A stretch of DNA of 64,000 nt from positions 25,828-89,827 of the forward strand of contig JAPLDT010000053.1 in NCBI GenBank assembly GCA_026391315.1. The letters run 5' to 3'. Under the pieces are notes generated by a model. That model did not search any database and was not told the origin of the DNA. It saw nothing but the letters and a program-made list of their open reading frames with translations. The position numbers and the translations under genes were made by a program. Each line of letters starts with the position of its first letter. Within the stretch, counting starts at the first letter, position 1. This document shows, piece after piece, positions 1-64,000 of the stretch. Origin of the DNA: Bacteroidia bacterium (GTDB taxonomy: Bacteria; Bacteroidota; Bacteroidia; Bacteroidales; Prolixibacteraceae).

Positions 1-407
1 ATTTTACTCCGTTTGAAGGATCCAAAGAGCAGGCGGCCAAAACTCTGAAAGAGCGGAACATCAGGTCGGTTGAATTTATCACCACACGAAATAGCCTTGA
101 GGTTTTGGAAGAATATGTGCAATTCTTTCACCACGAAGGATTTGTTGTTACCTTGGGCAGTGAGCACAATACACCTGCCATGGAGCCCATCGAACTTTTT
201 GCCCGCAAAAAAACGGAGCTTTCACCAGTTTTGAAAGAAATCAATTATCGGGGAGTCTGTCTGGTGGCAGCCCACCAATACCTCAATGCGACTGAAGGAG
301 TGGGTTATCTCGATCAAAGCGGAAAACCATTTTTGGACAGACGCGATCAGTTGGTCACCCTCGGAATGGCCCTCATTACCTACCTAAATCATACCAACCA
401 TGCATGA
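1..407 (+). CDS. Unknown protein, 3' part only (sugar-catabolism operon)
   Basis: The reading frame is open from base 3 through the TGA at 407, so this is the C-terminal ~134 residues of a gene that begins before the window. The TTG at 105 in the ORF track is internal. I do not recognise the family with certainty. The segment LGSEHNTPAMEPIELFA is vaguely like the end of PHP-type metal-dependent hydrolases, but that is a guess. Its stop overlaps the start of the following dehydrogenase gene by 8 nt, so the two are translationally coupled. Together with the SorE-like dehydrogenase downstream this suggests a role in sugar or polyol phosphate catabolism. Confidence 0.6.
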   Translation, partial: FTPFEGSKEQAAKTLKERNIRSVEFITTRNSLEVLEEYVQFFHHEGFVVTLGSEHNTPAMEPIELFARKKTELSPVLKEINYRGVCLVAAHQYLNATEGVGYLDQSGKPFLDRRDQLVTLGMALITYLNHTNHA

Positions 408-1584
408 CGAAATTGTAAAACACGTTCTGCCTGCCCTTCGGATGCAGGCATCCAGGGAAAATATTCTAAACATTCGTTTGGATAACAGCGAGGCAATTTT
501 AAAAACTGAGGATGAACAGGAGCTGAGAGATCTCCCTTTTATTCTGGATGATTCGACCATTTTGGTGGTTGATGAAACTACCAATCCCGCTGAAATTATC
601 TCCGATTTGGAGGTTAAGCTATCGATGTGGAGAGAAGAGCGATCCTATTATCCCGATTATGTATGGATTAGAGGAATCGGGCTGGTGGCGCTGGCGCCTA
701 ACGCTGCCCAGCTGGATGAAATGCTGGGTAAAGCGGAAGTTGACTATTCAATTGTACAGGGAAGATTATCAGACAAAATTACCATTGTAACCGGTGCCGC
801 CATGGGTTTTGGTGCAGGTATAGCGGAGATGCTGTTCCAGGAGGGCGCCAATGTGGTCATTGCCGACTGGAATGAGGAGGCCGGCAACCAGATGACTGAT
901 GCTCTAAATGAAGCGCTGACCAGCAACCGTGCCTTGTTTGTCAAGGTGGATGTCTCCGATGCGGCATCTGTTGAAAATTTAGTCGCTGCAACGGTCAAAC
1001 ACTTTGGTGGATTGGATCTGATTGTGAGCAATGCTGGGGTTTTAAGGGCCGGTGACCTCGATGAAATGACCCCTGAGAATTTTGATTTCATGACCAATGT
1101 CAATTACAAAGGTTATTTCCTTTGCGCGAAATACGCCTCGGCGGTGATGAAGATCCAGGCGAAATACAGGAAGGATTATTTTACGGATATCATCCAGATC
1201 AATTCGAAATCAGGATTGAAAGGGAGCAACAAGAATTTTGCCTATGCAGGCGGAAAGTTCGGCGGGATTGGCCTGACGCAATCTTTCGCCATGGAGTTAA
1301 TGCCTTACAAGATCAAGGTGAATTCTGTATGTCCCGGGAATTTCTTCGAAGGTCCGCTTTGGAGCGATCCTGATAAGGGTTTGTTTGTTCAATATTTGAA
1401 AGCGGGGAAAGTAGCCGGAGCAAAAACAATTGAGGATGTCAAAGCCTTTTACGAGGCGCAGGTTCCTGCGGGACGGGGATGCCGCGTCAAGGATGTATTC
1501 CGCGCGATCCTTTACATCATCGAACAGGAGTATGAGACTGGACAAGCCGTTCCTGTTACCGGCGGACAAAATATGTTGAACTGA
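400..1584 (+). CDS. Short-chain dehydrogenase with aldolase-like N-terminal remnant
   Basis: 394 aa. The SDR domain starts near residue 123: the nucleotide-binding motif TGAAMGFG, the NAG motif in SNAGVL, and the catalytic YAGGK (YxxxK) are all present. An NAD(P)-dependent alcohol/ketone oxidoreductase is therefore clear. The substrate is inferred: the next gene is SorE-like, so a sorbitol-6-phosphate 2-dehydrogenase type activity is a reasonable guess. The first ~120 residues are not SDR. The stretch IRGIGLVALAPNAAQ just before the SDR resembles the end of the aldolase half of bifunctional rhamnulose-1-phosphate aldolase/SDR proteins, but a full aldolase does not fit in this length. The start at 400 overlaps the upstream gene by 8 nt. 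Confidence 0.8.
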   Translation: MHDEIVKHVLPALRMQASRENILNIRLDNSEAILKTEDEQELRDLPFILDDSTILVVDETTNPAEIISDLEVKLSMWREERSYYPDYVWIRGIGLVALAPNAAQLDEMLGKAEVDYSIVQGRLSDKITIVTGAAMGFGAGIAEMLFQEGANVVIADWNEEAGNQMTDALNEALTSNRALFVKVDVSDAASVENLVAATVKHFGGLDLIVSNAGVLRAGDLDEMTPENFDFMTNVNYKGYFLCAKYASAVMKIQAKYRKDYFTDIIQINSKSGLKGSNKNFAYAGGKFGGIGLTQSFAMELMPYKIKVNSVCPGNFFEGPLWSDPDKGLFVQYLKAGKVAGAKTIEDVKAFYEAQVPAGRGCRVKDVFRAILYIIEQEYETGQAVPVTGGQNMLN

Positions 1585-1595
1585 TAAATAAAAAT

Positions 1596-1780
1596 GTTAC
1601 ACAGAGTTACACAGAGAAGCACAGAGTTACACAGAGGAATATATAAAATGAGGAATGAAAAGACTATAGGACTAGGGGACTAAGGGACTTGGAGAGAGAA
1701 ATTTAAAAAAATCAGATCACCGTTTTTTTTTACAGTAATCTCTGTGTAACTCTGTGCTTCTCTGTGAAACTCTGTGTAAG
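1596..1780. repeat. ACACAGAG palindromic interspersed element, copy 1
   Basis: The left arm is built of repeated GTTACACAGAG units and the right arm (about 1738-1780) is its near-perfect reverse complement (CTCTGTGTAACTCTGTG). The centre carries GGACT-type short direct repeats (gactaggggactaaggg). A second copy with the same arms and centre lies at 9706-9870, so this is an interspersed repeat family. The right arm reaches to 18 bp before the next start codon. Confidence 0.85.
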
Positions 1781-1798
1781 TTCTTAAAAAATCAAATT

Positions 1799-3067
1799 AT
1801 GAAAACAAAAGCGATCCGATTATACGGGAAGAAAGACCTTCGTTTGGAAGAGTTCGAACTTCCGGCCATCAAAGAGAACGAGATTTTGGCCAAAGTAATA
1901 TGCGACTCCATCTGCATGTCCTCCTACAAGGCGGCCTCTCAGGGTACTGATCACAAGCGCATCCCAAACGATGTAGCACAAAACCCGATCATCATTGGTC
2001 ATGAATTTGCCGGCGAACTGATCGAAATCGGTTCAAAATGGCAAAGCCAATTCAAACCCGGTGATAAATTCTCCATTCAGCCAGCGCTGAACTTTGCCGG
2101 TGGTCCAGTTGGTGTGCTGAGCGCCCCGGGTTATTCCTATCAGTTTATTGGCGGAGATGCCACCTATGTGATCATCCCGAATGAGGTGATGGAGCTGGGA
2201 GCATTGTTGCCCTTTTCGGGAGCAGGCTTTTACCCGGCATCACTGGCTGAACCGCTCTCCTGCGTGATCGGCGCCATGCATGCCAATTACCACATCACGC
2301 CCGGTTCCTACATCCACAACATGGAAATTGTTGCAGGAGGTAAAATGGCGATTTTGGCAGGTGTCGGCCCGATGGGGCTGGCTGCCATCAATTACGTACT
2401 GAATCGCGGGGACCGCAGACCCTCCCTTTTGGTGGTCACAGACATTGAACAATCGAGGCTCGACAGGGCTGCATCGCTTTATACTGTTGAATTTGCTGCT
2501 TCACGAGGAATTGATCTCCAATACATCAATACCTCAGGTTTTGCAGATCCTGTTAAGTCCCTAAAATTACTTACTGGTGATACCGGATACGACGATGTGT
2601 TCGTTTTTGCACCGGTAACTCCCGTGGTCGAGCAGGCAGATGCATTACTGGGTTTTGACGGATGTCTCAACTTCTTTGCAGGTCCTTCAAATCCTGAATT
2701 CAGTGCGAAAGTCAATTTTTACAATGTGCATTACGCTTATACCCATCTTGTTGGGACCAGTGGTGGCAATACCGACGATATGAAAGAGGCAATTCAACTG
2801 ATGTCGGATGGATTGGATCCTGCCGGACTGGTCACCCATATTGGGGGACTGAATGCCGTAATCGATGCGACCCTTCATCTTCCCGAAATCCCGGGAGGCA
2901 AAAAATTGATCTACAACCACATCGAAATGCCACTGACTCCCATCACCGATTTTGCAGAAAAAGGAAAATCAGATCCGCTCTTTGCCGAACTTGACCGGCT
3001 CTGCCAAAAGCACAATGGACTCTGGAACCTGGAAGCAGAGCGTTATCTTCTCAAAACGATTTCATAA
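1799..3067 (+). CDS. Zinc-binding alcohol dehydrogenase, L-sorbose-1-phosphate reductase-like
   Basis: 422 aa medium-chain dehydrogenase. The GroES-like N-terminal half contains GHEFAGELIEIG (the structural GHE motif). The Rossmann half carries AGVGPMG near residue 190, followed by an acidic VVTDIE strand end for the NAD(P) ribose. Overall sequence style and length match SorE-type L-sorbose-1-phosphate reductases, which make sorbitol-6-phosphate. The preceding SDR could then oxidise that to fructose-6-phosphate. The ATG at 1799 is preferred. The ORF track start at 1754 lies inside the palindromic repeat and adds a Cys-rich tail unrelated to the family. Substrate assignment is inference from family and neighbours. 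Confidence 0.8.
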   Translation: MKTKAIRLYGKKDLRLEEFELPAIKENEILAKVICDSICMSSYKAASQGTDHKRIPNDVAQNPIIIGHEFAGELIEIGSKWQSQFKPGDKFSIQPALNFAGGPVGVLSAPGYSYQFIGGDATYVIIPNEVMELGALLPFSGAGFYPASLAEPLSCVIGAMHANYHITPGSYIHNMEIVAGGKMAILAGVGPMGLAAINYVLNRGDRRPSLLVVTDIEQSRLDRAASLYTVEFAASRGIDLQYINTSGFADPVKSLKLLTGDTGYDDVFVFAPVTPVVEQADALLGFDGCLNFFAGPSNPEFSAKVNFYNVHYAYTHLVGTSGGNTDDMKEAIQLMSDGLDPAGLVTHIGGLNAVIDATLHLPEIPGGKKLIYNHIEMPLTPITDFAEKGKSDPLFAELDRLCQKHNGLWNLEAERYLLKTIS

Positions 3068-3102
3068 TCAGACTTAACTGTAATTTTCCACATTAAAATT
3101 TA

Positions 3103-3166
3103 CCACAATAGGCACATAGGTCACAATAGAATCCTATGTGACCTATGTGCCTATTGTGGTTTTTTT
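3103..3166. terminator. Long inverted repeat with T-tract, terminator
   Basis: Arms ccacaataggcacatagg and cctatgtgcctattgtgg pair over about 26 bp with a very short loop and one bulge. The right arm is followed by TTTTTTT. It sits 36 bp after the stop of the SorE-like gene, so it fits a strong intrinsic terminator of the sugar operon. Confidence 0.75.
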
Positions 3167-3292
3167 ATCAGGGTTGACGCATTGACCCGTTCACTTCGCT
3201 GAGTGCCCGAATTTCAAAAGTGAAAATAGTTAAGGTTGCCTTCATTTCCATTTTCCATAAAATTGTTAACTTTCAGCATCAATTGACGTGCT

Positions 3293-6280
3293 ATGGAAAA
3301 AGAGAAGCTTGACCAAATTTCGATCTCTTCGCTGTTTAAACGACGAAAAACCGACCGCGACATCTTCCAGGAACTGATGCCCAACAAAGTCAAGGAGGTA
3401 CTGCTATTTGCCACATTATACGATGCGTACTCCATTGAACGCGAGGGGCAGTTTTCAGACAAGATATTTGGCGAATACCTGCAGCTAAACCTCTATGCCG
3501 CGCCTCGTTTTACCAGTGTCAATACACCTGAGGATGTAGTCCAGACACTCAACTCCCGCCATTTCGATCTTATTATCATCATGGCAGGTGTTGACAAGGT
3601 GATGCCCATCAAAGTAGCTGAACTGATCCATGCGCACAAATCCAGAATACCCATCCTGCTGTTGGTCAACAACAACAATGATGTTGGCTATTTTAAGCGG
3701 TCAGCTGCCCAAGTCCCAGCCATCGACCGTGTCTTCGTCTGGAATGGCAATTCCAATATCTTCCTGGCCATGATCAAATACATCGAAGACAAGCGTAATG
3801 TCGATAGGGATACGGTACTTGGGGGAGTTCGGATTGTTCTGTTGGTCGAGGATTCAGTTAAATATTACTCCAGGTATCTGCCTCTGTTATTTTCCAGTGT
3901 TTTGACCCAGACACAGGCGCTTGTATCGGATGATTCGACCGATGAACTGCACAAAATATTCAAGTACAGGGCGCGACCAAAGATATTGTTGGTCAGTACC
4001 TACGAAGATGCGATTCAGATTATCAACAATTACAAGGATTTTCTCCTTTGCGTGATTTCGGACGTTAAGTTTGCCAAGGAGGGAGTCAACGATGAGGAAG
4101 CCGGAATTGAACTTTTAAAATATACCAAGAAGAGTTTAAAGTACCCGATTCCACTGCTTTTACAATCCCATGATATCGAAAATGCCAAAAGGGCCGAGGC
4201 AATCGGGGCGGGCTTTATTACCAAAAATTCGGATACCCTGTCACACGATATCCATGAGTTTATCAACTGCAAACTTGGGTTTGGGGATTTTATTTTCAAA
4301 GATAAAAAGGGAAACAAGATTGCCTGTGCCAGAAACCTTCATGAGTTTGAAGCGCTGGTCGCAAAGGTGCCGATGGAGTCGCTGTTGTTTCATGCCCGGG
4401 AAAATGGTTTCTCTACCTGGCTCATGGCCCGGGGCGAAATCAATATGGCAGAGCGGCTCATCCCGTACAAAGTCGAAGATTTCGAAGATACTGCGAGGCT
4501 GCGCGATTTTATTATTAGCGTATTTAGCGATGTCAGTGAAAAGAAGAACCGTGGACGGATAGTGAATTTCGATGCGAGTCTGATTGCCGGAAACCGATAT
4601 ATTGTCCGCATGGGACTCGGATCACTCGGTGGAAAGGGAAGGGGTCTGGCCTTTATGAGCAATTTGCTGGAGAACATCGATATGAAGGCGATTCTTCCTG
4701 GAATAAACATCCGGATGCCTGCCACATCCATCATCGGAGCCATCGAATTCGATAAGTTTTTGGAGTCGAACAATCTGTTTGAACTGGCCTTTCATACTGC
4801 CGATCAGGAGCGTATTAAAGATGCATTCTTAGCAGGTGATTTGGGTATCTCTCTGAAGGATAAGTTAATGCAATACATCCATCAGATCGGTCAACCGCTG
4901 GCGGTTCGCTCGTCCGGATTGTTTGAAGACTCACTGTTGCAACCCTTTTCAGGTGTTTACGATACCTACCTCATTCCGAACAACCATCCCGATCCGGAGA
5001 TTCGGTTCGAACAGCTGCAAAATGCAATAAAACTGATCTATGCCTCCGTCTTCAGCAACGATGCGCGCTCCTATTTTCAAGCCATCAACTACAAAATTGA
5101 AGAGGAGAAAATGGCTATCATCATTCAACCGGTGGTCGGACATGAACACAACGGAAAATTTTATGTCGATATCAGCGGAATAGCGCAATCCTACAACTAT
5201 TATCCCTATTCCTACATGCAGCCCGAAGACGGTTTTGCCGTGGCTGCCATGGGACTGGGGCAGGCAGTCTCGGGAGGTGAGAAGGCATTCCGGTTTTGTC
5301 CGAAATATCCGGCCATGAATGTTGGTTCCATCTCGGATCAGGTTCGGGATACCCAAAGGGAATTCTATGCCATCGATTTGACGCACAATGAGTTTGATAT
5401 GTTTCAGGAAGGCGAATTGGCAGCTATCCGTAAGTTTCCTGTCTCTGCTGCCGAAAAAGATGGGGTCATCGATCAATGCGTCTCTACCTATGACATGGAA
5501 AACGAAGTGATCCTGCCTGGCATAGGATCCAGGGGGCCCCGGGTCGTGGACTTTGCCAATCTGCTGAAATACAACCAGGCGCCGATGGCCGATTCCCTGC
5601 TTGCTTTGATGAAACTGTTTCAGCAGGCGATGGGTTCACCGGTTGAAATGGAATTCGCCATCGATCTGAAAAAGGGAGACAATGGCTGGCCCACCTTTTA
5701 TCTGCTCCAATTGAAACCGCTTATCCGCCGTGAGGATGACATAGAAATTGATCTTGACGAACTTGACAGGAGTGATCTCGTCCTACTCTCCCAAAAGGGA
5801 ATGGGCAATGGAAAGATCAAAGGAATCCATGATGTTTTGTATGTCGACATCACTCGTTTCGATAGAACCAGAACCAAAGAAATTGCCGCTGAAATCCTGG
5901 AATTCAATAAGCTTCTGTGCAATGAAGATCGGAAGTATGTATTGATCGGTCCCGGCAGGTGGGGCACACGGGATGAGTATACGGGTATCCCAGTCAGATG
6001 GGCACACATCAACAATGCCAAAGTAATCGTTGAAATTGGATTGCCGGATTTTCCTCTGGATGCATCACTTGGGTCCCATTTTTTCCACAATGTAACCTCC
6101 ATGAATGTTGGCTATTTCTCAGTTCCGGTGGTCGATGGAAATGAATTTGTCAACATGAAATTGCTGGATGAGCAAAAATTGATTCAGGAAGGGAAATTTG
6201 TGAGATGGGTTCGCTTCGAAAATGATTTGGAAGTGTTGATGGATGGGCGGAAAAGAACAGCGGTGGTGAGAATGAAGTAA
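3293..6280 (+). CDS. Receiver-domain / PEP-pyruvate-binding (PPDK N-domain) fusion protein
   Basis: 995 aa. Residues ~30-150 look like a degenerate response-regulator fold. Residues ~180-330 look like a fuller receiver, with LLVEDS, the acceptor-type Asp in VISDVKF and the conserved Lys in FITKNS. Residues ~435-800 are a PEP-synthase/PPDK ATP-grasp nucleotide-binding domain, with the glycine-rich LGSLGGKGRGLAF and PLAVRSSGLFEDSLLQPFSG. The C-terminal ~180 residues contain the unusual GPGRWGTRDEYTGI block. I see no phosphohistidine swivel motif and no PEP/pyruvate TIM barrel, so it is not a complete PEP synthase. A phosphorylation-controlled ATP-dependent phosphotransferase is possible. The true substrate is unknown. 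It is a single gene flanked by terminator-like palindromes. Confidence 0.8.
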   Translation: MEKEKLDQISISSLFKRRKTDRDIFQELMPNKVKEVLLFATLYDAYSIEREGQFSDKIFGEYLQLNLYAAPRFTSVNTPEDVVQTLNSRHFDLIIIMAGVDKVMPIKVAELIHAHKSRIPILLLVNNNNDVGYFKRSAAQVPAIDRVFVWNGNSNIFLAMIKYIEDKRNVDRDTVLGGVRIVLLVEDSVKYYSRYLPLLFSSVLTQTQALVSDDSTDELHKIFKYRARPKILLVSTYEDAIQIINNYKDFLLCVISDVKFAKEGVNDEEAGIELLKYTKKSLKYPIPLLLQSHDIENAKRAEAIGAGFITKNSDTLSHDIHEFINCKLGFGDFIFKDKKGNKIACARNLHEFEALVAKVPMESLLFHARENGFSTWLMARGEINMAERLIPYKVEDFEDTARLRDFIISVFSDVSEKKNRGRIVNFDASLIAGNRYIVRMGLGSLGGKGRGLAFMSNLLENIDMKAILPGINIRMPATSIIGAIEFDKFLESNNLFELAFHTADQERIKDAFLAGDLGISLKDKLMQYIHQIGQPLAVRSSGLFEDSLLQPFSGVYDTYLIPNNHPDPEIRFEQLQNAIKLIYASVFSNDARSYFQAINYKIEEEKMAIIIQPVVGHEHNGKFYVDISGIAQSYNYYPYSYMQPEDGFAVAAMGLGQAVSGGEKAFRFCPKYPAMNVGSISDQVRDTQREFYAIDLTHNEFDMFQEGELAAIRKFPVSAAEKDGVIDQCVSTYDMENEVILPGIGSRGPRVVDFANLLKYNQAPMADSLLALMKLFQQAMGSPVEMEFAIDLKKGDNGWPTFYLLQLKPLIRREDDIEIDLDELDRSDLVLLSQKGMGNGKIKGIHDVLYVDITRFDRTRTKEIAAEILEFNKLLCNEDRKYVLIGPGRWGTRDEYTGIPVRWAHINNAKVIVEIGLPDFPLDASLGSHFFHNVTSMNVGYFSVPVVDGNEFVNMKLLDEQKLIQEGKFVRWVRFENDLEVLMDGRKRTAVVRMK

Positions 6281-6296
6281 GGTGCAATTTTTTTTT

Positions 6297-6425
6297 CATT
6301 GCCGTCTGCTTTAGCTGACGGAGCAGAAATGTTAATAAAAAGGGGGCTTTAGCCAAACAAACATGTTTTGGCTAAAGCCCTCTGGAATTTTGGATTGTAA
6401 ACCGTCAGCTAAAGCAGACGGCAAT
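6297..6425. repeat. Nested palindromic REP-like element
   Basis: The outer arms gccgtctgctttagctgacgg and accgtcagctaaagcagacggc enclose an inner hairpin (gggctttagccaaa / ttttggctaaagccctc). It lies between two convergent genes. It could act as a bidirectional terminator, and its structure is like REP/RAYT-associated elements. No transposase is in the window. Confidence 0.75.
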
Positions 6426-6458
6426 GAAAAGAGAAAATGTTTTACTGGCACCAATGAA

Positions 6459-7223
6459 CTATAAATAAAAAAAGTGTTTCAGGAACAGTGCAGCCTCCTC
6501 TCCACGCAGGTTATAGAACTCTTCCAAAAAAGAATTGAAAGGTTTTTGACCCTGTTCTGCGATACTTTTTGCACTTGAAGTTAGGTCTGCAAATTCTATG
6601 GTTACCGTTCGTTTTGGCAGGAAGAAAATCAAATTTGCCAGGACTAAAAAAAGGCCTTTCAACAATTGCATGAAAAAATCGGGTGATTTACCTGTCCTGG
6701 CTTTCGACCACATGCTACCCCACAATCCCGTGATGCGAACGCCAATAACCTGAACATCTTCAGGTAACTTATTCACGATGTGATAGGCCGATTTTTTATT
6801 ATAAATTTTCTCAAACCCCTGTCCGGCAATTTGCCCACTGGGGTATAGAATGATGTTTTGTCCGCGCTTAAACCCTTTGATGGCTGATCGGGTTATTACT
6901 TTTAAAACCTGTGTATCCCGGCTGCCGTTTTCAAGATCGCTGACCCTTACGGCACCCAACCGTCTGAAAAATGTCTTCGCAACCGGAATGTCAAAATACT
7001 TTTCCGACATGACCGGAGTCACCGTTGAGAAGCGGTAAATATGGCTTACCAGGATAACTGGATCAATCAATGCCTGATGGTTGGGTAAAATAAAGGCAGG
7101 CGAATTTTTGGTGAAAACGTCGGATCCCTGGACCAAAATTTTGTAACGTGAACGTAGTATCAACCTGACAGTGAAAGCTATAGTTTTGGAAAATAGGTGA
7201 AAGAAGAAGCTGGGTTTTTTCAT
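6459..7223 (-). CDS. PlsC-type 1-acyl-glycerol-phosphate acyltransferase family protein
   Basis: 254 aa. The acyltransferase HX4D motif is visible as NHQALID near residue 52. A second block reads LYPSGQ where the family usually has FPEGT, so the usual Glu is replaced by Ser. A C-terminal hydrophobic segment (GLFLVLANLIFFLPK) suggests membrane association. It probably transfers acyl groups to a lysophospholipid or related acceptor. The exact acceptor cannot be told. It is divergent from the UMF1 transporter gene (about 200 bp between start codons). The start at 7223 is the first ATG that gives the family-like N-terminus. Confidence 0.75.
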   Translation of the reverse strand: MKKPSFFFHLFSKTIAFTVRLILRSRYKILVQGSDVFTKNSPAFILPNHQALIDPVILVSHIYRFSTVTPVMSEKYFDIPVAKTFFRRLGAVRVSDLENGSRDTQVLKVITRSAIKGFKRGQNIILYPSGQIAGQGFEKIYNKKSAYHIVNKLPEDVQVIGVRITGLWGSMWSKARTGKSPDFFMQLLKGLFLVLANLIFFLPKRTVTIEFADLTSSAKSIAEQGQKPFNSFLEEFYNLRGEEAALFLKHFFYL

Positions 7224-7388
7224 CCGTTAGATTTTGTCTCAATATTTCAGTATCGAACGTTTTAATTAAATTTTCATCCGCACTTCTGTTGCTGAATATA
7301 TATTCATCCTTCAAAAATAGCAACTATGTGTATATAAGACAACTTCATGGCGAGATATGTGATTGGTAGAATCATATCCAATAATTAA

Positions 7389-7396
7389 TATATTTG
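7389..7396 (+). promoter_or_regulatory. TAnnTTTG -7 box upstream of the UMF1 transporter
   Basis: TATATTTG matches the Bacteroidota -7 consensus exactly and lies 25 bp before the ATG at 7421. No TTG is found at the expected 19-20 bp upstream, so only the -7 half is supported. The box overlaps the TTG start proposed by the ORF track (7394), which argues for the ATG at 7421. Confidence 0.4.
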
Positions 7397-7420
7397 TATA
7401 GGACTCTAAAACTAACTAAA

Positions 7421-8833
7421 ATGACGAGACCCATTTTACCTGTAAATTCCCCTAAGGTTATAAATGCCTGGTGTTCATACGACATCGCGAATTCAGCCTA
7501 CATTTTAAGTGTCAATACGGTGTTGTACCCGATATTCTACCAGGAGGCGACAAAATCTTCTTTTGGTTCAGAAATGGTGCGGTTTATGGGTATGACCATC
7601 AAGAATACCGTCTTGTATGAATATGCCATCGCGCTTGGTTACTTGTTGGTTATATTTCTGACTTTGTCCCTTTCGGGGATTGCCGATATGGGAGGCTACC
7701 GGAAGCGGTTTATGCAGTTTTTTACCTTGCTGGGTTCACTGGCTTGTATGGGATTGTACGGTTTTACCGGTGCCAATTTAGGATTGGGGCTTCTCCTTCC
7801 AATGCTGGCCGTACTCGGGTTCGCAGGTTCCCTGGTCTACTACAATTCATTTCTGCCAATGATTGCCACACCCGATCAGCACGACCGCATCAGCGCCAGG
7901 GGCTTTTCTTTCGGTTATGCAGGCAGTATGTTGTTGCTGATTTTCAATATTTTCTCGTTGCAGAATTACCAGATGTTCGGATTTGCAGATAAAATGGAAG
8001 CCATCAGGTTTTCATTCATTGAGGTTGGAATCTGGTGGTTGGCCGTCTCGCAAATAGCTTTCTACTATTTACGGGAGGAGCGCAAAAAGGTTCAATTGGA
8101 CAGAACGATTTTCGCCAAAGGATTTCATGAAATTTTTAAAGTGTTGGGTTATATCAAAAGACACAAATCGATGTACCGGTTTCTGCTCTCCTTTTTCTTT
8201 TTCAGTATGGGTGTGCAAACTGTCATTATCATAGCGTCCCTTTTTGGCAAAGCAGAACTTGGGATCACGGATACCAAACTGATCATGACGATCCTGATTA
8301 TCCAATTGGTAGCAATTATAGGGGCTTTTATATTTGGAAGGGTTTCTTCCCGTTTTGGGAACAAAACTTCACTTTTGTGGATGCTTTCAATTTGGATATT
8401 TATCTGTTTTTTAGCCTATTTGGTTCACAATGAATACCAGTTTTATGTTTTGGCCGCTTTGGTTGGCCTTGTCCTGGGAGGAATTCAATCTCAGGCACGT
8501 TCAACATGGTCAAAATTGATTCCATCCGGTACCACAGATACTGCCTCCTATTTTAGTTTTTATGACAGCACGGAAAAACTGGCCATCGTTATTGGAATGT
8601 TCGGGTTTGGGCTCATTGAACAACTTACAGGCAGCATGCGGAACAGCACATTGTTACTTTCCCTGTTTTTTATCGTAAGCTTTGTTATTATCGCGGTTAC
8701 AAAACTGAAAATCCGTAGCAGCCTTGATCCTGGTCTACTTTGTCGGGCCTACCATGCCAAAACCGGTTCTGAACCAAAATCTGCCAACCATCCAGGGGAG
8801 CGTTACAAATTATGTAGCCTCCATGGAAAGTAA
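7421..8833 (+). CDS. MFS transporter, UMF1 family
   Basis: 470 aa integral membrane protein with about 12 hydrophobic segments. The N-terminal NAWCSYDIANSAY is the hallmark of the UMF1 (Atg22-like) branch of the major facilitator superfamily. The substrate is not known for this family. The last ~37 residues (after KLKIRS) are not hydrophobic, look random and lie in the region that codes in another frame for the next protein. The original stop may have been lost, extending the ORF. It overlaps the hydrolase gene by 80 nt and is probably co-transcribed with it. Confidence 0.85.
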   Translation: MTRPILPVNSPKVINAWCSYDIANSAYILSVNTVLYPIFYQEATKSSFGSEMVRFMGMTIKNTVLYEYAIALGYLLVIFLTLSLSGIADMGGYRKRFMQFFTLLGSLACMGLYGFTGANLGLGLLLPMLAVLGFAGSLVYYNSFLPMIATPDQHDRISARGFSFGYAGSMLLLIFNIFSLQNYQMFGFADKMEAIRFSFIEVGIWWLAVSQIAFYYLREERKKVQLDRTIFAKGFHEIFKVLGYIKRHKSMYRFLLSFFFFSMGVQTVIIIASLFGKAELGITDTKLIMTILIIQLVAIIGAFIFGRVSSRFGNKTSLLWMLSIWIFICFLAYLVHNEYQFYVLAALVGLVLGGIQSQARSTWSKLIPSGTTDTASYFSFYDSTEKLAIVIGMFGFGLIEQLTGSMRNSTLLLSLFFIVSFVIIAVTKLKIRSSLDPGLLCRAYHAKTGSEPKSANHPGERYKLCSLHGK

Positions 8834-9686
8834 ACCTGGCTTGAGAATCAAGGCAGGTTGCGAAGCGAAAATCGTTTGGGCCAACGATTCCACCAAGCAA
8901 TCTACCGAATATGCTCTCCTCTACCTGCACGGATTTTCGGCGAGCTGGAGAGAAGGCTATCCTGTCAATGAAGAATTTGCGAAAAGATATGGCTGCAATG
9001 CCTTTTTTGCCCGTTTGGCAGCTCATGGAGAAATTTCTGAAAATCCATTGCTGGATATGACTCCCGAAAGACTTTATGAATCAGCCAAAGAGGCGCTTAT
9101 TATAGCCCATCAGTTGGGGCAAAAGGTGGTGATCATGGGTTGCTCAACAGGTTGCACCCTCGGATTGAAATTAGCAGCCGATTTCCCGGATCTGGTTGCC
9201 GGAATGATTCTTTACTCTCCGAATGTCCAGATCAAGCAGAAGATGGCAGTTCTCCTCTCCGGCCACTGGGGATTGCAAATTGCGGAGATGAACTATGGAG
9301 GTAAATTTAGGGTAACAGGTAATGATCCTAACGGGGATGTCTGTAAATACTGGAATTGCATCTATAGGGCAGAGGCCACGGTCTATTTGCAGCAGCTGCT
9401 GGATGCCACAATGAGTAAGGAGCAGTTTGCCAAAGTAAAATGTCCGGTCTTTGTGGGTTATTATTACAAAGATGAGCAAATCCAGGATGAGATAGTTGAG
9501 GTTAAGGCCTCCTTAAAAATGTTCAAAGAGTTGGGCACACCTGAAGCCCAAAAACGTGCTGTCGATTTTCCCAACGCCGGAAATCATGTGCTGTGCAGTA
9601 CGCTACTTTCCGGGGCGGTTCCTGAGGTCAGAAATGCGACCTTTCAGTTTGCCGAGGAGATTCTGGGAATGAGATCAAATAAATAA
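8754..9686 (+). CDS. Alpha/beta hydrolase (esterase/lipase-like)
   Basis: 310 aa. LYLHGFSAS gives the oxyanion-hole HG motif, GCSTG is the nucleophile elbow (GxSxG) near residue 130, and GNHVLCST near the C-terminus supplies the likely catalytic His. There is no signal peptide. I chose the ATG at 8754 because SVTNYVASMESKPGLRIKAG looks like the usual N-terminal lead-in of this esterase group. The ATG at 8823 would remove it and reduce the overlap with the transporter to 11 nt. The natural ester is unknown. Pairing with a UMF1 transporter suggests uptake followed by hydrolysis, but this is inference. Confidence 0.75.
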   Translation: MPKPVLNQNLPTIQGSVTNYVASMESKPGLRIKAGCEAKIVWANDSTKQSTEYALLYLHGFSASWREGYPVNEEFAKRYGCNAFFARLAAHGEISENPLLDMTPERLYESAKEALIIAHQLGQKVVIMGCSTGCTLGLKLAADFPDLVAGMILYSPNVQIKQKMAVLLSGHWGLQIAEMNYGGKFRVTGNDPNGDVCKYWNCIYRAEATVYLQQLLDATMSKEQFAKVKCPVFVGYYYKDEQIQDEIVEVKASLKMFKELGTPEAQKRAVDFPNAGNHVLCSTLLSGAVPEVRNATFQFAEEILGMRSNK

Positions 9687-9705
9687 TATTAGTGCCAAAA
9701 AATTA

Positions 9706-9870
9706 TTACACAGAGTCACACAGAGGAATCACAGAGTTACACAGAGGAATATTGAAATGAGGAATGATGATACAATAAGACTAGGAGACTTGGGGACTAA
9801 GGGACTAGGGGACTCGTTTTTACAGTAATCTCTGTGCAACTCTGTGATTCCTCTGTGTGACTCTGTGTAA
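9706..9870. repeat. ACACAGAG palindromic interspersed element, copy 2
   Basis: It has the same architecture as the element at 1596-1780. The left arm ttacacagagtcacacagag and right arm ctctgtgtgactctgtgtaa flank a centre with aagactaggagacttgggga-like repeats and the shared tttttacagtaatctctgtg. It sits directly after the hydrolase stop, as copy 1 sits directly after the SDR stop. Confidence 0.85.
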
Positions 9871-9889
9871 TTTTTAGAGCTGTTACAAA

Positions 9890-10234
9890 TTACAATGAAG
9901 CCAATTCCGCCTGAAGCTCCCTGATAGCCGCCTCGCATTGAATTTCGAAATTCCTGATGTGCATGGGATAGCTTTCCACATCCACCCCTTCAATGGTTTT
10001 AAGCTGAAATTGTTTCATCTCCTTCTCCAAATCTGTCATTCCCATAATTTGCAGGGAAGATTTCGCTTTATGCGCCTCCTTCCCCAATGCCGGATATTGT
10101 CCCGACTGGAAGAGCGAATTTAAATTTTTTATAAAGTCTGGCACCTGTAAGATAAACATTTCAATCATTTCGCGGACAATTTCATTGTTGCCTTCGGTAA
10201 TCGTCTTGAGGTAATTTAAATCTGTATAGGCCAT
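9890..10234 (-). CDS. Hpt domain (histidine phosphotransfer) protein
   Basis: 114 aa, predicted all-helical. The sequence GKEAHKAKSSLQIMG carries the Hpt signature HxxKxS around His54, the residue expected to carry the phosphate between a hybrid kinase and a response regulator. There are no other domains. No kinase or receiver gene is adjacent, so its partners are elsewhere in the genome, or perhaps the receiver-like protein at 3293-6280. The 3' end runs up to the edge of the palindromic repeat. Confidence 0.8.
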   Translation of the reverse strand: MAYTDLNYLKTITEGNNEIVREMIEMFILQVPDFIKNLNSLFQSGQYPALGKEAHKAKSSLQIMGMTDLEKEMKQFQLKTIEGVDVESYPMHIRNFEIQCEAAIRELQAELASL

Positions 10235-10525
10235 TTTTAAAGGTTTTTTTTAGTCTCTTTTTAAAGGTTGATCAGGGCACAATATCTGTATTACAATCTC
10301 TATTTGATATGAGTTTTGTTAGGTACTCCTCTCTATTTTTTTCTTATTTTTGGCACTGCCAGAGAAATTCAAAACTACCTCTCCGTGACCATGACCAAAT
10401 AGGTTTTCGGAATGCTGAAAATCAGATTTTTGGAAAAAGTGCATATAAAAATAGTAAGTATTATGGATTAAATAGGCATATAGAAGCTTATTAAAGGAAC
10501 AAGTATAAAATTCAAATTTTGACTG

Positions 10526-11608
10526 ATGCTTAAAACCAATTTTCACCAGATCCATCTGGGCTACCATGCGAAGATGGCTGAGTTTGCAGGCTTTGATATG
10601 CCAATTGAATACAGCGGCATAAAAGATGAACACCTCACTGTTCGTCATGGTGTTGGTGTTTTCGACGTATCCCACATGGGCGAAATATGGGTGAAGGGTC
10701 CAAAGGCTCTGGATTTTCTTCAAAGGGTAACCTCCAACGATGTTTCGGTACTTCAGCCCGGACAAGCGCAATACTCCTGTTTTCCGAATGCGAAAGGAGG
10801 AATTGTAGATGATTTGCTTGTCTACTTTTTCTCACCGGAGAAATATTTACTGGTTGTGAATGCTGCAAATGTTGAGAAAGACTGGGAATGGCTTGTCAGT
10901 CAGAACAACATGAACGTTTTGCTCGAAAATACCTCTGATGCTATCTCCCAATTGGCAGTTCAGGGTCCAAAAGCAATCGAAGTACTTCAGAAGCTCACAG
11001 CTCTAAACCTTGCAGATATCAAATATTATACATTCACGGTAGGAGAAATGGCAGGAGTAAAGGATGTAATCATCTCAGCAACAGGATATACAGGTGCCGG
11101 AGGTTTTGAGTTGTACTTCCATAACAAGTATGCAGAAACCATGTGGAACGCCATCTTTGAAGCTGGTAAGGATTTGGGAATCAAACCCATTGGATTGGCC
11201 GCCCGTGACACATTGCGTCTCGAAATGGGATTTTGTCTTTATGGTAACGATATCGACGATACGACCTCACCCATTGAAGCCGGTCTGGGCTGGATCACTA
11301 AATTCAATGATCACAAAGCATTCATCGACAAAGAACTGCTTTTTAAACAAAAAAAGCAGGGAACTGCCAACCGGTTGTGCGGATTTGAGATGATTGACAG
11401 GGGAATTCCACGTCATCACTATTCAATCACAGATGTATCGGGCAAAGTTATCGGTAGGGTAACCTCAGGAACACAATCCCCGATTCTCGAAAAGGGTATT
11501 GGTATGGGTTATGTGCCAACAGAGTTGTCAAGACCTGGAAGTGAGATTTATATGGAAGTGCGTGGCAAGTTGCTAAAGGCCAAAGTGGTAAAGATGCCGT
11601 TTATTTAG
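10526..11608 (+). CDS. gcvT: Aminomethyltransferase, glycine cleavage system T protein
   Basis: 360 aa, the usual length for GcvT. It transfers the methylene group from the aminomethyl-lipoyl H protein to tetrahydrofolate and releases ammonia. The N-terminal block [17 protein letters not shown] and [13 protein letters not shown], the folate-binding region [18 protein letters not shown] and the C-terminal barrel with [10 protein letters not shown] are all present and in order. It stands alone. The H and P proteins are not in this window. No glycine-riboswitch-like structure was recognised in the 291 bp before it. The serine biosynthesis gene serC follows in the same direction after 206 bp. Confidence 0.95.
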
Positions 11609-11814
11609 ACTCTTTCCATATCCCGCATATCGTGCATACTTAACCTAAAATTAACTGATTTTTGTCATATTTTAAGGATAAAAGTACTAATTTCACGCAC
11701 TCAAGTCAAAGGTTAAGTTCATAAAATTTAAGTAGTTAAATATCTAATTGAATCAATATTTTAATCCTTCCGGCAAAGTCCGGTAAGTAAGTCAAACCAT
11801 TAAAACCGATCCCC

Positions 11815-12885
11815 ATGAAGAAGCATAATTTTTACGCGGGACCCTCTATTCTTCCCGAGTTCACGATTCAGAAAACAGCTGAAGCCATTGTCAATTTTGC
11901 CGGAACCACATTGTCCGTAATGGAAGTATCGCACCGGAGCAAAGAGTTTGTAGCTGTTATGGATCAGGCAATCGCGCTGGTTAAAGAACTTCTGGAAATT
12001 CCTGAAGGTTATGAAGTCCTTTTCCTGCAAGGTGGAGCTAGTACACAGTTTTACATGGCTCCTTACAACCTGATGAAAACCAAAGCCGGATATATGAATA
12101 CGGGTGTTTGGGCAACAGCCGCCATCAAGGAGGGGAAATTTTTTGGTGAGGTTGTAGAAGTGGCTTCCTCAAAGGACAAAAATTTCAATTACATCCCCAA
12201 AGGCTTTGATATCCCTGCTGATCTGGATTACCTGCACATCACAACCAACAATACCATTTTCGGTACTGAGATGCTCTATGATCTGGATTCTCCGGTTCCG
12301 TTGGTCGCTGATATGTCGTCCGATATTTTCAGTCGTCCGCTCGATATCTCCAAATATGCTGTGATTTATGCCGGTGCGCAGAAAAATCTCGCTCCAGCTG
12401 GTGTCACTCTGGTCATTGTTCGAAAGGATGTCCTCGGCAAAACCGGACGTGCAATCCCAACCATGATCAACTACCAGACACACATCGATAAAGAGTCGAT
12501 GTTCAATACTCCGCCATGTCTGCCAGTATTCGCCGCACTCCAGACCCTTTTGTGGCTGAAAGCGAATGGTGGCATCAAAGCCATGGAAGCGAAGAATATC
12601 GCGAAGGCAAAATTGCTTTACGACGAGATCGACCGTAACTCATTGTTCCAGTCTACAGTACCGGATCCTGCCGATCGTTCCCGCATGAATGTCACTTTCG
12701 TGATGACGCCTGGTAACGAGCACCTGGAGAAGGATTTTCAGGCATTTGCCAAAGAGAACAACATGGTTGGTATCGAAGGTCACCGCAGTGTCGGTGGATT
12801 CAGGGCATCTATTTACAATGCCATGCCAATCGAGAGTGTTGCTGCACTTGTACAAACCATGAAAGATTTCGAAGCAAAACAATAG
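11815..12885 (+). CDS. serC: Phosphoserine aminotransferase
   Basis: 356 aa, class V PLP aminotransferase of the SerC type. It converts 3-phosphohydroxypyruvate and glutamate to phosphoserine and 2-oxoglutarate. The N-terminus [15 protein letters not shown], the phosphate/PLP region [10 protein letters not shown], and the PLP-lysine region [14 protein letters not shown] (Schiff-base Lys) are visible. The C-terminal [11 protein letters not shown] block is typical. The stop is 1 nt before the DUF1015 start, so the two genes form an operon. The partner serA is in this window at 36578-37753 but not linked to it. Confidence 0.95.
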
Positions 12886-12886
12886 T

Positions 12887-14134
12887 ATGGCCATCTTAAA
12901 ACCTTTCAAGGGACTCCGTCCGCCGGTAGATCTGGCGGCCCGGGTCGCATCCCGACCATACGATGTACTCAATTCGGAAGAAGCGCGCCGCGAGGCAGAG
13001 GGGAATCCTTACTCACTGCTCCACATCATCAAGCCCGAAATCGACCTTCCTGTTGAAATGGATGAACACAGTCCTGAAGTTTACCAAAAAGCTGCTGCCA
13101 ACCTGGGTCTTTTCAAGTCCAAAGGCTGGTTGCGCAAAGAGGATCAGGAGCATCTATATATTTATGCCCAAACCATGGATGGCCGCACCCAATATGGCCT
13201 GGTGGGTTGTGCCTCTGTGGATGATTACCTGAACGGCATCATCAAAAAACACGAACTCACCCGCGCCGACAAGGAAGAGGATAGGATGAAGCATGTGCGC
13301 ATCACCGATGCCAACATGGAACCTGTATTCTTTGCCTATCCTGCTGTTGCTGAAATAGATCGCATTGTTTCCAGTATCGTTGAATCCCGCAAGCCCGAAT
13401 ATGACTTCGTGGCCAGCGATGGTTTTGGTCACCATTTTTGGTTGGTCGATGACAGGAAAACGATCGATAAGCTTGTCGGATTGTTTGCCGCGATCCCTGC
13501 AACCTATGTGGCTGATGGCCATCACCGCACGGCTGCTGCAGCTTTAGTAGGTAAGGAAAAGAGAGCTGCAAATCCCGGTTACAACGGAAGAGAAGAGTTC
13601 AACTACTTCCTGGCTGTCCATTTCCCGGATAATCAATTGCGCATCATTGACTACAACCGAGTGATCAAGGATTTGAACGGACTCTCTTCTGTAGAATTGC
13701 TTGAAAAGCTCAGCGAAGATTTTGAGGTAGCCAAAATTGGCTCTGAGATCTACAAACCGGAAGCATTGCACATCTTCTCAATGTATCTGGATGGTGTATG
13801 GTACAAACTGACAGCCAAACCCGGCAGATACAACGACAATGATCCAATCGGGGTTTTGGATGTAACCATTCTCTCCGCATTGGTGTTGGATAAACTCCTT
13901 GGAATCAAAGACCTTAGAACCGATAAGCGGATTGATTTTGTTGGCGGTATCAGGGGATTGGGCGAGTTGACCCGCAGGGTGGACTCAGGCGAAATGAAGG
14001 TGGCTTTTGCCCTCTTCGCGGTTTCCATGCAGCAACTGATCAACATTGCCGATTCAGGTAACATCATGCCCCCAAAAACAACCTGGTTCGAACCAAAACT
14101 ACGCTCCGGGCTGGTCGTTCACGAACTGCATTAA
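12887..14134 (+). CDS. DUF1015 family protein
   Basis: 415 aa. The N-terminus LKPFKGLRPPVDLAARVASRPYDVL and the block YVADGHHRTAAA are characteristic of DUF1015. The latter is a His-rich motif likely to be functional. No biochemical role is established to my knowledge. Tight coupling to serC (1 nt gap) suggests a job in serine or phosphoserine metabolism. No serB-like phosphatase is seen in the window, so handling of phosphoserine is one hypothesis. It has no signal peptide and no membrane segments. It is followed by a clear hairpin terminator. Confidence 0.85.
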   Translation: MAILKPFKGLRPPVDLAARVASRPYDVLNSEEARREAEGNPYSLLHIIKPEIDLPVEMDEHSPEVYQKAAANLGLFKSKGWLRKEDQEHLYIYAQTMDGRTQYGLVGCASVDDYLNGIIKKHELTRADKEEDRMKHVRITDANMEPVFFAYPAVAEIDRIVSSIVESRKPEYDFVASDGFGHHFWLVDDRKTIDKLVGLFAAIPATYVADGHHRTAAAALVGKEKRAANPGYNGREEFNYFLAVHFPDNQLRIIDYNRVIKDLNGLSSVELLEKLSEDFEVAKIGSEIYKPEALHIFSMYLDGVWYKLTAKPGRYNDNDPIGVLDVTILSALVLDKLLGIKDLRTDKRIDFVGGIRGLGELTRRVDSGEMKVAFALFAVSMQQLINIADSGNIMPPKTTWFEPKLRSGLVVHELH

Positions 14135-14160
14135 AAAAGTTTGAAGGGTTTATAATGTTT

Positions 14161-14204
14161 AAAAGGTTTGAAATGTTCGTGTTACCGAACATTTCAAACC
14201 TTTT
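14161..14204. terminator. Perfect hairpin terminator after serC-DUF1015
   Basis: The arms aaaaggtttgaaatgttcg and cgaacatttcaaacctttt are perfectly complementary over 19 bp, with a 6-nt loop and one further T. It starts 27 bp after the DUF1015 stop. Confidence 0.8.
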
Positions 14205-14337
14205 TCGATTTTGGGAATTCTGGTCTTTTCTTCTCCTGTTCCCATCCTTCGCACCTTTCAAAATTGTTACTGTTCCGTCCGAAATCAACTTACCATCTTT
14301 TTTTGGCATGCTACCGCGGACGGTGGTCGTATGGCAT

Positions 14338-14470
14338 ACCTAACCCGGGGTGTCGCTCCTTCGTCGCTTTACCACGGGCTATTGACATGTAACCCCTCCG
14401 GGGTAAGATACGAGAGGGATCAACGGCGTAGCTACTCCAATCCTAGTCGAGGCATCCCTTCTCTCAAGGA
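14338..14470. repeat. GC-rich REP-like intergenic sequence
   Basis: In the 406-bp gap between DUF1015 and the PorT-like gene. It contains short GC-rich palindromes (taacccctccggggta) and a half-repeat aacccgggg/ccacgggct unlike the AT-rich surroundings. No coding frame is convincing on either strand. It resembles a degenerate interspersed repeat, but no second copy occurs in this window. Confidence 0.35.
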
Positions 14471-14540
14471 CCGTCTCTTCTTGCATTTTTTAACTTCGTC
14501 CCTCAGTCCCCCAGTCTTTCCGTCATCCCAGTCGCCCCAG

Positions 14541-15266
14541 TCATTTCTTCACCGGGTTCAATCTGAACAAATAAGCCAGCGTCACCTGTAAACCATTGGT
14601 TTGAGAGGGATCATATCCATAATTCTTGTAATCGTACAGGTTGGTTAGCGAGTAAAAGACACGGGCATCGAGGGACAATGCACCGGCATGCTTGAAATGG
14701 AACTCTGAACCAATTCCGCCGGTGAAAAGAAAGTCCACCCTCGAATCGATTGGTTTGCCCCAGTAGGGTATAGGAACAACAGAGGGGATGCCGGGAGAGG
14801 ATGGATTCATTCCCTGACTGTCGGATATCAAAAATGCGACAGTCGGACCCAGATTGAGCGTAAAACGGTAAGCCTTGGTTCCGAGGTTGGCATGGGTCAT
14901 AATCGGGATGTCAATGTAATTGAGTTTGTGCACATAAGTTTGGGTTAGTCCGGCTATCGGCTTCTCTTCCCACCCTTTTTGAAGATAGTTGACCTCAACC
15001 TGGATACCCACATGTGGCTCTGAAATCATTCTGAAAAGGAGTCCGGCAGAGTTTCCGGTAAACATATTCTGCTCGACATTGGGTTTAAATTTTACCCTGC
15101 TGAAAACCATGCCACCCTTGACGCCGAAATAAAACTCCTTTTTAAACGGTTCATTTTGCGCAAACGCAGACAACGAAAACTGTAAAAATAACAATAGTCC
15201 AAAACAGATTTTTAAAACATTGAATTTAAGGCTATTGGCCAGATGGTATTTTTTTTTGTTCTTCAT
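14541..15266 (-). CDS. PorT-like outer-membrane beta-barrel protein
   Basis: 241 aa. The N-terminus has a signal peptide (ICFGLLLFLQFSLSAFAQ). The mature part begins with FYFGVKGGMVFSRVKF and alternates in the amphipathic pattern of small 8-10-strand barrels of the PorT/OMP_b-brl group. Segments such as GLLFRMISEPHVGIQVEVNYLQKGW are typical. It is placed in the outer membrane with no known specific function. It is a single gene, divergent from the YggS gene. No signs of truncation are seen. Confidence 0.8.
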   Translation of the reverse strand: MKNKKKYHLANSLKFNVLKICFGLLLFLQFSLSAFAQNEPFKKEFYFGVKGGMVFSRVKFKPNVEQNMFTGNSAGLLFRMISEPHVGIQVEVNYLQKGWEEKPIAGLTQTYVHKLNYIDIPIMTHANLGTKAYRFTLNLGPTVAFLISDSQGMNPSSPGIPSVVPIPYWGKPIDSRVDFLFTGGIGSEFHFKHAGALSLDARVFYSLTNLYDYKNYGYDPSQTNGLQVTLAYLFRLNPVKK

Positions 15267-15389
15267 TTGCTAAATTATACTCACTTCGTTTAAACTTTGG
15301 CAGCCGATTTAAGTCAGACCTATACCAATCCTTCTGTAAAAGTAGAAAAATGAATCTCTTTTGCTAAATTTGGTTTCAATTTATTTTCA

Positions 15390-16052
15390 ATGACGACCAC
15401 TGAAAACCTTAAATTTATTCATAGTCAGCTTCCTGCTAAGGTAAAACTCGTTGCCGTTTCAAAAACCAAAAGCGTAGATCAGATAATGGAAGCCTACCAG
15501 ACGGGGCAACGGCTTTTTGGCGAGAACAAAGTACAGGAACTGATCGGAAAATGGCAGCAGTTGCCCAAAGACATCGAATGGCATTACATCGGTCATCTCC
15601 AAAGCAACAAAGTGAAGCAGATCGTCCCTTTTGTCTCCTTCATTCATGGCGTTGATAGTTATAAACTGCTTGCCACGATCAACAAAGAGGCTGAAAAGTG
15701 TAACCATGTGATTCCGGTGTTGCTGGAGTTTCATATTGCTGAAGAGGAGAGCAAATTTGGTTTGTCGTTGGAAGAGGCTGAACAAATCCTCTCGATGCCG
15801 GAAATCGAATCTCTGAAAAATATCACAATATCCGGTGTGATGGGTATGGCAACCTTTACAGATGACCAAAATATGATTAAATCTGAATTCGAACTACTTC
15901 AACATATATTTCAGTCACTCAAAAACAGATTCTTCTCAAATTGCGAACAGTTTCGGGAAATTTCTATGGGGATGTCTGACGATTATCCGATTGCCGTCGC
16001 GGCCGGAAGCACCATCGTTCGTATAGGAAGCAAAATTTTTGGTTCACGGTAA
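15390..16052 (+). CDS. YggS-family pyridoxal-phosphate homeostasis protein
   Basis: 220 aa, the normal length for the YggS/PROSC (PLPHP) family. It is a single-domain PLP-binding TIM barrel that binds and buffers PLP rather than catalysing a known reaction. The PLP-lysine motif LVAVSKTKS is near residue 22, GENKVQEL and WHYIGHLQSNKVK follow, and MGMSDDYPIAVAAGSTIVRIGS is the classic C-terminal phosphate-binding signature. It lies 30 bp upstream of the first giant adhesin gene, but that is probably coincidental. Confidence 0.93.
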   Translation: MTTTENLKFIHSQLPAKVKLVAVSKTKSVDQIMEAYQTGQRLFGENKVQELIGKWQQLPKDIEWHYIGHLQSNKVKQIVPFVSFIHGVDSYKLLATINKEAEKCNHVIPVLLEFHIAEEESKFGLSLEEAEQILSMPEIESLKNITISGVMGMATFTDDQNMIKSEFELLQHIFQSLKNRFFSNCEQFREISMGMSDDYPIAVAAGSTIVRIGSKIFGSR

Positions 16053-16082
16053 ATGATTGCATCATCAGTATGAATTGACAAT

Positions 16083-19000
16083 TTGAAATTCAGGAATATC
16101 ATATTTTTATTTATGTTGTTCTTTGCCCAATTTGCCCGGGCTCAGGACATCTCAATAGATCCCAAGCAACCATTGGGAATATTCTATTGCAACCAATCCT
16201 TTTATATTTCACCCAATTTTTACATGGTTGCCTCTTCTTCCGTTACAGGGATGAGAATATCGTTCACAACGGGTTACATTTATGGCGAAGATGAACTTCA
16301 CATGGTTGGATACAGCGGATCTGTCCATGAGACCTGGTATGCGGCACAGGGATATTTAGAATTGTTGGGAGGATCAAGTGTAGATGATTATATCAATGCC
16401 ATCCGCAAGGTTCAGTACATGAACAAAGCCCCCAGCCCCACCAAGGGAGACCGAACCATCACTTTCTCTCTCAATGATGCTGATTATTTACCTGATACGC
16501 AGCATTTTTATAAATTTATCTCCTGGCCGGGCATCACCTGGACTTCAGCCAAAGCAGAAGCAGAGTCTGCAGCTATGAAATATCATGGTTTACAGGGATA
16601 TTTGGCCACGATCACTTCAGCTGCTGAAAATGCATTTATTCAGTTAAAAACAAAGGGTGTTGGTTGGATTGGCGCGTCAGATGCGGCAGTAGAAGGCGAT
16701 TGGAAATGGGTAACAGGTCCGGAAGCAGGAACATTATTTTGGCGTGGACTTTCCACCGGATCCGCTGTCAATGGGATGTATAACAATTGGAACACTGGTG
16801 AACCGAATGACTGTTGCGATGCAAATATACCTCATCAAGAAGATTATGCACACATCACTTTTTTTCCGAACAATCCAGCTCAAAACCTCCGGTGGAATGA
16901 TCTTCCCAATGGAGGTACCAGTGGTAATTATTACCCTGCTGGTTATCTGGTCGAATACGGAGGAATGCCAGGTGATCCTCCCGTCAACCTGATCGCCAGC
17001 GTAGCTTTGCAGGTAATAGTTCATAGTTTCAGTGCAGAGAGGATTTTTTCAAGGTGCCAGGGTATTCCGGTCCAGATCAATCAGCAGGACAATTCTGCAA
17101 CCTATTCATGGACCCCGGTTGCCGGTCTTTCAAATCCCAAAATCTCGAATCCGATCGCAAAACCTGATGTATCCACAGTCTATACGGTAACTGCCATCAA
17201 CGGATTCTGTAGGGATTCTGCGAGATTTACAGTTAACATCGATCCTCTTCCTGTCTCAATACTCAAAAAGGTAGTGGATATCTGTGCCGGAAATAAAGCT
17301 ACGCTTGATCCTGGCCCTAGCACTTCTTACCTCTGGAATACAGGTTCTACGGCAAGATCGCTGGTTACCGATATGCCTGGAAAATATACCGTGAAACTCA
17401 CAAGCGACAAGGGATGCACTGCCTCCGATTCTGCCATGGTATATGTCCATCCCTATCCCAAGATGGATCTTTCCGGAATAAATAAATTGGTGTGTGGATC
17501 AAAAGCAACCAACCTTAATATTTCCAAAGATAGAGGTGAATGGTTAATAACTAATTTAAGTTCGAAAGAACAATTTTCCACAACTTCCATTCAGGTTGCC
17601 TCTTTTGGCATCTATCCGTTCGACCTGAAACTCTCAGATAGTTACGGTTGCGTTGTTGATTCCTTAGTGTCCATTGGGTTTCATGAGACAACAGCAGTCA
17701 ACCTTGGAAACGACACCACAATTTGCAATCCCCGTTCAATTATCCTTGATGCAGGTCCTGGTTTGGCGCTTTATCAGTGGTCGGGTGGAGAAACAACCCG
17801 AAAAATTGAAGTCAAACAATCCGGCAAGTACAATGTACTCGTTAAAAACAGCTTTGGGTGTTACACCAAAGACAGCATAAAAGTGGGTTTTACCGACAAT
17901 CCTAGATTAAATTTGAGCCATCTGGATACATTGATTTGCGGCAGTAAGGCTACAACAGTCAACATCACGGTCGACAAGGGAATCTACCAGTTAACGAGTA
18001 TAAACCCCGCTGTACAGATAAACAGCTTATCGGCAAATGTACCGGCTTACGGAAAATATCCGTTTTCATTCAACGCTACGGATCAATATGGATGCAGGTC
18101 GGATACCTCATTTTCCATGGGCTTTCATAAAATTCCCGATGTGAAATTCACCATCGACGAGTCGCAATGTTACGGTTACAATCTTCAGGCTACTTATATC
18201 GGAAATGCAAACCTGCTTAATTCCCGTTTTACCTGGATTTTCGGAGGAGATACCATCAGCAACAAATTGGGCCGGAACATCGAGACGATTCCTTTGGGTG
18301 TTGGTCAGACAAAAAGGGACCTCAAACTCATTGTCAGTGACGAAGGATGCGCCAACAGCGATGCCATCAGGGATATCCATGTCATTCCGACATTGAGCGC
18401 GTCTGTCAAAAATGCTGTGCAATGCCAGCCTTTAGCCTTCGAATTCAATGGCTTCAATACAGAAACAGGAGTAACCTACCTATGGGACCTGGGCGATGGG
18501 TCTTTCGCTGCCACTAAGGATGTTATGCATTCATATACCAAGGATGGCTATTATGATGTTTCATTGACAGTTACAACTGATAAGGGCTGCACCAATACGG
18601 CGGCCATAAAAAGAATGGTCTATGTGGCACCTGTACCAACCGCTGGTTTTTCGATAACCCCTGATCTCTGTTTGAAACCCGGCAAAGACACCCTTCGCTA
18701 TGTGGGCACAGCCGGGTCCAAAGACACTTTTTTCTGGGATTTAAAGGGTTTTGATCCTGTTGAGATCGTGCAATCGCCGGATACTACCGCGGGTCCGTTC
18801 GTGTTCGATTTGATCAACAAACCCAAAACCCAATTGTCGCTCTATGTTGTCTCAAGTTATGGCTGTCGGAGCGCTACGGCCTCGCTGGAGGTGAAAAGAT
18901 GGCCCATCTTTTCGTTTAAGTCATCGGTGAAAGATGGCTGCGCACCATTGCTGGTTAACTTTCAGGCCCACCCTGAAGATCCGGTCGACAAACTGGATTT

Positions 19001-19688
19001 TCAATGGGATTTTGGAGATGGAAACAAGGGATCCGGCGCTGATGTCAATAACAGTTATATGGTTCCTGACTTGACACATGACATGAGACTGAGTGCAAAA
19101 TCTACGATTACCGGATGTTCCGACAGCGTTTTTAATGCCGGGTACATTGTTGTTCATCCCAATCCACGGGCGGGTTTTGTCATGGATCATGATATTGTCT
19201 ACAACGACCTGCCAAAGGTCTCTTTTACGGATCAAAGTACAGATGCGATTAACTTTAAATGGGATTTTGGTGATGGAACCCATTCGCGGGAGAAAGATCC
19301 TGTACACAATTATGAGGTCGTTGGGAAGAGAAAAATCATACAAACCGTGTACAATCAATTTGATTGCCCGGATACAACCTCAAAAGTTGTTCTGGTCGCT
19401 TTCAACAAGATTTTCCCTCCAAACGCATTCTCCCCCGGTGCAGCCAATAGCATTGACAGGGTCTTCCTGCTTTCTTCCGAAGGGATCAAAAAGGAAGGAT
19501 ACCATTTGACTATTTTCAGCAGATGGAATGACATCGTTTTCGAATGCCGGGATGAGATAAAAGGATGGGACGGTAAAATGGCCAACGGGGTTTATGCGCC
19601 TGGCGGTAGTTACATCTGGATCCTTGAGTGCTTCGATTTTCTGGGCCGTCCGCACAAGCAAAGCGGATCGCTGACACTGGTTTTTTAA
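16083..19688 (+). CDS. T9SS surface protein: C-type lectin, PKD repeats, gliding-motility C-terminal domain
   Basis: 1201 aa secreted protein. A signal peptide (FLFMLFFAQFARAQ) is followed by an N-terminal cadherin-like region. A C-type lectin domain spans ~140-290 (GYLATITSAAEN, WIGASDAAVEGDWKWV, NWNTGEPND), then Ig/PKD modules with the repeated LWDLGDGS and FKWDFGDGTHS type motifs. The last ~90 residues (FSPGAANSIDRVF to WDGKMANGVYAPGGSYIW) form the CHU_C/gliding-motility type B sorting domain, which directs export by the type IX system. The start is TTG: the frame is closed by TGA at 16071 and no ATG precedes the signal peptide. It is likely an adhesin or glycan-binding surface protein. 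Its last ~700 residues are paralogous to the next two genes. Confidence 0.85.
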   Translation: MKFRNIIFLFMLFFAQFARAQDISIDPKQPLGIFYCNQSFYISPNFYMVASSSVTGMRISFTTGYIYGEDELHMVGYSGSVHETWYAAQGYLELLGGSSVDDYINAIRKVQYMNKAPSPTKGDRTITFSLNDADYLPDTQHFYKFISWPGITWTSAKAEAESAAMKYHGLQGYLATITSAAENAFIQLKTKGVGWIGASDAAVEGDWKWVTGPEAGTLFWRGLSTGSAVNGMYNNWNTGEPNDCCDANIPHQEDYAHITFFPNNPAQNLRWNDLPNGGTSGNYYPAGYLVEYGGMPGDPPVNLIASVALQVIVHSFSAERIFSRCQGIPVQINQQDNSATYSWTPVAGLSNPKISNPIAKPDVSTVYTVTAINGFCRDSARFTVNIDPLPVSILKKVVDICAGNKATLDPGPSTSYLWNTGSTARSLVTDMPGKYTVKLTSDKGCTASDSAMVYVHPYPKMDLSGINKLVCGSKATNLNISKDRGEWLITNLSSKEQFSTTSIQVASFGIYPFDLKLSDSYGCVVDSLVSIGFHETTAVNLGNDTTICNPRSIILDAGPGLALYQWSGGETTRKIEVKQSGKYNVLVKNSFGCYTKDSIKVGFTDNPRLNLSHLDTLICGSKATTVNITVDKGIYQLTSINPAVQINSLSANVPAYGKYPFSFNATDQYGCRSDTSFSMGFHKIPDVKFTIDESQCYGYNLQATYIGNANLLNSRFTWIFGGDTISNKLGRNIETIPLGVGQTKRDLKLIVSDEGCANSDAIRDIHVIPTLSASVKNAVQCQPLAFEFNGFNTETGVTYLWDLGDGSFAATKDVMHSYTKDGYYDVSLTVTTDKGCTNTAAIKRMVYVAPVPTAGFSITPDLCLKPGKDTLRYVGTAGSKDTFFWDLKGFDPVEIVQSPDTTAGPFVFDLINKPKTQLSLYVVSSYGCRSATASLEVKRWPIFSFKSSVKDGCAPLLVNFQAHPEDPVDKLDFQWDFGDGNKGSGADVNNSYMVPDLTHDMRLSAKSTITGCSDSVFNAGYIVVHPNPRAGFVMDHDIVYNDLPKVSFTDQSTDAINFKWDFGDGTHSREKDPVHNYEVVGKRKIIQTVYNQFDCPDTTSKVVLVAFNKIFPPNAFSPGAANSIDRVFLLSSEGIKKEGYHLTIFSRWNDIVFECRDEIKGWDGKMANGVYAPGGSYIWILECFDFLGRPHKQSGSLTLVF

Positions 19689-19733
19689 TTCGTTTTTTTT
19701 ATCTTTTGACGTTGATTATATGACATTTTCTTC

Positions 19734-22700
19734 ATGATCAAAATCCGCCTGACACTCTTTCTTCTCTTGGTTCTAACTGGGGTACTTAGCGCGCAAAGTA
19801 CTTCCAATACCTGTATGAAATCGACGGAAGGAAAAGAATTCTGGATGGGATTTATGGAGAGCAGGCACCATCAGCCAGGCCATTACCTGGAAATAACCTG
19901 TACCTCCATATTTACTTGTAACTTCAAGGTTTACCTGGGTAATTCCATAGTCCCATCTTACACAGTCCAGATACAGCCAAATACCCCTTACCGGTTTAAG
20001 CCAGTCTGGCAACAGGTAGAACCCATTGGTTCCGAAGTTGTTGAAGAAAAGGCGATCCACATTGTATCCGATCAGCCGATGAATGTGTTTGCGATGAACT
20101 GGAGCCCGAGTTCGGCCGATGCTGCAGTTATTTTCCCGATCGACGCCATCGGGAACGAATATTATGCCATGTGTTACGATCCGCATATCAATGAGAGTTC
20201 GTCAGGTGCGCCGGGAAATGGGAAAAACAGCGAGTTCCTTGTGGTCGCTACCGAGGATAATACAAAGATCTCAATTACACCCACTAAGATTACAGATCAG
20301 CTTCGTGCCGCCAACGTGTCTTTTACCATCACATTAAACAAGGGTCAACTCTACCAGGTTCAATCAATGAACCATGCAAATTTGGTCGGGCAAGGGGATT
20401 TGACCGGGAGCTACATCAAAAGTGATAAGCCTGTGGCTTTTTATTCCGGATCCTGGTCAACAACCATTCCGGCAGATTCAAATGTTGATGCATGGGATCA
20501 CCTCTATGAACAGATCCCTCCGGTACGGTCGTGGGGTCGGAAATTTGTTACGGTACCCCTGAAAGGAAGAAGCGAAGACCGGTTCAGGATCATAGCTTCA
20601 GAGGACAAAACAAGTATCCGGATAGGAAGCAACAATCCAATTGTGTTGAACAAAGGGCAGTTTTACGAATTCAAACTCACAAAAGATCAACCCTCTTATA
20701 TTGAGAGCGACCATCCAATCCTGCTGGCCCAGTTCATGGTCTCCAACAGTGTTGATCGACCTGCGGGTGTGAGTTCAAGCAACTGGGATGGAGATCCTCT
20801 TATGTTGATAATCAGTCCGGTGGATGAAACCAGGGAGGCCGTTACTTTCGTCGCTTATGATTCCCCCAACATCAAAAGTAAATATTTTGTCAATGTAGTT
20901 ACTAAAATTGAATACAGCAGTTTTATAACATTGGATGGTCAGCCGATTGTTTTTCAAATACTACCCAGTTCTGGATTTGCTTACGCACAGGTCGCTATCA
21001 CAAAAGGAAATCACAATCTGAACAGCTCGCAGCCGGGTAAAGGATTTATCGCTTATGTTTATGGTTACGGAGGTGTTGAATCGTATGGTTATGGTGTTGG
21101 CTTTAACCTCAGCATCAAACTGGACCTGGGCGGGGATCTCCATTTTGTGAAGGATACCATTTTACTTTGCAAAGGGCAGGCGAAAATTCTGGATGCTGGG
21201 TCGCATTTCTCGAAATTTTTATGGAGCACCGGAGATACAACCCAGACCATCTTTGTAACCAAGGCCGGATATTCAAGTGTAAGAGCATCTACATCAGATG
21301 GTTGTACTTTAAAGGACAGCATCTATACCTACGTAAGCAACCCGGTTATCAACCTCGGGAATGACACCACAGTATGCTTTCCAAAGAGCATAAAGCTTGA
21401 TGCAGGACCAGGGTTCCTATCCTACAACTGGAATACAAAGGATACTGTCAGTTACATTATTGCCAAAACTCAGGGGATGTATAGTGTTCTGGCGAAAAAC
21501 AAGTACGATTGTCCCTGCAGTGATTCACTCTACGTGTTTTTTGTTGCCAAACCTAAAATTAGCCTGAGTGGTCTCGATACCTTGATGTGTGGCAGCAAGG
21601 TTTCGACCTTTAACCTTACTGCGGACAAGGGAAAGTACCAACTGAAAGCGGATAATCCGCTGATAACTTTCAATGGCCTGACGGCCACCGTACCTCAGTT
21701 TGGCACCTATCCATTTACATTCATTGCAACTGATCCGTATGGATGTATTGCAGATACAGTTTTTAAGGCCGGATTTCATGAAATTCCAAAGTTGAACCTC
21801 GGAAACGATACCACGATATGTAATCCCAAATTGTTATTGCTGGATGCAGGAGCTGGATTGTCTTCTTATCTGTGGACAACAAAAGATACGCTCAGGACTT
21901 ATGAGGTGAAATCTCCCGGAAGTTATGGTGTTCAGGTACGGAACAAATATGGATGTGCCAACCAGGACAATATCTCTGTTAATTTCGTAAATAATCCCAA
22001 ATTGGACCTCAGCAAGTTGGATACACTGATCTGCGGGGTCAAATCTACCAACCTGAATATTTCAGTTGACAAGGGTCAATACCTTCTTGGAAGCACAGAC
22101 CCTTCAGTGACCATCAATGGTCTTTCAGCCAACGTTTCCAAGTATGGAACTTTCCCGTTTAGTTATAGATCCATCGACCAGTTTACCTGCAGGTCGGACA
22201 CAAACTTTACAATTGGGTTCCATAAAATACCAACCGTAGAAATTTCTGTAGACGACACTACATGTTACGGGTATAGCCTTGATGCGAAATATCTTGGGGA
22301 TGCAGAGCCGAATTTAACCCGTTTTACCTGGGTTTTTGCAAAAGATACGGTGGCAAATGAGATTGGTAGAACACAAATGCATGTTAAATTGGGTCTGGAC
22401 CGTACCAAACGTGACCTTTACCTCCATGTTATGGAGTTGGGGTGCCATAACAGTCAGGTCATCAAAGAGATAAGTGTAATCCCAGACCTTGATTTCTCTG
22501 TGCATGATTCGATCCTGTGCCAACCTTTCCAGTTTAATTTTGCCGCTACAAATACGGAGAATGTTGTAGATTACCTGTGGGATTGGGGTGACGGAAACTT
22601 GGAACACCAGGGAAAAGGAGCTTCGCATTCCTATGCTAAGGATGGCTATTATACTGTGCAACTGACTGCAACAACCGATAAGAAATGTATCAACACGGTC

Positions 22701-23734
22701 AAAAAATTGAATTTCCTTTATGTAGCGCCGGTTCCCAATGTGGATTTTTCTATCAGCGATAACAAATGCCTTGAAACAGGGCCGCAATCTTTGCTTTATA
22801 CAGGCTCTGCAGATGACAAGGACCACTACAATTGGGATTTGTCGGCCTTTATGCCCAACGAGTTGATTAAAAAACCGGGAGACACAAAGGGACCTTTGGT
22901 CTTTGAGTTTGTATCAGCGAAACCAAGGCCCTGGAATTGCAACGTATTCCCAAATTTGCCTTGCAGGTCAAAGATAGTTCGGGATGCATCCCCTTCTTGG
23001 TTGACTTCAATGCGTTAACAGCAGATAAAGTCGACCAGGTTGATTACAAATGGAATCTGGGAGATGGTAAATGGGGGTATGGTTCTACAGTAGCTCATAC
23101 TTATCCTTTTCCGGATTTGGTTTATGACATAACGCTTTTTGCGGATTCAAAAACAACAGGTTGTAAGGATACCCTGTACAAACCGTCGTTTGTGAAGGTG
23201 TTTCCACAACCAAAGGCCTCATTTACAATCAAACAGAAGATTCTGAGCAATGAAAATCCTGTTGCCACATTTACAAATGAATCCGCAGGCGCTGACCATT
23301 TCCTATGGACTTTCGGCGATGGACTTTTCTCACACATCAAGGATCCGACCCACAAATACACGGCGGTTGGTCCCCGACAGGTTTTGCTTGAATCCATCAA
23401 TGAATTTGGATGTTCTGATACCATTTCGGATGAGGTAATCATCTCATTGCTAAAGATATTTGTTCCGAATTCTTTTTCACCCGCTGCGCCGAATCCTGTC
23501 GACAGGGAGTTTTTTCCCTATTGCAACGGAGTCCTTCAAAAAGGATACCATCTAAAAATAGTGAGCAGATGGAACGATGTAATTTTTGAGACCAAAAATG
23601 AGTTGAAAGGATGGGACGGCAGGTTATCGGACGGCTCTTTCGCCCCTGCCGGGAATTACATTTGGTTACTTTATTATGAAGATTTTCTTGGAAAATTCCA
23701 TTACCAGAATGGAACGGTTACTTTGATTTTTTAA
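19734..23734 (+). pseudogene. T9SS surface protein with IgGFc-binding-like N-domain, split by deletion frameshift
   Basis: Two ORFs (19734-23018 and about 22910-23734) are halves of one gene. The first gives a signal peptide, an IgGFc-binding-like domain (~30-460; STEGKEFWMGFMES) and Ig/PKD repeats. The second, in frame +2, carries the last PKD modules and the gliding-motility sorting domain. Alignment with the intact paralogue downstream shows GPLVFE followed directly by C-I-S-E-T-K-A-L-E-L-Q-R in the other frame, where the paralogue has 18 residues between the equivalent positions. About 52 bp are thus missing at 22907/22910, an out-of-frame deletion. As written, the product would lack its T9SS signal and not be anchored. 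An assembly error is the alternative. Confidence 0.8.
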
Positions 23735-23778
23735 TCCATCTTTCTTCATTTTGCCCTTTAAAATCCGATCTTTGTGCG

Positions 23779-26700
23779 ATGATCAAATATGGACTTATTC
23801 TGATATTTGTATTTTCGAACCTTTCAAAGCTTTCGGCTTTGGGCCCATCGGATATTTGTGTCAAAACCACAGAAGGCAAGGAATTTTGGTTTGGCTTTAT
23901 GGAAAACCGGCCGGGCTTCGGTTGTCCTACACCGGTACCGGTAAATTATCTGGAAGTAACAGTAACCTCCAGGTTTAATTGTCAGTTTACCATTGCGGTT
24001 GGAAGACCGGGTACCACCATCATCTCAGACATTTTGCAACCAAATATTCCCAAAAAATTCAGAATTGACAGGTCATTGGGTGAACCATCAGGGTCCGAAA
24101 ATATTGAAGCGAAGGCCCTTCACCTGGTCTCCGATCAACCCCTGAACCTTTACGCCATGAACTGGGGTTATAACTCGGCAGATGCGGCAGTGATTTTTCC
24201 GGTCGAGGCGCTTGGCAACGAGTATTATGCCATGTGCTATGAACCACATAACGAGGTTCAGTCTGTGTTCAATATTTTCTGCGGGTTTATCACGCTCACC
24301 AATGGCAAAAACAGTGAATTTGTGGTGGTTGCATCGGAAGATCAGACCGCCGTGACCATAACGCCCAATAAAATTACAGATCGGCTACAACCTGCCAATG
24401 TTCCCTTTACCATTACCCTGAACAAAGGTGAACTCTACCAGGTTCAATCGATGAACGCCCCGGGTCTCATTGGTCAGGGGGATTTGACAGGCAGCAACAT
24501 CAAAAGCGATAAGCCCGTCGCTTTGTATTCCGGATCCTGGGCTACCACAGTGCCGGTAACATCCAGCTATGCATGGGACCATCTTTACGAACAGATTCCG
24601 CCGCTCCGTTCCTGGGGCAGAAAATTTGTAGCTGTTCCTTTAAAATCGAGAGGAAAAGATATCTATCGGATCCTTTCTTCTGTGGATCAAACCACTATCA
24701 AAGTTGGTAATAAAATTCCGGTTGTTAGGAATCGCGGTGAATTTTATGAATTCATATTGAATGCAAATGAGCCCTCCTTAATCGAAAGTGACCATCCAGT
24801 TCTTCTTGCTCAGTACAGCGCTTCTAACGAATTTGACCGTCCGCCTTCAATTCCGCAGGGCGGTGCATGGGATGGAGATCCATCGATGTTGGTTATCAGT
24901 CCGGTAGATGAAACCAGGGAACAGGTAACTTTTGTAGCCTACGACACTCCCGAAATAACCAACAAATTTTTTGTCAACGTGGTAACCAGGGATGATGCAG
25001 TAAATCAAATACAACTGGACAATAGTCCCATTTCCTTCACCTCCCTTCCCAACACTGGATATGCTTTTGCACAGGTTCAGATTGCTGTTGGAAACCATAA
25101 CCTTGCCAGCACCGAAGCTGGCAAGGGTTTCATTGCCTATGTGTATGGGTTTGGAGGCGTTGAGTCGTACGGATATGGGGTAGGTTTTAACCTTAGCACG
25201 CGTCTTGATCTCGGAGGGGATATCCATTTTGCAAAAGATACCATTTTGTTGTGCCATGGTGAAACCAAAATACTGGATGCAGGTCCTTATTTCTCTACTT
25301 TTCAGTGGAGCACTGGAGAGACCACCCAGAAAATCAGCGTGAATCAGAAGGGATATTATTCAGTTACAGCGACCACCCCCGACGGATGCACCCTGAATAA
25401 GCAGGTCTATGTATTTGAAAGCAATCCTGTTGTAAACCTGGGCGCCGATACAACCATCTGTCGTGAGCCGTCCATTCTTCTTGATGCCGGAGCCGGTTTT
25501 ACCTCCTATCTATGGTCGACCAATGCATCCACACAAAAGATTTCGGCCAATTTAACAGGTAGTTACAGCGTTCAGGCAACAAATAAATATGGATGCAGCG
25601 CCAGGGATACGATCCATGTTAATATTGGCTACACCCCAAAACTAAATCTTAGCAAGTTGGACACTGAAATCTGCGGAGTAAAATCCACCATCGTGAACAT
25701 AACCGCAGACAGAGGGCAGTATTCATTGTACAGCGCTAATCCTGCCGTATCAGTTACAGGACTTACAGCAGTAGTTCCTCAATTTGGCGCTTTCCCTTTT
25801 ACTTTCAGGGCAACCGGTGATTATGCCTGTGCTGTTGATACAAATTTCACCATCCGGTTCAACGAAAAACCCACCATCAGTTTTGATATAAGCGATAACC
25901 AATGTCTGAAAGTGGGTACACAAACCCTTCATTATACCGGAACAGGAGATGATTATGCCCGTTATAACTGGGATTTGTCTGGTTTTATACCTGGCGAGAT
26001 CATCAAAAATCCAGGTATTACAAAAGGACCGCTGATATTTGATTTGAAAACCCAACCAAAAGTAACAATAGGACTGCAGGTTGTATCAAAAGAAGGTTGT
26101 ACCAGCGATAGAAAGCAGCTCCGGTTGCAGCGGAACCCTGACTTTTCAGTAATTGCATCAGATAGTCTGGGATGTGCCCCATTGTCTCTCACCTTTAGCG
26201 CTATCACGCATGGATCATTTGATCAGGTAGACTATAAGTGGGATCTTGGCAACAATGACATCAATTATGGTGCACAGTTTTCTTATACATATCCGAATCC
26301 AAAACAATCGTATGATATCAGCATATTTGCCGAATCCAAAATAACAGGGTGCAAAGACACGCTGTTTAAGCCTCAATGGATCAGTGTGTTTCCAAAACCT
26401 AAAGCTGAATTCTCAGTCCAAAATCCCATTCAATGCGTAAACGACCTGTTCGCGTTTCAGGCTTTAGACAATGGGGTGGGAGTACAATACAACTGGGATT
26501 GGGGAGATGGCAGCAAAGCTGAAGGAATGAACGCTCAGCACGGATACAATGCCGAGGGTCGTTACAATGTCTCCCTTGCCGTCCTGAGCAGCCATGGCTG
26601 CAGTGATCAGTCTCTTGTCAGGGAAATGGTCTATGCAGCGCCGATCCCCACTGTCGGATTCTCATTGGATCCGGAGTCTTGTCTTGAACCGGGTCATAAT

Positions 26701-27699
26701 ACTTTAAGCTACATCGGATCAGCCACAGATAAGGATAAATTCAATTGGGATTTGGCAAGACTGGATGCCGAAGAAATAGTTCAGGCTCCGGGGACCACAC
26801 AGGGTCCTCTGGTTTTTGACCTTATCAATCATCCAACCTCCACTGTATCACTGCAGGTCGTTTCGCAATATGGCTGCAAAAGTGAAACGAAGGTCATAAA
26901 TCTCAAGAGAAAGCCGGTATTTTCTTTCACTTCGGATGTCAGATCGGGTTGTGCACCGCTTCATGTACGATTTAAGGCAAAACCAAACGACGCTTTCGAT
27001 CAGCTGGATTATCAGTGGAGTTTCGGTGATGGCACAACTCAATCGGGAGATGAAATGCTCCATTCTTTCCTAATCCCAGATCATTCATTTGATATTCAGG
27101 TAAACGCGCTCTCGAAAATTACAGGCTGCAGGGCAATGGTAGAAGAAAAGAAGTATATTTCTGTTTGCCCGAATCCTAAAGCCGGATTTTCGATGAATCC
27201 CTATATGGTTTACAATGATCAACCGCTAGTCTCTTTTGCCGATCGAAGTATAGGCGCTATCCATTTTGACTGGGATTTTGGCGACGGGACACGGTCAGTT
27301 TTGCAAAATCCTTCTCACAATTTTGGGAGTGTGGGGATTAAAAAAATTATACAAACAGTTTACAATGAATTCGATTGCAGTGACACGACAGGCAAAGAGC
27401 TGGTCGTAGCAATTCATAAAATTTTCACGCCGAATGCCTTCTCTCCAAGGGCGAAAAATCCGGCAGACCGTCAATTTCTCCTTTATATCAATGGAGTTCA
27501 AACGGATGGTTACCATCTGAAAATATTAAGCCGTTGGAACGATGTGGTTTTCGAATGTAAAAATGAAATTAAGGGATGGGATGGCAGGTTATCTGACGGT
27601 TCGATGGCACAGGTTGGTAATTACATCTGGATACTGGAGTTCATCGATTTTCTTGGGAAAGCCCACCGGCAAACAGGAACCGTGATGTTGTTGGATTAA
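23779..27699 (+). CDS. T9SS surface protein with IgGFc-binding-like N-domain and PKD repeats, intact
   Basis: 1306 aa. A short signal peptide (YGLILIFVFSNLSKLSA) is followed by an IgGFc-binding-like domain (~28-460; TTEGKEFWFGFMEN, NWGYNSADAAVIFP, SGSWATTVP). A series of Ig/PKD modules follows (NWDWGDGS, DWDFGDGTRS). The type B gliding-motility sorting domain spans ~1215-1306 (FTPNAFSPRAKNPADRQF, GWDGRLSDGSMAQVGNYIW). It is the intact paralogue of the broken gene upstream. The N-domains are homologous almost throughout, so the pair arose by tandem duplication. It is expected to be secreted by T9SS and held at the cell surface. The PorP/SprF protein encoded convergently just downstream is a likely anchoring partner. 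The ligand is unknown. Confidence 0.85.
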   Translation: MIKYGLILIFVFSNLSKLSALGPSDICVKTTEGKEFWFGFMENRPGFGCPTPVPVNYLEVTVTSRFNCQFTIAVGRPGTTIISDILQPNIPKKFRIDRSLGEPSGSENIEAKALHLVSDQPLNLYAMNWGYNSADAAVIFPVEALGNEYYAMCYEPHNEVQSVFNIFCGFITLTNGKNSEFVVVASEDQTAVTITPNKITDRLQPANVPFTITLNKGELYQVQSMNAPGLIGQGDLTGSNIKSDKPVALYSGSWATTVPVTSSYAWDHLYEQIPPLRSWGRKFVAVPLKSRGKDIYRILSSVDQTTIKVGNKIPVVRNRGEFYEFILNANEPSLIESDHPVLLAQYSASNEFDRPPSIPQGGAWDGDPSMLVISPVDETREQVTFVAYDTPEITNKFFVNVVTRDDAVNQIQLDNSPISFTSLPNTGYAFAQVQIAVGNHNLASTEAGKGFIAYVYGFGGVESYGYGVGFNLSTRLDLGGDIHFAKDTILLCHGETKILDAGPYFSTFQWSTGETTQKISVNQKGYYSVTATTPDGCTLNKQVYVFESNPVVNLGADTTICREPSILLDAGAGFTSYLWSTNASTQKISANLTGSYSVQATNKYGCSARDTIHVNIGYTPKLNLSKLDTEICGVKSTIVNITADRGQYSLYSANPAVSVTGLTAVVPQFGAFPFTFRATGDYACAVDTNFTIRFNEKPTISFDISDNQCLKVGTQTLHYTGTGDDYARYNWDLSGFIPGEIIKNPGITKGPLIFDLKTQPKVTIGLQVVSKEGCTSDRKQLRLQRNPDFSVIASDSLGCAPLSLTFSAITHGSFDQVDYKWDLGNNDINYGAQFSYTYPNPKQSYDISIFAESKITGCKDTLFKPQWISVFPKPKAEFSVQNPIQCVNDLFAFQALDNGVGVQYNWDWGDGSKAEGMNAQHGYNAEGRYNVSLAVLSSHGCSDQSLVREMVYAAPIPTVGFSLDPESCLEPGHNTLSYIGSATDKDKFNWDLARLDAEEIVQAPGTTQGPLVFDLINHPTSTVSLQVVSQYGCKSETKVINLKRKPVFSFTSDVRSGCAPLHVRFKAKPNDAFDQLDYQWSFGDGTTQSGDEMLHSFLIPDHSFDIQVNALSKITGCRAMVEEKKYISVCPNPKAGFSMNPYMVYNDQPLVSFADRSIGAIHFDWDFGDGTRSVLQNPSHNFGSVGIKKIIQTVYNEFDCSDTTGKELVVAIHKIFTPNAFSPRAKNPADRQFLLYINGVQTDGYHLKILSRWNDVVFECKNEIKGWDGRLSDGSMAQVGNYIWILEFIDFLGKAHRQTGTVMLLD

Positions 27700-27711
27700 G
27701 GTTGAAGGGAA

Positions 27712-28764
27712 TCAGAGGGTCGGTATTCGCATTGTATCGTAAAATGGCCTTTTCCGGAGGTTTCTTTCCAGGTAAAAAATAAGGGAGATTTCATGTGAAC
27801 CCATACTGTAGGTAGAGAGATCAGAAAGCACATAATCGAAGCTGTATCCCAATTGAAAGAAGGTTGTAGAATAACCGACCATCCCGATAATGGCATCAGG
27901 ACGGGCTGAGAGGTTGTTTCTGTACCAGGCCCCAAAGGTGAGGGAGTTGGTAATAACCATATACATTCCCAGGTTCAATTGTTTAAAAACTCCCTGTTGT
28001 TGGTAAATGGCATTTGGTGAAAGAGAGAAACCCTTCGAAAACAGTTCCCTTACGAAATCATGCGTTTTTGCTCCGATGTGCAATGTAAATTTCATCGGCA
28101 ATCTTCCCATTCTGTCTCCCTCCATGATGGACTGGTTGGGATTAGTCAGGTGACTGAGTGCAAAACCAAAATAGGTATCATTTCGTTGCCCTACCATCCC
28201 AAAAGTAAAATCAGGAAATATTTTTTGTCCGCTTTCTACCGGTAAAGCATAATTATCTGTAATCGAACCATTCTCCTGGTTAATCATACCGGGAAAGATC
28301 AGGTTTTTAGTATTGAATTGCTTCAGGATGAAGCCGGCCTGTAGCGCTGTGGTAAGGAAAAACCGGTCGTTGATTTTGATGTGGTGGCAATAAATGAAAG
28401 AGCTCTGAACCGTGTTAATATTACCATCAACCTCCCTGTCATAAAGCGCCTGAAAGCCGATGGCGCCATTCATTCCCAATATATATTTGTCGTAGGAAAG
28501 ATTATAGGTAACAAATGTATTTCCTGAGGCAGGCCATTGGTTCCGGTAGTTGGATACTATACGGGGATATGTACTGGTTCCGGCAAATCCGGGGTTAAGA
28601 TAGAGCGGATTCGAGTAAAATTGTGAAAACTGAGGATCCTGAGCATTTGATGTAATCGGCGAAAAAAGGCCAATGCCAAGGACAATGACAAGCAGAAAAC
28701 ACTTTACTTGAGATCTGGTAGCATGGGAAAATAGGCAGCAGCAAACTCTTTTTTGTCGTATCAT
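27712..28764 (-). CDS. PorP/SprF family type IX secretion outer-membrane protein
   Basis: 350 aa. A signal peptide ends at ITSNAQ. The mature protein starts DPQFSQFYSNPLYLNPGFAG, the signature of the PorP/SprF family. A barrel-like pattern runs through the C-terminus, ending in AMR-type short loops. PorP/SprF proteins are linked to surface attachment of type B-domain T9SS cargo, and this gene lies convergent to three such cargo genes with only 12 bp between it and the last one. I use the ATG at 28764. The TTG at 28791 would overlap the upstream gene and add a tail before the signal peptide. It lies 17 nt after the HEAT-repeat gene on the same strand. Confidence 0.88.
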   Translation of the reverse strand: MIRQKRVCCCLFSHATRSQVKCFLLVIVLGIGLFSPITSNAQDPQFSQFYSNPLYLNPGFAGTSTYPRIVSNYRNQWPASGNTFVTYNLSYDKYILGMNGAIGFQALYDREVDGNINTVQSSFIYCHHIKINDRFFLTTALQAGFILKQFNTKNLIFPGMINQENGSITDNYALPVESGQKIFPDFTFGMVGQRNDTYFGFALSHLTNPNQSIMEGDRMGRLPMKFTLHIGAKTHDFVRELFSKGFSLSPNAIYQQQGVFKQLNLGMYMVITNSLTFGAWYRNNLSARPDAIIGMVGYSTTFFQLGYSFDYVLSDLSTYSMGSHEISLIFYLERNLRKRPFYDTMRIPTL

Positions 28765-28780
28765 GGTTAAATAATGCCGA

Positions 28781-29320
28781 TTAAAAATCAACCGGATCCT
28801 GATCTAGTGGAATATTTGGTATAATTTCCAACAATCCTTTTAACAGATACAGTTTTCTCTCTTCCGCAAGAGACAGGCTTTTTTCAATTTTGTTCAAAAG
28901 CATGGATTCTGTATCTCCCTCTATTTTGCCATACATATTTTCGATGACCGTAAAAGCTTCGAAAGCAATCTGGAACTCCTGATCGATGATGAGCTGAACG
29001 AAGAAGGGAAGGTGCTTGCTGTAATTCAGACCGTTTTGCCAGCATGAGGCTACCAACCGTTCCAAAATGTCCAGATCCTTTTCATTTTTAAGCTCTTGGA
29101 TTAGTTGATCTACCGAATTTTCATGCTTTAAATCAATAAACAACTGGTAGATAATCTCTTTAACCTCTTTGCTTGTTGTTTGGTGAAGAAATGTAATCAG
29201 CGGGGCAACATAAGATTCGTCACCTTTGGTTTTTATCTCCTCCAGTGCATGATCAATTAATTCCTGGTTACTCGTCTTTATGGCAGATTTTAAACGGTTT
29301 AGTTTGTCCGGATTATCCAT
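28781..29320 (-). CDS. HEAT-repeat-like protein
   Basis: 179 aa, acidic, all-helical, no signal peptide. The repeated pattern of paired helices (SYVAPLITFLHQTTSKEVKEIIYQLFIDLKH; SVDQLIQELKNEKDLDILERLVASCW) is that of HEAT/Armadillo-type scaffold proteins. There is no catalytic motif. It follows uvrA with a 78-bp gap and precedes PorP/SprF with a 17-bp gap, so all three may be one transcript. The name is structural only. Its partner is unknown. Confidence 0.65.
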   Translation of the reverse strand: MDNPDKLNRLKSAIKTSNQELIDHALEEIKTKGDESYVAPLITFLHQTTSKEVKEIIYQLFIDLKHENSVDQLIQELKNEKDLDILERLVASCWQNGLNYSKHLPFFVQLIIDQEFQIAFEAFTVIENMYGKIEGDTESMLLNKIEKSLSLAEERKLYLLKGLLEIIPNIPLDQDPVDF

Positions 29321-29398
29321 CAGTTTCTGTTTTCCTTTTTGTATACGACAAAGATAAAATTATTTAAATAAGCCTGCCTGCTGAGTATGATTAACGTG

Positions 29399-32188
29399 TT
29401 AAATAAGGTGGTGTCTACTAAGAAATGAGCCGGTAAAGGAAGAACTGCATCTTGCTAAACCTTCAGGCGTTCCTTCATAAAGCTTGTACCCTCCCTGATC
29501 TCCCCCCTCTGGTCCAAGATCAATTACCCAGTCGGCTACCTTGATAACCTCAGGATTGTGTTCGATGACTAGTACGGTATGACCTCTGGAAATCAAAGCA
29601 TTCATGGAGTCAAGTAATTTGTGGATGTCATGAAAATGCAATCCCGTTGTGGGTTCATCGAAGATAAAAAGTGTCGCTCCTTCTTTTTCCTTGGCAAGGA
29701 ATGAGGCTAGTTTTACCCGCTGACTTTCACCTCCTGAAAGTGTGCTCGAGGATTGACCCAGATGAACATACCCTAACCCAACATCTTGCAGTGGCTGTAA
29801 TTTTTTGGCAATCTTTTTTCCTGTTGGTTTTTCATTGAAAAACTCGATTGCTTCATCAACAGTAAGCTCAAGTAATTCAAAAATATTTTTCGAGCGATAG
29901 CTTACATCCAAAACATCAGATTTGAATCTTTTGCCTCCGCAACTTTCACAGGTTAAAAGAATATCGGCCATAAATTGCATTTCCACCTTAATCTCTCCCT
30001 CTCCCTGGCAGGTTTCACACCTTCCACCGTCAATGTTGAAAGAGAAATGGGATGGCGTAAATCCATTGACTTTTGCTGCCGGTTGTTCGGCATACAACTT
30101 TCTGATCTCATCATAGATTTTTAGGTAGGTGACTGGATTGGACCTGGATGATTTCCCTATTGGGTTCTGATCTACAAATTCAATGGCCGTGATTCTGTCC
30201 AGATCTCCCCCAAGACCTGTATGATCGCCAGTCTTCTCACCATATCCGCCATAATATTTTGAGAGAGCGGGATAGAGTATGCGTTTAATCAATGATGATT
30301 TGCCCGATCCGCTGACTCCTGTGATGACAGTCAGTGTATTGAGCGGAAATTTTACATCAAATCCTTTCAGGTTGTTCTCCCTTGCACCGGTTATTTCGAG
30401 ATAATTGTTCCATTTGCGACGATGATCAGGTACCGGAATTTTCTCGGCCCCGGTCAGGTATTTGGCGGTACTGCCAACAGGATTAAGCAGCAACTCTTCC
30501 AGTGTTCCTTCAAACACAACCTCTCCGCCATGCTGACCGGCCAATGGGCCAATGTCAATCAGGTAATCCGCTGCCCGGATGATCTCCTCGTCATGCTCGA
30601 CTACAATGACACTATTTCCAAGCTGTTGGAGCTTTCGCAGGACTTTTATCAATCGTCCGGTGTCACGGGCATGAAGACCGATCGATGGCTCATCCAGAAT
30701 GTACATTGAGCCTACCAAGCTGCTTCCAAGTGAGGTAGCCAGGTTAATCCTCTGGGATTCTCCTCCTGATAAGGTGGATGAGAGCCTGTTTAGGGTCAGA
30801 TAACCCAACCCAACATCGCAAAGGAACTCAATTCTGTTGTTGATTTCGATCAAAAGTCTTTCTGCTACTACCTGATCTGTTTCGGAAAGCGAGAGTTGCT
30901 TGAAAAATTGTTGCAGCTCTGTTATTGGAAGATTTACAAGTTCTGTTACCGATTTACCTGAAACCTTTACAAATGCAGCTTCCTTTTTTAGCCTTGTACC
31001 TTCACATTCAGGACAGGTTGTCTTTCCACGGTACCGGGAAAGCATGACCCTGTATTGGATCTTGTATGTTTGCTCCTCCAACTGCTTAAAAAAGGCATTT
31101 AGTCCCTCAAAATAGCTGTTGCCAGTCCAAAGTAATCTTTTCTGCGCTGTTGAAAGCTCATAGTATGGTTTGTGAATCGGAAAATCAAATTTGGCTGCAT
31201 GCTTGATGAGCTGATCCTTCCATTCTCCCATTTTTTCACCTTTCCAGCAAACCAGGGCATCACTGAAAACGGATAGTGATTTGTTAGGAACCACAAGGTC
31301 TTCATCGATACCGATGGTCTTACCGTAACCTTCACAAACAGGACAGGCGCCAATTGGGTTGTTAAAGCTAAAAAGGTGAAGGGAAGGCTCTTCAAAGATA
31401 ATTTCGTCCAATTCGAAGCGGTTGGAAAATTTCCTGGTTTCTGTAGAATTCTCCTGCTCTATCCTGGTAAGGCACTCACCTTTACCCTCAAAAAAGGCAG
31501 TTTGTACAGAATCCGCGATTCTGGATGGGAAATCCTCATCCTCCGAAACCGGCATTCTGTCAATAAGAACATTTATTTCGACAGGTTTATTTTTGTAACG
31601 GTCCAGATCACTTATTTTAATTACTGCTCCATCCAGTTCAAGTCTGGTAAATCCTTGTTGCAGAAGTAATTCTGCCTCTTTTGCCAGGTTTCTTCCCTTG
31701 TTAAGCTGCATGGGAGAGACGATGGTAATTCTGGTGCCGATTGGGAAGGAGGTTAAATAGTTCACTACATCCACCACTTCATGCCTAACTACCTGTTTTC
31801 CGGAAATTGGCGAAAAAGTCCTTCCAATTCTGGCATAAAGCAATTTGATGTAATCGTAAATCTCGGTGGAGGTACCTACCGTGGATCTGGGATTGCGGGT
31901 ATTAACCTTCTGTTCGATTGCTATAGCAGGCGGTATGCCTTTGATGTAATCCACTTCCGGTTTGTCCATTCTTCCAAGAAACTGACGGGCATAGGAGGAG
32001 AGCGATTCAACATACCGGCGCTGTCCTTCGGCATACAAAGTATCAAAAGCAAGGGATGATTTTCCGGAACCTGAAAGTCCGGTGATGACAACCAATTTAT
32101 TTCTGGGAATCTTTATATCGATGTTTTTAAGGTTGTGGACTTTTGCACCTTTAATTTCAATATATTGATTTTTAAGATCTTGAGACAT
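29399..32188 (-). CDS. uvrA: Excinuclease ABC subunit A
   Basis: 929 aa, the expected size. This is the damage-recognition ATPase of nucleotide excision repair. It shows two ABC ATPase modules: Walker [15 protein letters not shown] near the N-terminus and [13 protein letters not shown] near residue 630, with the ABC signature LSGGESQR present twice. Zinc-binding cysteine pairs occur as [16 protein letters not shown] and CETCQGEG...CESCGG. The C-terminus has the expected [14 protein letters not shown]-loop region. All motifs are intact. The start is the ATG at 32188. Confidence 0.97.
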
Positions 32189-32363
32189 AGTGAACCGTTT
32201 GAATGTTCAATTTTACGAACCGGTAAAAATACAAATACTTTCTTGTTTTGTGTGAATATTAAAAGATTGTCAAATCTTGCAGGATAGTGGGTATGATTGC
32301 GGAATATTCGGATTTTGTACTGTTATTTTGTGTAAATAGTACAAATAGATTTTTTTAAAGAAT

Positions 32364-34022
32364 ATGATCAAGAGTGCCTTACAAATAGAAAGGGCAAAGT
32401 ATGCGCCAAAGGTGCCAAAAGCTTTGCAGGGAAATGTTAAAATAGTAGCCGGGAAGAGTACTGAATCAGTTGCCGACCAGGATGAAATAAAGAAGCTCTT
32501 TCCAAATACCTACGGGATGCCGATTCTCACTTTGGAAAAAAGTGAGGAAGCTGTTACTACAAAGATTGTGAATGTTGGAGTTATTCTGTCAGGAGGACAA
32601 GCTCCCGGGGGTCACAATGTGATATCCGGTATTTTCGACGCTTTGAAAAAATTGAATCCAGCCAACCGTTTGTATGGTTTTATGGGCGGTCCCAGCGGGT
32701 TGGTGCTTCACGATTACATAGAACTTACCAGCGATATCGTTGAGGAATTTAGAAATACCGGCGGATTTGACATCATTGGATCAGGTCGCACAAAACTGGA
32801 GGAAAATGAGCAATACGATAAAGGGCTTGATATTTGCAAGAAGCTCTCCATTTCGGCCATCGTCATTATTGGTGGTGATGATTCCAATACCAATGCCTGT
32901 GTTTTGGCGGAATATTATCTGCGAAAGAAGAGTGGTGTTCAGGTAATTGGATGTCCCAAAACGATTGATGGCGATTTGAAAAACGAAATGATTGAGACCT
33001 CTTTTGGTTTCGACACGGCCTGTAAAGTCTATTCCGAGTTGATTGGAAACATCATGCGTGATGCTACCTCCGCCAAAAAATATTGGCATTTCATCAAATT
33101 AATGGGACGTTCAGCCTCTCATATCGGATTGGAATGCGCCCTTCAGACTCAGCCAAATATTTGCCTGATTTCTGAAGAAGTAGCATTCAAAGAGCAAACA
33201 TTGCAACAAATAGTGGATGATCTGGTTAGAACCATTACCAAACGGGCAGTAAATAACGAAAATTTTGGTGTTGCGCTGATTCCTGAAGGTTTGATAGAGT
33301 TCATTCCTGAAATGAAAATATTGATTGATGAGTTGAATGAACTTCTTGCCGAAGGTTCAGCCTCCGCGAAAGCATTTATAGCCATTGCAACTGATGATGA
33401 CAAGCGTGATTTTGTGATCAAACAACTTTCTGAAGCATCAGGTAAAGTTTTTAAGGTATTGCCAAAAGGTATTGCCAAACAGCTTACCCTTGACCGTGAT
33501 CCTCATGGAAATGTGCAGGTATCAAGAATTGAGACAGAAAAACTATTGATCGAGATGGTTGAAAAGCAGCTCTCTATCCTGAAAAAGCAGGGAATTGCTA
33601 AAGTGAAATTTTCGGCTCAAAATCACTTTTTTGGTTACGAAGGGCGCTGTGCAGTACCTTCCAATTTTGACGCGGATTACTGCTATTCTTTGGGTCAAAC
33701 GGCCGCGATACTCATTGCTGGCGGTAAATCCGGTTACATGGCATCTGTCAGAAACACGACAAAATCCTCCAATGAATGGGTCGCAGGCGGAGTTCCTATT
33801 ACCATGATGATGAACATGGAGCGGAGAAATGGAGTCATGAAACCGGTCATTCAAAAAGCCCTGGTTCGAATGGATGGTGCGCCGTTTAAGGCATTTGCTG
33901 CCCAACGTGACGAGTGGGCTATTCATACCTCCTTCGTATATCCGGGGCCAATTCAATATTGGGGACCTGCCACTGTTTGCGATGCTACTACCAAAACCCT
34001 TCAGTTGGAGCAAAATAAATAA
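32364..34022 (+). CDS. pfp: Diphosphate-fructose-6-phosphate 1-phosphotransferase (PPi-PFK)
   Basis: 552 aa, the long form of PPi-dependent phosphofructokinase. It interconverts fructose-6-phosphate and fructose-1,6-bisphosphate using pyrophosphate. It carries [24 protein letters not shown] (the GGDD motif with Asp that marks PPi rather than ATP dependence), [10 protein letters not shown] (catalytic Asp region) and [15 protein letters not shown]. Residue order and length match the beta-like subfamily found in Bacteroidota and plants. It is a single gene, followed by a bidirectional hairpin. Confidence 0.95.
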
Positions 34023-34057
34023 TTGTTTGTTTTCCTATCGGATGATAGTTTATATAC

Positions 34058-34092
34058 AAAAACCGTCGGAAAGACATTTTCCGGCGGTTTTT
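34058..34092. terminator. Bidirectional hairpin between pfp and rsmE
   Basis: aaaaaccgtcggaaa and tttccggcggttttt form a stem (with one G-T pair) around GACAT, flanked by A and T runs. It lies between two convergent genes and can terminate both. Confidence 0.75.
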
Positions 34093-34795
34093 ATTTTTCG
34101 TTGATCAAACAAACTGTATGGCATGCGACGATTCCAGCAGTCTCCGTTCTAAGTCTGGAGTTCCCAAGAGAGACGGGGATAAAACCCTTTTCTAAGGCCA
34201 GTTTTATTTCCGAGGGATCAAAATCTCCTTCAGGACCAATAAGTATAAGAATATTTTTACCGGGCAGAACAGAATTTTTGAGTAGTCTCTTTTCACCGGA
34301 TTCGCAATGGGCAATCAGTTTAATGCCGTCAAAAGTTGAATTGACAAACTCTTTGAATGAGATCAATGAAGCAAGTTCGGGAAGAAAGGTTTGCCCTGAC
34401 TGTTTCATTGCAGAGATCAATATTTTCTCTAATCTTTCCGATTTAATATCTTTACGTTCAGAATGTTGACAAATTATTGGAACAATTCTGTCGATGCCAA
34501 TTTCAGTCGTTTTTTCAATAAACCATTCAAATCTTTCGTTATTTTTGGTAGGTGCAATGGCAATGGTTAATCGAAAATTCCGGGTGCTTTGAAATTTTTC
34601 TTCTTCCACTATCTCCAGGAGGCATTTTTTTGAATCAGGATCTTGAATGACAGCTTTATACAAAGAGCCGTTCCCGTTCATAAGTTGAACCATGTCTCCC
34701 TTTTTTAGTCTCAAAACTTTGATGCAATGTTTCGATTCATTCGCATTAAGTTGAATTGAGCTGCCTGAAATGTTGGATATATAAAATGAATTCAT
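34091..34795 (-). CDS. rsmE: 16S rRNA (uracil-1498-N3)-methyltransferase
   Basis: 234 aa, normal length. It methylates U1498 of 16S rRNA using S-adenosylmethionine. The C-terminal SPOUT knot motifs LIGPEGDFDPSEI and VSLGNSRLRTETAGIVA are intact, and the N-terminal PUA-like part has NANESKHCIKVLRLKKGD. The stop codon lies inside the shared terminator hairpin. It is convergent with pfp. The start at 34795 is the only ATG giving the complete PUA domain. Confidence 0.95.
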   Translation of the reverse strand: MNSFYISNISGSSIQLNANESKHCIKVLRLKKGDMVQLMNGNGSLYKAVIQDPDSKKCLLEIVEEEKFQSTRNFRLTIAIAPTKNNERFEWFIEKTTEIGIDRIVPIICQHSERKDIKSERLEKILISAMKQSGQTFLPELASLISFKEFVNSTFDGIKLIAHCESGEKRLLKNSVLPGKNILILIGPEGDFDPSEIKLALEKGFIPVSLGNSRLRTETAGIVACHTVCLINEK

Positions 34796-35076
34796 CTTTT
34801 TTCTTCAATTTTATGTTTAAAGTATAAACTGTAATTCTGAACAATTATTAACTTAAATTGTTTATTTATAAATTGGAATGGCTTTTTGGGAATATTTTGT
34901 TTTTTTCCTAACAAGAATCATGCTTACAAAACTTTATGGTGGTGATTCCGCATGAATATAAATAAGAAAAGAGATTCATTTATTCATCAGATATAAAACA
35001 ATTTAGCGTAATTTCACAAAAGATTAAATTTAATTGCATGATTTGTTAAAATATTGTAAAATAAATAAAAAAAAAG

Positions 35077-35107
35077 TTGTATTTCTTTTCAAACTTTTGT
35101 TAATTTG
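35077..35107 (+). promoter_or_regulatory. Candidate Bacteroidota promoter upstream of the OmpA-family gene
   Basis: TTG at 35077-35079, a 20-bp spacer and TTAATTTG at 35100-35107 (7 of 8 to TAnnTTTG), 62 bp before the start codon. The surrounding 374-bp gap is very AT-rich and shows no gene, which suits a strong promoter for an abundant outer-membrane protein. Confidence 0.45.
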
Positions 35108-35169
35108 CATAATCTAAATACAACAAATATTAAATAAGTATATTGTCAATCAATCTTAAATCGTCTATT

Positions 35170-36324
35170 ATGAAAAAACTTAGCTTAGTAGCTGTATTTC
35201 TCTTCTTGAGCTATTCCCTTATTTTTGCTCAGGAGAAGGGTGAGAAATTGCCCTATAACAGGTGGGAAATTGGTGTGAATGCTGGAGTATCTAATTTTAC
35301 TGGATCTTATGTGGTTTCGAAGAGTGACTTTCTGAAGTATTTTAACAATTTTAATTCAAATTACACCCTCGGATACGGTGTTCTTGTCAAAAAGAATTTT
35401 ACCCATGTTTTTGCGTTGGAAGCGGCATACAATGGCACCACTTTGACTGGTTCTCCCGTAACGATATACAGTGCTTTTAAAACTGGGATCAATGAATTTG
35501 CTTTGAATACAGTTTGGAACATGAGCAACCTTTTCTCAAAAAATAAAATAGACAGAAAGATTTATTGGTATACTAAACTTGGAACAGGCCTGACACATGT
35601 TAACAACAAGAATTTTACGGATCCCACTGTTCAGGGGCCCTGGAGATATTGGACTGTTCCTGTTGGCGTAGGCCTCGTTTACCGTTTATCAGACAACTTA
35701 AGACTGGATCTCGGTACACAATGGAGTTGGGTTAATACCAACCGTTTGGACGGAGTTAATCAGGGGGGATTGGGAAAAACATTCCTGATTGGTGCAGTTC
35801 GTGAGAATTATTTGTATAGCCATGCAGGATTATCCTTTATGCTTGGTAAAAAACCAGTGAAACCAGCTCCGGTTGTTGAAGCGCCAAAACCGCAACCCAA
35901 ACCAGAGCCCAAACCAGAGCCCAAACCAGTTCCTGCTCCACCGGCACCTCCAAAACACGTAACTCCTTCTTGTGTAGGTGAAATTTTCAAGGTGTACTTT
36001 GCATTTGACAAATGGAATTTGAATCCTACTTCTAAGTCTGAATTGGATCGTTTGGCCAAGGATATGCAAGAGAATCCTTCTGTAAATCTGGAGATGAAAT
36101 CACATGCTGACAGTAGAGGCCCTGCAAGCTACAACATGAAGCTTACTGAAAAAAGAGGCAAATCGGTACTCGATTACCTTACAGCCAAAGGTATTAGCGC
36201 TTCCAGGGTGAATGCTCAGGCTTTCGGTGAAACACAACCTGTCAACAAATGTAAAGATGGCGTGAAATGCACTGAAGCCGAATACGCCGTCAACCGCAGA
36301 ACTGAAACCTTGGTTATCGAATAA
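35170..36324 (+). CDS. OmpA-family outer-membrane protein
   Basis: 384 aa. A signal peptide (SLVAVFLFLSYSLIFAQ) is followed by an N-terminal barrel-like domain (~25-235; WEIGVNAGVSNFTGS, WYTKLGTGLTHV). A proline-rich linker (KPEPKPEPKPVPAPPAPP) leads to a C-terminal OmpA-like peptidoglycan-binding domain (~280-384; VYFAFDKWNLNP, and the conserved NRRTE). It anchors the outer membrane to the cell wall and may act as a porin. I use the ATG at 35170. The upstream start at 35143 only lengthens the signal peptide. It has a strong terminator, so it is probably monocistronic. Confidence 0.88.
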   Translation: MKKLSLVAVFLFLSYSLIFAQEKGEKLPYNRWEIGVNAGVSNFTGSYVVSKSDFLKYFNNFNSNYTLGYGVLVKKNFTHVFALEAAYNGTTLTGSPVTIYSAFKTGINEFALNTVWNMSNLFSKNKIDRKIYWYTKLGTGLTHVNNKNFTDPTVQGPWRYWTVPVGVGLVYRLSDNLRLDLGTQWSWVNTNRLDGVNQGGLGKTFLIGAVRENYLYSHAGLSFMLGKKPVKPAPVVEAPKPQPKPEPKPEPKPVPAPPAPPKHVTPSCVGEIFKVYFAFDKWNLNPTSKSELDRLAKDMQENPSVNLEMKSHADSRGPASYNMKLTEKRGKSVLDYLTAKGISASRVNAQAFGETQPVNKCKDGVKCTEAEYAVNRRTETLVIE

Positions 36325-36345
36325 TCAAAAAACACAATATAAATC

Positions 36346-36380
36346 GAAGCCGTCTCTGAGCACAGGGACGGCTTCTTTAT
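36346..36380 (+). terminator. Hairpin terminator after the OmpA-family gene
   Basis: gaagccgtc and gacggcttc pair over 9 bp across a 12-nt loop, followed by TTTATTGTTTT, 22 bp after the stop. Confidence 0.75.
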
Positions 36381-36577
36381 TGTTTTCCAAAGCCTATTTG
36401 AAATGTCGTTATAAATTAGTTAACTTACAAAGACAAATCCTGAGATGAGAGTGAAATTTATTTTAAACTTTCCGGGTATTTGAATTTAACGTTAAAATTG
36501 TCTGCATGTTGTTTCATCTTGCACCAATTATCATGATATTTGCTTCAATTAATCAGGTCACCTAAAAAAAGTTCAAA

Positions 36578-37753
36578 ATGCTAAAAATTCAAACGCTGAA
36601 TAAGATTGACCACGAAGGTCTTCAGGTTTTTCCATTGTCAAAGTATGAGATAGTCAGTGAGACTCCCAATCCGGATGCTATTTTGTTACGTAGTTTTTCG
36701 ATGCATGAAATGGAACTTCCGGCATCTCTCAAAGCTGTAGCAAGGGCAGGTGCTGGAGTGAACAATATTCCAATTGATCGTTGTACTGAGAAAGGTATTG
36801 TGGTCTTTAATACACCGGGAGCCAATGCCAATGCCGTAAAGGAATTGGTGATAGCTGGAATGTTGCTGGCTTCCAGGGATATCACCGGAGGAATCGCCTG
36901 GGCCCAAACACTTCTAACTGACGGTGACAAGGTTCCAGCTCTTGTAGAAAAGGGGAAAGCAGCCTTTGGAGGGATAGAGCTAAAAGGGAAAACCCTTGCC
37001 ATCATTGGTCTGGGCGACATAGGTGTTTTGGTCGCCAATGTGGCAAAGTCCCTTGGAATGAAGGTAATAGGTTTCGATCCATTCATTACGGTTGATAATG
37101 CCTGGAAGCTTGACCAAAGCATTGTCAGATCAGAGAGTATTGAGGGATGCCTTTCACAAGCCGATTTCATTACATTGCATGTTCCATTGATGGATGCAAC
37201 ACGTGGATTGATTAACTCAGAAAAAATCGCCGTTATGAAAGACGGAGTGAAGATATTGAATTTTGCCAGGGGTGAGTTGGTTTCAAACCCGGATATCATT
37301 GCAGCCATTGAACGCAAAAAAGTTACCCGTTATGTAACGGATTTTCCGGATGCCACCATGCTAAATGTCCCCGGAGTTATTCCAATTCCGCACTTAGGAG
37401 CATCCACCAATGAATCTGAAGTAAATTGCGCCATTATGGGCGCCAATCAACTGATGGATTTTCTGGAGAACGGAAACATTAGAAACTCTGTGAATTTCCC
37501 AAAAGCAACCATGGATCGAACATGTTGTGCAAGAATTATAATCGCCAACCGCAACGTTCCAACCATGGTAAGTCAAATTACATCCATTCTGGCTCAGGAA
37601 GGAATCAATATCTCCAATATGCTCAACCGCAATAGAAACGAGGTTGCCTATAACATCATTGATACAGACCAAAATTTTATTGCCGAGGAGGTAAAACAAA
37701 AAATTGAAGGCATTGATGGAGTTTTGATGGTTCGAATCATTCTTCCCAAATAA
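36578..37753 (+). CDS. serA: D-3-phosphoglycerate dehydrogenase
   Basis: 391 aa, D-2-hydroxyacid dehydrogenase with a C-terminal ACT domain. It oxidises 3-phosphoglycerate to phosphohydroxypyruvate, the substrate of SerC. It has VARAGAGVNNIPID, the NAD-binding IIGLGDIG near residue 144, FARGEL (substrate Arg), and the catalytic His in PIPHLGAST. The ACT domain spans ~320-391 (MVSQITSILAQEGINISNM), where serine feedback acts in many homologues. It lies 24 bp upstream of transketolase on the same strand, so the two are likely one transcript. It is separated from serC by about 23 kb. Confidence 0.92.
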   Translation: MLKIQTLNKIDHEGLQVFPLSKYEIVSETPNPDAILLRSFSMHEMELPASLKAVARAGAGVNNIPIDRCTEKGIVVFNTPGANANAVKELVIAGMLLASRDITGGIAWAQTLLTDGDKVPALVEKGKAAFGGIELKGKTLAIIGLGDIGVLVANVAKSLGMKVIGFDPFITVDNAWKLDQSIVRSESIEGCLSQADFITLHVPLMDATRGLINSEKIAVMKDGVKILNFARGELVSNPDIIAAIERKKVTRYVTDFPDATMLNVPGVIPIPHLGASTNESEVNCAIMGANQLMDFLENGNIRNSVNFPKATMDRTCCARIIIANRNVPTMVSQITSILAQEGINISNMLNRNRNEVAYNIIDTDQNFIAEEVKQKIEGIDGVLMVRIILPK

Positions 37754-37776
37754 TCACACCATTCTATATTTTCAAA

Positions 37777-39804
37777 ATGAATAATACAATTGTCAACAAA
37801 GCTGCAGACAACATTCGGATTCTTTCTGCCGCGATGGTTGAAAAATCGAATTCCGGTCATCCGGGGGGAGCTATGGGAGGAGCGGACTTCATCAATGTCC
37901 TCTATTCAGAATTTTTAAAATATGATCCGGCTGACATGACCTGGCCTTTCAGGGATAGATTTTTCCTGGATCCGGGACACATGTCACCAATGCTCTATTC
38001 CGCGCTTTCACTGGGAGGTTATTTTTCTATGGAAGACCTCAAGAATTTTCGCCAATGGGGTTCTGTAACTCCGGGTCACCCGGAAGTTGATCCGGAAAGG
38101 GGTGTTGAGAATACTTCTGGGCCTTTGGGCCAAGGCCATACCATGGCAGTAGGCGCTGCCATTACCGAACGCTTCTTGGTTTCCCGTTTTGGAGAATGGA
38201 TGGCCCATAAAACCTATACTTTTATTTCGGATGGGGGAGTGCAGGAGGAGATATCTCAGGGAGCAGGCCGGTTGGCCGGGTATCTTGGATTGAGCAACCT
38301 CATCATGTTCTATGATTCAAACGATATTCAGTTATCAACAGAAACCTGTTCAGTAACTTCTGAGGATACTGCCGCCAAATACAAAGCCTGGAACTGGAAT
38401 GTTACAACCATCAATGGCAACGATGCCGGAGAGATCCGTGAAGCGCTGAAATCGGCCTTAAAGGAGAAGAAACGTCCATCTTTGATCATCGGAAAGACGA
38501 TCATGGGAAAAGGCGCTGTGAAGGAGGATGGTTCCAATTTTGAGCGTCAATGCTCAACTCATGGCCAACCACTCTCCCATGCAGGCGCTTCTTTTAAAAA
38601 GACCATCGCAAATCTTGGGGGTGATCCTGAAAATCCTTTTGTGATCTTCCCTGAAGTCGAAGAACTCTACAGGAAAAGGAGAGAAGTTTTGCTCAAATGG
38701 GCAGATGAAAAGAATCTGGAAGAGGATAAATGGGCGGTTGCAAATCCCGATTTGGAAAAGAAACTGGAGATTTTCCTTTCGGGGGAAACGCCTGAATTTG
38801 ATTTCTCCAAAATTGCGCAAAAACCGGGTGCAGCAACACGAAATGCCTCCGCAACGGTGTTGGCGGCTTTCGCAAAGGGTGTGGAAAATATGATTGTTGC
38901 CTCTGCCGACCTTTCCAATTCAGATAAAACTGACGGTTTTCTCAACAATAGTCATGCTTTTACGAATGGAGACTTCTCAGGAGCTTTCCTTCAGGCAGGA
39001 GTAAGCGAGCTCACTATGGCATGTGTAATGAACGGGATGGCCTTGCATGGCGGTGTAATTCCCGCTTGCGGGACCTTCTTCGTATTTTCAGATTACATGA
39101 AACCTGCCTTGCGTATGTCTGCCCTTATGCAGCTTCCTGTTAAGTTTATCTGGACGCATGATGCCTTCAGAGTTGGAGAAGACGGTCCAACCCATCAGCC
39201 TGTTGAACATGAAGCTCAGCTGCGCTTGATGGAACAACTAAAGAACCACCACGGCGACAATTCCGTTTTGGTATTGCGACCTGCTGATGCCAGTGAAACT
39301 ACGGTCGCATGGCAAATCGCCCTGGAGAATACATCCACCCCTACAGCGCTTATACTATCGCGCCAAAATATTAAGGATCTTCCGTCTGTTACAAGCAGAA
39401 CTGAGGAGGCCAAACAATTGGCCAAAGGCGCTTATGTCGTAGAAGTTTGTGATCAACCGGATGTAATTCTTGTTGCTTCGGGTTCTGAAGTTGCTACCCT
39501 TGTTGAAGGGGCTCAGCTGCTCAGATCTAGGGACGGGAAAAAAGTTCGCGTTGTTTCTGCTCCTTCCGAAGGACTATTCAGGGATCAGGAGAAAACTTAC
39601 CAGCTTCAGGTTCTTACACCCGGCATTCCTAAGTTTGGATTAACAGCCGGTCTGCCAGTTACATTGAAAGGATTGGTAGGAGACGACGGAGCTGTGTGGG
39701 GTTTGAACTCTTTCGGTTTTTCTGCTCCATATCAGGTACTTGACGAACAGCTCGGATTTACTGCCGAGAATGTATACAATCAGGTAAATATCTTGCTTAA
39801 ATAG
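37777..39804 (+). CDS. tkt: Transketolase
   Basis: 675 aa thiamine-diphosphate enzyme of the non-oxidative pentose phosphate pathway. It shows SNSGHPGGAMGGADF (N-terminal transketolase signature), GPLGQGHTMAVGAA, the ThDP-binding region TFISDGGVQEEISQGAGRLAG followed by YDSNDIQL, and THDAFRVGEDGPTHQPVEHEAQLR in the pyrimidine domain with the catalytic Glu region. A C-terminal transketolase domain is present, so the protein is full length. It is co-oriented with serA and has a strong terminator 20 bp downstream. Confidence 0.96.
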   Translation: MNNTIVNKAADNIRILSAAMVEKSNSGHPGGAMGGADFINVLYSEFLKYDPADMTWPFRDRFFLDPGHMSPMLYSALSLGGYFSMEDLKNFRQWGSVTPGHPEVDPERGVENTSGPLGQGHTMAVGAAITERFLVSRFGEWMAHKTYTFISDGGVQEEISQGAGRLAGYLGLSNLIMFYDSNDIQLSTETCSVTSEDTAAKYKAWNWNVTTINGNDAGEIREALKSALKEKKRPSLIIGKTIMGKGAVKEDGSNFERQCSTHGQPLSHAGASFKKTIANLGGDPENPFVIFPEVEELYRKRREVLLKWADEKNLEEDKWAVANPDLEKKLEIFLSGETPEFDFSKIAQKPGAATRNASATVLAAFAKGVENMIVASADLSNSDKTDGFLNNSHAFTNGDFSGAFLQAGVSELTMACVMNGMALHGGVIPACGTFFVFSDYMKPALRMSALMQLPVKFIWTHDAFRVGEDGPTHQPVEHEAQLRLMEQLKNHHGDNSVLVLRPADASETTVAWQIALENTSTPTALILSRQNIKDLPSVTSRTEEAKQLAKGAYVVEVCDQPDVILVASGSEVATLVEGAQLLRSRDGKKVRVVSAPSEGLFRDQEKTYQLQVLTPGIPKFGLTAGLPVTLKGLVGDDGAVWGLNSFGFSAPYQVLDEQLGFTAENVYNQVNILLK

Positions 39805-39823
39805 GCCGATTGCAGGTAAAAAT

Positions 39824-39855
39824 AAAAAAGGGCGACCATTTGGCCGCCCTTTTTC
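39824..39855 (+). terminator. Hairpin terminator after transketolase
   Basis: aaagggcg and cgcccttt pair around accatttggc, preceded by an A-run and followed by TTTTT. Confidence 0.8.
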
Positions 39856-39887
39856 GTATGATGTAGAATAGTTAATCTAAAGTAATT

Positions 39888-40145
39888 TCAGTTGTTTTTG
39901 TAATCGGAGGGTGTTGAACCGGTAACTTTCTTAAAAAAACGGTTGAATGAAGATTTTGAATTGAAACCGCAATCAAAAGCGATGGCTAAAAGGGTAAACT
40001 GAAACATACATGCCAAGAAAAATCAGCCATGTACCTATTAAAAAATCATGAGGGGCCTTTCCTTTTTTTTGATTAGTGAAGCTGCCAGAAAAAATGCTTG
40101 AAAAGCCCCTAATAACAGGATTCTATCAATTATAAGTTGGTTCAT
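39888..40145 (-). pseudogene. Remnant of a membrane-anchored AraC-family regulator
   Basis: Not in the ORF track. On the minus strand an ATG at 40145 begins MNQLIIDRILLLGAFQAFFLAASLI, a transmembrane start typical of Bacteroidota AraC regulators with an N-terminal membrane domain. After an A8 run the natural continuation (GKAPHDFLIGTWLIFLG) is in another frame. Shortly after, in a third frame, comes LLAIAFDCGFNSKSSFNRFF, the second helix-turn-helix of AraC proteins, ending VTGSTPSDYKNN and a TGA at 39888. The middle ~250 or more residues are gone. It is thus a pseudogene with one frameshift and one large internal deletion. Confidence 0.8.
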
Positions 40146-40328
40146 TTTTCAAAAATTTCTCAAAATTACAGAAATATAGCACTTGAATGATTAAAAAAGA
40201 AGACTACAGAAGCAAGTTGCCATGCAAGGCAAATAATAAAAATTCTTACGAAATATATTTGTAAGTGATTGAATATGAGCTATTGTACGGTAGGGCATGA
40301 TCCTAATCCTCCAGATTATCGCCTAAAA

Positions 40329-42275
40329 TTACACCTCCTTTTTCGGCTCAATTCCAAAGGTAAATCCGGCTTTAACACGGTCGATCAATTCCGGTAAAAT
40401 ATCTTGATATTCACCAATGATACCAAAATCGGCATTATGGAAAATGTTTGCTTTAGGGTTGTGGTCGATGGCAATAATTTTTTCGGCTTCTTTCATACCG
40501 GCAATGTGTTGAATGGCACCTGAAATGCCAACGGCAATATATAACTTAGGACGAATGGTTTTACCTGTTTGTCCAACTTGACGGGCATACTCGGCCACAC
40601 CTTCGTCAACTACCGGACGGCTACATGACCATTCAGCATTTACACCCTGACTTCTTAAAGCTTCGGCAAGTGCTTTGATCAAGCCTAAATTATCAGTGGT
40701 TGTGCCTCTACCTCCTGAAACGATGATGTCGGCTTCGAAAAGATTTTGCAATCCGCCTTCGCCTCTCACCGTTTTCAGAATCTCAACAACAAAATCCTGA
40801 TCGTTTAAAACAGGCTTGACACTTGAAACAATACCTTGTCTTCCCTCAACACGTTTAGGGACTTCAAATGTACCGGCACGTGCTGTTGAAATTTGAGGAC
40901 AAACAAAGCCAAGAATAGTGGCCAGTTTACTTTCTCCATAAGTAGGCCGACGTGATTCAAGAATGGGTGTATAAATCACTTTTTCTTTTTTATCAACGTA
41001 TTCTCCGATTTCAAGTCCGGTACAATCTGCGGTTACTCCGCTATCGGTTTTCATGCCTATCCGGGGAGCTAATTCACGTCCTGAGGTAGTTGCAGCAAAA
41101 AGAGCAATTTCCGGCTTCCGGACTTTGATCACTTGTTCAAAAATGGATGAAAACGGAAGTACCAGATATTCTTCAAACTTGTCGTCTTCGACAATGATTA
41201 CCTCATCCGAGCCATGTTCAATCAGTGTTTGAGCCAAATGCTGTACATTTTTCCCGATCATTAAAGTCATTACTTTGGTGCCGACACCTAATTGGGTGGC
41301 CAGGTTCCGGGCAGGAGTCAGCAATTCGAGCGAAGGTCTGGACACATTCCCGTTGGTTATTTCGGCCCAGGTAAGAATTCCGCTTGATCCATCTCTGAAG
41401 TCTTTTTCAGGGAAATCCGGACGCTCTGTATCTTTTTTTGCCTCAGCCTCCTTCTTCACCAAAACATTTCCGCCTTTTTTTAAGTTTGCGATTAAACTGT
41501 CAACCAAAGAAGCTTCATTGTGACCTTCAGACAAGGTAATAGGTGGACGTTCGCTTACGATATTAATCACTTTGGCAACAATAGTAGGGGACCCGCTAAT
41601 GCCAATCTTTTCGGTTCCTAATCCAATATCGTCAATTCCAAAAGTTGTAATTTTCAGGTTGCGGGCTTTGATGGCTCCGCTTAATGTCGGTTTACGGGGA
41701 GGAATTCCGGTTGGAGTTAATGAAATCACACAAGGCATGGGTAATTTCATCATTTGATATCCACCTTCAATGATCCTTTTTGCAATTACATTGCCTGTAC
41801 CGTCAGATTTTACACTCTCGACAAAAGTGGCTTGGGGAATTCCTATGTTTTCGGCTACCTGTGATGGAACGTGAGCCGTATCGCCATCGCTGGTTTGGCG
41901 GCCGGCTAAAATAATATATGGGTCTTTCGAATCTTTGGTAAAACCCAGGTGTTTCAGCATAGTCGCAATCGCCAACCCTGTCGCATACGTATCACTTCCG
42001 CCAAGTTTCCGGTCCGATAAAAGATATGCTTCGTCATAGCCCATCGAAATGGCCGTACGTAGAGCAACATCAAATGAACCCGGACCCATTGAGCAAACAA
42101 TTAACCTTGATTCAGGATTCTGTTTTTTTAGTTGTAAACCTGCTTCCAGTCCGAATGTGCAATCGATATTGATAATTGATTTTGCTTTTGTCCGGTCCAT
42201 TAGCCCGTCTTCACCCATTCTCATTTCGCTGGGTACCGGGACTTGTTTTATTAAACTTATTATCGTTAAAGCCAT
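40329..42275 (-). CDS. Fused electron transfer flavoprotein, beta-alpha (EtfBA)
   Basis: 648 aa, a single polypeptide holding both ETF subunits. Residues 1 to ~260 are EtfB-like (ISLIKQVPVPSEMRM, ILAGRQTSDGDTAHVPSQVA, and the EtfB signature TPTGIPPRKPTLSG). A ~60-residue Lys/Glu-rich linker follows. Residues ~325-648 are EtfA-like with the FAD-binding SGRELAPRIGMKTDSGV, SRPVVDEGV and the C-terminal signature AVGISGAIQHIAGMKEAEKIIAID. ETF passes electrons from acyl-CoA and other dehydrogenases to ETF-quinone oxidoreductase, whose gene lies directly upstream. The 21-nt gap indicates an operon. ETF is normally two proteins, so the fusion is unusual. Confidence 0.92.
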   Translation of the reverse strand: MALTIISLIKQVPVPSEMRMGEDGLMDRTKAKSIINIDCTFGLEAGLQLKKQNPESRLIVCSMGPGSFDVALRTAISMGYDEAYLLSDRKLGGSDTYATGLAIATMLKHLGFTKDSKDPYIILAGRQTSDGDTAHVPSQVAENIGIPQATFVESVKSDGTGNVIAKRIIEGGYQMMKLPMPCVISLTPTGIPPRKPTLSGAIKARNLKITTFGIDDIGLGTEKIGISGSPTIVAKVINIVSERPPITLSEGHNEASLVDSLIANLKKGGNVLVKKEAEAKKDTERPDFPEKDFRDGSSGILTWAEITNGNVSRPSLELLTPARNLATQLGVGTKVMTLMIGKNVQHLAQTLIEHGSDEVIIVEDDKFEEYLVLPFSSIFEQVIKVRKPEIALFAATTSGRELAPRIGMKTDSGVTADCTGLEIGEYVDKKEKVIYTPILESRRPTYGESKLATILGFVCPQISTARAGTFEVPKRVEGRQGIVSSVKPVLNDQDFVVEILKTVRGEGGLQNLFEADIIVSGGRGTTTDNLGLIKALAEALRSQGVNAEWSCSRPVVDEGVAEYARQVGQTGKTIRPKLYIAVGISGAIQHIAGMKEAEKIIAIDHNPKANIFHNADFGIIGEYQDILPELIDRVKAGFTFGIEPKKEV

Positions 42276-42296
42276 TGTTACCTTTTCTTTTAATTG

Positions 42297-43955
42297 TTAC
42301 ATATTTTGAAAATCCGGACCATTGCCGCCATTGGGAACCACCCAGGTAATTCCGTCGCCGGGAGATTTAATGTCGCAAGTTTTGCAGTGCATACAATTTT
42401 CAGCATGAATCCGAAGCTCTTTCTTTCCGTCCTTGTTAATATGAAGCTCGTAAACTTCTGAAGAGCAGAAAAACTGTTCCGGAGCCCCGTATTGTTCTAT
42501 ATTGATGGCATTAAATTTCTCCTGATCTTTAATATGAAGGTGTACAACTTGCTGCTCGTCATGATAAACTCCTGAATGGTAAATATCGGTTGCTTTATCA
42601 AATGTCAATACTTTATCGAACTCCAATTTACCCTTAAACCGTTCTTTAAAAGGTTTCGCTTTAAGTTCGCTCAGCTTTTGTGTAGTCTGATAGTCGGCAT
42701 GAGATCGCAGCCTGCCAAAGAAACCTGCTCCACCGCTAATTAATTGCGTTCCAAAATGAAATCCTCCAACAATTGTTCCTTTTGCAAATCCTTGCCTGAA
42801 ATTACGGACAGGATACATATCATCGTGAATCATACTGTTATTTACCAAGGTCTCGTATTGTTGAAGGCTTTTTTCCGAAGTGTCGTTGTTTGATAATGCA
42901 TTGGCTGCTGTTTTCGCGGCTAACATTCCGGATTTGATCGCCAGATGGATGCCTTTTAATGCAGGCATAGTAACAAAACCTGCGCTATCACCAATGATCA
43001 AAGCATTGTCAACATACAATTTAGGAATAGCATAATGACCTCCTTCGGGAAGTGTCTTGGCGCCATATTCAAGTAATCTGCCACCTTTTAAAATCTTAGA
43101 AACAAAAGAAGTGGTTTTCCATACCTGCATGGCATCGTGAACATCGAAAGACGGATCTTTATAATCGAGTCCAACAACCAAACCAACGGCGACCTTATTA
43201 TCGTTTAATCCGTAAATAAAACCTCCGCCAAATTCATCGTTATTGAGCGGATAACCCATCGTGTGGTAGATCTGACCGGCCTCAATATTACCTTGCGGAA
43301 CTGACCACAATTCCTTGCAGCCTAATGAGTAAACCTGCTCATTTTTGTCCTTGTCCAGATTGAATTTTTTAATCAGCATTTTGGTCAGACTGCCCCGTGT
43401 TCCTTCGGCAAAAATGGTGATTTTAGCTTCGATGCGGGTACCGGGCTGAAAATTTTCCAGTTGATTTCCGTGATGATCCAAACCCGTATCTTTGGTTTTG
43501 GCACCGATTACTTTCCCGTCTTTGTACAAAATCTCATCTACGGCAAAACCCGTATATATTTCCACACCTTTTTCGGCTGCTTTTATGGCTAGATACTTAC
43601 ATATCTGGCCCAGGGAAGCGGTATAGTTGCCAATATTGTTCATATATGGAATATGAAATGGCAAAGTGATGTTTCCATTTTTGCTCAGCAATACCGTGCT
43701 GTCCTTTATTACCTTAGCATTGAAAGGAATTTCTGAGAGTTCAACTCCAGGTAATAATTCTTTAAAAACCTCAGGCTTAATTACTGCACCTGACAATATA
43801 TGGCTTCCGATAGAACCTCCTTTTTCGATTAACAATATTCTTTGAATCAGACCTTTGTGTTTTAAGCTATCCGCTAAATGAATTGCCGAGGCTAAGCCAG
43901 ATGGTCCACCTCCGATTATTAACACGTCTGTTGTTACCGTATCAACATTACTCAT
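42297..43955 (-). CDS. Electron transfer flavoprotein-quinone oxidoreductase
   Basis: 552 aa. It re-oxidises ETF and reduces membrane quinone. It carries the FAD-binding DVLIIGGGPSGLASAIHLAD at the N-terminus, the typical GSHILSGAVIKPEVFKELLP and a mid-domain FAD motif (ALIIGDSAGFVTMPALKGIH). The C-terminal ferredoxin-like 4Fe-4S site is CMHCKTCDIKSPGDGITWVVP plus an upstream Cys in FFCSSEVYEL. It is full length. It is the first gene of the etf operon and has a consensus Shine-Dalgarno sequence, which is rare in this phylum. Confidence 0.93.
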   Translation of the reverse strand: MSNVDTVTTDVLIIGGGPSGLASAIHLADSLKHKGLIQRILLIEKGGSIGSHILSGAVIKPEVFKELLPGVELSEIPFNAKVIKDSTVLLSKNGNITLPFHIPYMNNIGNYTASLGQICKYLAIKAAEKGVEIYTGFAVDEILYKDGKVIGAKTKDTGLDHHGNQLENFQPGTRIEAKITIFAEGTRGSLTKMLIKKFNLDKDKNEQVYSLGCKELWSVPQGNIEAGQIYHTMGYPLNNDEFGGGFIYGLNDNKVAVGLVVGLDYKDPSFDVHDAMQVWKTTSFVSKILKGGRLLEYGAKTLPEGGHYAIPKLYVDNALIIGDSAGFVTMPALKGIHLAIKSGMLAAKTAANALSNNDTSEKSLQQYETLVNNSMIHDDMYPVRNFRQGFAKGTIVGGFHFGTQLISGGAGFFGRLRSHADYQTTQKLSELKAKPFKERFKGKLEFDKVLTFDKATDIYHSGVYHDEQQVVHLHIKDQEKFNAINIEQYGAPEQFFCSSEVYELHINKDGKKELRIHAENCMHCKTCDIKSPGDGITWVVPNGGNGPDFQNM

Positions 43956-43962
43956 CTTATGT

Positions 43963-43970
43963 CCTCCTTT
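43963..43970 (-). promoter_or_regulatory. Consensus Shine-Dalgarno of the ETF-QO gene
   Basis: On the minus strand AAAGGAGG lies 7 nt before the ATG at 43955. Other genes in the window generally lack such a motif, as expected for Bacteroidota. Here it fixes the start codon and suggests unusually strong ribosome binding or a different ancestry of the etf operon. Confidence 0.7.
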
Positions 43971-44060
43971 ATAAACTTTGATGATTTTGAAAAATTAATT
44001 TTTGTGAAATCAAAAATACTTTAACTATAGCAAGTTTTAATTTCTTCAATAATCTAAAAG

Positions 44061-44095
44061 AAGGCTGACTAAATTGGTTTAGCCAGCCTTTTTTT
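44061..44095. terminator. Hairpin between the heme-copper oxidase and etf operons
   Basis: aaggctgactaaa and tttagccagcctt form a 13-bp stem with one mismatch around TTGG, followed by TTTTT on the + strand and by CTTTT on the - strand. It likely ends the upstream minus-strand operon (stop at 44204). Confidence 0.7.
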
Positions 44096-44203
44096 AATGT
44101 ATTTTAGATTGTCTATTTAGCTTGCAAATAGAGCAAAATAGGTATGATTTGTTACTAAACTGATGGAAAAATAGAAGTCAAAATTCACTTCTTCAAAAAT
44201 ATA

Positions 44204-45820
44204 TTATTTTTGAAGAAGTTCTTCTGTTTTTAATTTGGAAGGTTTAAAAATCCCTATAACTCCATTCAATCCAACTGTCATCACAATATTGTAGAAGAAT
44301 GTAAGGAAACCTAAAAGCAAAAAAGTTCCACAAACAGCCGCTAAAATCATATAGAGGTTAAATTCTCCGTTTACATACAAAGAACGTCTTAACATACCCT
44401 GAAGTCCGGCCATGCCCATAAAAGCACCCATTCCGACTCCGCCAAGCAGCTGAGCCCAAAAGTGGAAGTTGGCTAGTTTCTGGCTATATATTTTGGCTCC
44501 GTTTGTCAGGATTGGAAGAAGAAAATAGATGGCTGAATAGAGTGTCATTGCCAGGCCAACCAGAACGGCAACGTGAACATGCGGCCCAATGACCCATTGG
44601 GTATTGTGTAATATCCGGTTAAGACCGATATCTGCCTGCATGATTCCGGCCGGAACTGCCAGGGCAAATCCGAGTAACCCACCAAGTAAGAATTTCAAAG
44701 GATTGGTCATTTTTAATGGACGGGCACTCCAAAGAGTAGTTAGCGTGATAAAGAATGCAAGACCCTGTGTAATCAACTCAAAAGCTGTAACTAATTCACC
44801 GGAAACTACTTTAAGGTACCCTGGTTGTGCCTGATCGGAAAGCAGATGGTGGGACCATACGGTCCATGAAACTACCAGTTCAACCAGCAAAGCTATACGT
44901 GCAACTTTTTCCATGTAAAGCTTTTTGCCAGTGATGAGGGTAGCCAGCAAATACCAGGTACCGGCAACAAAAATCAATACCAGACCGTCAGCAACCAAAT
45001 CAAGTCCCCACCAAAACCAGTTTTTATACAACAAAGCGTCAACAGCCGTCGATTTTAGGTCAACGCCAAAGAGCGCAGAAACCATATAAACCAAAATCAA
45101 AACACCGGTAAATAGAATTATGGCTGCATTGAAGGCCACATCTACAGTCCCCTGCGCAATAGCTGCTACCGGTAATGAAACCAGTTGTTCTTTCTTCTTA
45201 CTGCGGAATAGGTTGGCTACGGCAGTAATCCCTAATGCAGATTTAAGCAAGGAGGCTTTGGGCTGTTTTTCCCATCCATCAGGCGTAAAAGTAATGGTCT
45301 TAAAAATGTTAATCACAAAAAAGACAGTACCGAGCATAACCAGTGCGATACCGGTGATAAAAAAGGTTCCTCCAATGACACTAAATTGAGTGAAATCAGC
45401 TGGAAGAGGCCAATATAAAGTGTACAGAGGCGCATAGTGGGTAATAAATCCGGATAACCAAAAAATCATGGTTCCACCTGCAATCAGCCAACAGGTCCAG
45501 TTCCCTAGTTTTATACTCCATAGTGGTTTGCCCATCAGAAAGGGTACCAGAAACAGAAAAGCACCAAAAACAATGGAATAGGTAGAACCAAAGATACCAA
45601 CCAGCGGATGCGCCGTCATAATGGCGAAAAATTGTTTGGTTTCCAGACCAGGGATCGGCTGGATCTCATAGATCCGCATAATCATCCCTTCTATAACTGC
45701 AAAGGCATAATAAAAAAGTCCGATTACAACGAAGCGCAAAGTCATTTTCTGCATTCTGGTTAGCGTATCTGGCTTAAATACACCCTCTTCCCCCTTCATA
45801 AGTGTCTCAATAAATTTCAT
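44204..45820 (-). CDS. Non-canonical heme-copper oxidoreductase subunit I (candidate NO reductase)
   Basis: 538 aa with about 12-14 membrane helices. Heme-ligand histidines are visible: His71 in TAHPLVG (low-spin heme, helix II), His414 and His416 in GPHVHVAVL (helix X), and the CuB pair His324/325 in WSHHLLSD (helix VII). The helix-VI motif GHPEVY of oxygen reductases, giving the third CuB His and the cross-linked Tyr, reads WWGLDLVADG here: no His and no Tyr, but two Asp. The metal site must therefore differ from an O2 reductase. With a CuA-less subunit II and an Rrf2 regulator with three Cys, I infer a quinol-linked NO reductase of a recently proposed HCO-derived type. Oxygen reduction is unlikely. 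Confidence 0.75.
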   Translation of the reverse strand: MKFIETLMKGEEGVFKPDTLTRMQKMTLRFVVIGLFYYAFAVIEGMIMRIYEIQPIPGLETKQFFAIMTAHPLVGIFGSTYSIVFGAFLFLVPFLMGKPLWSIKLGNWTCWLIAGGTMIFWLSGFITHYAPLYTLYWPLPADFTQFSVIGGTFFITGIALVMLGTVFFVINIFKTITFTPDGWEKQPKASLLKSALGITAVANLFRSKKKEQLVSLPVAAIAQGTVDVAFNAAIILFTGVLILVYMVSALFGVDLKSTAVDALLYKNWFWWGLDLVADGLVLIFVAGTWYLLATLITGKKLYMEKVARIALLVELVVSWTVWSHHLLSDQAQPGYLKVVSGELVTAFELITQGLAFFITLTTLWSARPLKMTNPLKFLLGGLLGFALAVPAGIMQADIGLNRILHNTQWVIGPHVHVAVLVGLAMTLYSAIYFLLPILTNGAKIYSQKLANFHFWAQLLGGVGMGAFMGMAGLQGMLRRSLYVNGEFNLYMILAAVCGTFLLLGFLTFFYNIVMTVGLNGVIGIFKPSKLKTEELLQK

Positions 45821-45849
45821 ATTTATCTTATTTTAATTCTGTTTTTTAT

Positions 45850-46404
45850 CTATTCTCCACATTTTACCACAACAGCATCTTTGATCACCATGTTGTAACC
45901 TTCGGGACCTGAATATTCGGTTGACCTGATAGTATACACTCCGGGTTTATCAAATTGCCACAGGATATCATTTTTATGTCCGGGTACTACCTGCATCTGA
46001 AAGAGCATGGAATTGTCCTGCCTGAAAAGTCCGAATCCATAGGTGAGGTCTTTGGAAGTCACATTGAAAAGTACTTTGTCATTGCATTTGACGACAAGTT
46101 TTTCTGAAGGTAAGTGAAATTGATGCTTTTCAACCGAGATTTCAAAGACTTTGTCTGCTTTGATATTGGCCCGGTTAAGGTCCATCTCCGCCCAGGGAAT
46201 GGTGTTGTAGGTGACAATGTGCAACGAAACGCCCAATATCACAAGCATGGTTACGAATGCATAAAACAATCCATCTTTTGCTTTATGTTCTTTGCCTTGA
46301 CGCGTAATTTTATACCCGAACCAGCCCATCAGCGACAGGATTGCAAGGGAATAAAGGGTGTAGGCCAGTGTCTGGCCATGGAGAACAACTGAAGAGTCGA
46401 CCAT
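45850..46404 (-). CDS. Heme-copper oxidoreductase subunit II lacking the CuA site
   Basis: 184 aa. Two N-terminal membrane helices (LAYTLYSLAILSLMGWFGYKI; FVTMLVILGVSLHIVTY) precede a periplasmic cupredoxin domain. The CuA ligands are gone. The usual CxExCGxxHxxM reads STEYSGPEGYNM (Cys to Ser twice, His to Gly; Glu and Met kept), and the N-terminal His in the DxxHSF region is a Tyr (DLTYGFGL). It therefore cannot accept electrons from cytochrome c through CuA, and a quinol donor is more likely. I start at the ATG at 46404. The TTG at 46425 adds 7 residues. It lies 29 nt upstream of subunit I and 43 nt downstream of rrf2. Confidence 0.8.
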   Translation of the reverse strand: MVDSSVVLHGQTLAYTLYSLAILSLMGWFGYKITRQGKEHKAKDGLFYAFVTMLVILGVSLHIVTYNTIPWAEMDLNRANIKADKVFEISVEKHQFHLPSEKLVVKCNDKVLFNVTSKDLTYGFGLFRQDNSMLFQMQVVPGHKNDILWQFDKPGVYTIRSTEYSGPEGYNMVIKDAVVVKCGE

Positions 46405-46447
46405 AGTAATAATTTTAAAAGTCAAACATTTGGTTAATGAAGTTATA

Positions 46448-46867
46448 TTATGAAATCTGAAGTCTATTTTTTTTCTCTTTCAGATCATACAAGGTCGTAT
46501 TCGAAAGGGTATCCAGCATCTTGGTTTTGGCTTCTACCCAGGTTTCGTGCATGACACAAGGTTGTTCCTCCTTGCATTTCTGATGACCAAGAATACAGCT
46601 TCCCATTACGTCTGCTCCCTCTACAGTTTTGATTATGGAAGCAAGACTAATCTCTTCAAGGGGTTTTGCAAATACAAATCCTCCTTTTCTCCCTTTGGAA
46701 CTGCGGATAAAGCCCATTCTTGACAAATCTGTCATAAGCCTGCGCAAATACCGGCGTGGTATTTCCAATTCATCGTGAAGGAATTCGGCTGAAGATATTT
46801 CATTCTCACTGATTGCCATATAACTCAAAACTGTTAATGCGTATTCTGTTGTTTTATTTAAAATCAT
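46448..46867 (-). CDS. Rrf2-family regulator with three-cysteine cluster site (NsrR-like)
   Basis: 139 aa. The N-terminal winged helix (NKTTEYALTVLSYMA; PRRYLRRLMTDLSRMGFIRSSKGRKGGF) is typical of Rrf2. Cys91, Cys98 and Cys104 (CILGHQKCKEEQPC, spacing x6/x5) match the [Fe-S] cluster ligands of IscR/NsrR-type members. NsrR senses nitric oxide through such a cluster. As the first gene of the operon with the heme-copper oxidoreductase, it probably controls that operon and itself. I use the ATG at 46867. The longer ORF start at 46906 runs into the promoter. Distinguishing an NO, iron-sulfur or redox sensor is not possible from sequence alone. Confidence 0.82.
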   Translation of the reverse strand: MILNKTTEYALTVLSYMAISENEISSAEFLHDELEIPRRYLRRLMTDLSRMGFIRSSKGRKGGFVFAKPLEEISLASIIKTVEGADVMGSCILGHQKCKEEQPCVMHETWVEAKTKMLDTLSNTTLYDLKEKKNRLQIS

Positions 46868-46872
46868 ATATA

Positions 46873-46890
46873 TACTACAAAATGGTGGTA
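46873..46890. promoter_or_regulatory. Candidate Rrf2 operator
   Basis: TACTAC-AAAATG-GTGGTA, a 6-6-6 inverted repeat with one mismatch, starts 6 bp upstream of the rrf2 start codon in the 98-bp gap to the divergent PepSY gene. The position suits autoregulation and repression of the rrf2-subunit II-subunit I operon. Confidence 0.4.
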
Positions 46891-46965
46891 ATTTATTTTG
46901 AAACAAAGTTAAATAATTATTTCTTTACATCAAGTTTTGTTTTCAAAATTTTTTAACGGAAAAGT

Positions 46966-48495
46966 ATGAAGTCAAATGTTGCAAAATGGATCAGAAAAAT
47001 GAAGAAATACCACAAATGGCCTGGTATTGTCGTATCACTGTTTGCGCTTTTGTTCGCCTTTTCAGGAATCATTCTCAATCACCGCGACCTTATCTCCTCA
47101 GTCGATATTTCACGCAAATGGATGCCACCCGGTTACCAATATGATAACTGGAACTTGTCGGCTGTGAGATCTTCTCTGCCAATTGGGAAGGACTCCTTGC
47201 TGGTATACGGCAATATTGGCATCTGGATGGGGACGAAAGGATTATCTGAGTTTCGGGATTGCAACCACGGTTTTCCGAATGGGATTGATATGCGTAAAAT
47301 TTATTCGATCGTAAAATTCAGGGACAAGTTGGTAGCAGGAACTCATTTTGGAGTTTTCACCAACAGTCTTGTTCCTTCAAATTGGATGCAGTTTCAAATG
47401 CCCAAAGGGGAGGAAAGGATCAGTGATTTAACTGTCAAAGGAGATTCACTGCTCATCCTTACCCGCAATTATCTCTATTGTACAACTGATTTAATTCATC
47501 TGCAAAAACTAACTATTCCGCCAAAGCCAGGATATAATAGGCAGGCCACACTGTTTCTTACCTTATGGAAACTGCATAGTGGAGAGCTTTTCGGATTTGC
47601 TGGAATGCTTTTTGTCGATCTGCTTGGATTTGTTTTGATTTTTCTCTCTATCACAGGATTGCTGCATTTCCTCTTTCCCAAGCTGATCAGCCGGTTAAAA
47701 AGATCCAACCGCTCCTTTTCAGGAACGCTTACTGCAAAAAAATGGAATTTGAAGTGGCACAATCTGATAGGGTACGTTTTTGCTATTTTCCTATTGCTCA
47801 ATACAACCGCAGGCATGTTTTTAAGACCACCATTGCTGATTCCAATCTCCTCAGCTCAGGTAGGCATAATACCATATTCAGATTTGGATACCGGGAATCC
47901 CTGGCAGGATAAATTGCGAAGGATTTTGTGGAATAGAGAGACCGGAAGATTTTTGATTTACACCTCTGATGGATTCTTTTTTGCCGATCAGAATCTCTCC
48001 AGAGAACTGTATCAATCTTACAATCAGCCAAATATAAGTATTATGGGGTGCAATGTATTGGAGTCTATGGGTGGCAATAGTTACCTTGTAGGGTCATTTA
48101 GCGGATTATTTGTTTGGAATACAGTTGCCGGAACTGTTTTAGATTATTATACAGGAATGGCAGCAGAAACGCCTCATGATTTAAGTCGCCCGGTTGGACA
48201 GAATATGGTGGCTGGTTTTGTGCAGGATTGTGAAGGAAAGAAATACTGGATTGATTACAACAGGGGCGCAATTTCAACAAATGGAGCTTCAGCCTTCCCT
48301 CCCATGCCAAAGAAAGTTCTGCTGAACTCCCAAATCTCTCTTTGGAATGCAGCGCTTGAAATTCATACTGGCAGGATATTTGAACATCTGGTTGGCCCGT
48401 TATACCTACTTTATGTTCCTTTGATGGGATTCACAGTGCTCATTGTGCTGATCAGCGGATTCATGGTGTGGTGGCTCGCCTACCGCAAACACTGA
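46966..48495 (+). CDS. PepSY-associated transmembrane protein
   Basis: 509 aa. A first membrane helix near residues 20-38 (GIVVSLFALLFAFSGIILNH) is followed by a large extracytoplasmic region and further helices around 205-230 (FVDLLGFVLIFLSITGLLHFL), 270-290 and 480-505. The KYHKWPGIVVSLFALLFAFSG and KWHNLIGYVFAIFLL segments are characteristic of PepSY_TM proteins, some of which are flavin- or heme-linked iron reductases. It is divergent from the Rrf2/heme-copper operon across 98 bp, so both may respond to the same signal. It may act in redox chemistry at the membrane, but this is inference. Confidence 0.75.
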   Translation: MKSNVAKWIRKMKKYHKWPGIVVSLFALLFAFSGIILNHRDLISSVDISRKWMPPGYQYDNWNLSAVRSSLPIGKDSLLVYGNIGIWMGTKGLSEFRDCNHGFPNGIDMRKIYSIVKFRDKLVAGTHFGVFTNSLVPSNWMQFQMPKGEERISDLTVKGDSLLILTRNYLYCTTDLIHLQKLTIPPKPGYNRQATLFLTLWKLHSGELFGFAGMLFVDLLGFVLIFLSITGLLHFLFPKLISRLKRSNRSFSGTLTAKKWNLKWHNLIGYVFAIFLLLNTTAGMFLRPPLLIPISSAQVGIIPYSDLDTGNPWQDKLRRILWNRETGRFLIYTSDGFFFADQNLSRELYQSYNQPNISIMGCNVLESMGGNSYLVGSFSGLFVWNTVAGTVLDYYTGMAAETPHDLSRPVGQNMVAGFVQDCEGKKYWIDYNRGAISTNGASAFPPMPKKVLLNSQISLWNAALEIHTGRIFEHLVGPLYLLYVPLMGFTVLIVLISGFMVWWLAYRKH

Positions 48496-48504
48496 TATTT
48501 TTAA

Positions 48505-49200
48505 CTAAGTTATTTTCGAATGAAAAAGGAAGCCCACTTTTGGAACATTCTCAATTAGAATGTTGGAATCATCCTGCAGGTATTTCCTCAATTTGGAAAT
48601 ATAAACATCCAGACTTCTACCCGAAAAATAGTCGCTGGTACCCCAGATCTTGTTCAAAATCACCTCCCTTTTTACAATCTGGCCTGCATTCTGGATAAGA
48701 ATGTACAACACAGCATTTTCCCTTGCCGTCAGCCTTCGTGATTCCTGGTTGATGTTTAGTGACTGATTTTGAAATTCATAGGTATATTCGCCCAATTGAA
48801 TTTTTTTATTGTCGGCAGCCGGCCTTGCCTCTATCCTGTTGAGGATCGCCTGAATACGACAGAAAAGCTCATCTTCATCAAATGGTTTAGTAATATAATC
48901 ATCAATTCCAAGATTAAAACCTTTGATTTTATCCTCCTTCATTGATCGGGCTGTTACAAGAATGATTGGGACGTCTGATTGCTTCTCCCTGATTTTTTTA
49001 GCAAGGGAAAATCCATCCAATCCAGGTAACATCACGTCCAGAACTGCAAATTGAAAAGAATGAGCATTAAAAGTCTTCCATCCTAATAAGCCATCTTTGC
49101 ACAATGTGACATCAAAACCTTTGGAGGCTAAGAATTCAGTCATCAGGAAACCAAGACTTTGGTCATCTTCGACAAGTAATAATTTAGTTTTTTGTTCCAT
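48505..49200 (-). CDS. OmpR-family response regulator
   Basis: 231 aa. The receiver domain (~1-120) has acidic pocket VEDD, phospho-acceptor Asp in VLDVMLPG, and Lys in ITKPF. A winged-helix DNA-binding domain (~130-231; RLTARENAVLYILIQNAGQIVKREVILNKIWG, SLDVYISKLRKYL) follows. Start is the ATG at 49200, which overlaps the end of the kinase gene by 17 nt. The ORF track start at 49278 lies inside the kinase. It is partner of the sensor kinase directly upstream. Target genes are not evident. The Cys-rich secreted protein upstream of the pair is a neighbour that could belong to its regulon. Confidence 0.92.
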   Translation of the reverse strand: MEQKTKLLLVEDDQSLGFLMTEFLASKGFDVTLCKDGLLGWKTFNAHSFQFAVLDVMLPGLDGFSLAKKIREKQSDVPIILVTARSMKEDKIKGFNLGIDDYITKPFDEDELFCRIQAILNRIEARPAADNKKIQLGEYTYEFQNQSLNINQESRRLTARENAVLYILIQNAGQIVKREVILNKIWGTSDYFSGRSLDVYISKLRKYLQDDSNILIENVPKVGFLFHSKIT

Positions 49201-50467
49201 TTTCTTCCTGTTCTTTCGGGAAAAAGATAGAAAAATTGCTTCCTTTTCCTGGTTCACTTTCGATTTCGATTGAGGCATGGTGTGCCTTCAAAACCTCTTT
49301 CACATAATACAATCCAATACCGAATCCTTTTGTGTTGTGTTGATTACCTGATGGTATTCTGTAATATTTGTCAAAGATTTTCTTTTTCTCGCCATGGGCC
49401 ATACCTATTCCTTTGTCCAAAATACTTACCTGAATACCTTTGCTTGAATTTTTTAGGACAATTGTGATTTCAATCAAATCAGGTGAATACTTGCAGGCAT
49501 TTGCCAATAGATTCAATATCACATGGACCAATTCATTGTGATCGCCACGGATCAGGAATGAACCTTTTTCGTATTGTCTAATGATCTTACCTTCACATTG
49601 TTCAACATGAATTTCGATAGATCGGATCGCCTCTTCAAGAATGATTGTTAGATCCAATGTTTCGAACCTGAAGGCCAGATTGTTTTGTTCGATGGCTGCC
49701 AGTTGAAGGATATGGTCGGATTGTCGTTGAAGACGTTTGTTCTCCTCTATGATTGTATCCGTATATTTTTGGATCTTGGAATTGCCGGAAGCCTCAGGGG
49801 TCTGGTTTATCATTTTGGCAGCAAGCGAGATACTGGAGATAGGCGTTCTGAATTCGTGAGCAAGATTATTCACCATCTCCTTGATATTATTGGAAAGGCT
49901 AACTTCCTTCAGATAGTAACGAATCACCAGGAAGAATGAAATGCCGATGAGCAAAATTAAGAGAACCGAGCCGGTAAACATCAATCCCATGTGGTGCATG
50001 AAAAATTTGTATCGGTTTGGGAAAACAACTCCTATTTCCGTATCCGAAATTTTAAGGGCGCTATTTAAACTAAGCCGATAACAGGAGGCACCAACCAATT
50101 GATCCAGATTGTTGATTTTCAGCGTGTCTTTGCCCTTGAAAATAGCAAGGTCATAAGCCAGGTCGATATCATACAAAGCAAGCTCATCCCTGATTTGACG
50201 ATCGAGATTTTGCCAGACGTGGGGTGGATGGTTCCTGCTGGCCCTGAAAGAACTATCGCAGGAGATGCTTTTTTGCATGGATTGACACATGTCCTCATCT
50301 TTGCTCAAAGCAGCAATTGATTGATTGAGCGCTACCCGTACGCTTTTACTGAAAAGTGCCTCCTCGATCCGGTAGGAGTAAAGCAACCAATGAACCTGCA
50401 ATCCCAATAGCAGCAGGATTGACAGGAGTGCGGTAAAAACCAGAATTCTCCTTTTTAGTTGGCTCAT
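49184..50467 (-). CDS. Sensor histidine kinase
   Basis: 427 aa. TM1 at ~8-30 (ILVFTALLSILLLLGLQVHWLL), a ~130-residue periplasmic sensor region with two Cys (EDMCQSMQKSISCDSS), TM2 at ~160-185 (GSVLLILLIGISFFLVIRYYL). The HisKA domain carries HEFRTPISSISLAAK with the phosphorylated His. The HATPase has the N box NLLANACKYS, DKGIGM and GFGIGLYYVKEV. The architecture resembles RprX-type kinases of Bacteroidota. Cognate regulator gene overlaps its 3' end. The stimulus is unknown. Confidence 0.92.
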   Translation of the reverse strand: MSQLKRRILVFTALLSILLLLGLQVHWLLYSYRIEEALFSKSVRVALNQSIAALSKDEDMCQSMQKSISCDSSFRASRNHPPHVWQNLDRQIRDELALYDIDLAYDLAIFKGKDTLKINNLDQLVGASCYRLSLNSALKISDTEIGVVFPNRYKFFMHHMGLMFTGSVLLILLIGISFFLVIRYYLKEVSLSNNIKEMVNNLAHEFRTPISSISLAAKMINQTPEASGNSKIQKYTDTIIEENKRLQRQSDHILQLAAIEQNNLAFRFETLDLTIILEEAIRSIEIHVEQCEGKIIRQYEKGSFLIRGDHNELVHVILNLLANACKYSPDLIEITIVLKNSSKGIQVSILDKGIGMAHGEKKKIFDKYYRIPSGNQHNTKGFGIGLYYVKEVLKAHHASIEIESEPGKGSNFSIFFPKEQEENGTKN

Positions 50468-50591
50468 GCCAACAAAATTAAGAACAAATTCAAATGATTA
50501 TAATTTTTAACATCGTATTAACAACAACCAGTGTCGAACGCATCATTTTTTTATTTTATTTTGAATTTAAATAAACAGTAAAATTGACGTT

Positions 50592-50813
50592 ATGAAAAAA
50601 TTAGCTCTTGTATTATCTTTCGTTTTCTGTGCAGCCATGATAGCTCCTGCTTTCGCAGCAGATCCAGTAAAACCAGCCGCCAAAACAGAATGTGCCAAAG
50701 CATGTGCCAAAGATGGTAAAACTTGTACCAAAGAAGGTGCAGCTTGCTGCAAAGCTGGTGCTGCTGCCAGCAAAGATGGTAAAGCTACGGTTACTCCACC
50801 AGCTAAAAAGTAA
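50592..50813 (+). CDS. Small secreted Cys/Lys/Ala-rich protein
   Basis: 73 aa. Signal peptide KLALVLSFVFCAAMIAPAFA, then a ~50-residue mature peptide rich in Ala, Lys and Cys (ECAKACAKDGKTCTKEGAACC). Its five Cys are in short C-x3-C / x5 / CC spacing, and it ends in TPPAKK. No known family. The arrangement suggests metal binding or disulfide formation in the periplasm. It is divergent from the sensor kinase gene (124 bp between starts) and has its own terminator, so it is a real, monocistronic gene. The start is the ATG at 50592. Confidence 0.7.
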   Translation: MKKLALVLSFVFCAAMIAPAFAADPVKPAAKTECAKACAKDGKTCTKEGAACCKAGAAASKDGKATVTPPAKK

Positions 50814-50829
50814 TTTAGTTTATAATTTG

Positions 50830-50862
50830 AAAAAAAAAGAGGCTCTTGTCTCTTTTTTTTTG
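50830..50862 (+). terminator. Hairpin terminator after the small secreted protein
   Basis: aaaaaaaagaggc and gtctctttttttt form a stem with a TCTT loop and ends in a T9 tract, 17 bp after the stop at 50813. Confidence 0.8.
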
Positions 50863-50876
50863 CTTAACAAAGGTGA

Positions 50877-52343
50877 TTACTTACCATCAAATATTGCAGA
50901 ATTGTTTTTGTAGCTGATCAGATTCTTGGCCATACCATTGAAAATGAAGAGATGAAAGGGCAATTCAGCATACCAGTAAAGTCGGCCGGCAACACCCACA
51001 GGTCTGAAAGTCGCTGTTTGTTGCAGAAAAGGTTTACCCGCTTTTTGAATAATTTTAAACTCTAGCCAGGCCTCTCCAGGTAATTTCATTTCCGCATAGA
51101 GTAACAATCTTTTGTTTTGTTTGTCGGCTGCCAATACACGCCAAAAGTCGAGAGTGTCACCGGTATGGATCGAATTTGTATTGGTTCTGCCTCTGCGCAA
51201 ACCAACTCCTCCTGACAATTTATCCACATATCCCCGGATATTCCAAAGCCAGTTGCCATAGTACCATCCACGGTCTCCTCCAATCGACCACATGTTGCAA
51301 AGCACCTGGTCGATGCTTGTCGTAATTTCCATTTTCCTCCTGTCTCTGTAGCATCCTTTTGTAGGGATTTTCACATGCTCAAGCAATGAATTGTCTTCGT
51401 AACTTGAGATTAGCGAATCTTTCCAGCTAGAAACCACGTTGTTTTGTTCTATCCGCAGAAAAGCTAGTTTTACCGCCTCCTTATAAGATATCAATTGAAT
51501 GTTAAGCAGTTGATTAAGATCATTGGCTCTTGGAATCACATCCTTCTTCATGCTGTCGATCAACTGTTTGGCGAGTCTAACCGAAGTGGAAGTAATCAAA
51601 TTCACCCAATAGGAAGAAAACCTGGAGGCATTCAAAGGAAGTGTAAAGATGTATCGTTTCATTCCTCTGACTTCCGCGAATTGATGCAACATCTCCTTAA
51701 AGGATAAAATATCAGGCCCTCCAATTTCATAACACTTGCCATAAGTTTCAGGTCTTGACACAACACCGCTCAAGTATTCAAGCACATTCCTGATTGCAAT
51801 GGGTTGACTTTTGGTATTGATCCACCTGGGAGCCACCATCACAGGGAGCAGTTCAACCAGATCGCGAATGATTTCAAAATTGGCGCTGCCCGATCCCACA
51901 ATGATTTCTGCTTTAAAAGAGGTCACCGGTATGCCGCTGTTTTCCAAAATTTTTTCTATACTATTTTTTGAGCAGGATAGATCGGTAGATAGATGACTTG
52001 TTAAGCTTCCAAGATATATAATCTGCTTAGCAGTTGTTTGTTGGATAAGGTTGACGAAATTCATTGCCGGAGAATCGTTGTGATACCCGGGATCATCCCT
52101 CTTGTTGCTCATTGAATCTATCAGATAGTAGGCAACATCAATAGGCTGAATGAGTTCAGTAGGATTTATCTCTTTTAGAAAATCAATTTCGAAAAGAGAG
52201 ACGTTGATGTGTCTGTAAATTCCTCCGTTAGGAAATCTGTTTTTATCCCTGACACAGCAAATCACCTCATGACCTTGCTCCAAGAGAACAGGAAGCAGTC
52301 TTTTCCCAATGTATCCGGTTGCACCTGTCAGTAATATCTTCAT
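50877..52343 (-). CDS. NAD(P)-binding epimerase-like protein with DUF2867 domain
   Basis: 488 aa. The N-terminal extended SDR-like fold has LLTGATGYIGKRLLPVLLEQGHEV (NAD(P)-binding GxxGxxG) and spans ~1-300. The C-terminal ~180 residues (SIGGDRGWYYGNWLWNIRGYVDKL, GDTLDFWRVLA, and AWLEFKI) are a DUF2867-type domain. Such fusions are widespread, but the substrate is not known. A tunnel-like hydrophobic-ligand role has been suggested for related domains, without proof. A hydrophobic segment near the C-terminus (YWYAELPFHLFIFNGM) may touch the membrane. Convergent with the small Cys-rich gene. Full length by comparison with the family pattern. Confidence 0.8.
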   Translation of the reverse strand: MKILLTGATGYIGKRLLPVLLEQGHEVICCVRDKNRFPNGGIYRHINVSLFEIDFLKEINPTELIQPIDVAYYLIDSMSNKRDDPGYHNDSPAMNFVNLIQQTTAKQIIYLGSLTSHLSTDLSCSKNSIEKILENSGIPVTSFKAEIIVGSGSANFEIIRDLVELLPVMVAPRWINTKSQPIAIRNVLEYLSGVVSRPETYGKCYEIGGPDILSFKEMLHQFAEVRGMKRYIFTLPLNASRFSSYWVNLITSTSVRLAKQLIDSMKKDVIPRANDLNQLLNIQLISYKEAVKLAFLRIEQNNVVSSWKDSLISSYEDNSLLEHVKIPTKGCYRDRRKMEITTSIDQVLCNMWSIGGDRGWYYGNWLWNIRGYVDKLSGGVGLRRGRTNTNSIHTGDTLDFWRVLAADKQNKRLLLYAEMKLPGEAWLEFKIIQKAGKPFLQQTATFRPVGVAGRLYWYAELPFHLFIFNGMAKNLISYKNNSAIFDGK

Positions 52344-52940
52344 CTGTCATTTTTGTATCGGAATACCTTGATATGCAGCGTTATTTCTTATGAAAAAGAG
52401 GTCTGTTTTCGATGCAGCAAGATAAGCAATTTGCATCCAAAACACAGCTATTATCAAGAATAAAACAAAAAGAATCGGGTTATGGTTTATTAAATCTGAT
52501 TCTTGTTTTCAAAATTCAATTTCAAAATTTCAGACTGTTCCAAGCTTTGTTCGTTGAATTTTTAATTGGAATCATTACAAATACAGTGTTTTACCTAATT
52601 TATATTGAAAATAAATTGGATTAGAGTCTGTTTGACACCATTTTGTTATGGTATTTTAAGTCACTTATATTCAGTTAGATATCAAATTGATGAAATTGGC
52701 TTTAAGGAAAAATTATTCGCTTTTTTTAATTTTAGAATGATTTCATAAAGTTCGATGAAAATCCTGTCTGATGAAATCATATCCTAAATTTCATCCATTC
52801 TATTAGATTTGCGACAGGTTTTGGTTAAGGCAGCTTACATTCTTCAATCGGATATAAGTTTGTTGTTACCAAATAATTTTATTATCTTCACTGCTTAAGA
52901 CGCAAATAATAAGATAATTAGCCATACATTTAGTATTATC
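52344..52940. other. 597-bp intergenic region upstream of the cytochrome operon
   Basis: No convincing gene. The only ORF (52412-52624) has low-complexity content and no family features. Near the 3' part is an inverted repeat GATGAAAT N10 ATTTCATC (52770-52795), followed by TAGATTTG at 52804-52811, an exact TAnnTTTG box about 130 bp before the start of the cytochrome b-like gene. These are the most likely regulatory elements of the operon. Confidence 0.5.
52770..52795. promoter_or_regulatory. Candidate operator palindrome upstream of the electron-conduit operon
   Basis: GATGAAAT and ATTTCATC are perfect 8-bp arms around catatcctaa. The same half-site (GATGAAA) also occurs just upstream at 52754-52760. 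It precedes the TAGATTTG box by 8 bp, where an activator or repressor could act. Confidence 0.35.
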
Positions 52941-53801
52941 ATGAAATTGAAAGACTCCACAATTCATCAAATTGTAATATCTTCCCTGGTTGTGATTGTA
53001 GTGACCACTGTCTCTGTTCTGTTATACATAGGATACAATTACTATTCAATACCATTGGAGGAGCGGCCTTTCCATGCATTGAACCAAACTTTTAAAGCAA
53101 GCGGACTTGTTGGCCATGGTCTGGGCATTGTAGGTTCTTTGTTGATTCTGTTTGGAGTTTTCTCATACATGTTAAGGAAACGGTTGCGGATTTTCTCCAG
53201 GATTGGAATTCTTAAGCATTGGCTGGAGTTCCATATTTTCCTCTGTACCCTGGGTCCTTTTCTTATTCTCTTTCACACAACATTCAAATTCGGAGGAATT
53301 GTAGCGGTTAGTTTCTGGAGTATGGTGGCAGTCTTCCTGAGTGGAATTCTTGGACGATATATTTATCTTCAAATACCAAGATCTATTGAAGGTCAGGAGC
53401 TTACACTACTTGAGCTGGAAGATCAAAAAATTGAAATGAACAAACAGCTTAGGCAAACTGTTACATTGGATGAGAGCATTTATGAATTGATCGGTAATTT
53501 TCCGGATAAATCAAAAGGGCAAACTAGTTTTTTTGGTCGAAGCAAGGAAGAGCGAGTTGCTTTGAAAAAATTGAGAGTTGAATTAAAGAGTCAAAGAATC
53601 CCTATTAAGAGGGCAAAGGAAATTGTTCAACTTTTTAAGAGCCAGTTAGGTCTGAAGAAGCGGATAGAGCGATTGGTTACCATGCAGAAACTTTTTGCCT
53701 ATTGGCATGTTGCTCATTTACCATTTGCGCTGATTATGTTGATAGTCATGATCATTCATGTAGTGGTAGCAGTCACTTTTGGATACAAATGGATTTTTTA
53801 G
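52941..53801 (+). CDS. Membrane cytochrome b-like protein
   Basis: 286 aa. Five hydrophobic segments: ~9-31, ~52-75, ~92-113, ~116-140 and ~255-284. His residues lie at positions suited to bind heme between helices: LVGHGLG (TM2), EFHIF and ILFHTTF (TM3), YWHVAHLP and MIIHVVV (TM5). Between TM4 and TM5 is a ~110-residue charged helical region, probably cytoplasmic. I infer a diheme-type cytochrome b that passes electrons between the cytoplasmic side/quinone pool and periplasmic cytochromes. It is first in the five-gene cluster, and its stop is 2 nt before the next start. Confidence 0.65.
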   Translation: MKLKDSTIHQIVISSLVVIVVTTVSVLLYIGYNYYSIPLEERPFHALNQTFKASGLVGHGLGIVGSLLILFGVFSYMLRKRLRIFSRIGILKHWLEFHIFLCTLGPFLILFHTTFKFGGIVAVSFWSMVAVFLSGILGRYIYLQIPRSIEGQELTLLELEDQKIEMNKQLRQTVTLDESIYELIGNFPDKSKGQTSFFGRSKEERVALKKLRVELKSQRIPIKRAKEIVQLFKSQLGLKKRIERLVTMQKLFAYWHVAHLPFALIMLIVMIIHVVVAVTFGYKWIF

Positions 53802-53803
53802 CT

Positions 53804-55141
53804 ATGGAAGCACTAATAGAAAAATTGGTAACCTATTTGGTTGTTACGATTTTCATTGTAGCAATTATCGCAATCTATCTCTACAGACAAAAAAGGAATT
53901 CCCGTATAGTGGAAGCTAAAATTGCCATCGCAAAAGAAGAGGGAATGCATGAACCTGTCTCCTTACATCCTGTCATTGATGTGAACAGCTGCATCAAAAG
54001 CGGAGCCTGCATTACAGCATGTCCTGAAAAGGATATTATTGGGATCAAAGATGGGAAAGCCACGATAATAAATGCATCGCATTGTATCGGCCACGGCGCC
54101 TGTTTTCATGCCTGTCCTGTTCAAGCCATTACCCTGTTTATTGGAACCGAAAAGCGGGGTGTTGAACTACCACATGTCGATCAAACCTTTGAATCCAACG
54201 TGCCTGGAGTTTATATTGCCGGAGAGATGGGTGGAATGGGGCTGATCAAGAATTCGGTCGAGCAGGGGAAGCAAGCTGTTGAGAATCTGATCAAAAAGAT
54301 AGATAAAAGTGTGAACGCCCAGTATGATCTGATCATCATAGGTGCCGGTCCGGCAGGTGTGGCAGCCTCTTTGAACGCAAAAAAAAATAAACTAAATGCC
54401 TTGACCCTGGAACAGGATAGTTTAGGCGGGACAGTATTTACGTTTCCCCGTCAAAAAATTGTCATGACTTCTGCCATGGATTTGCCGCTGCATGGGAAAG
54501 TTAAGTTATTTGAAACCAGTAAATTGGAGTTGTTAAATCTTTGGACAGAAGTAATTTCAAAGAATCAAATTAGTTTGATAGAAAATGCAAAAGTTGAGTC
54601 TGTTACTCCGACCGATAAGTATTTTATAACCAAGACATTAAGCGGGGATGAATATACTTCAAGAAAAGTTTTGTTGGCCATTGGCAGGAGAGGATCTCCG
54701 CGGAAACTGAACGTTCCTGGTGAAGAGAGTATGAAAGTGGCTTACCGATTACTTGAACCTGAGCTTATTGAAGGTAAAAAAATTCTGGTAGTAGGAGGAG
54801 GGGATTCAGCGATTGAATCGGCATTGCTTCTTGTCGACCAAAATCAGGTGACAATATCATATAGAAGCGAGGTTTTCGGGAGGTTAAAACCCAAAAACAA
54901 TGAAAAAATAAAGGAAGCCATCGCGAATAATAAGGTTAATGTTCTGTTTAATTCCAACATAGCCGGCATTGAGGACCATCAGGTAAAGATACAGAAGACA
55001 GATAGTGAAAAGGAATTGGTTCTGGAAAACGACCTGGTGTATATTTTTGCTGGAGGAGAATTGCCAACACAATTTCTTGAAAAGATAGGAATCCGAATTA
55101 CTAAGAAATTTGGGGAAGCCATTTTAAAACACGAGGAGTAA
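53804..55141 (+). CDS. Membrane-anchored Fe-S / flavin NAD(P)-type oxidoreductase
   Basis: 445 aa. N-terminal membrane anchor (LVTYLVVTIFIVAIIAIYLY), then two ferredoxin-like motifs, CIKSGACITACP and CIGHGACFHACP. Next a pyridine-nucleotide-disulfide oxidoreductase/TrxR-like fold with FAD site IIGAGPAGVAAS and a second Rossmann GGGDSAIESALLL. In both Fe-S motifs the usual second Cys is replaced (Ser, His). The short link PHVDQTFESNVPGVYIAGEMGGMGL lies between them and the flavin part. It likely passes electrons between NAD(P)H (or ferredoxin) and the adjacent cytochrome b. The start at 53804 follows the upstream stop by 2 nt; an ATG at 53789 is in frame and would overlap. Confidence 0.8.
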   Translation: MEALIEKLVTYLVVTIFIVAIIAIYLYRQKRNSRIVEAKIAIAKEEGMHEPVSLHPVIDVNSCIKSGACITACPEKDIIGIKDGKATIINASHCIGHGACFHACPVQAITLFIGTEKRGVELPHVDQTFESNVPGVYIAGEMGGMGLIKNSVEQGKQAVENLIKKIDKSVNAQYDLIIIGAGPAGVAASLNAKKNKLNALTLEQDSLGGTVFTFPRQKIVMTSAMDLPLHGKVKLFETSKLELLNLWTEVISKNQISLIENAKVESVTPTDKYFITKTLSGDEYTSRKVLLAIGRRGSPRKLNVPGEESMKVAYRLLEPELIEGKKILVVGGGDSAIESALLLVDQNQVTISYRSEVFGRLKPKNNEKIKEAIANNKVNVLFNSNIAGIEDHQVKIQKTDSEKELVLENDLVYIFAGGELPTQFLEKIGIRITKKFGEAILKHEE

Positions 55142-55162
55142 TTGATGATAGTAGATTGAGGT

Positions 55163-56767
55163 ATGATTAAGAGCAAGTCTTTACAAAGGATAATCGTCAT
55201 TTTATGTGCCATGATACTGTCAATGAGAGGAATGGCTCAAATTTCGCCCGGAGATCTCACCAAAGTGCATGCCCATCTGGAAGGGATGGCCAATTGTACC
55301 TTGTGTCATACCTTGGGGGCCAAGGTTTCCAACGAAAAATGCCTTGATTGTCACAAAGAAATCAAAAAACGTTTGGATGAATCAAAAGGATTTCATGCTT
55401 CCTCCAAAGTAAAAGGAAAAGATTGCATCATTTGTCACAGTGACCATTACGGACGAAATTATGATATTGTCCACCTAGTGAAAGATAAATTTGATCACAA
55501 CGATACCGGTTACAAATTAGAAGGAAAGCACTCAAAAAAAGATTGTCTGGATTGCCATAAGAAGGAGAATATTGCTGACAAACAGCTAAAGAGCAAACAT
55601 GAGACGTTTTTGGGGTTGAACGATCTTTGTTTGACCTGTCATGAAGATTACCACCAAAAGACGCTCTCTGTGAACTGTTTGAATTGTCATATCGTCGATG
55701 CCTTTAAACCTGCTTCAAAATTCAACCATACAAAGGCCAAGTACCAGTTACGGGGAAAACATACAGAGGTGACCTGTGTGAAGTGCCACGCTTTAAACGT
55801 AAGAAATGGGAAAAATTTTCAGCAATTTACCGGTTTACAATTTCAAAATTGTGTGAATTGTCACAAGGATCCGCACGAAAACAAATTCGGCCAAAATTGC
55901 ACCCAATGTCATGTGGAAACCTCTTTCCAGACTGTTAAGGGTATTGGTCAGTTTGACCATAGCAAAACGGGATTTTTACTGGAAGGACGACATGCTCAGG
56001 TAGCCTGTAAATTATGTCATAAAGTAAATATCACTGCGCCGGTCAAGCACGAAAAATGTACGGATTGCCACAAAGACTACCATAAAAATCAATTTGTGAA
56101 AGATGGCAAATCCCCGGATTGTTCTGAGTGTCATGATGCGACGGGTTTCACCAGGTTTTCATATTCGTTTGAAAAGCACAACTTAACCAAATTCAAGCTT
56201 GAGGGAGCGCATCAGGCTACACCCTGCTTTGAATGTCATAAGAAAGAGAAGGATTGGAATTTCAGGGGGATCGGTGAACGCTGTGTCGATTGCCACAAGG
56301 ACATTCACCAAAACTTGATCGATGCCAAATATTACCCTTCCCAAAAGTGTGAAAATTGCCATCAATCATCGGCCTGGAGTGACGTAAAGTTTGACCATCA
56401 ACTTACATCATTCGCCCTTGAAGGCAAACATGCTACTGCAACTTGCAGAAAATGCCATTTCAAAGATAACAGAGTAAGTATTGACAGTCAGAGATTTAAT
56501 GCCTTGAAAGCTAGTTGTGAGAATTGTCACAACGATGTTCATCACGCACAATTCAATGAGAATAAGGAGATCGTTTGCCTGAGGTGTCATGGTTTCGAAA
56601 ATTGGAAACCAGAAAAATTTAACCACAATTCCACACGGTTTAAGTTAGACGGAGGTCACAAGGATGTTGCATGTATAAAATGCCATAAACCCATAACAGA
56701 AGGGAATTTGAGATATATTAACTACAAATTTAAAGAGATATTATGCGCAACTTGTCACTTACAATAG
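55163..56767 (+). CDS. 20-heme c-type cytochrome
   Basis: 534 aa with signal peptide (IIVILCAMILSMRGMAQ). I count 20 CXXCH heme-binding motifs, from CTLCH near residue 45 to CATCH at the C-terminus, i.e. one per ~27 residues, with many extra His for axial ligation. The recurring pattern FxHxxTxFxLEGxHxxVxCxxCH places a second His near each heme, typical of cytochrome c3/c7-like multiheme proteins. It is likely periplasmic. It carries electrons from the inner membrane module to the 43-heme protein encoded next. Its stop overlaps the next start by 25 nt, so expression is coupled. No lipobox is present. Confidence 0.9.
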   Translation: MIKSKSLQRIIVILCAMILSMRGMAQISPGDLTKVHAHLEGMANCTLCHTLGAKVSNEKCLDCHKEIKKRLDESKGFHASSKVKGKDCIICHSDHYGRNYDIVHLVKDKFDHNDTGYKLEGKHSKKDCLDCHKKENIADKQLKSKHETFLGLNDLCLTCHEDYHQKTLSVNCLNCHIVDAFKPASKFNHTKAKYQLRGKHTEVTCVKCHALNVRNGKNFQQFTGLQFQNCVNCHKDPHENKFGQNCTQCHVETSFQTVKGIGQFDHSKTGFLLEGRHAQVACKLCHKVNITAPVKHEKCTDCHKDYHKNQFVKDGKSPDCSECHDATGFTRFSYSFEKHNLTKFKLEGAHQATPCFECHKKEKDWNFRGIGERCVDCHKDIHQNLIDAKYYPSQKCENCHQSSAWSDVKFDHQLTSFALEGKHATATCRKCHFKDNRVSIDSQRFNALKASCENCHNDVHHAQFNENKEIVCLRCHGFENWKPEKFNHNSTRFKLDGGHKDVACIKCHKPITEGNLRYINYKFKEILCATCHLQ

Positions 56768-59700
56768 TCATTTTGATGATGGCTTTCTGTGTGCAGGGGC
56801 AAACTTCACCTCACGGGAAAGCTTTTCACGTCGATTGTGCCCAGTGTCATACTTCTAATAGTTGGAAAGTTAATACCAAGGACATAAAATTTAACCACGA
56901 CAATACAGATTTTAAGCTGGTTGGACAGCACACTGTGATCAATTGCAGGGATTGTCACCTGACGCTCACTTTTAAAGATGGAAGAAGGAATTGTATTGAT
57001 TGTCATATTGATGTGCACAATCAGTCCCTTGGAAAAGATTGTGAAAAGTGCCACACCCCGAAAACCTGGATTATCAGTGATATTACATCTATACATCAGA
57101 AAACCAGGTTTCCTCTCCTTGGGGCCCACAAATCGGTTAATTGCACTGAATGTCATAAATCAGCCTCTAATTTTCAGTATGAACCACTAGGAATTGAGTG
57201 TGTCAATTGTCACCTCAGCGATTTTCAGAAAACGACCACTCCAAACCATGTAACAAGTAAGTATTCAACAGACTGTCTGGAATGCCACAATCAAAATTCA
57301 AGCAGTTGGCACACAGGATTAATCAACCACGATTTTTTCCCGTTAACCGGCGGACATAACGTTGGATGCGGGCTTTGTCATACGACAACCCCCTTCACGA
57401 AATTATCGACTGAATGTAATACCTGTCATAACAAACATTTTACTGCTGCGCAAACCCCTAAGCATGTTGAAGCCGGAATTCCGGTTAAATGTGAAACTTG
57501 CCACAACATTTCTGCATGGAAACCATCAACGTTCAATCATATCTCAACGGGTTTTGAATTAAAAGGAGCTCACAAGAATGTAGTACAATGTTCTGATTGT
57601 CATAAAGGTAATCTGACATCAGCAAAACAGGAGTGTTTAAGTTGTCATCAGGTTCAGTACGACAATGCACTAAATCATAAAAAAGTAAATTATCCGGTTG
57701 ATTGTATTAAATGTCATACGCAAAACAACTGGGTGGAGAATATTTTTAGCCATTCAACGACCAATTATCCATTAACAGGAGCTCACTTAAAAGCCAATTG
57801 TGCCGATTGCCATTTGACAACCCTTGCAGGAACAACAACCGTTTGCAGCAATTGTCACCTGGCAGCTTACACCGGCTCGCAAATACCGGCGCACGTAACT
57901 GCCGGCATTCCAAAGGATTGTTCCACTTGTCATACTACAGCCGCATGGAAACCTTCCAGTTTCAATCATACCACAACAGGATATGAACTAAAAGGGGCTC
58001 ACAAAACTCTGGTGCAATGTTCGCTGTGCCACTTAGGAAATGTTACCTCAGCACCTACAACATGTGTTGGCTGCCACCAGGCAAAATATGATGCTGCCCC
58101 TAACCACAAAGCTCAGGGCTATCCGGTGGATTGTTCGTCTTGCCATACCCAGAATAACTGGCTGGAGAATGGTTTTAACCACGCAGCGACAAGTTTCCCC
58201 TTGACTGGCGCACACACCACTGTTTTGTGCTCGAAATGTCATGCAGTTGGATTTAAAGGAACACCCAATGTATGTAGTAGTTGCCACTTGCCGGTCTATA
58301 CGAGTTCTCAGCTTCCTGGACATGTGGCCGCAGGAATACCAAAGGAATGTGCCACCTGCCATACAACGGCTTCGTGGAAACCATCAGCTTTCAACCATAC
58401 CACTACCGGGTATGAATTAAAGGGCAGTCATAAGTTGATTGTTCAGTGTTCTTCATGCCACAAGGGCAATGTCACTACGGCCCCGCAAGTTTGTATTGGT
58501 TGCCATCAGGCACAGTATGATGTTGCCCCGGGACACAAACAAAGCGGATTCTCGACTGATTGTGCAAAATGTCATTCCCAGGATAATTGGCTATCATCCA
58601 GCTTTGATCATAGTACAACCAATTTCCCGTTAACCGGATCACATACCAAGGTGCTTTGTTCTGTCTGCCATGTGAACGGATACATTGGAACACCAACTGC
58701 TTGCAGTAGTTGCCATTTACCGGTTTATACCAGTTCTCAGCTGCCAGCACACGTTGCTGCAGGAATACCCAAGGAGTGTGCCCAGTGTCATACACCCGCG
58801 TCCTGGAAACCCTCCCTGTTCAACCATACTACCACCGGTTATGAATTAAAAGGTGCGCACAAAAATATTGTTCAGTGTTCGCAATGTCACAAAGGGAACC
58901 TTACATCCGCCCCATTGACTTGTATTGGGTGCCATCAGTCCAACTATGATACGGCCCTCAATCATAAATCCCAGGGATATCCTACTGATTGTACCATTTG
59001 TCACACTCAGAATAACTGGCTTGAGAATAGTTTCAATCACGCAGCAACAGCTTTCCCATTGACTGGTGCTCACACCACAGTATTGTGTTCAAAATGTCAT
59101 ACCGTAGGTTTTAAAGGGACTTCCACTGTTTGCAGCAGTTGCCATCTGCCGGTCTATTCCAGTTCTCAGTTGCCTGGCCACGTAGCAGCAGGTATTCCTA
59201 CCGATTGCTCAACCTGTCACAATACTACCGCATGGAAACCTTCTTTATTTAACCATACCACTACCGGTTATGAGTTGAAAGGGGCACACAAAAATATCGT
59301 TCAATGTTCAGATTGCCATAAGGGGAATGTCACAACCGCTCCACAGACTTGCGTCGGATGTCATCAGAGCAATTATGATGCTGCTTTGAATCACAAGGCT
59401 CAGGGGTATCCGACAGATTGTACGATATGCCACACACAGAACAACTGGCTGGAAAATATTTTCAACCATGCTACAACTGCCTTCCCATTGACCGGAGCCC
59501 ATACAACTGTTGTCTGTGCAAAATGCCATACCACAGGATTCAAGGGAACCTCCACGCTCTGTTTCACTTGTCATGCAGCCAAATACAATGCCTCGACAAA
59601 TCCGAACCATCTTGGGGCGAAATTTCCCACCAATTGTGAAATTTGTCATTCAACCACAGCATGGACTCCTTCTACCTATAATCATGATGCCCAGTATTTC

Positions 59701-59904
59701 CCGATTAACAGTGGCAAACACAGGGGAGTTTGGACGTTATGTAGCGAATGCCACAATGTTTCGACCAATTATGCCGCTTTTACCTGCATTTTGTGTCATA
59801 CACACAGTAACAAAGCATCGGTAGATAGTGAACATAAGGGTGTAACGAATTATACCTACACAGCTACATCGTGCTACGTTTGTCATCCAAGGGGAACCAA
59901 TTAG
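56743..59904 (+). CDS. 43-heme c-type cytochrome with five six-heme modules
   Basis: 1053 aa with signal peptide (LSLTIVILMMAFCVQG). I count 43 CXXCH motifs: 9 in the N-terminal ~235 residues, 30 in five tandem modules and 4 near the C-terminus. Each module is 143 residues and starts HVxAGIPxxCxTCH, with WKPSxFNHTTTGYELKG, NVTTAPxxCxGCH, CxICHTQNNWLEN and FPLTGAHTTVLCSKCH following in order. With one heme per ~24 residues this could be a long heme wire. Its start overlaps the 20-heme gene by 25 nt. The following gene encodes an outer-membrane barrel. Extracellular or outer-membrane location is inferred; there is no lipobox or T9SS domain. Confidence 0.9.
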   Translation: MRNLSLTIVILMMAFCVQGQTSPHGKAFHVDCAQCHTSNSWKVNTKDIKFNHDNTDFKLVGQHTVINCRDCHLTLTFKDGRRNCIDCHIDVHNQSLGKDCEKCHTPKTWIISDITSIHQKTRFPLLGAHKSVNCTECHKSASNFQYEPLGIECVNCHLSDFQKTTTPNHVTSKYSTDCLECHNQNSSSWHTGLINHDFFPLTGGHNVGCGLCHTTTPFTKLSTECNTCHNKHFTAAQTPKHVEAGIPVKCETCHNISAWKPSTFNHISTGFELKGAHKNVVQCSDCHKGNLTSAKQECLSCHQVQYDNALNHKKVNYPVDCIKCHTQNNWVENIFSHSTTNYPLTGAHLKANCADCHLTTLAGTTTVCSNCHLAAYTGSQIPAHVTAGIPKDCSTCHTTAAWKPSSFNHTTTGYELKGAHKTLVQCSLCHLGNVTSAPTTCVGCHQAKYDAAPNHKAQGYPVDCSSCHTQNNWLENGFNHAATSFPLTGAHTTVLCSKCHAVGFKGTPNVCSSCHLPVYTSSQLPGHVAAGIPKECATCHTTASWKPSAFNHTTTGYELKGSHKLIVQCSSCHKGNVTTAPQVCIGCHQAQYDVAPGHKQSGFSTDCAKCHSQDNWLSSSFDHSTTNFPLTGSHTKVLCSVCHVNGYIGTPTACSSCHLPVYTSSQLPAHVAAGIPKECAQCHTPASWKPSLFNHTTTGYELKGAHKNIVQCSQCHKGNLTSAPLTCIGCHQSNYDTALNHKSQGYPTDCTICHTQNNWLENSFNHAATAFPLTGAHTTVLCSKCHTVGFKGTSTVCSSCHLPVYSSSQLPGHVAAGIPTDCSTCHNTTAWKPSLFNHTTTGYELKGAHKNIVQCSDCHKGNVTTAPQTCVGCHQSNYDAALNHKAQGYPTDCTICHTQNNWLENIFNHATTAFPLTGAHTTVVCAKCHTTGFKGTSTLCFTCHAAKYNASTNPNHLGAKFPTNCEICHSTTAWTPSTYNHDAQYFPINSGKHRGVWTLCSECHNVSTNYAAFTCILCHTHSNKASVDSEHKGVTNYTYTATSCYVCHPRGTN
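57463..59607 (+). repeat. Five tandem 429-bp repeats inside the 43-heme gene
   Basis: The codon for the His of HVxAGIP occurs at 57463, 57892, 58321, 58750 and 59179, and an equivalent His at 59608: exactly 429 bp apart each time. Modules 2-5 also share long stretches of DNA identity (e.g. accactaccggttatgaatt variants), so they arose by recent duplication or gene conversion. Confidence 0.92.
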
Positions 59905-59983
59905 TATTTGTTGGATGAAAAGGAAAAGAATAAATTGATATACTGGTGGTCAGCAGAAATTTTTTAACATATTAAATTGATTG

Positions 59984-61588
59984 ATGAGAATTTTTATTAT
60001 TGTACTGGGAATGTTTCTGTTTATTCAGGTTATCTCAGCTCAAAACAAAAAAAACGAGATAGAGGGAGCTGTAACATTCATGACAGCTCAAAATATATAT
60101 GTTAAATTTCTGTCCGCCAAAGGGATCAGTACCGGTGATAAAATATTTATCCGAAAAAATGATCTTTTGGTTGAAGTATTGTCTGTTGAAAATGCTTCAT
60201 CGGTTTCCTGTGTTGGGAAGCCGGTTGGTTCAGAAAAATTAAAAGTCGGAGATAAAGTGATCGCTTTGGTTACTAAGGAAGATGCTGTAGCTGTACAAGA
60301 AATACAAAAGGAACAAGTTAACCAGGCGGTTGCTGATACTTCAAAATCCCTGAATCTAAAAGCAGGACCAACGCCTCTATTTAGGAAAGAACGAATAGAT
60401 GGTCGGGTGCAAATTTCCTCTTACACAAATCTTTCCAATTTGCAGCCAGCGAACAACCGACTTCGGTATATCTTTTCGATGAATGCCTCCAATATCTCTA
60501 ATTCGCGTTTCTCACTGGATACTTACATCTCTTTTGCGCATAAGCTAAATGACTGGACACCAGTTAAGGACAATATCTTTAATGCGCTGAAAATCTACGA
60601 CTTGAATCTGAAATATGAAGCAGATAGTAAAACAACGATTTGGCTGGGCCGGAAAATAAATCCCAAGATCTCCAGTCTTGGAGCCATTGATGGGGTACAG
60701 TTTGAGATGAATTCCGGCCAATTCTTCTGGGGTGGCGTAGTTGGTTTTCGACCGGATTATGTCGATTACAGTTTTAACGGGAAGCTATTGGAATATGGTG
60801 CGTTTATTGGCCATACGATAAAGAATGACAATGGTGTCATGCAGACCTCCCTGGCCGGATTTAATCAAACAAACTCCGGAAATACCGACCGCCGGTTTGT
60901 CTATTTTCAGCATGACAACTCTCTTTTTAATAACCTGAACCTGTTTGTCTCTTCGGAAGTTGACCTCTATAAAATGGTTAACGGAATTCCTTCAAATGGA
61001 CTGTCGCTGACAAGTTTATACCTGATGCTGAACTACAGGATATCCAAAAGATTATCTGTTTCAACTTCTTACGACAACCGTAAGAATATTATTTATTACG
61101 AGACCTTTAAGAACTATATTGACGTAATGCTTGCGGATGCCACACGTCAGGGTGTGCAAGCCAGGATCAATTACAGACCCGTTAACTATATGAGTGTGGG
61201 TGTATCTGCTAGTTACTGGGATAGGGCAGGGGATAGCAAGCCAACCAAAAATTTTAATGTAATATTTAACTATTCCCAATTAACTTCCTTGAAAATTTCG
61301 ACTACTTTAACTGCCAATATTTTAAAAACCAGTTATGTCGATGGAGTCGTTTATGGTGTCAGATTTGACAAGGACTTTCTGAATGGCAAGATGAACTGGG
61401 GAGTGAACTATAGGTTTGTCGATTATAACTATCTCATTTCTTCTTCGAAACTCATTGAACACATCGGTGGAATTGATTTATCTTATCAATTTACCCGCAA
61501 ATTCTCGATGTCTTTCAATTACGAAGGAACCTTCGAAAAACAGAATAAATATCACCAGATCTATTGCAGTCTGATCAAGCGCTTCTAG
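59984..61588 (+). CDS. Outer-membrane beta-barrel protein of the cytochrome cluster
   Basis: 534 aa. Signal peptide (FIIVLGMFLFIQVISAQ), then a ~85-residue SH3-like domain (NIYVKFLSAKGISTGDKIFI, KLKVGDKVIALV), a linker, then ~380 residues in alternating amphipathic strands (LSNLQPANNRLRYIFSMNAS, WLGRKINPKISSLGAIDG, LSVSTSYDN) ending in the C-terminal Phe typical of barrels (SLIKRF). It has no heme motif. In the context of two large multiheme cytochromes it fits the porin partner of a porin-cytochrome conduit. I use the ATG at 59984; the track's TTG at 59981 adds one residue. Start is 79 nt after the 43-heme stop. Confidence 0.75.
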   Translation: MRIFIIVLGMFLFIQVISAQNKKNEIEGAVTFMTAQNIYVKFLSAKGISTGDKIFIRKNDLLVEVLSVENASSVSCVGKPVGSEKLKVGDKVIALVTKEDAVAVQEIQKEQVNQAVADTSKSLNLKAGPTPLFRKERIDGRVQISSYTNLSNLQPANNRLRYIFSMNASNISNSRFSLDTYISFAHKLNDWTPVKDNIFNALKIYDLNLKYEADSKTTIWLGRKINPKISSLGAIDGVQFEMNSGQFFWGGVVGFRPDYVDYSFNGKLLEYGAFIGHTIKNDNGVMQTSLAGFNQTNSGNTDRRFVYFQHDNSLFNNLNLFVSSEVDLYKMVNGIPSNGLSLTSLYLMLNYRISKRLSVSTSYDNRKNIIYYETFKNYIDVMLADATRQGVQARINYRPVNYMSVGVSASYWDRAGDSKPTKNFNVIFNYSQLTSLKISTTLTANILKTSYVDGVVYGVRFDKDFLNGKMNWGVNYRFVDYNYLISSSKLIEHIGGIDLSYQFTRKFSMSFNYEGTFEKQNKYHQIYCSLIKRF

Positions 61589-61671
61589 CTCTCGAGGTGC
61601 AAATAATAAGCTTAATGCACAGTTTGTATTATTTCGAGAACTGATTAGTAACGATTATTTCGTACATACAG

Positions 61672-61721
61672 CTACTTTTTTAGCCGGTCTAGCAATTCAT
61701 TAACATTTGGCTCCCTAATTA
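61672..61721 (-). pseudogene. C-terminal fragment of IS-disrupted antitoxin-like gene
   Basis: Read on the minus strand from the IS edge, the frame of the N-terminal fragment (63381-63534) continues here as REPNVNELLDRLKK and a TAG stop at 61672. One copy of the TAATTA duplication is included. The original protein would be about 65 aa. Confidence 0.75.
61716..61721. repeat. Target-site duplication TAATTA, left copy
   Basis: TAATTA directly abuts the IS left end; the identical hexamer at 63381-63386 abuts the right end. Removing the IS and one copy restores an open frame across the site. Confidence 0.8.
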
Positions 61722-63380
61722 GGGCCTGCTGAAAAAGTGTTTACTATTTGATTTCATGTCAATTATAACGATATTTGAGAGAATAAGTGCAAGGAATTAT
61801 GGAAAAAGTAAAAAGAAAGCATGCACCGACTCCAGCATACATGAGTCCGAATCAACTTACTTTGGATGCATTTAAGAGTCCATTCGAGCGTGAACTTAAC
61901 CCCAGTAACAGATGGGTAGTTCTTGCCGGACTGATTCCATGGGACGAGATTAGCTCATTATATCTCAAAAATGTACCAGCGAGTAATACGGGGCGTCCTG
62001 CTTTAAATCCTAGAATTGTTATAGGTTCTCTGATCATTAAACACATGTGTAATCTTGACGATCGTGAGGCAGTTGATCAGATAGCTGAAAACATTTATAT
62101 GCAGTACTTTCTGGGCTATACGAGCTTTATCAAGGAACCACCGTTTGATGCCTCTCTGTTTGTTGATTTCCGGAAGAAACTTGGAATGGATAGCCTGAAT
62201 GCCATCAACGAAAAGATAGCTGAACTAAAGGCTGATTTTCTTTTTCAGAACGACAATAGAAAACCTGAGAAAGATGATCATGATTCATCTGGTGCTGACA
62301 ATCATTCTGATTCCTCTCAGGTTGAAAATAAAGGCAGAATCATCTTTGATGCCACAGCCTGTCCTCAGGATATTGCTTATCCAACGGATCTGGACCTGCT
62401 TTCAGATGCAAGAGAGAAATCAGAGCAATTGATTGATCAGCTCTACAACCCCGTATTGCATAAGAAAAAGCCCAGGACTTATCGTAAAATTGCCCGTCAC
62501 CGTTACCTGAAAACAGCTCAGAAAAAGAATAAAACTCACAAAGAAATACGCAAAGCGACAGGTAGCCAGTTAGGATTTTTAAAACGTAATCTTAACTCAA
62601 TCAATAGGTTATTAGACTCATATAAAACGATCCCTCTCAAGCACAAAAACCACAAATACCTTTTGGTGATAAACACGTTGTATGCTCAACAGAAAGAGAT
62701 GTATAGCAATGGAGTTCATCGCATTGATGATAGGATTGTCAGTATCCACCAACCTCATGTTCGACCAATCGTTCGCGGGAAAAGCCAGGCAAAAGTCGAG
62801 TTTGGGGCAAAGATCCACCTTTCACTCATTGATGGAATATCATTTCTCGATCAGCTGAGCTGGGATGCCTTTAATGAAGGAAGCCACATGATGGAGTACA
62901 TTGAGAAATACCGGAATCGTTTTGGCTTTTATCCCAAGGAGGTTCTGGCAGATCAGATCTACTGCAACCGAATTAACCGTGCTGCCCTGAAAGAGAAAGG
63001 AATCAAGCTGCTGGCCAAGCCACTGGGAAGGCCATCGGCTGTGCAAAAACACGTAAGTCCGGGAGAACGTAATCCAATCGAAGGAAAGTTTGGACAAGCC
63101 AAAACAGCCTACGGGTTAAACCGTGTAAAGGCCAGACTTAGAGAAACCAGCGAATCGTGGATTGCCTGCATCATCCTGGTGCTTAACCTGGTCAAATTGG
63201 CCGGGGTGGCACTCCCATATCTTATTGTCAACTTGCTTTCCAATTTAACAGCACAGGTGATAAAAATATGTCGATCATATTCTTACCAAGATTTTCAGAT
63301 AGATTTAAAAATTATTATACAAATGCTCTACTCTAAACAAGTTGAGCTAAAAAATCTGGCCTGAGTTTAACAGCAGACCC
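61722..63380 (+). mobile_element. Insertion sequence, IS5/IS1182-like, 1659 bp
   Basis: The terminal inverted repeats are GGGCCTGCTG on the left and CAGCAGACCC on the right (one mismatch over 10 bp), with TAATTA direct repeats outside. The single internal ORF encodes a DDE transposase of 521 aa and takes up almost all of the element. All parts look intact, so it may still be active. It inserted into a small gene read on the opposite strand. Confidence 0.85.
61799..63364 (+). CDS. IS5/IS1182-type DDE transposase
   Basis: 521 aa from the ATG at 61799 (the track's GTG at 61787 adds four residues). The N-terminal domain (PPFDASLFVDFRKKLG, IIKHMCNLDDREAV) is the DUF772-type DNA-binding part. The catalytic acids are probably in IIFDATACPQD, VLADQIYCN and NPIEGKFGQAKTAYG, matching DDE spacing. 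The C-terminal helix WIACIILVLNLVKLAG is typical of this group. It is complete without frameshift, so the element is probably functional or recently so. Confidence 0.9.
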   Translation: MEKVKRKHAPTPAYMSPNQLTLDAFKSPFERELNPSNRWVVLAGLIPWDEISSLYLKNVPASNTGRPALNPRIVIGSLIIKHMCNLDDREAVDQIAENIYMQYFLGYTSFIKEPPFDASLFVDFRKKLGMDSLNAINEKIAELKADFLFQNDNRKPEKDDHDSSGADNHSDSSQVENKGRIIFDATACPQDIAYPTDLDLLSDAREKSEQLIDQLYNPVLHKKKPRTYRKIARHRYLKTAQKKNKTHKEIRKATGSQLGFLKRNLNSINRLLDSYKTIPLKHKNHKYLLVINTLYAQQKEMYSNGVHRIDDRIVSIHQPHVRPIVRGKSQAKVEFGAKIHLSLIDGISFLDQLSWDAFNEGSHMMEYIEKYRNRFGFYPKEVLADQIYCNRINRAALKEKGIKLLAKPLGRPSAVQKHVSPGERNPIEGKFGQAKTAYGLNRVKARLRETSESWIACIILVLNLVKLAGVALPYLIVNLLSNLTAQVIKICRSYSYQDFQIDLKIIIQMLYSKQVELKNLA

Positions 63381-63534
63381 TAATTACCTTGCCAGTCTCA
63401 GCTTCATCGATTGATTTCTGCAATATCGCATTGGGTGTTTTTTCATCGATGATTTTAGCGTAGCGTTGGGTTTTCAGGTACTCAACCATCTTTTTTGCAT
63501 CTATGGTTTTATCGTCGATTACTATTGTTGTCAT
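63381..63534 (-). pseudogene. N-terminal fragment of IS-disrupted antitoxin-like gene
   Basis: From the ATG at 63534 the minus strand reads MTTIVIDDKTIDAKKMVEYL and continues to SIDEAETGKVI at the TAATTA duplication, where the IS begins. With the downstream fragment the product is ~65 aa, of a size and style like type II antitoxins (short beta strand, then helices). No toxin gene is adjacent: only ~80 bp separate its stop from the barrel gene. The antitoxin assignment is weak. Confidence 0.65.
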
Positions 63535-63667
63535 CTCAATCCTAATTTTTTACAAATATATGAAACCTTTAGGCCAAAGCATAAATGATTAACATGCCAT
63601 TTTTTACAAACCCGCATGGCCTTGATCGTAGAGGTTGGCGGGTTTGGATTTAGAAGATAGAAAGATT

Positions 63668-63696
63668 GATCCGCTGCTGGCGGATTTTCTTTTTTA
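63668..63696 (+). terminator. Hairpin with T-tract
   Basis: atccgc and gcggat pair across a short loop followed by TTTTCTTTTTT. It lies in the 371-bp gap between the disrupted small gene and the recombinase start. An additional weak hairpin (aacccgc / gcgggtt) lies just before it. No gene is seen in this gap. Confidence 0.5.
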
Positions 63697-63905
63697 AACA
63701 AGGTGAATGACATGAAAATTACCATGATAATAATGGTAAAGAATTTATTTTATTACTTTTATTGTTGCCAACAATATGAACCTGAACCTATACAGCCCCC
63801 GTTAGTTGTTGATGTATGGTTTTATTGTACATATAAACGAGGTTGAACTAAACCTATCGGTAATTTTCTAATAGTTTTAAGATGAACATTTTAAAACTAT
63901 TTGTC

Positions 63906-64000
63906 ATGAAAAAAAAGAATCTCTTCTGGTAGAGAAGCTGATCCAAGAGATGCAGCTCCGTAATTACAGTCCACGTTCGGTACACACCTACAGTGAACTT
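63906..64000 (+). pseudogene. Start of a tyrosine recombinase/integrase-like gene, apparently frameshifted
   Basis: After an A8 tract following the ATG at 63906, the frame ESLLVEKLIQEMQLRNYSPR and SVHTYSEL runs to the window end. It looks like the N-terminal SAM-like core-binding domain of phage-type integrases. The ATG frame itself ends after 8 residues at TAG. One added A (or two removed) would join MKK to ESLLVEK. Only ~30 residues are visible, so the family call is provisional. The rest lies beyond the window. Confidence 0.55.

Follow-up and report, generated by a model that had tools for sequence, protein, structure and literature searches.

A tandem-heme cytochrome array varying in three-heme steps, the candidate variable-length part of a porin-cytochrome conduit in Bacteroidota

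What is the function of a cytochrome c with 43 hemes and a regularly repeated interior, and what sets its length? The question is raised by one gene in a window of 64,000 nucleotides from a Bacteroidia bacterium (contig JAPLDT010000053.1). In a preliminary description it was read as five exact repeats of a 429-bp, six-heme module, recently expanded by unequal recombination, with selection to keep the heme spacing and with module numbers that may differ between strains. We compared the gene and its operon with relatives across the phylum.

The 43-heme cytochrome and its operon

The open reading frame at 56743–59904 (+ strand) encodes 1053 amino acids with exactly 43 CXXCH motifs, the number given before, and is assigned as a cytochrome c ("accordion" cytochrome) from its CXXCH count, Pfam matches and amino-acid-to-heme ratio. 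At 24.5 amino acids per heme it is near the lower limit for wrapping hemes. An N-terminal cap (56743–57462) holds the signal peptide, a conserved SPHG motif and hemes 1–9. It is followed by five six-heme modules with 30 hemes (57463–57891, 57892–58320, 58321–58749, 58750–59178 and 59179–59607, all +), each a pair of triheme units A and B, and by a C-terminal cap with the four hemes 40–43 (59608–59904, +). The C-terminal cap is orthologous across species, and in a clustering of units those of the N-terminal cap group by position across species. The regularity of the modules is as described: the boundary His codons lie at 57463, 57892, 58321, 58750 and 59179, there are no indels, the units are in frame and the six CXXCH motifs occupy identical positions in each of the five.

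The heme spacings of a module are 33, 15, 23, 32, 15 and 25 and repeat without indel. This period of six runs beyond 57463–59607, with 33 consecutive spacings obeying it. Unit A has spacings of 33, 15 and 23, the last being that to the next unit, and unit B of 32, 15 and 25; along the chain 13 consecutive triheme units of 70–78 amino acids each are recognisable. The fundamental block of the array is three hemes (about 72 amino acids), and a six-heme module joins one A and one B unit. In an alignment of 30 three-module segments, six His residues outside the CXXCH motifs are invariant per six-heme module, equivalent to one per heme. Because of these extra conserved His residues, the sequences would fit bis-His ligation of all hemes in the array. 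An AlphaFold2 model of three modules, made from the same 30 segments, is of low confidence (pLDDT 61, pTM 0.28).

The operon runs on one strand in the order b-cytochrome-like inner-membrane protein (IMP), FAD/FeS oxidoreductase, 20-heme cytochrome, 43-heme cytochrome and 22-stranded β-barrel. The IMP (52941–53801, +; 286 amino acids) is b-cytochrome-like in its motifs, with HX13H at residues 98/112 and 259/273. All four of these His residues are kept in 43 of 43 aligned orthologues, which counts in favour of a role in an electron conduit as discussed below. Its helix count is a rough estimate, with four clear segments; it has no match in Pfam or NCBIfam, and its gene holds the same operon position throughout the phylum. 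The membrane-anchored oxidoreductase (53804–55141, +; 445 amino acids; Pfam Fer4_10 and Pyr_redox_3, hydropathy) consists of one N-terminal hydrophobic helix, a 4Fe-4S dicluster domain and a pyridine-nucleotide/FAD oxidoreductase domain. The 20-heme cytochrome c (55163–56767, +; 20 CXXCH motifs; Pfam Cytochrome_C7/c3_2) has 26.7 amino acids per heme and is the predicted periplasm-spanning partner; its gene overlaps that of the 43-heme protein by 25 bp.

The gene of the outer-membrane β-barrel, the predicted conduit porin (59984–61588, +; 535 amino acids), starts with ATG at 59984, directly after the TTG at 59981 used in the list of open reading frames. The AlphaFold2 model, built with 43 orthologues, has 22 strands and a small N-terminal β domain (pLDDT 80.9, pTM 0.66). 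A Foldseek search with this model gives outer-membrane barrels throughout the 50 matches listed, FimD/PapC ushers first, and MtrB is absent among these 50. The N-terminal β domain (59984–60280, residues about 25–97) is conserved in the orthologues, has no Pfam match and is possibly a docking domain for a cytochrome.

A three-heme ladder beside partners of constant length

The array cytochrome was searched for in 140 genomes of the same family and found in 60, the barrel in 393 genomes of the order and found in 40, and the IMP in 396 genomes drawn across the phylum and found in 40. A search for named relatives among genome contigs gave three loci only, one of them an Aminicenantes protein at 32%. 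Within the genus, G002 and G005 (83–85% complete) gave no match, and in G007 the locus is cut by the contig end. Across Bacteroidota, nearly all of the loci whose flanks are complete have the same gene set, which again favours a conduit. The oxidoreductase gene is placed after the barrel in some outer classes, and the exceptions are one locus with the inner-membrane gene only (G820) and one in which no barrel is recognised (G866).

About 100 loci were taken for heme counting, giving 90 array copies with intact start and end from 86 genomes. They range from 10 to 61 hemes, and in 82 the heme number is 1 + 3n (10, 13, 16, 19, 22, 25, 28, 31, 34, 37, 40, 43, 46, 52, 55, 58 or 61), a further point for the conduit. 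The binomial probability of 82 of 90 against an expectation of one third is 2e-30, a figure that is descriptive only, the genomes being related. Of the eight copies off the ladder, two have broken reading frames, through an in-frame stop in G004 and through overlapping frames in G050; in the others motifs are missing or shifted, which often shows as a gap of 42 amino acids in place of 15 + 27. In the family and order sample the span from first to last heme grows by 72.6 amino acids per three hemes (r = 0.999). The proposed selection on heme spacing is supported by this ladder together with the invariant CXXCH motifs and six His residues per module.

The other components hardly vary. The partner cytochrome has 20 hemes in 81 complete copies, 23 in four and 19 in two, and the coefficient of variation of its heme span is 3%, versus 42% for the array cytochrome. 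The barrel is 537 ± 6 amino acids long across operons, and its length correlates at most weakly with heme count (Spearman 0.29). Earlier reports of many-heme cytochromes thus become a rule, in which one protein shifts in three-heme steps and its partners stay constant. The length of the predicted wire seems to be open to evolution in a machine that otherwise stays fixed.

Several individual loci deserve mention. In L104, L108, L116 and L129 the partner has 23 hemes, so that it too differs by three hemes, and the added unit sits at differing places. In G004 (L023:936-3242) a 31-heme orthologue is cut by one in-frame stop into halves of 15 and 16 hemes, and is either a pseudogene or an assembly or consensus error. 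Some operons hold two array cytochromes of unequal length (G123, L080:3464-8521; L062, L063, L066, L091, L095 and L107), for example 55 + 13, 22 + 16, 19 + 31, or 37 plus at least 54 hemes, either adjacent or with one after the barrel gene. A complete operon with 23- and 40-heme cytochromes lies on plasmid pEMTOL02 of Emticicia oligotrophica DSM 17448 (NC_018749.1, L129), with ccsA, a gene for cytochrome c biogenesis, beside it; the products of the operon are annotated just as cytochrome c3 family, NAD(P)-binding and hypothetical proteins. This is a cultured type strain with a plasmid-borne 40-heme version, in a phylum whose extracellular electron transfer has received little study.

Age of the window array and change of length among relatives

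The repeat, called exact before, is exact in length and heme register but not in sequence: in pairwise comparison of the five modules, nucleotide identity is 0.60–0.75 and amino-acid identity 0.59–0.80. Recent expansion of this array by unequal recombination would account for the constant 429-bp spacing without indel, and it could draw on 429-bp duplications of recent date in relatives. It is refuted for this genome by the synonymous differences, pS being 0.73–0.90 for all module pairs; since synonymous sites are saturated between modules, the window array is old. The longest exact run common to the modules is 17 nt, the top 200-nt match of the array with itself is at 80% only, and Tandem Repeats Finder reports no array here. 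For several internal units, the match to a unit of another species equals or exceeds that to their siblings in this array. Recent expansion in this genome is accordingly given very little credence, and that part of the preliminary description is rejected.

Duplication in steps of 429 bp is nevertheless real in the family. Stretches of 200 nt that are 96–100% identical and exactly 429 bp apart occur in G046, G022, G064, G066, G067, G069 and G060, among them genomes of few contigs (G064, G066, G067 and G069); in G046 the duplication extends over 268 bp at 100%. In other lineages the repeat measures 219 bp (three hemes) or 672 bp (nine hemes), and 12-heme units are found too. Lineages differ in the recombination unit, not in the three-heme quantum.

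The suggestion that module number varies is borne out between sister species. G008 and G022 have 33 and 39 hemes with partner cytochromes that are 96.7% identical; G064 and G065 have 40 and 28 (partner 94.4%), the difference being exactly 858 nt; G042 and G060 have 13 and 52 (partner 89.3%); and G077 and G080 have 25 and 31 (partner 88.1%). Such whole-module differences between sisters speak for a conduit with a recombining array. The 13-heme protein of G042 aligns to both ends of the 52-heme protein of G060, as if the entire array had been excised or inserted. On a 64-tip tree of the 20-heme partner, at least 42 changes of array length are needed, little below what shuffled labels give (mean of 49, minimum of 44). 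Within the genus of the window, the caps are orthologous by position and the internal units are mixed. The window array has 43 hemes versus 31–34 in complete congeners, and therefore its length changed inside the genus; judged from the sequences, its last length changes are old, the modules having since diverged to saturation.

Module numbers in draft genomes could in principle be assembly artefacts, as many of the relatives are fragmented drafts in which near-identical modules can collapse, and the array of G046, with its 268 bp at 100%, is vulnerable in this respect. The window copy count is immune to such collapse because its modules are too diverged. Single-contig genomes cover the range (G067 with 40 hemes, G008 with 33, G068 with 28, G113 with 16 and G070 with 13), and the 40 hemes of Emticicia are read from a complete plasmid sequence. 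An artefact as the general explanation is highly improbable. Whether array length is a recombination-driven trait that varies within Bacteroidota populations, so that cells or strains of one species would carry conduits whose reach differs in three-heme quanta, is a bolder proposal, which we put at somewhat under even odds. If true, it would provide a natural length series for the effect of wire length on extracellular electron transfer. The natural versions span 10 to 61 hemes, in part between very closely related species, and would allow conduction to be measured against length.

A candidate conduit and its alternatives

The array cytochrome is probably (we estimate a probability of about 0.68) the variable-length part of a conduit for extracellular electron transfer that resembles the PCC3 porin-cytochrome clusters. 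In the model that we propose, the di-heme-b-like IMP and the 4Fe-4S/FAD oxidoreductase would pass electrons to, or take them from, the quinone or NAD(P)H pool, the fixed-length 20-heme cytochrome would bridge the periplasm and the β-barrel would carry the chain across the outer membrane. The (13+3n)-heme cytochrome, held by its conserved N- and C-terminal caps, would extend the electron path outside the cell, with flow outward or inward. Its middle would be made of tandem bis-His triheme units that are gained or lost solely in complete form, since a fraction of a unit would upset the heme spacing. The length, and with it any benefit of longer reach, would be set by unequal homologous recombination among the units (429 bp in the window lineage, 219 or 672 bp in others).

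The main argument from which we infer an outward projection of the array cytochrome is the fixed partner set against the variable array: the part that spans the periplasm, a compartment of fixed width, should be of constant length, while one that ends freely is under no such constraint. On the other side, no T9SS or lipoprotein signal is recognised on the 43-heme protein, which leaves its route to the surface without an explanation, and the low confidence of the array model also counts against the reading.

PCC3 clusters have an IMP of about 300 amino acids with two HX13H motifs, on helices 3 and 5 of five, and very large multiheme cytochromes (MHCs) with amino-acid-to-heme ratios of 22–39 (PMC5566968). 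Their heme number is variable: in Gallionellaceae the extracellular protein has 10–35 hemes and the periplasmic one 21, 24 or 27 (PMC10734462), and up to 85 hemes occur outside this family (PMC5566968; PMC10734462). Compared by gene content and description, the window operon and nearly all relatives with complete flanks have the same components, namely a porin, a very large variable cytochrome, a second large cytochrome and an IMP of similar size with two HX13H motifs (286 amino acids here). Both ratios (24.5 for the 43-heme and 26.7 for the 20-heme protein) fall in the PCC3 range, and the large cytochrome is likewise rich in T, S, A and G, with internal repeats and a variable heme number. Unlike PCC3, the host is a member of Bacteroidota, the operon has an extra FAD/FeS oxidoreductase, the partner is nearly fixed at 20 hemes and the 1 mod 3 ladder is clear. 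Most PCC3 porins are very large, with up to 42 strands (PMC5566968), as opposed to 22 predicted here, which may count against the conduit.

PCC3 and its variable heme number are already known, and the triheme ladder and the fixed partners appear to be new. The ladder, the fixed partner and the recombination evidence are stated nowhere in the open-access literature searched, which is no proof of novelty. He et al. (2019; PMC6344600) describe novel candidate porin-cytochrome clusters from humic-lake and bog Bacteroidetes and an unbinned contig with a 51-heme protein; set side by side by description, these candidates have the phylum in common with the window operon, two of whose relatives are Bacteroidia MAGs. 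A Methylophaga plasmid protein that matches the IMP at 27% was rejected as a link to PCC3, since it belongs to a small cluster with one 7-heme cytochrome but no large MHC.

The array could instead be a periplasmic electron store, a capacitor in which module number is tuned to charge and not to reach. This role was proposed for large PCC3 cytochromes (PMC10734462), and it agrees with the plain signal peptide and with the failure to recognise a surface-export signal. Nearly all loci whose flanks permit the check carry the β-barrel, however; the second cytochrome, of invariant length, already suits a fixed-width periplasm, and a 61-heme protein would need to fold back within it. We regard storage as unlikely. 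Somewhat less likely still is that the array is a polymer whose units are c7 triheme domains like those of GSU1996 from Geobacter, a known nanowire family that works alike, as a wire of three-heme units in one chain. The three-heme quantum, Cytochrome_C7 as the top Pfam family and a weak TIGR04257 match point that way; the latter scores 22.4 bits against a cut-off of 40. The heme spacing order here, 15-25-33, is unlike that of c7 (PpcA), with spacings of about 24-14 and then a long link, and we know of no porin operon of this sort for GSU1996-type polymers. A PDB search with the array profile gives a weak match to MtrF only (E = 0.0024).

The preferred reading, a PCC3-like conduit, shares with the MtrAB/DmsE decaheme conduit the combination of a cytochrome with an outer-membrane barrel, and the 20-heme protein gives a weak TIGR03508 match; it differs in that the barrel has no MtrB match in its top 50. 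Membership of the MtrA/DmsE family (TIGR03508) was rejected for both cytochromes (46.2 bits for the 20-heme and 27.1 for the 43-heme protein against a cut-off of 192.2), as was that of the HmcA hexadecaheme cytochromes (NF045713; 61.1 against 400). PF14522 (Cytochrome_C7 and related), a broad superfamily label, is matched with 129.5 bits by the 43-heme and 75.2 by the 20-heme protein (gathering cut-off 24.8). PDB searches with the single sequences of the 43-heme protein, the 20-heme protein and the IMP, or with the barrel profile, gave nothing.

In the wider window, no RNA families were found between 50 and 64 kb, and a promoter and terminator scan was near chance. The barrel gene is followed directly by a DDE transposase gene (PF13586, DUF772; 61799–63364). 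Upstream of the operon, at a distance of about 6 kb, is a COX1-family gene (heme-copper oxidase/nitric oxide reductase-like; 44204–46906), together with a small companion and a gene resembling a regulator. The β and α subunits of an electron-transfer flavoprotein (ETF) are apparently fused in one 648-residue open reading frame (40329–42275), which adjoins an ETF-quinone oxidoreductase gene (42297–43955).
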